From positions 1 to 20,587 of the IMG/VR virus record IMGVR_UViG_3300010885_013397: a DNA stretch of 20,587 nucleotides. One strand, 5' to 3'. Positions 1 to 20,587 of this stretch are shown piece after piece. This DNA is from a virus. Positions within the stretch are counted from its first letter, which is position 1. Each line of letters begins with the position of its first letter. The position numbers and the translations under genes are program-made. Below the pieces are notes generated by a model that worked only from the letters and a program-made list of their open reading frames with translations, was not told the DNA's origin and made no database searches.

Positions 1-1256
1 GTTTCTGAAAATGTATCTTGTTCTTCTATTGAAGTTGCTGCCTGTGCTAATGAGAATTTGGGTGCATTTGCATTTGGTATAAGTAATTTGGTTTTATCTA
101 CACTATATATATTTTTAAATGCTGAGATGATTGTGGTTTTTGTATTCACTGTCATACTAACCGATTTATCACCTATCATAAGAGCTCCGGCTCCTATCAT
201 ATTCATAACATCCATCAATGTTCCAAATCTAATAAACGCTTCATCTCCAATAATTTCAGTACCGGATGGAACTTCAACTGTCTTACCTTCAGATTTTACT
301 TCTTCATCATTTATTGATAATCCTAATATTTCAAAACCAGAAGTAGTATCATTAATATTTTCCTTCACATCTTCATCAACATTAACAAAATTTAAAATAC
401 TTGCTATACTTGGATACTTTATTAAACCTTGAATACTTTCACTTTGTTTATTTGATGGAAATCTATTATATGCCATCATAAAACGCTTTTTACCTAAATC
501 CTGTTCCGATGTGATTTGAGATGGTTTAAAAGTTGCTGGTTTTGTTTTCTTTATATTTGCTCTTGTATCAGAATTACTTGTTACTGTCATATATGCCGGT
601 AGTTCTGTAAATCCAGTACACTTAACAGTTATAGTCCATGTATCACCCTCCATAGCAACAGACCCACCACTAATAAATCCTAAATAATTATCATAATGTC
701 CTTCGGATAATGCTCGTTTTTTATTAACTTCAACAAAAGATTGATTTGCACCTACACTTTTTGCATTTAATGCTGGTGTGTACATAGATACACCTTGAAG
801 TGTATTCCATCCCCATTCTAAAAATATTGTATATCCTGGCTCTAAATAATATTTACACAATTCATCTAATTGAGCTCTTGTATATGCTTTTATTGTAAAT
901 GTTGCTTTTCTAGAAAGAGAACCAGCTCCTTCATCTATTTCAATTGTTGTTATATTTGGTTTTGGTCTAAATCCCCAAAATTCACCAGCAGTTCCAACAG
1001 GAGTTACTCCATCCCATTTAAGGCCAATAGTACCACTATGAGAATTATTACCATAAATAGATGGTGCTAATTTATCACCAACACCAGCAAATAATTGAAA
1101 GTTTGGATTTGATAACATCATACACCCCTGACCTACGCCAGAAGAAACTCTTACCCAAGCATTTAGATTTGATACTTTTATAATATCTCCTCTCCTTGCA
1201 TCAAGTTCTTTTTTTACCCAAGGTGCTATATTTGAAAAATGTGGAAAAGCTGACAT
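1..1256 (-). CDS. Large baseplate/hub-type structural protein, N-terminal 418 residues (cut by window edge)
   Basis: An open frame reads without a stop from ATG at 1254-1256 to the left edge, giving 418 residues starting MSAFPHFSNIAPWVKKELD. The gene is incomplete at its 3' end. It starts 6 bases after the stop of the LysM-type gene, so it is the next cistron of the baseplate operon. About residues 105-160 contain beta-rich sequence ending in a strand with FLEWGWN, a pattern I associate with baseplate/hub structural proteins of large myoviruses. Its place after tape measure, 800-aa baseplate protein and LysM protein is where a gp27-type hub or VgrG-like protein is expected. That hub assignment is inference from position; I see no lysozyme or needle domain in the visible part. 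Confidence 0.6.
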   Translation of the reverse strand, partial: MSAFPHFSNIAPWVKKELDARRGDIIKVSNLNAWVRVSSGVGQGCMMLSNPNFQLFAGVGDKLAPSIYGNNSHSGTIGLKWDGVTPVGTAGEFWGFRPKPNITTIEIDEGAGSLSRKATFTIKAYTRAQLDELCKYYLEPGYTIFLEWGWNTLQGVSMYTPALNAKSVGANQSFVEVNKKRALSEGHYDNYLGFISGGSVAMEGDTWTITVKCTGFTELPAYMTVTSNSDTRANIKKTKPATFKPSQITSEQDLGKKRFMMAYNRFPSNKQSESIQGLIKYPSIASILNFVNVDEDVKENINDTTSGFEILGLSINDEEVKSEGKTVEVPSGTEIIGDEAFIRFGTLMDVMNMIGAGALMIGDKSVSMTVNTKTTIISAFKNIYSVDKTKLLIPNANAPKFSLAQAATSIEEQDTFSE

Positions 1257-1262
1257 AACTAT

Positions 1263-1553
1263 TTATTTTGTAAAATTTCTTAATATTGAAATATAATTTT
1301 GTGGTATTCTTAATACAGTACCTTCTTCAAATCCCAAAGGTGCATTATGTATATTGTTTGCTGATGCTATAATCCACCATAGTGTTGGGTCTTCATAATA
1401 TTGAAAAGCAAGTGTATCCAATCTGTCACCAGTTTCTGTCATCACATATACATCATCATCTCTTAATGGAATATTAGGATATATTTTTGGTCTATATACC
1501 TCCTTACCATCAAAAGTTTTTTTTGTTTCGGCTTCGTAATATCTACTTTGCAT
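1263..1553 (-). CDS. LysM-like baseplate protein (gp53 / tail protein X type)
   Basis: A 96-aa protein starting MQSRYYEAETKKTFDGKEVY. Residues about 43-88 carry the signature G-DRLDTLAFQYYEDPTLWW-IIASANN followed by GTVLRIP, which is the LysM fold seen in phage tail protein X, T4 gp53-type and contractile injection system LysM proteins. In those systems the small LysM protein links the central spike/hub to the tube or wedge. Its length matches the short end of the family. The ATG at 1551-1553 overlaps the TAA of the upstream 800-aa gene by one base (TAATG), suggesting translational coupling. A role in the baseplate is well supported by motif and context; exact equivalence to gp53 is inference. 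Confidence 0.8.
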   Translation of the reverse strand: MQSRYYEAETKKTFDGKEVYRPKIYPNIPLRDDDVYVMTETGDRLDTLAFQYYEDPTLWWIIASANNIHNAPLGFEEGTVLRIPQNYISILRNFTK

Positions 1554-3955
1554 TATTGATATTTTTTAAATAATTCAGTACCCTTATCTATTGCGTTACT
1601 AGCATTAGAAAATTTCCTTGATGCTTCTTTTAAATTACCGGCTTGATAAACACTTGCTATATATTTTTTACCATCTTCTTTAACCCATAATTCGTAATTA
1701 TCTTTACCTTCTTTTATAAAGTTTCCTTTACTAGCATCGGGGTTTTGTCTTAATGGTGCTATTGTTGGTAATTTAGTTGCATCTATTGTAGTTGGAGCTT
1801 TTATACCAGACAAATCTTTTCTTTCTAATTTAATCAGCTCAGATGGGTTAAATTTTGGTTTTATTTTATCCAATGATAATCCTACATTATCTGCATCACC
1901 ATCTGATTTTACACTGGTACTAGCACCTTCAGGTCCAAATTTAAATGTATCTGAACTATTTATATCTCCAGCTATTTGTGAATTTTTTGAAGATTCTTCT
2001 GTTGAATATCTTTGACCACCTCTTATTGCTCTTGGTAATTTATCAAATCCATATAGATATCCTTCGTTTGTATTATATTTAGCTTCAAGTAATTTAATAG
2101 TTATAGCAACATCAACAACCATAGGTAATTTATAATTATCCATAGATGTTTCTTCTTTATTTATAGAAAATTTAGCATCATCTGCAATACCACTACCTTC
2201 AGTCATTCCAACGTACCAAGGAGAATTATCATCTATTGTATATGATAAAGATTCAATATAACATTCTCTATTTTTATATAAATTACCTAAAGTAAATTGT
2301 AAAAATGGTGCCCTTGCCCCAATACCACCAGCATAACCTTGTGGATATGCTAATGATGTTAAGAAATTTATTCTTTGCCAAGCGGCAATATGTTGAATTG
2401 GTGTTGTTGAATATACTCTAAAATTAAATGTAAGGCTTCTTTCAATACCTGTATATGTGTAATGACTGAATGGAGTTCCTATAAATTTAGCAGAATCCCA
2501 AGATGGAGATACAGTTTCAGATACACCACTTATAGTTGCTCTAAAATTTACTGCTTTTCCAGTTGCCAATGATTTAAATTTTAATGTTATAAAATCATAA
2601 TCATCTAAGAAAGTACCATCAGATAATTTTAATTTAGTATCAGTTGCTCCCAATTCATATGGAAGTTTTTCATTTAAATAATCTGATTTTATTGCTGATT
2701 CAATTCCCAATTTAGTTCTCATACTAACTTTTGGGTCTATCTCACTATCTTTTCTTTTAGAGTATTGGTTCATAGATACATCATCTCTTGATACTGATGT
2801 TCCACCAATTCCACCATTTGCTAATAGAGCTTCCAATTTAGAGGATAAATCATTTCTTAAAGCAGGTGTATCAGCGGTAGCATCAACTGTAGATGTTTGT
2901 GTGATTTTTTCTTTTGAACCAGGAATTATATCTCCTATATTTAATCCACCTGCAATACTTTGCTGTCCTAATTTTCTAGCACCTGATAATTTAGAATCTA
3001 TTTTATTTTTATTATCAGAAATAAAATCAGTTACTTTAGCTGCTGGGTTATTAATTAAATTTAATGGTAATATACTATCTCCTATCCCTTTTGATTTTGG
3101 AACTAATTGATTAACCTTATTTTGAACCTCAGAACCACCCCCAGCTTCTTTTGTTTCTTTAGCTACTAAAATAGATGAAAGGTCATTTCTTTTAAAATAA
3201 TCTTCATCTCTAGGAGCTATTGTTTCTGAATATTTATCACTACTATTATATTGTACTTCTTCTTTTCCTTTCTTTGCTAAGTTTTGTGCAGCTTGTTTTG
3301 GAGAACCATATAATGCTTTTTTAACTTCGCCTTTCAACAAATCAATACCAGCTCCCAAAAATTTATTTGGTATATCTTTAACAGGTCCTTTAATACTTGT
3401 TGCTAATACCTTACCTAATGTTTTTCCAACAATATTACCCTCTCTACCATTTTTAATAGCAGATAATGTAGCCATAGTATCGTTCTCTTTACCCTCTTTA
3501 AATGATTTATTAAGAACAATTTTAGTTGGAATTAAATTTTGTGGAAATTCTATACCAAGCTTACTTGCTATATTTTCGCCAATTTGTTTTATCTTATTGG
3601 TAGCGTTTCCTATTATACCATTGTTACCGGCAGTTCCACCAGTTGCTCCCTTCATAATCTCAACCATATCGGTTTTTTGATTATTTAATCTAAACGTATC
3701 TACGCCATATATTACCGGTCCACTTAATTTACTTATTACTCTAAGTCCAGTTGTTTCTTCCTCAAATCTAGTTTCTTCTTTTTTAACAGAAGCTGTTTTT
3801 CTTATTCCACTTGCTGCTTTAAATGGTAGGTCTAATAATGCGTTTGATGAATTTATAGGTGCTTCTTTACTATTACGGATATCATACCTTTGGGCAGCCG
3901 TTTTACCATCGTCTAATACTTTGGTCTTAAATAATTCTTCTATTGTCTTACCCAT
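1553..3955 (-). CDS. Large baseplate / tube-initiator-like structural protein (800 aa)
   Basis: An 800-aa protein starting MGKTIEELFKTKVLDDGK. The first ~440 residues are hydrophilic, rich in Lys, Ser and Asn, with short Gly/Ala segments and no domain I recognise. Residues about 445-640 form a compact beta-rich domain (YDFITLKFKSL, FRATISGVSETVSPSW, YTGIERSLTFNFRVYS, SYTIDDNSPWY). This resembles a domain I recall from baseplate proteins of environmental and flavobacterial myoviruses, located between tape measure and LysM genes. The remaining ~160 residues are again Lys-rich and end in a short helical tail. The start lies 5 bases after the tape-measure stop. Position suggests a tube-initiator (gp48/gp54-like) or distal hub protein; that identity is inference. 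Confidence 0.7.
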   Translation of the reverse strand: MGKTIEELFKTKVLDDGKTAAQRYDIRNSKEAPINSSNALLDLPFKAASGIRKTASVKKEETRFEEETTGLRVISKLSGPVIYGVDTFRLNNQKTDMVEIMKGATGGTAGNNGIIGNATNKIKQIGENIASKLGIEFPQNLIPTKIVLNKSFKEGKENDTMATLSAIKNGREGNIVGKTLGKVLATSIKGPVKDIPNKFLGAGIDLLKGEVKKALYGSPKQAAQNLAKKGKEEVQYNSSDKYSETIAPRDEDYFKRNDLSSILVAKETKEAGGGSEVQNKVNQLVPKSKGIGDSILPLNLINNPAAKVTDFISDNKNKIDSKLSGARKLGQQSIAGGLNIGDIIPGSKEKITQTSTVDATADTPALRNDLSSKLEALLANGGIGGTSVSRDDVSMNQYSKRKDSEIDPKVSMRTKLGIESAIKSDYLNEKLPYELGATDTKLKLSDGTFLDDYDFITLKFKSLATGKAVNFRATISGVSETVSPSWDSAKFIGTPFSHYTYTGIERSLTFNFRVYSTTPIQHIAAWQRINFLTSLAYPQGYAGGIGARAPFLQFTLGNLYKNRECYIESLSYTIDDNSPWYVGMTEGSGIADDAKFSINKEETSMDNYKLPMVVDVAITIKLLEAKYNTNEGYLYGFDKLPRAIRGGQRYSTEESSKNSQIAGDINSSDTFKFGPEGASTSVKSDGDADNVGLSLDKIKPKFNPSELIKLERKDLSGIKAPTTIDATKLPTIAPLRQNPDASKGNFIKEGKDNYELWVKEDGKKYIASVYQAGNLKEASRKFSNASNAIDKGTELFKKYQ

Positions 3956-3960
3956 TTTTG

Positions 3961-6546
3961 TTATTTAGCGTATGAGTTTGTACTACCTTTATCTACAACT
4001 GATGTTATTTTAGAAGTAACTTTTTGTCCATCCATATTAACACCAATTTTACCAGATGCTAAATCAGCTCTCAACCCTTTTATTTCAGTTATCAGTTCAT
4101 CCATACCAGCTCCACCACCTGCTGCTCCACCACCCATACCACCACTTAATAAATCGCCGCCACCAACTGCTAAGAACATACCTACTGCTATCATACCAGG
4201 TATCGCCATTAATGATGATACTGCGAATGCTGCTAATGATAGTGAAAGTGCAGCAAAACCACCAGCCATTGCTAATAATCCAGCTGCATTATCCATATTC
4301 ATTAATGGTAATAGGGTTTGCATCATAAGTGTAATACTACTAATCATTGTTTGAATACCCGCGGCAATTGCTGTAACTACATTTACAATTACATCACCAA
4401 TAGTTTGAACCAATGGTGCGGTTAAGCTCAATGCATATGCAAATGGAATTAATGCTAGTCCAAATGCTGCTATTAAAGCAACACCTAAGAATGGTATTCC
4501 AGTTGCTGCAGCCGCTCCTATTGCCTCTAAACCAATAGATAATCCTACCAATCCAGCCCCAGCTGCCTCACCACCTAAAGCAATTCCTGCCAATCCTACA
4601 ATACCAACAGTCATAATACCAAATGCTAATCCAGCTGCTGCTAATACACCAGTTCCAAATAAAGCATTGGTGTTACCCATAGCTTGTAAGCCAACTCCTA
4701 TAAATTCTAATCCAAGCCCTGCTTCAGTACCAAGTGCAGCAATTGCCATTAGAGATGGAATACCAACAAGCATTGTTACTAATCCCAATGCAGTTGGCAT
4801 CAAATTAAGTGCTCCAAATAATACTTTTGTATTTCCCATTTCTTTCAATCCTTCTGCCAAACTTTTTAAACCACCTCCTGATTTTGCACCAGCTGCTCCG
4901 GCAGTATCTCCAGCGGCGCCGGCTTCAGTAGCTTTTTCGGATACAGCTGCTATTGGACTTTTACCTCCTCCAAATAATTTTCCAACAATAGGTATTTTTG
5001 AAGCCATACCTTTTATATCAAATCCCATTTGTGAAAACGAACCACCTAATTGTGCGCCTGCCATCACCATACCACCTAAAGCCTCTAATGATGTTCCTAA
5101 ATATTTATTTAATCCAGCATTAATTGTTTCACCAACTAAACTGAATGTTGCATTTATCTTTCCACCCATTGTAGCTGCTTGCTCCTGATTTGTTACCATC
5201 TTTTGCAATTCCTCTACCGATGTTCCCATCAATTCAGCTGTTTTTTTCTTTTGGAAATAATCCATTTTATTAAATGCATCAACTCCACCCAATGCTCTCA
5301 ATGTTTCTTGAGTTGCTCCTGCTAAATCACCCTGATATGCTAATGCTCTTGCTTTATCTAAATTAATATCTTTACCAAGCATTGCACCTAATTCCATTTC
5401 ATTATTAATAGAACTTTCAAAATCTAAAAGATTATCAGCCAATCCGGTCATAGTTTTTAAACTAACTCCCATCTTAGCGGCTGCTCCAGCAGCTTGAATC
5501 ATATTCTTACCACCCTCTTTACCAAATAATGCAAATGCTTCAGTATTATCAGCCAAATCAGCCATAAGAGCGCCAGGTATTAAACCATTTTGAGCTGCAA
5601 ACTCTTGAGATGCTTTTGTTAAGTTTAATGCTGTTTCTTGGCTATTACCATTTAATCTTGCAAATGAACCAATTAATCCAGCTGCTTCAACCCCACTAAT
5701 ACCCATATTAACGGATATAAGAGATGTTGATGCTTGTAATTCACCAGATACATTATTTATTCCACCAAATTGTGATGCTAATTCTTTTGCATTTGCTACT
5801 GCGTTATCATCAAAGAAAGCAAGTGCAGTTGTTCCAAATTCAGCAATACCACCCAATTCACCTCTAACCTCACCCATCTTACCAAGGAACTTACCAGCCC
5901 CAATAAGACTCATACCAAGTAAACCAGCTGGTCCACTTGTTAGTATAGATGCAGTATCTAATATACCACCAATTGTTTTCTTTATTCCATTATATGCTTC
6001 TAATTGAGCTTCCAATTGTTCCTTTTGACCTTCTGTCATAGAGGAATAATCTCTTGCTAACTGATTTTGATTTTTTAAATTATCAACTATTTCTTGAGAT
6101 ATATTTTGTTGTCTTGCAAATTTAGTAATTTCAGAATCAAATTGGTCCTGTAATATTTGTCTTTCTAATACTTGGTCAGATGTTAATTCAGCTATTTTTT
6201 TATTAACTTCAGCTAAAGTATTTCCTCTTTGAACTGCTAGGTCTGATAAATTTCCAGCTTTTAGCATCATATCAATTCTAGCCATATCAGCCTTTTTTAA
6301 AGGGTCATACATAGATGCCATCGATTTCATATCGTTTTGAGAATCTACATAAGCTTGTCTTTGGCTTTTTTGTATTTTATCATTTATTTGCTGAAGCTCT
6401 CTACCTAATCGTATTCTTTCACGATTTAATTCGTTTTCTCTTTGCGCATTTTGTATCCCCTCCTCATTATAACGATTTATTTGCTGAGTAAGTCTACCTA
6501 ATGCCCCTAATGTGGCTAATCTTTCATTATTTAAGTCTTCTGCCAC
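3961..6546 (-). CDS. Tail tape measure protein
   Basis: An 861-aa protein starting MAEDLNNERLATLGALGRL. Residues 1-190 are strongly helical and charged, with coiled-coil character (RQ, NE, EL runs). A Gly/Ala hydrophobic stretch follows near 190-225. A long series of Ala/Gly/Leu/Ile hydrophobic segments spans about 580-800, as in tape measures that cross the host membrane during DNA entry. A Gly-rich linker (GGGMGGGAAGGG type) leads to a C-terminal piece with DELITEIKGLRADL and VNMDGQKVTSKI, a tail-end motif common in tape measures. It lies after tube and assembly-chaperone genes and before baseplate genes, the canonical place. Scaled against T4 (590 aa for roughly 95 nm), the tail would be about 130-140 nm; this is an estimate. 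Confidence 0.9.
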   Translation of the reverse strand: MAEDLNNERLATLGALGRLTQQINRYNEEGIQNAQRENELNRERIRLGRELQQINDKIQKSQRQAYVDSQNDMKSMASMYDPLKKADMARIDMMLKAGNLSDLAVQRGNTLAEVNKKIAELTSDQVLERQILQDQFDSEITKFARQQNISQEIVDNLKNQNQLARDYSSMTEGQKEQLEAQLEAYNGIKKTIGGILDTASILTSGPAGLLGMSLIGAGKFLGKMGEVRGELGGIAEFGTTALAFFDDNAVANAKELASQFGGINNVSGELQASTSLISVNMGISGVEAAGLIGSFARLNGNSQETALNLTKASQEFAAQNGLIPGALMADLADNTEAFALFGKEGGKNMIQAAGAAAKMGVSLKTMTGLADNLLDFESSINNEMELGAMLGKDINLDKARALAYQGDLAGATQETLRALGGVDAFNKMDYFQKKKTAELMGTSVEELQKMVTNQEQAATMGGKINATFSLVGETINAGLNKYLGTSLEALGGMVMAGAQLGGSFSQMGFDIKGMASKIPIVGKLFGGGKSPIAAVSEKATEAGAAGDTAGAAGAKSGGGLKSLAEGLKEMGNTKVLFGALNLMPTALGLVTMLVGIPSLMAIAALGTEAGLGLEFIGVGLQAMGNTNALFGTGVLAAAGLAFGIMTVGIVGLAGIALGGEAAGAGLVGLSIGLEAIGAAAATGIPFLGVALIAAFGLALIPFAYALSLTAPLVQTIGDVIVNVVTAIAAGIQTMISSITLMMQTLLPLMNMDNAAGLLAMAGGFAALSLSLAAFAVSSLMAIPGMIAVGMFLAVGGGDLLSGGMGGGAAGGGAGMDELITEIKGLRADLASGKIGVNMDGQKVTSKITSVVDKGSTNSYAK

Positions 6547-6551
6547 TTATT

Positions 6552-6776
6552 TTATAATTTTGCTTTTGGAATTTGAGAAAGTATTTTATCTAATTCATGC
6601 TTTTGTTTTTGTATGTATTCCATTTTTTCAATAGCTTCTTGGCTCATCCTAGCTTTTCTAGCTTTAACAAGAACTCTATCAACGGCATTATTTTTTAATC
6701 CGTCAAAAAAAGCATCACTAAATTGTTTAGCTGCTCCAAATAATCCTTCTTGTATTGGTTGTTTTTCTTTTGACAT
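6552..6776 (-). CDS. Small conserved-looking helical protein upstream of tape measure (unknown)
   Basis: A 74-aa protein starting MSKEKQPIQEGLFGAAKQFS. It is lysine-rich and predicted almost fully helical, with an amphipathic segment EGLFGAAKQFSDAFFDGLKNN and a charged C-terminal helix. There is no cysteine or signal peptide. The start is supported by an AAAGGAA element about 7-13 bases upstream of ATG at 6774-6776, one of the few Shine-Dalgarno-like sites here. It is the first gene after the terminator at 6812-6842 and ends 5 bases before the tape-measure ATG, so it is probably co-transcribed with it. I do not recognise the family. A tape-measure partner or minor tail protein is possible from position only. 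Confidence 0.75.
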   Translation of the reverse strand: MSKEKQPIQEGLFGAAKQFSDAFFDGLKNNAVDRVLVKARKARMSQEAIEKMEYIQKQKHELDKILSQIPKAKL

Positions 6777-6794
6777 AATGTTTCCTTTATATTG

Positions 6795-6802
6795 TATAAA
6801 TA
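6795..6802 (-). promoter_or_regulatory. Candidate late promoter element TATTTATA upstream of the 74-aa gene
   Basis: The coding strand reads TATTTATA, ending 18 bases before ATG 6776 and beginning 10 bases after the terminator T-tract. The identical octamer occurs at three other gene starts in this window. It resembles the T4 late promoter octamer (TATAAATA) only in its reverse complement, so the assignment is tentative. Confidence 0.35.
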
Positions 6803-6811
6803 TTGGATAAT

Positions 6812-6842
6812 AAAAAAGTGAGGATTATCGTATCCTCACTTT
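6812..6842 (-). terminator. Intrinsic terminator overlapping the end of the frameshift ORF
   Basis: A perfect 11-bp stem (6815-6825 with 6832-6842; coding strand AAAGTGAGGAT and its complement) closes a 6-nt loop and is followed on the minus strand by T6. The stop codon of the upstream frameshift ORF (6825-6827) lies at the junction of stem and loop, so the last codons of that ORF form the terminator stem. It separates the tube/chaperone transcript from the tape-measure transcript. Confidence 0.85.
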
Positions 6843-7046
6843 AGAACTTTTTGCTTTTGAATTAGCCTTTTTAACTTCTTCAGCTTCTTTTTTCTTTAAT
6901 TCTATTAATTTGTTAAAATAGAATCTCCTAAGATAAATCGGCATATGGTAAACATCTGACCAAGTAAATCCATTACTAAATTGAACCATCTCCCAAATTT
7001 GAGAGTGTAATGTGATTTTATAATCAGGTGGTAGGGTAAAAAAAGC
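6825..7046 (-). CDS. Out-of-frame C-terminal extension of the gp26-like protein (probable programmed frameshift product)
   Basis: In the +1 frame relative to the upstream 267-aa gene, an open segment runs from just after a TAG (7047-7049) to TAA at 6825-6827, about 73 codons. It encodes TLPPDYKITLHSQIWEMVQF, then NGFTWSDVYHMPIYLRRFYF and a Lys/Glu-rich helical tail ending KVRIR. The pattern W-x-x-V-x-F-x-x-GF-x-W-x-x-V-x-x-MP-x-x-LR-x-F-Y resembles second-frame domains of tail assembly chaperones and C-terminal parts of gp26-type proteins. No ATG, GTG or TTG exists in frame before the domain. The first ATG (6987-6989) is inside the conserved block and has its purine run directly abutting the start. 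Translation by frameshift from the upstream gene is therefore the best explanation. A fused product would be about 333 aa. A sequencing error in the T run is the main alternative. Confidence 0.75.
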   Translation of the reverse strand, partial: AFFTLPPDYKITLHSQIWEMVQFSNGFTWSDVYHMPIYLRRFYFNKLIELKKKEAEEVKKANSKAKSSKVRIR

Positions 7047-7049
7047 CTA
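7024..7049 (-). other. Putative +1 (or -2) ribosomal frameshift site at a T7 run
   Basis: Zero-frame codons are GGC TTT TTT TAC CCT ACC ACC TGA; the seven T lie at 7038-7044. The +1 frame is opened by TAG at 7047-7049 and the zero frame closes with TGA at 7024-7026, so the shift must occur in about 21 nt. A tRNA-Phe on the second TTT can re-pair perfectly one base forward (or two bases back) inside the run, giving ...GFF-TLPPDYK. This is seen directly; the mechanism is inferred. Confidence 0.65.
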
Positions 7050-7827
7050 TCCCAAACGGGATATCTAACGCCTCCGTTTCGCCTGTTAATTCTGATACAA
7101 AATTAAATTTTAAATCTAAATCTGGAGAAATTTCTTTTACATATGCTCTAAATGCTTTTGTATCCTTTGCTAAGAAAGAATTCATAATCCATTTATTAAT
7201 AAACCCAGTATCAGTATTACCATCAACCGAGGTAATCATATATTTCATACGAGTTGTAACATCAGTAGAACCACCAGCACCTTTTGCTATTTTTTCCATA
7301 GCTTGAGTATCTTTAGTAATATTTTGTTCATCACCATGAGTTAATAACTTAAATTCAATAGATTTACCATTTGAAGGTAATTTAAATTGATATCTATTTT
7401 TTGAATTTAAAACTGATTCATCAATATCTTTAGTTTGTACTTTAGATAAATCAATAATAACCTCTTGCTTTTCTAAGGTGAATGGGTCAGTAATTTCTAC
7501 TTTATAATCAGCACCATATCCTAAAATACGAGTTGCCAATAAAATAGCGTTTTTATCACCAATTACAATATCATTTGTATTTAATCCCGGTTCAACAACA
7601 ACTGATTCAAATAATCTATCCAACACTAATCCTTTTTTAATAAGATTTTGTGATGCTAAGATATCTTCCTCTCTAGCTGTCATATGTTTAATTTCAATAG
7701 TACCCTTTCTTAATGGGTGTCCTTCAGGATAAACTAATCCTTGAGAAGGTAATTCAATTGTTTCCGTTGGGAAATCAAATTCTCTTTTTTGTGCAACCGG
7801 AGCTGCCGCAATATTCACTTCTGCCAT
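7024..7827 (-). CDS. T4 gp26-like baseplate/tail assembly protein (PF12322 type)
   Basis: A 267-aa protein starting MAEVNIAAAPVAQKREFDFP. Residues about 22-110 show the family pattern: ELPSQGLVYP, then IEIKHMTAREEDIL, DRLFESVV, DKNAILLATRILGYGADYKV. This matches the T4_baseplate (gp26) family, in which LPS-x-G-x-x-Y and a D-x-x-x-L-L-x-x-R-x-x-x-Y-G block are conserved. T4 gp26 (208 aa) is a hub assembly factor. Here the gene sits between tube and tape measure, the position of tail assembly chaperones. It is preceded by its own leader after a terminator and ends in a T7 run with an overlapping +1 ORF, as in G/GT-type chaperone pairs. It probably coats or loads the tape measure during tail assembly; that role is inferred from position and the two-frame arrangement. 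Confidence 0.8.
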   Translation of the reverse strand: MAEVNIAAAPVAQKREFDFPTETIELPSQGLVYPEGHPLRKGTIEIKHMTAREEDILASQNLIKKGLVLDRLFESVVVEPGLNTNDIVIGDKNAILLATRILGYGADYKVEITDPFTLEKQEVIIDLSKVQTKDIDESVLNSKNRYQFKLPSNGKSIEFKLLTHGDEQNITKDTQAMEKIAKGAGGSTDVTTRMKYMITSVDGNTDTGFINKWIMNSFLAKDTKAFRAYVKEISPDLDLKFNFVSELTGETEALDIPFGIGFFYPTT

Positions 7828-7840
7828 AACTTTTAAATGT

Positions 7841-7853
7841 TTTTAAGTTTGTA
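7841..7853 (-). promoter_or_regulatory. Leader element TACAAACTTAAAA (copy 1, gp26-like gene)
   Basis: Thirteen bases, TACAAACTTAAAA on the coding strand, end 13 bases upstream of the gp26-like ATG. The same 13-mer is found in the sheath leader at 10821-10833. The shared element could be a translation enhancer or part of a promoter; function unknown. Confidence 0.3.
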
Positions 7854-7855
7854 TA

Positions 7856-7863
7856 TATAAATA
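7856..7863 (-). promoter_or_regulatory. Candidate late promoter element TATTTATA upstream of the gp26-like gene
   Basis: The exact octamer TATTTATA on the coding strand, 28 bases upstream of ATG 7827 and 27 bases downstream of the terminator hairpin at 7891-7923. It is one of four identical copies located at gene starts. Confidence 0.35.
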
Positions 7864-7890
7864 CATAGAAATTAAAAAATTAGAAAGCAT

Positions 7891-7923
7891 AAAAAAGGGG
7901 ATACTTTTGATATCCCCTTTTTT
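7891..7923 (-). terminator. Strong intrinsic terminator after the tail tube gene
   Basis: A perfect 13-bp stem, 7891-7903 with 7911-7923 (core GGGGATA / TATCCCC flanked by A6/T6), and a 7-nt loop. On the minus strand it ends in a T run, so it terminates the sheath-tube transcript. A-tracts on both sides mean it could work in both directions. It starts 13 bases after the tube stop codon. Confidence 0.9.
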
Positions 7924-7936
7924 TGTTATTTTTAGA

Positions 7937-8425
7937 TTAGAATTCTAAGATTGCGTAATCATAAGCTATTGATAATTCAATTGTTGCTGGTTCGTTTGAA
8001 TCAAATGCAACATCTCCGAAGTTTGCACTTAAGATAAATGCTCCTTTGATTTTCCATTGTTCAATTTTATCACCAACTGGTCCTAACATATAGAAATCCA
8101 AGTCTTTTTTGTAGAAATCAGCGTATCCATCTCTACCAGTAATTGATTCATGTGATAATCTCACCCACTCCATTACCTTTTGTGCTCCAGAAGGAACAAT
8201 TGGGTCATAAAGAGTGATTGTGATATCTTGCCACTCACCTTTACCTTTTAATTTTCTTTTAACGTTGATGTGGTCTAACACAACAGGCTCAAAAGTAATT
8301 GTTGGTCTTTGTGCTGCTTTAACTAAGTATGAATCAATACCATCGATTTGCATTACAAATCTATTTTTCATCTTAGGTTCGAAGTTCGTATAGAACATCT
8401 TATCAAACTCTAATATTTCTGCCAT
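7937..8425 (-). CDS. Tail tube protein (T4 gp19-like)
   Basis: A 162-aa protein starting MAEILEFDKMFYTNFEPKMK; T4 gp19 is 163 aa. The sequence follows the tail-tube family: an N-terminal FEPKMKNRFVMQIDGIDSYLVKA strand segment, a central KGEWQDITITLYDP, then MEWVR and a C-terminal FGDVAFDSNEPATIELSIAYDYA, a form typical of gp19-type tube subunits. It polymerises as hexameric rings inside the sheath. The ATG at 8423-8425 is preceded by AAGGAATAAAA, a modest Shine-Dalgarno. It follows the sheath gene by 51 bases with no terminator between them and is followed by a strong terminator, consistent with a high-level sheath-tube transcript. Confidence 0.93.
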   Translation of the reverse strand: MAEILEFDKMFYTNFEPKMKNRFVMQIDGIDSYLVKAAQRPTITFEPVVLDHINVKRKLKGKGEWQDITITLYDPIVPSGAQKVMEWVRLSHESITGRDGYADFYKKDLDFYMLGPVGDKIEQWKIKGAFILSANFGDVAFDSNEPATIELSIAYDYAILEF

Positions 8426-8476
8426 TTTTATTCCTTTTTATTATATTAATAAATATCTAATTCCTTTATTTTCGTA

Positions 8477-10801
8477 TTATGCTGTAAAACTTGCTCCAGT
8501 TGGTAAGATGTTGAAATCTATTACGATAAATTCCGCCGTCTTAGCCGGTTGTAAGAAAATTTGTCCTGCTAATATGTTTCTATCAATTACATCAGGTGTA
8601 TTGTTAGATTCGTCCATTACTACTCTGAAAGCGTATAAACCTTGTCTTTGTTGAACTGCCTCTAAATAAGGGTTCACAGTGTTTAAGAATCTTTGACGAG
8701 TTGTAGATGTGTTTTGTTCGAATACTAAGTAACGAGATGTTGAAGCGATAAACTTCTTAAGAACAATAAGTAATCTTCTAACATTGATTCTATCTAAAGC
8801 AGATGCCTTATCTTGCAATGTTTTTTGTCCAAATGCTACAATACCTTGTCCAGGGAATGCTGCGATTGGGTTTACTTTATTCTCATATAGAGTATCTCTT
8901 TCAGAATGTGTTAATCTATTCAATACACTAACTGCTCCACTAATACCACCTCTATTCAAACCAGCTGGTGCGAACCATTCTGCTGCTAATCTATCATTAG
9001 AAGCGAATACAGCCGGCATCAATACTGATGGAGGAACTGAAGTTAATTTGTTTGTGTTGTTATCAACCGTCTTAACCCAAGGGTAATAAGTTGCTACATA
9101 GTTTGAATCTACTGCATTTGCTTGCTCAGTTGCTTCAGTAATTGTATCAGCGTAATCATTGAAATCAGCGATATAAAAACAATCTTGTCTATCTTCAACC
9201 ATATCAATTACCTTAGAAGTAATAGATGGGTGTAAGCTTCTTACAATACCAGGAGTTGCTACTAAGTTAATATCCCACTCATCAGGATTAGATACAGCAT
9301 TAATTGCTTTGTAATAAGCCGTTGTACCTACTGATGTTCCATTTGAACAGTTAAATCCTTGCGTATTTGCTGCTCCCCAACCAGCTTCACCAGCCTTAGC
9401 TTTTTTAGTTGTTGGGTTCATTCCATCATATCCTTTTTGGAATCCTAATACAAATTGTCTTTTAACCATATCAACTGCAGATGAACCTGTCATTTGATAT
9501 GATAATTGAGAATCAAATGCAAATATTACATTTGCTCCAACTTCTGCACTAGCAGGAATTGGTTTTAAATAATTTCTATTATCATATTCACCAAAATCAA
9601 ATCCACTATAATATATTGGAGATGATGATGTATTATCAGTTGAACCAGTTTGGAATACTACTGCAGGTATTTGTCCTGCATAAGTTGTATTATTACAATA
9701 GATAGGGTTTACATATGCATCATGTCCAAATGGTGCTGCTGAAATTGGGTATGAACCTGCATCAGCTACTTCAACTCTTATATATTTTGATTTGTTTGAG
9801 TAATCACCATTTTCAGTAATTTTACCATCTGAATCGATAGTAATATATCTGTCACCAATTCTTCTAGCTATATAGTTAGTAGATGTTGGGTCTAAATTTA
9901 CATTATTGTAAGTTTCAATTACACTCTTTCTCTTATCAGTATCAGAATAACTTCTAATAGTTACAGTGAATACAGAATAATCAGTTGCTCCATCTTCACC
10001 AGCTGCCTTAACATTTGAAATACCAACTTTATATTTTGTATTATAAACATCACCATGTCCTAATGTATGGAATCTGAAAAGATTGCTTCTTAAATTATTA
10101 GTATCTTTTTGAGAAACTACCCAAGGAGTACTTGCTTTAGAAAATGCATCATCACCACCATTTGTATAATCTTGTGTAGGTAAAACTACTCTAGTAATTA
10201 CAATATTACTATTAGTAGAACCAGTATAATTACCAGCTAAAGTTTCGTAATAGTTGTAAACATATGCAGCTTTAGAACCAAATGGAGATTCACCAAATAC
10301 ATCTGCTAAATCATTTGTATCTACTGGTAAAATAGATGCAGATACAGTACCAACACCAGAACCAGATAATGCAAATGAACCATCTAATGCTAAGTTACTA
10401 GTCACACTTGCTCCAGTAAAACCATAATTCTGATATCCAGTTGATGTAGAGTATAATACTCCAATCAATTTAGTACCTAGTGCACCATTTTCTGAACCAC
10501 TAGCGAATATTGCTAAAGGAGCTGATTGAGTATAACCTCCAGTTCCAGCTACTCTTACTACAGTTGCCTGTCCAGCTTCCTGTAAATATTTTTGTACTGC
10601 ATATTCAGTATAATAAGTTCCATCAGGTGTTCCGAAGATATCTTCAAATTCTGATTGAGTTCTCACAATGGTTGGAACGAATGCAGGTCCTTGCTTAAAA
10701 GGTCCTATAAATGCTGCTCCAATCTCTCCTACTCCTTGCGCTAAGAAGGATAGGTCATTTTCTCTTGTGAATACGCCGGGTGATACGATTCTTTCTGCCA
10801 T
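8477..10801 (-). CDS. Contractile tail sheath protein (T4 gp18-like)
   Basis: A 774-aa protein starting MAERIVSPGVFTRENDLSFL. The N-terminal SPGV-x-x-x-E motif (residues 7-14), then GEIGAAFIGPFKQGPAFVP and an EFEDIFG segment, are hallmarks of phage sheath proteins. The C-terminal ~200 residues are conserved-looking: GLNRGGI, NRLTHSERDTLYENKVNPI, GIVAFGQKTLQ, INVRRLLIVLKKFI, RQRFLNTVNPYLEAVQ and AEFIVIDFNILPTG. This C-terminal domain forms the inner ring around the tube. The protein is about 115 aa longer than T4 gp18 (659 aa). The extra length is probably in the Ser/Thr/Asn-rich outer domain at about 100-480, which is typical of surface-exposed sheath insertions. Its 147-bp upstream region holds a long hairpin, a candidate promoter and an A-rich leader. 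Confidence 0.95.
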   Translation of the reverse strand: MAERIVSPGVFTRENDLSFLAQGVGEIGAAFIGPFKQGPAFVPTIVRTQSEFEDIFGTPDGTYYTEYAVQKYLQEAGQATVVRVAGTGGYTQSAPLAIFASGSENGALGTKLIGVLYSTSTGYQNYGFTGASVTSNLALDGSFALSGSGVGTVSASILPVDTNDLADVFGESPFGSKAAYVYNYYETLAGNYTGSTNSNIVITRVVLPTQDYTNGGDDAFSKASTPWVVSQKDTNNLRSNLFRFHTLGHGDVYNTKYKVGISNVKAAGEDGATDYSVFTVTIRSYSDTDKRKSVIETYNNVNLDPTSTNYIARRIGDRYITIDSDGKITENGDYSNKSKYIRVEVADAGSYPISAAPFGHDAYVNPIYCNNTTYAGQIPAVVFQTGSTDNTSSSPIYYSGFDFGEYDNRNYLKPIPASAEVGANVIFAFDSQLSYQMTGSSAVDMVKRQFVLGFQKGYDGMNPTTKKAKAGEAGWGAANTQGFNCSNGTSVGTTAYYKAINAVSNPDEWDINLVATPGIVRSLHPSITSKVIDMVEDRQDCFYIADFNDYADTITEATEQANAVDSNYVATYYPWVKTVDNNTNKLTSVPPSVLMPAVFASNDRLAAEWFAPAGLNRGGISGAVSVLNRLTHSERDTLYENKVNPIAAFPGQGIVAFGQKTLQDKASALDRINVRRLLIVLKKFIASTSRYLVFEQNTSTTRQRFLNTVNPYLEAVQQRQGLYAFRVVMDESNNTPDVIDRNILAGQIFLQPAKTAEFIVIDFNILPTGASFTA

Positions 10802-10820
10802 TTTATTTCTACAATTTGTA

Positions 10821-10833
10821 TTTTAAGTTTGTA
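10821..10833 (-). promoter_or_regulatory. Leader element TACAAACTTAAAA (copy 2, sheath gene)
   Basis: The coding strand carries the same 13-mer as in the gp26-like leader (7841-7853), here 19 bases upstream of the sheath ATG. An exact match in two short AT-rich leaders is suggestive but could be partly compositional. Confidence 0.3.
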
Positions 10834-10844
10834 ATTAAGAAAGT

Positions 10845-10868
10845 CCTATATAATTACCTATATAAATA
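10845..10868 (-). repeat. Tandem 12-mer in the sheath leader, containing the TATTTATA element
   Basis: The coding strand reads TATTTATATAGG directly followed by TAATTATATAGG, two 12-mers differing at one base. The first contains the octamer TATTTATA (10861-10868) shared with three other gene starts. It lies between the hairpin at 10875-10922 and the sheath ATG, so a promoter or activator-binding role is plausible. Confidence 0.4.
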
Positions 10869-10874
10869 TAAAGA

Positions 10875-10922
10875 AAATGTCCAAAACACAAATTTGTTTA
10901 TAAATAAGTGAATTGGACATTT
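10875..10922 (-). terminator. 48-nt symmetric hairpin between the small-gene block and the sheath (probable terminator)
   Basis: The outer 10-bp stem pairs 10875-10884 with 10913-10922 (coding strand AAATGTCCAA and its complement). Inside, a 2x2 mismatch, a 3-bp CAC/GTG stem, another 2x2 mismatch and a 4-bp AAAT/ATTT stem close a 6-nt loop. The minus strand then reads TTTTCTTTAT, a weak T-tract. It sits 27 bases after the stop of the gene at 10949. It is weaker in T-tract than the other two terminators, so an operator or processing site remains possible. Confidence 0.6.
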
Positions 10923-10948
10923 AAAGTTAATTATTATAATAATGGATA

Positions 10949-11353
10949 CTAAGCCCCACCATTACCATTAGGTCCGGTATAAACAGTAGGATTTGGTTTC
11001 CAAGGTAATTCATCTTCCAATAAATTAGAATAACTACCTCTTTTTGCCTGAATATCTTTATCAATTCTGCTTTGAATATGCTCCCAATAATTTGTTGCTC
11101 TATTTGAACCACTAACATGCTCTTTAATCCAACCAATTACTTGCTCTTCTGTTAATTCAGAAAATGGTATAAAACTACCAGTATTTATTGTATGTAAATC
11201 AAATGGAGTTGCACCATTAAATTCACCAGTAATATTATCACCAACCTCATCGGTTGCAGTTACAGTCCATTGTGTACCAATGATAGCATCACTAACATCA
11301 GTGCTGTTTCCTTTTCTAAGTCCTTTTACTTTCCATTCGTATGTATATCCCAT
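10949..11353 (-). CDS. Small tail-module protein with LTEEQVIGWIK signature
   Basis: A 134-aa protein starting MGYTYEWKVKGLRKGNSTDV. The N-terminal half is beta-rich (GTQWTVTATDEVGDNITGEF). The second half has FIPFSELTEEQVIGWIKEHV followed by helix IQSRIDKDIQ and a C-terminal LPWKPNPTVYTGPNGN. The LTxEQVIGWxK element followed by a helix and a terminal LPW is the pattern of a widespread family of short, uncharacterised phage/cyanophage tail-region proteins (I believe DUF7936, from memory). It is the last gene before the hairpin preceding the sheath. It starts 11 bases after the previous stop with an A-rich leader and no clear Shine-Dalgarno. Function unknown. Confidence 0.75.
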   Translation of the reverse strand: MGYTYEWKVKGLRKGNSTDVSDAIIGTQWTVTATDEVGDNITGEFNGATPFDLHTINTGSFIPFSELTEEQVIGWIKEHVSGSNRATNYWEHIQSRIDKDIQAKRGSYSNLLEDELPWKPNPTVYTGPNGNGGA

Positions 11354-11364
11354 ATATTTGTTTT

Positions 11365-11652
11365 TTAATTAGGTAAATGTCCTATTACTTTTAAATCAAA
11401 ACTTTCTGCCATTTGTTCTGCTAAATAATTATTACTTCCAGACCAAGAATTTAAAACATCAGATGGAACTTCCCATTGTCCGTTTGCAACAATTGTATCA
11501 GGTATTGCAACTGATTCTCTATTCGGGTCTCTATATCTAAGTTCGTATCTTAATATACAAATATCGTCTTGTAGACTGTAATTAAGTACGTTGGTAAATA
11601 TTATATTAATCTTTTTACCAAATGAGTTTATTTCTTCTATCTTTGTAATCAT
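11365..11652 (-). CDS. Hypothetical small structural-region protein (95 aa)
   Basis: A 95-aa protein starting MITKIEEINSFGKKINIIFT. It reads as a small beta-sheet protein (INIIFTNVLNYS, CILRYELRYRD) with a C-terminal AEQMAESFDLKVIGHLPN. A central WEVPSDVLNSWSGSNNYLAEQ stretch suggests a surface loop. There is no signal peptide or membrane segment, and I do not recognise the family. It lies between two other small genes with 36- and 11-base gaps, so all three are likely co-transcribed downstream of the fibre gene. The leader includes TATTTATT, a one-base variant of the TATTTATA element, about 17 bases before ATG. Confidence 0.7.
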   Translation of the reverse strand: MITKIEEINSFGKKINIIFTNVLNYSLQDDICILRYELRYRDPNRESVAIPDTIVANGQWEVPSDVLNSWSGSNNYLAEQMAESFDLKVIGHLPN

Positions 11653-11688
11653 ATTATTATGTTTTTAATAAATATTAATTTTTTTTAA

Positions 11689-12282
11689 TTACGAATTTGG
11701 TGTTTCAAGGTGACCAGCTTTTCTAGCTGCTATATCTTGGCTTAATTCAGTAGCGAATGGTCCATAACCAGCTGCGATTGTATGGTCATCAACTACGTTT
11801 TCTTCACCATATAATTTAACTAACTTATCTTTTAACATAGAATACCCAAATTCAAAAATATTATGAGCCTCCATAGTTGTCCAATCGGGAACTTTTAATG
11901 TAGTTTCATAAGTATGATTTTGCATTTCTATTGTACTCTCACTTACAGTATATGATTTCATTCTATCCCCACTACCTATTGTTTTTGTTACAATAGCTGT
12001 TGTAGGTGTTTCTTTTGGTACTGTTACAGTCTTTACTATTTCTCTAGATAAATCTACTCTAATTTCTTTACCAATTTCCAAACTCATACAAGTTAAATGA
12101 TTTGCCTTTCCATATGTACCAATATTAGAATCAGCTATAACAGCTTCTTCTTTTGTTTTATAGATATGAATATCAAATATACATTCTCCTGTTTTAACGA
12201 CTCTATATTCGTTTATTCTAATATAAGCGTTATTTGCTAAGCCTCTATCAGTTCCAATTGGTGTGTTTACTATTAATGCCAT
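11689..12282 (-). CDS. Hypothetical protein (197 aa) immediately downstream of the giant fibre
   Basis: A 197-aa protein starting MALIVNTPIGTDRGLANNAY. Residues 1-90 are beta-rich (AYIRINEYRVVKTGECIFDI) with an HIYKTKEEAVIADS segment. Then come Thr/Val-rich strands (IVKTVTVPKETPTTAIVTKT) and a C-terminal helical part with FEFGYSMLKDKLVKLYGEEN. It starts 3 bases after the fibre stop codon, so it is tightly coupled to fibre translation. A fibre-assembly or fibre-attachment role is possible from context only; no motif proves it. It has a low cysteine count, no signal peptide and no transmembrane segment. Confidence 0.75.
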   Translation of the reverse strand: MALIVNTPIGTDRGLANNAYIRINEYRVVKTGECIFDIHIYKTKEEAVIADSNIGTYGKANHLTCMSLEIGKEIRVDLSREIVKTVTVPKETPTTAIVTKTIGSGDRMKSYTVSESTIEMQNHTYETTLKVPDWTTMEAHNIFEFGYSMLKDKLVKLYGEENVVDDHTIAAGYGPFATELSQDIAARKAGHLETPNS

Positions 12283-12285
12283 AAA

Positions 12286-15200
12286 TTATTTGTTTTCTAA
12301 ATCTTCTACTCTATGTAATAAATATTCAATTTGTGCTTTTGTCATATTAATTTCATTTCTTAATTCTTTAACCGATTGTACAAGTACAGGTACTAACGAT
12401 TCCATAGAAAGTGTTAATAATCCACTCTTTTCATCAGTTCTTACCAATGTAGGGAATACTTCTCTAACGTTTTGAGCAGTAAAGCCCATTTTCATTATAG
12501 TATCTTCTACAAATTCTGGGTCTACTGAGTGCATTTTGTATGTGTAGTAAATAGGTGTTAAAGTATCTACTTTATCAAGCACATCGGTAATTACACCATG
12601 TATATTTTTTACACTAGCATCAGAGTATCCAGACCAACCATAATAATATGGATATAAAACCACACCACCATACGAACCACCACCACATAACATATAAATT
12701 GAGTTATATCCATCAGTTTGCATTACATTATTGTATCCTCCAGATGAACGATAGTAAATACCAAATCCACTTTGGAAATCAATATTACCATCTGAACCAT
12801 AATTTAAATTAAGGAATCTACGGAATCTAGAACCACCTCTCTCTACGTTAAATGCAATAAATCCATAAGTTGTAGAATCGAAAGAAGCACAGTTATTAGG
12901 TCTACTATAATAGAATGTCCATCCAAATTGCTGATTGTAAATACCACCATTACCACTTTCAAACATTACGTTGTTGTGATATCCAGAAGGGTCATTAAAG
13001 TTATGTCCACCATATCCACTACGATAGTTACCAAAAGATTCCCAAGGGGTATATGATGATTGGAAGTTACTTCTAAAGTGCCCACCATATGATTGTTGGT
13101 ATAAACCACCACCGCCTTGGTTTCTAAACCAACCATTTGCATAAACCTCTTGGAATGTAGGACCTGAATCCGTTCTTACGTTTTGATTCATATAGTTGGA
13201 CATCCAACCCATATATGCGTTCCAATAGTTACCATCTTCTGCAAAATAGTGTCTATCGTTACCATCAGTTCTTCTAAAAATAAAGTAACCACCACTTCTT
13301 TGTTGGAAATATAAATGGGCACTATGCCATTGAATCTTATTATATTCTCCTGTCCATCCACCCATATCACTATATAACATATAACCTGGTCTGATGTAAT
13401 GGTTATTTGTATATACTGCATTAAGACTTGAAGTGCCATTAGGGTCGGAATAATATCCAGTATCATTTCTATCGTAGTAGATATATGCTCTTACATCATC
13501 TGCATAAGTAACACGATACAATTCCATATGGGCGTTACCATATTCAATACGAATCTGCCAGTTACCAGAGTTATTTAATAGACCAAATCCACTACCATCC
13601 CAATATAGATAACCTCTTAAATCAGATTCATAGTTGTTATACATTACAACACCACCATATCCATATCCACCACCGGCTGCTTTCCAATATCCATTATTGG
13701 TGTACCAGTGCATTCCTCTACTTTGATTGTAAAGTCCGTGTCCGTTTGTGTTATTTCTAAACCATCCGTTTACATATAAATCATAGAAAGTAGGATTCGC
13801 ATCAGTTCTTACGTTTTGATTCATATAGTTGGACATCCAACCCATATATCTATTCCAATAGTTTCCATCTCTAGCAAATTGGTGAGATTCTAAACCATCA
13901 CTACCATATCTCATAATATGATAACCATTATTAATTACCTGATAATATAAGTGAGAGCTATGCCATTGAATTTTATTATACTCACCAGTCCATCCACCGG
14001 TATCAGAATACAACATATAACCAGGATTAATGTAAGTATTGTTTACTGATAATGAGTTTAATCTAGTATCACCGTCACCACTTCCAAAATAATATCCACT
14101 ATTATTTCTATCGTAGTAAATTGTTGCGTATATTGCGTTTTCAACATACACAGGTCCACCAGCATACCAGTTAAGATATGTAGTGTATCCGTTTCTTGGG
14201 TCTAAGTGTAAGTTACCATTCGTTGTTACAACAGATGCCCAGCTATCTACTCTACCATTTGAACCAACATAAAGATAAGCGCCCCATGTTGGGTTAGGTC
14301 CATGTAATGTACCACCTCTAAATCTTCCAGCGTTACCACTATCATTAGGGTCTATATAATATCCACTATCATTTCTATCATAAAAAATATTTGAATAAAT
14401 AGCATCTACATATAAAGTACCTCCAGCATTATATGCTGATGTAAACACTCTATAACCATTCAAATACATATCATATACGTTGAAGTAGAAATTACTTCTA
14501 TCAGTATAAATGTGAGCGTGTCCAGAGTTAGCAGGTCCAAATTCAATATATCCATATGGAGTATTGTGTCTATAACCCCAACTACCTCCAGCTAAATAGT
14601 AATTACCATCACCATAATCCATTGATGATAGACGAGAACGTCCATTTGGATTTGCAAAGTATGCTGTATTTTCTTGGTCATAGAATATTGGTGCTCTCAT
14701 ATCACCATATGATATTGCTACACCATTTGTTGAGTTGATTGAGAATCTTAAATTATCACCACCAGTTGATGCATTTCTTTGAGTATTACTTTCACCAAAG
14801 AAACGGAAAATACCATGTGCATTATTTGTACCAAATGCAATACCATCGTAATACCAAATTTTGTGGTAGTTATCACCCTCAGCTCTTACTAATAAAGAAC
14901 CATCATTCAATACCATACCAACTGCACCACCTCTACTATTTGCACTCATTCCTGCTGTAATAGGACCTGATACATAAAGTCTACCATCATGGTCTAATCT
15001 CATTTTGGCAGTGCTCCAATCCGTACTTGCTACTCTTGAGGTGTACCAATAATGTGAGTGGTTTTCAGATGCAGTATTACCAATACTTCTCCAATGACCC
15101 GAATAATATCTTATATCATTACCATAACTACGAATCATACCATCGTATGCATCAGCAATTCCAAGCTCTAAAGAAGGATAATCACCAGTTCCTCCAAATT

Positions 15201-18200
15201 TTAAACCAACAGTTCCGTTTGCACCACCACCACTTTGTCCGTTTTGAATTCCTAAATACCATATACGGGAGTTACTATTAGGGTCTACAAAATAGCTGGT
15301 TGGGTCAGATGTATCTCTGAATATCGTACCATATACTTCACTTGATGCGTACATTGTACCACCAGTAAAAATACTATTGTTTGTTGCAAGACCAGGATAT
15401 GAGTTTGGTGCTATTTGTGCTGCTGTTGTAGAACCAGGGTCACCATAACTACCATCCCCTATAGTCCAACCAGGTGATTGATAGTTATCAGTCATTGCTA
15501 CATAAAGTGTACCACTATAATTTACATAAACTTGTAAATAATGAGTATCGTATGTACCAGTTCTTCTAATTCTAATTTCATTAAACACACCACCACCACT
15601 ATACCAAGACTTACCAAGCATTGTTATATCAGCAACTTGTCCAAATGATATACCAGCATTAAACTTCATTGAACCATGCAATCCACTTTCATAATCCCAA
15701 ACATGGAATGTAGCCATTTGTCTACTAGCACCATATGCAATAGTGTACCATCTACCAGCAGTAACACTAAATGATGCAGTATCAATTACCGACCAACCTT
15801 TAACACTCAATCCATTTAAATTTGATGTTGATGCTGGGTCTAAATAATATCCAGTATCATTTGAATCTTTAAATATTGTTGCTCTAAATTCAGAAGATGC
15901 CTCACTAATACCATTATTGTATGTTCTGAATTTCCAACTAAATGTACTGCCATCCCAAGTTCCTAACTGAACACCATTACCAGATGGATGTGATGAAATT
16001 GAAGTATATGCTGCGGTAACACCAATAGCATATCTATAAGATGAACCCATAGATAAGAATGGGAATGTTTCAGAACCATTTCCTAATTGTAATGCATATA
16101 AATTAGATGTACCACTATTAATATAATAAGTTGTACCACCTACATAAATTGTACCATCTGCTCTAAAGTTATATGGAGTATAAGTACCACTACTAAATTG
16201 ATTAGCTTGGTTTAATCTTAAATAAGAATCGGTTGTATCAAGTGCTTGCTTACTATTACCATAAAGATAGTTTGTAAAATATAATGAACTATTAAATGTA
16301 CCTTGATTAAATGTTACGTTATCAGATGTTCTAACATTTTGGTTCATTAAATAAACTTCAGTTGCACCTTGACCTGTATCAATTGTACCACTCAATGTTA
16401 TATTACCAGCACTTACCGAAAGGTTTCCACCAGTTACACTAACACCATTTGTAGCAGTAATTGCTGCGTATGTTACGTTATCAGTTGTTCTAACATACTG
16501 ATTCATATTGTATGCATATGGTGAATTGGCACTATCTAAAATAATGTACCAAGTTCCCCAAGATGTACCACTACCATATCTTCTCCATAAGTTACCATTA
16601 TCAGTATATGCTATATTGTATGCCCCACCACCACTAAAGTCAGTTGATGAACCATATTTTCTCCAATACATTACACCATTGTAAGTACCACCATCACTTA
16701 ATCCGTTTGTAGAGTTTGTTTTAAAATCAAATCTAACTACGTTATTAAATGATTGAGGAGTATCGTTTACAGCTCTAGTATCATTTGAATAAATATATGT
16801 TGTATATGTTGATGTTGTTGCTGAGTTTACGTTAAAGTTTGATGGATTCCATATATACATTGTTACACCATCATTAGTTCCCCAAACATAAGTTGGTTGC
16901 CCAGATTGTGCAGTATAGTTAAAATCTATGTTAGTTCCATCTGAACGTCTTGGATAAGCTCTAATATTCCATTGCCCACCATTATTTGTTACAACAGCGT
17001 AACCACCTACGTTTAATGCGTTTAGATTAGATGTACCACCATTTACATAATAAGTTGTACCACCACCTAAATAAACAGTAGTGTTTACATATAAGTTACC
17101 AGCTACAGAAGTATCTGCATCATGTACCCATTTACTATTTGATTCACTCCAATAAAATTGTCTTGTTGCGGATGCATTTCTTTTTACTTCAAAACCACTA
17201 TCAATTACAACAGGTGCACCCGAACCAGTTGCAAATGCTAATAATGTAATAATATTATCATTAGCCTGAACAGTTGTTGTGTTCAAATATGTCGTTGTAC
17301 CACTAACAGTTATATTACCTGTAATTATTGCATTACCGGCTACTGTCAATGTACTACCATCAAATCTTAAATTACTTTCAACGGTTGCGTTTGGTGCAGT
17401 TCCATCTAATGTGATTACACCATTATCAGTTGTACCAGTTAATGATAATAACCCCGATGTACCACCACTACCTGATGAACCACCAGAGCCACTTGTACCT
17501 CTTGTTCCCGAAGAACCACCACTACCTGCTGTGCCGGCTGTACCACCACTACCAGATGTACCCGATGAGCCGGCTGTACCCGATGTACCACCACTACCAG
17601 CTGAACCGCTTGTACCCGCACTACCAGCTGAGCCGCTTGTTCCAGAAGTTCCCGATGAGCCACCACTACCACTAGTACCGGTTGAACCCGATGTACCTGC
17701 TGAGCCGCTTGTACCAGCTGAACCTGATGTACCTGCTGAGCCGCTTGTGCCGGCTGAACCTGATGTACCTGCTGAGCCGCTTGTACCACCTGAGCCGCTT
17801 GTACCAGTTGAACCCGATGTTCCTGCTGAGCCGCTTGTGCCAGTTGTTCCCGAAGAACCTGCTGAGCCGCTTGTGCCAGCCGAACCAGCAGAACCTGTTG
17901 TACCAGCCGAGCCAGCACTTCCGCTTGTTCCACTACTTCCACCACTTCCAGAAGTTCCCGATGTGCCACCACTTCCAGAAGTTCCTGATGAACCAGCAGA
18001 ACCTGCCGAGCCACCACTACCAGTTGAACCTGATGTACCAGCAGAACCTGCCGAGCCAGTTGAACCAGCGCTTCCGCTTGAACCTGCTGACCCCGTTGAG
18101 CCTGATGAACCACCACTTCCAGTTGTACCAGCAGTGCCCGCACTTCCACTACTTCCCGATGTGCCGCTTGTGCCGGATGAACCTCCACTTCCAGATGAAC

Positions 18201-19572
18201 CGCTTGTGCCGGCCGAACCTCCCGTACCACCTGCTCCAGACAAACCACTCGAACCACCACTACCAGTTGAGCCTGAAGTTCCCGATGAGCCACTTGTACC
18301 GCTACTTCCGCTTGTACCAGCTGACCCACCAGCTCCACTTATACCACCAGAGCCTGATGTACCGCCACTTCCCGATGAGCCATTTGTTCCCGATGTACCT
18401 GCCGAGCCTCCCGTACCGCTTGAGCCGGAAGTTCCCGATGTGCCAGTTGAACCCGAAGACCCCGTAGTTCCCGATGTACCTGCCGAGCCAGTTGAACCCG
18501 ATGAACCCGTTGTACCAGATGAACCTGAGGTGCCAGAAGAACCTGACGTTCCTCCACTACCACTACTTCCACTTGTGCCATCAGTTCCCGATGTACCTCC
18601 ACTACCACTTGTGCCACCAGAACCGCTTGTTCCTCCACTACCACTTGTACCACCACTTCCAGATGAGCCGCTTGAGCCGGATGAACCCGATGTACCTGAT
18701 GTACCAGCTGAGCCAGTTGAACCAGAACTTCCCGATGTACCGCTTGAGCCACTACTTCCCGATGTACCGCTTGAGCCACCACTACCGCTTGTACCCGATG
18801 TGCCCCCAGAGCCCGATGTACCACCACTTCCAGAAGACCCAGATGAGCCGCTTGAGCCCGTAGAACCACTTGAACCACTTGAGCCAGTTGTACCTGATGT
18901 ACCAGAAGTTCCTGATGTTGCTGCTGCGGTTTTTGTACCTATCTTACCAGTTGTAGTATTAATTACTAATACCTCATTTGTTGTTAAATCTGCTTTTAAT
19001 CCATCTATAAATAATGAACCTGTTAATCCTACACTACCAGTAAATTCTTGCTTATCAGTTTGTGCATCACCAAATTTATTACTTCCAGTTGCGTAAATTA
19101 TAGATGATGAAATATATGTTGTAAATAATTCAGTAGTTGTTATTTTTCCAGCTACACTTATATCTCCTTTAAAAATACCACTACCAGTTACTACTAAAAA
19201 ATCATTTACAGTAACTCCACTATTAATTCTTAATCCTTGATTTGGAGAAATTTGTGCAATTGCTGAACCTGATTTTAATTTATCTAAGTCACCAATTGAA
19301 GCTGCACTAATATTAAATAATCCACTACCATCACCCTGAAATAAAGATGCTGTTATAGAACCACTTATTTTTGTATTTCCTTTTATTTGTAACGTTGTTC
19401 CTAATGTACTTACACCAATTGCATTTGTTTGAACTGCTGATGCTGTGAAATTTCCCACAACACTAACCGATTCAGATGATGCATTTAAAATAGGAGAACC
19501 ACTTACAAAAAGTGAAACACTATTAATACTATTCTGATTTAAACCACTAGAAACCTTATCATTAAACTGCAT
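12286..19572 (-). CDS. Giant tail fibre/adhesin with Gly-X-Y stalk and C-terminal S74 intramolecular chaperone
   Basis: A 2428-aa protein starting [20 protein letters not shown]. Residues 1-219 are beta-rich with [14 protein letters not shown] and [16 protein letters not shown] motifs seen in environmental phage fibres. Residues 221-707 are strict glycine-every-third triplets (X,Y mostly Ser, Thr, Ala, Gly; no Pro). Residues about 708-2316 form a Tyr/Asn/Gly-rich shaft with repeated YDRNDTGYY-x-DPN-x-TS-x-LN elements (six clear copies plus two earlier variants) and MNQNVRT-D modules. Residues 2317-2428 match the peptidase S74 / endosialidase chaperone: SDASVKNI start, [29 protein letters not shown], then a C-terminal coiled coil. 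That family trimerises the fibre and self-cleaves before the conserved Ser (Ser2317 here). The protein is therefore a trimeric receptor-binding fibre. Leader AAAGATAAACGGA lacks a strong Shine-Dalgarno. Codon and base composition in the stalk is much more GC-rich than in neighbours. Confidence 0.93.
13121..13404 (-). repeat. Internal fibre module, copy B (downstream)
   Basis: Encodes [20 protein letters not shown] through [15 protein letters not shown] to GWFRN (about residues 2057-2151). It is near-identical to copy A 633-636 bp upstream in the gene, including a stretch of more than 40 exactly matching bases starting near 13172. Confidence 0.85.
13754..14040 (-). repeat. Internal fibre module, copy A (upstream)
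   Basis: Encodes [20 protein letters not shown] through [15 protein letters not shown] to GWFRN (about residues 1845-1940). The flanking YDRN-x-x-GYY elements (near 13458 and 14097) are repeated at about the same spacing, so the duplicated unit is about 633-639 bp. Confidence 0.85.
17452..18912 (-). repeat. Gly-X-Y coding repeat tract (9-bp triplet periodicity)
   Basis: From the first Gly codon (18910-18912) to the last (17452-17454), 162 triplets in phase. Coding-strand units are GGN plus ACN/TCN/AGY/GCN. The tract is distinctly G-rich on the coding strand and GC-rich against the AT-rich window. Rare non-small residues (one each of Asp, Asn, Ile, Leu, Arg) are scattered, so it is diversified rather than a fresh expansion. 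Confidence 0.95.
17696..17821 (-). repeat. Higher-order 36/18-bp tandem repeat inside the stalk
   Basis: Units beginning with plus-strand CCTGCTGAGCCGCTTGT start at 17696, 17732, 17768 and 17822, i.e. spacings of 36, 36 and 54 bp (36+18). These are much closer to each other than to the rest of the tract, which suggests recent unequal recombination or slippage, always in multiples of 9 bp. Confidence 0.85.
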
Positions 19573-19589
19573 TCCGTTTATCTTTTATT

Positions 19590-19922
19590 TTATGTTAATT
19601 CCAATACCGAAACAATTACATCTGCAGAATTTGCTAATGATGATGTTACGGATAAAAAATCCAATGTCTCCAAAACTAATTTTTGTTCTCCACCAATTAG
19701 TACTGTTGAACTACCTTGAACAATCAAAGCATCTTTTACTAAATATACAGTTTTATTTCCAGAAGTATCTCTGGCCATTACACTAACTGAAATATTTTGT
19801 GTTGATGTATTTGCTACATTTACACCAATTACAGTTGTTGTAGTTGCTGTTGGTACTTGATAAGCAATTACACCACTTGTACCTATTGAACCTGTTATAC
19901 TATTTCTAAAAAAGTTTGCCAT
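19590..19922 (-). CDS. Small virion-type beta protein upstream of the fibre
   Basis: A 110-aa protein starting MANFFRNSITGSIGTSGVIA. It is Thr/Val/Ser-rich and predicted all-beta (TTTTVIGVNVANTSTQNISV, VYLVKDALIVQGSSTVLIGG, EQKLVLETLDFLSV), ending VIVSVLELT. This pattern (TTTVIG-x-x-x-AN then a GG-x-QKLVLE block) resembles short structural proteins I recall from cyanophage and pelagic phage tail regions, often next to fibres; no function is established. It ends 17 bases before the fibre ATG and is preceded by an A-rich leader with no Shine-Dalgarno. It is probably a small virion or fibre-associated protein in the same transcript. Confidence 0.75.
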   Translation of the reverse strand: MANFFRNSITGSIGTSGVIAYQVPTATTTTVIGVNVANTSTQNISVSVMARDTSGNKTVYLVKDALIVQGSSTVLIGGEQKLVLETLDFLSVTSSLANSADVIVSVLELT

Positions 19923-19934
19923 TTATATTTTATT

Positions 19935-20264
19935 TTATCCTAATGCTATTGAGTATGCCAATGCCGTATCTAAAACATTAACTCCATCTTGCAAATATGC
20001 TCCTTGTGTTAAGTTTATAGAACCAGTACTAACCATAGAACCAGTAATTAATATTGAACCTGTTATTTTTTGATTATCACTTACAAAAGAACCTAATTTT
20101 AAAGTTCTAGTTACTATTAGATTTTCAAAAGTAGCTTGTTGTACATCAATTTGTCCCTTAAATGAACCAGTTAAAGAACCTGTAAACGAACCACTAAGGT
20201 CCGCATATGCATTGTTCTTATCTTGTATTATTGAACCTGAAAATATGGGACTATGTATTACCAT
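19935..20264 (-). CDS. Small fibre-like protein with GSxTGS repeats
   Basis: A 109-aa protein starting MVIHSPIFSGSIIQDKNNAY. Residues about 23-42 read DLSGSFTGSLTGSFKGQIDV, and residues 64-85 carry ITGSILITGSMVSTGSINLT. These short alternating G-S strands are the same style as the N-terminus of the giant fibre ([29 protein letters not shown]). It may be a trimeric fibre-base or connector related to the fibre N-terminus by duplication; this is inference. It lies 12 bases upstream of the next gene and has the octamer TATTTATA 26 bases before its ATG. Confidence 0.75.
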   Translation of the reverse strand: MVIHSPIFSGSIIQDKNNAYADLSGSFTGSLTGSFKGQIDVQQATFENLIVTRTLKLGSFVSDNQKITGSILITGSMVSTGSINLTQGAYLQDGVNVLDTALAYSIALG

Positions 20265-20290
20265 TTATATCTATATACTTTTGTTATAGG

Positions 20291-20298
20291 TATAAATA
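20291..20298 (-). promoter_or_regulatory. Candidate late promoter element TATTTATA upstream of the 109-aa gene
   Basis: The exact octamer TATTTATA on the coding strand, 15 bases after the stop of the partial chaperone gene and 26 bases before ATG 20264. It is one of four identical copies at gene starts in this window; no hairpin terminator was found next to this one. Confidence 0.3.
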
Positions 20299-20313
20299 TA
20301 AAATAATTTCCTT

Positions 20314-20587
20314 TTAAGGTTTCGTTGGCCATTCTATACTAAATGGATTCGTTTGTGTTGTAATATTTCGTAATGCTTGTCTATATACTATCCAAGCTTC
20401 TTTTGTTTCGGATGAAACATCTGCTAATTGTGTCCAATCACATTCACTTAGTAATTGGTTTCTTAAAACCCTTATTTCTTCCCATTGATTTTCAATTCTA
20501 TATGAAATCTCTGCTTCAGATGCATCAATTTGATTCCAAGTTTGATGATAATTACCATCAATTAAAGTTGGTATTCCTTCTGTTATA
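20314..20587 (-). CDS. Phage tail assembly chaperone (Phage_tail_APC type), C-terminal 90 residues
   Basis: The frame is open from the right edge to TAA at 20314-20316; the start lies outside the window. The visible C-terminus contains IRVLRNQLLSECDWTQLADV followed by ETKEAWIVYRQALRNI and a terminal IEWPTKP. This matches the Phage_tail_APC family signature (R-x-x-RN-x-LL-x-x-x-DWTQ-x-x-D-V ... W-x-x-YRQALR-x-I ... WP-x-x-P) seen in tail-fibre and tail assembly chaperones. Upstream residues (TLIDGNYHQTWNQIDASEAE) form the usual N-terminal linker. Its position just before fibre genes fits a fibre or tail assembly helper. The motif is strong; the substrate is not known. Confidence 0.85.
   Translation of the reverse strand, partial: ITEGIPTLIDGNYHQTWNQIDASEAEISYRIENQWEEIRVLRNQLLSECDWTQLADVSSETKEAWIVYRQALRNITTQTNPFSIEWPTKP

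Follow-up and report, generated by a model that had tools for sequence, protein, structure and literature searches.

A gp26-like gene in the virus record IMGVR_UViG_3300010885_013397 is followed, in another reading frame, by an open reading frame without an evident start of its own, which raises the question of whether the two are read as one protein and, if so, by what means and in which direction the frame is changed. We studied the whole record of 20,587 bases, here called the window, in which all features of the locus lie on the minus strand. The gp26-like gene (7027..7827) encodes 267 aa and stops at a TGA (7024-7026). The second frame, ORF2 (6828..7046), is the +1 frame, open for 73 codons from 7046 to 6828 and closed by a stop at 6827-6825; a TAG (7047-7049) blocks it upstream. 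The two frames share 23 nt (7046-7024), not the 21 nt counted in a preliminary description of the locus, whose positions for the TGA, the TAG and a run of seven T (T7; 7038-7044) were all verified. As had also been described there, ORF2 has no ATG, GTG or TTG ahead of its conserved block, the first being an ATG inside that block, and translation of the +1 fusion bore out a 333-aa product with the junction ...GFF-TLPPDYK..., in which the ~70 aa 3' of the slip site would form a T-like (gp51 C-terminal) domain.

The genes of this region run in the order sheath, tube, gp26-like gene, 74-aa ORF and large ORF. Immediately upstream of the gp26-like gene lies the tail tube (gp19) gene (7940..8425; PF06841, E 2.7e-7; PHROG 4542 tail tube, E 4e-29). 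The second gene downstream is the large ORF (3961..6546, 861 aa), for which no Pfam match and only weak PHROG matches of unknown function were found; judged by its size and position, it probably encodes the tape measure protein, and its counterpart is annotated as such in Flavobacterium phage immuto and Bacillus phage SP-15, where the gene order is the same. In the window, as in these two phages, the gp26-like gene occupies the position between tail tube and tape measure genes that is typical of tail assembly chaperones (TACs). The intervening 74-aa ORF (6552-6776) weakly matches PHROG 23193 (E 3e-4; no assigned function), and Microcystis phage Mel-JY01 carries a 216-nt ORF at this place. Elsewhere in the window, a 2,428-aa ORF (12286-19572) with a long GSS/GTSG-type repeat region is probably a tail-fibre gene, overlain by long antisense ORFs that resemble artefacts of the repeats, and a small protein (1263-1553) matches the PHROG 7145 baseplate wedge subunit (E 1e-13).

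The gp26-like protein matched PF12322 (T4_baseplate, gp26) above the family cut-off, over residues 40-138 only (E 7e-6; 26.3 bits versus 24.5), and the PHROG 150 baseplate hub (E 1e-9). Its AlphaFold model (mean pLDDT 88.5) matched predicted gp26 and hub proteins in BFVD, including that of SP-15; among PDB folds there was no significant match, the best TAC being HK97 2ob9 with a weak score (E 2.9, probability 0.21). The downstream domain, modelled separately, was predicted to form three helices (pLDDT 85), for which Foldseek gave no significant structural match, and a PDB sequence search returned nothing relevant. Four members of the T-domain profile matched PHROG 634 (baseplate hub assembly catalyst; best E 5e-4), and 11 of 48 downstream-domain members matched Pfam DUF6760 (best E 3e-5); a DUF6760 search of six whole bacterial genomes gave two weak matches. 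Judged from its sequence, the product of the locus is the TAC of a contractile-tailed phage, with the gp26-like protein as its short, G-like form. This agrees with the role that the preliminary description had assigned to a gp26/PF12322-type protein, whereas ORF2, taken there for a second chaperone family, supplies the C-terminal domain, T-like or gp51-like, of this one TAC family.

Relatives were collected by searching viral contigs with the 267-aa protein (66 loci), by a family profile search (at least 600 matching stretches; 80 loci kept) and from genome contigs (15 loci). They included the isolates Mel-JY01, immuto, SP-15, Streptococcus phage GXN1, Listeria phage LIS04 and Rhodothermus phage RM378. 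The gp26-like protein was kept at all loci analyzed. A profile of the downstream domain placed it in the +1 frame at 156 of the 162 loci and at no locus in frame 0, so that the two parts never formed one in-frame ORF; four loci were assigned to the -1 frame or were ambiguous (XacN1, RAS14, LR756511 and RM378), and two were unassigned. For RM378, the -1 assignment is probably wrong because the open frame there is +1. In the jumbo-phage relatives XacN1 (L075), RAS14 (L076) and LR756511 (L077), the domain lies in the -1 frame, indicating that shift direction varies inside the wider family. Downstream of the slip site, pN/pS in the +1 frame was 0.28 (class 1) and 0.21 (class 2), compared with at least 1.0 in the other two frames; the +1 frame is under purifying selection. 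The conserved C-terminal domain can thus be reached only through a frame change near the 3' end, as is characteristic of TACs.

These data confirm the two-frame arrangement as real and far beyond chance. Whether relatives consist of one ORF or of two frames had been posed as a check, and they carried either an identical T run or another sequence competent for slipping, with no in-frame case. The same comparison disposes of the reading that a mistake in sequencing or assembling the T run broke one intact gene: homopolymers are error-prone, but more than 150 loci, isolate genomes among them, share the frame relation and none is in frame, so that the relatives exclude such an error and leave it virtually no probability. 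Isolate records do not annotate the frame change and give small separate ORFs or nothing instead. In Mel-JY01, immuto and SP-15, such small ORFs are annotated behind the gene, which would suit translation of ORF2 alone, from an internal ATG 37 nt past the zero-frame stop or from a start near the stop codon, and in the window a GGGAG directly abuts this ATG. However, the resulting Shine-Dalgarno (SD) spacing is zero, initiation at the ATG would cut into the first helix of the domain and many relatives lack the ATG (among them L016, L019, L020 and L037-L040). Neither could a GGAGG farther upstream (7071-7075) start the +1 frame, as the TAG at 7047-7049 lies between. Homologues with their own ORF2 start and ribosome-binding site had been named as evidence that would count against a frameshift; no conserved start codon or ribosome-binding site for ORF2 was found among the relatives. 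We therefore rejected separate translation, which we regard as very improbable.

The slip site (7038..7044) reads TTT TTT TAC in the zero frame. We surveyed such sites at 159 loci representing 81 lineages (<80% identity). Heptamers in the +1 group were TTT TTT T (64 lineages), TTC TTT T (six) and TTT TTT C (four), with TTC TTT C, TTT CTT T, TTT CTA T and TTT TTT A found in a single lineage each; TTTTTTA occurred in the -1 frame in two cases among the 81 lineages. Where two Phe codons were present, the second was TTT in 79 of 79 lineages as opposed to 54.1 expected from the codon use of the same genes (log10 P -14.7), a value that assumes independent lineages, which these are not fully, and that was obtained with a search pattern itself requiring TTT at this codon; another pattern was needed by two lineages only (immuto and LR756508), and LR756511 fell outside the pattern. 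TTT occupies the slip codon despite being rarely used in SP-15 (TTT:TTC 2:7), LIS04 (0:4) and GXN1 (0:5), and the TTT signal is clearest in TTC-preferring genes (SP-15, LIS04, GXN1, XacN1 and RAS14). Common to nearly all +1 cases is YTT followed by Y, which is the requirement for +1 re-pairing. A-site codons at these sites are sense codons (TAC, TGG and CGC).

Re-pairing of the P-site codon one base forward is possible in all +1 lineages but LIS04, where TTT TTT A makes it imperfect at the second TTT. A ribosomal -2 frameshift at the T run, the type of shift reported for phage Mu, would place one extra Phe at the junction, and T7 does permit P-site re-pairing two bases back. Unlike at a Mu-type site, such re-pairing is not available in every member: lineages with TTC TTT T, TTC TTT C and TTT CTA T cannot re-pair at -2 and yet keep the +1 frame. 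In immuto, TTT CTT T resembles the site in prfB, and a -2 slip may be feasible there. A hairpin against the E site has also been proposed to hinder backward movement (PMC6321510), and overall we consider a -2 shift quite unlikely. TTTTTGA stands in place of CTTTGA in 21 prfB genes (PMC12421855), an earlier example of +1 slipping on TTT T. The re-pairing patterns argue for +1 as the direction, much better supported than -2; of the "+1/-2" shift originally suggested, the programmed frame change has stood and its -2 option has lost most of its ground.

Two elements missed in the preliminary description precede the slip site. An internal SD-like GGAGG (7071..7075) lies 26 nt 5' of it, and between the two, 3 nt before the slip site, is a 6-bp stem-loop, TATCCC-GTTT-GGGATA (7048..7063; minimum free energy -7.6 kcal/mol). 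In 57 of 78 representatives, GGAGG was separated from the slip site by 26, 23 or 17 nt; counting any gap, 59 of 78 had it. At its wobble positions, anti-SD pairing exceeded the synonymous expectation (mean z ~ -1.7), with values of ~0 further upstream. Folding was compared with synonymous recoding using each gene's own codon use. The last 30 nt before the slip site had a mean z of -1.37, whereas nine control windows taken from these genes gave -0.12 to 0.27; for the last 24 nt, mean z was -2.18 (p 4e-6; 15 of 16 clusters at 55% identity negative) and for the next window upstream (offset 24) -0.85 (p 0.024), with no excess folding in windows from 72 nt upstream onward, p values that are indicative, the control windows being the safer guide, since energy, shuffle and window choices were set after the first hairpins had been seen. 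Mean hairpin z was -1.12 in the largest cluster, which holds the window's sequence, and the signal was not found in GXN1, immuto, L037 and LIS04. Sequence downstream of the slip site also folds better than synonymous shuffles, weakly (z -0.5 to -1.2) and without position specificity; a downstream pseudoknot or stem was rejected as main stimulator on these grounds, although the 5' elements may not be the sole stimulators.

A hairpin followed by a T run could also act on transcription. In stem-loop-mediated transcriptional slippage, RNA polymerase would skip one T in some transcripts, and standard translation of these would yield the fusion. In Roseiflexus IS630, as summarized in PMC5009743 citing Penno 2015, a 6-bp hairpin with a 4-nt loop, directly 5' of the T-rich slip tract as in our case, is adjacent to U5C5 and leads to transcripts minus one base; that signal acts on RNA polymerase, and the summary describes no SD element. 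Loss of one base has the same shift sense as +1 reading, the hairpin and T7 of the window are terminator-like and T7 is present in 64 of 81 lineages (+1 group). Against slippage, lineages whose longest T run is 3-4 (TTCTTTT, TTCTTTC, TTTCTTT and TTTCTAT) retain the +1 arrangement, the hairpin and GAGG; for T runs of at most 4, mean hairpin z was -1.99 (n = 9) and GAGG was present in seven of nine. The conserved GGAGG would have no role in slippage and points to the ribosome, and the sister family considered below has a ribosomal -1 signal of the classical type. Among the alternatives to a ribosomal shift, transcriptional slippage is the strongest; we judge it improbable, and a mixture may occur in T7 lineages. 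The terminator-like score of the hairpin and T7 in the window also invited a reading as a terminator, which was rejected because L055, L059, L060, L062, L074 and L105 retain the hairpin but have no long T tract. Separately, strong bidirectional terminator-like hairpins occur at 7891-7923, between the tube and TAC genes, and at 6815-6842 (intrinsic type, minus strand), overlapping the end of ORF2, so that the TAC gene is flanked by two putative terminators; the region has five terminator-like sites versus 0.7 expected.

A search with gp26 of cyanophage Sf-FS3 revealed 80 loci of a sister family in which this domain lies at -1 and the slip sequence is always T TTT TTC. Adding IC12, phiAS5, Paride, XacN1 and RAS14 gave a -1 set of 85 loci from 16 lineages, with T TTT TTC or TTTTTTT as slip sequences. 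In most of them, anti-SD pairing peaks ~10 nt before the slip site, and the family showed no pronounced 5' hairpin (z between -0.07 and -0.57, with no more than 19% of the 16 lineages below -1.64). The -1 TACs of T4-like cyanophages and others (Sf-FS3, phiAS5 and IC12) thus share with the +1 family a homologous protein, the same site and a poly-T slip but differ in the T TTT TTC heptamer, the nearer SD and the missing hairpin. Poly-T -1 slip sites in T4-like TAC genes are mentioned in PMC12846349, which cites Vladimirov et al. 2022.

Profiles of the +1 and -1 fusions aligned over 281 columns across the junction (pairwise E 4e-28), and the -1 profile aligned with T4 gp51 (pairwise E 9e-11). On its own, the +1 profile matched T4 gp26 weakly (E 4e-4), and its direct comparison with T4 gp51 alone failed (probability 6%), so that the -1 family is needed as a bridge; through it, homology to a gp51-type long TAC extends over the N- and C-terminal parts. 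Like T4 gp26 and gp51, the fusion has the PF12322 N-terminal part and, via the -1 family, aligns with gp51 over both domains. In contrast, T4 encodes a short gp26 and an in-frame long gp51 as separate genes on opposite strands, with no frameshift, and the locus in the window is not a single in-frame gene of gp51 type. By this chain of similarity, T4 gp26 and gp51 are the short and long forms in phages without a shift. The T4 gp26 sequence (L078, NC_000866) closes with EFFELL; its gene has TTC TTT immediately ahead of the stop codon, at the position of the relatives' slip site. The short-long equivalence of gp26 and gp51 has been reported before and is not new: in place of a frameshift, some T4-like phages have two genes, one short and one long and fused (Vladimirov et al. 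2022, as cited in PMC10885494), and this identification of T4-like TAC genes by Vladimirov, Gautam and Davidson, to the extent conveyed there, overtakes the novelty initially claimed for the gp26-TAC link.

From the observed arrangement, its conservation, the +1 coding and the homology to the -1 family and thereby to gp51, we infer that the frame is changed on the ribosome, in the +1 direction, with the GGAGG and the hairpin as stimulators; that two TAC forms arise in this way by a +1 slip of tRNA-Phe is, in our assessment, likely. The majority of ribosomes would end at the TGA (7024-7026) and release the 267-aa gp26-like short form, the equivalent of lambda G. In a minority, tRNA-Phe on the second TTT of TTT TTT TAC would slip +1 and re-pair on the overlapping TTT, and these ribosomes would make the 333-aa fusion with its three-helix C-terminal domain, the putative equivalent of lambda T or of the C-terminal part of T4 gp51. 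On the model of lambda, the role of the short form would be to coat the tape measure, and that of the long form to recruit tube subunits. The GGAGG and hairpin would stimulate the shift by setting duplex RNA against the E site. In E. coli 70S ribosomes, an upstream SD duplex or hairpin by the E site increases +1 shifting at CUUUGA and attenuates -1 (PMC6321510), an effect that fits the hairpin contrast between the +1 and -1 families. Looping-out of the hairpin would also shorten the distance from GGAGG to the slip site. The split ribosome-binding site of T4 gene 25 offers a parallel: a hairpin between its SD and AUG cuts the spacing from 27 to 11 nt (PMC3014915), and a similar spacing trick may serve frameshifting here. 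That site likewise has an SD at the end of gene 26 followed by a distance-shortening hairpin but serves AUG initiation and is restricted to close T-even phages, so it is probably an analogue.

Among other known systems, prfB (RF2) shares the YTT Y slip (CTTT, with TTTT in 21 genomes) and an upstream SD-like element (PMC12421855) but its A site holds a stop codon and its SD is 3 nt away, whereas a sense codon, an SD 17-26 nt away and an intervening hairpin are found here. TACs of the lambda G/GT, P2 and HK97 type resemble the locus in lying between tube and tape measure genes and in producing a short and a long form through a frameshift near the 3' end; they differ in their -1 shift, and this comparison showed no sequence similarity and no significant fold match. 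A TAC of the archaeal virus HSTV-2 is described as 'very likely +1' (PMC5009743). The shift direction, initially called unusual, is indeed favored as +1, with HSTV-2 as one stated precedent among TACs. Our literature search, with most subscription papers outside its scope, found no description of the +1 family or of an SD-hairpin-slip arrangement. With about equal weight for and against, we propose that the family carries a widespread natural +1 signal of three parts, an internal Shine-Dalgarno, a 5' hairpin at the E site and UUU UUU U, for making the long TAC, and that within the family +1 rather than -1 shifting accompanies the presence of a hairpin between the SD and the slip site, evolution having switched the direction without loss of homology in the fusion product.

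A large T4-related myophage family, including isolates whose annotations miss the shift, thus appears to use a +1 frame change, and recognizing it supplies the missing C-terminal domain to the annotations of many phages. Across homologous natural signals (+1, -1 and the two genes of T4), direction, SD spacing and 5' hairpin co-vary. This set would make the choice between +1 and -1 by an upstream duplex testable with native sequences.
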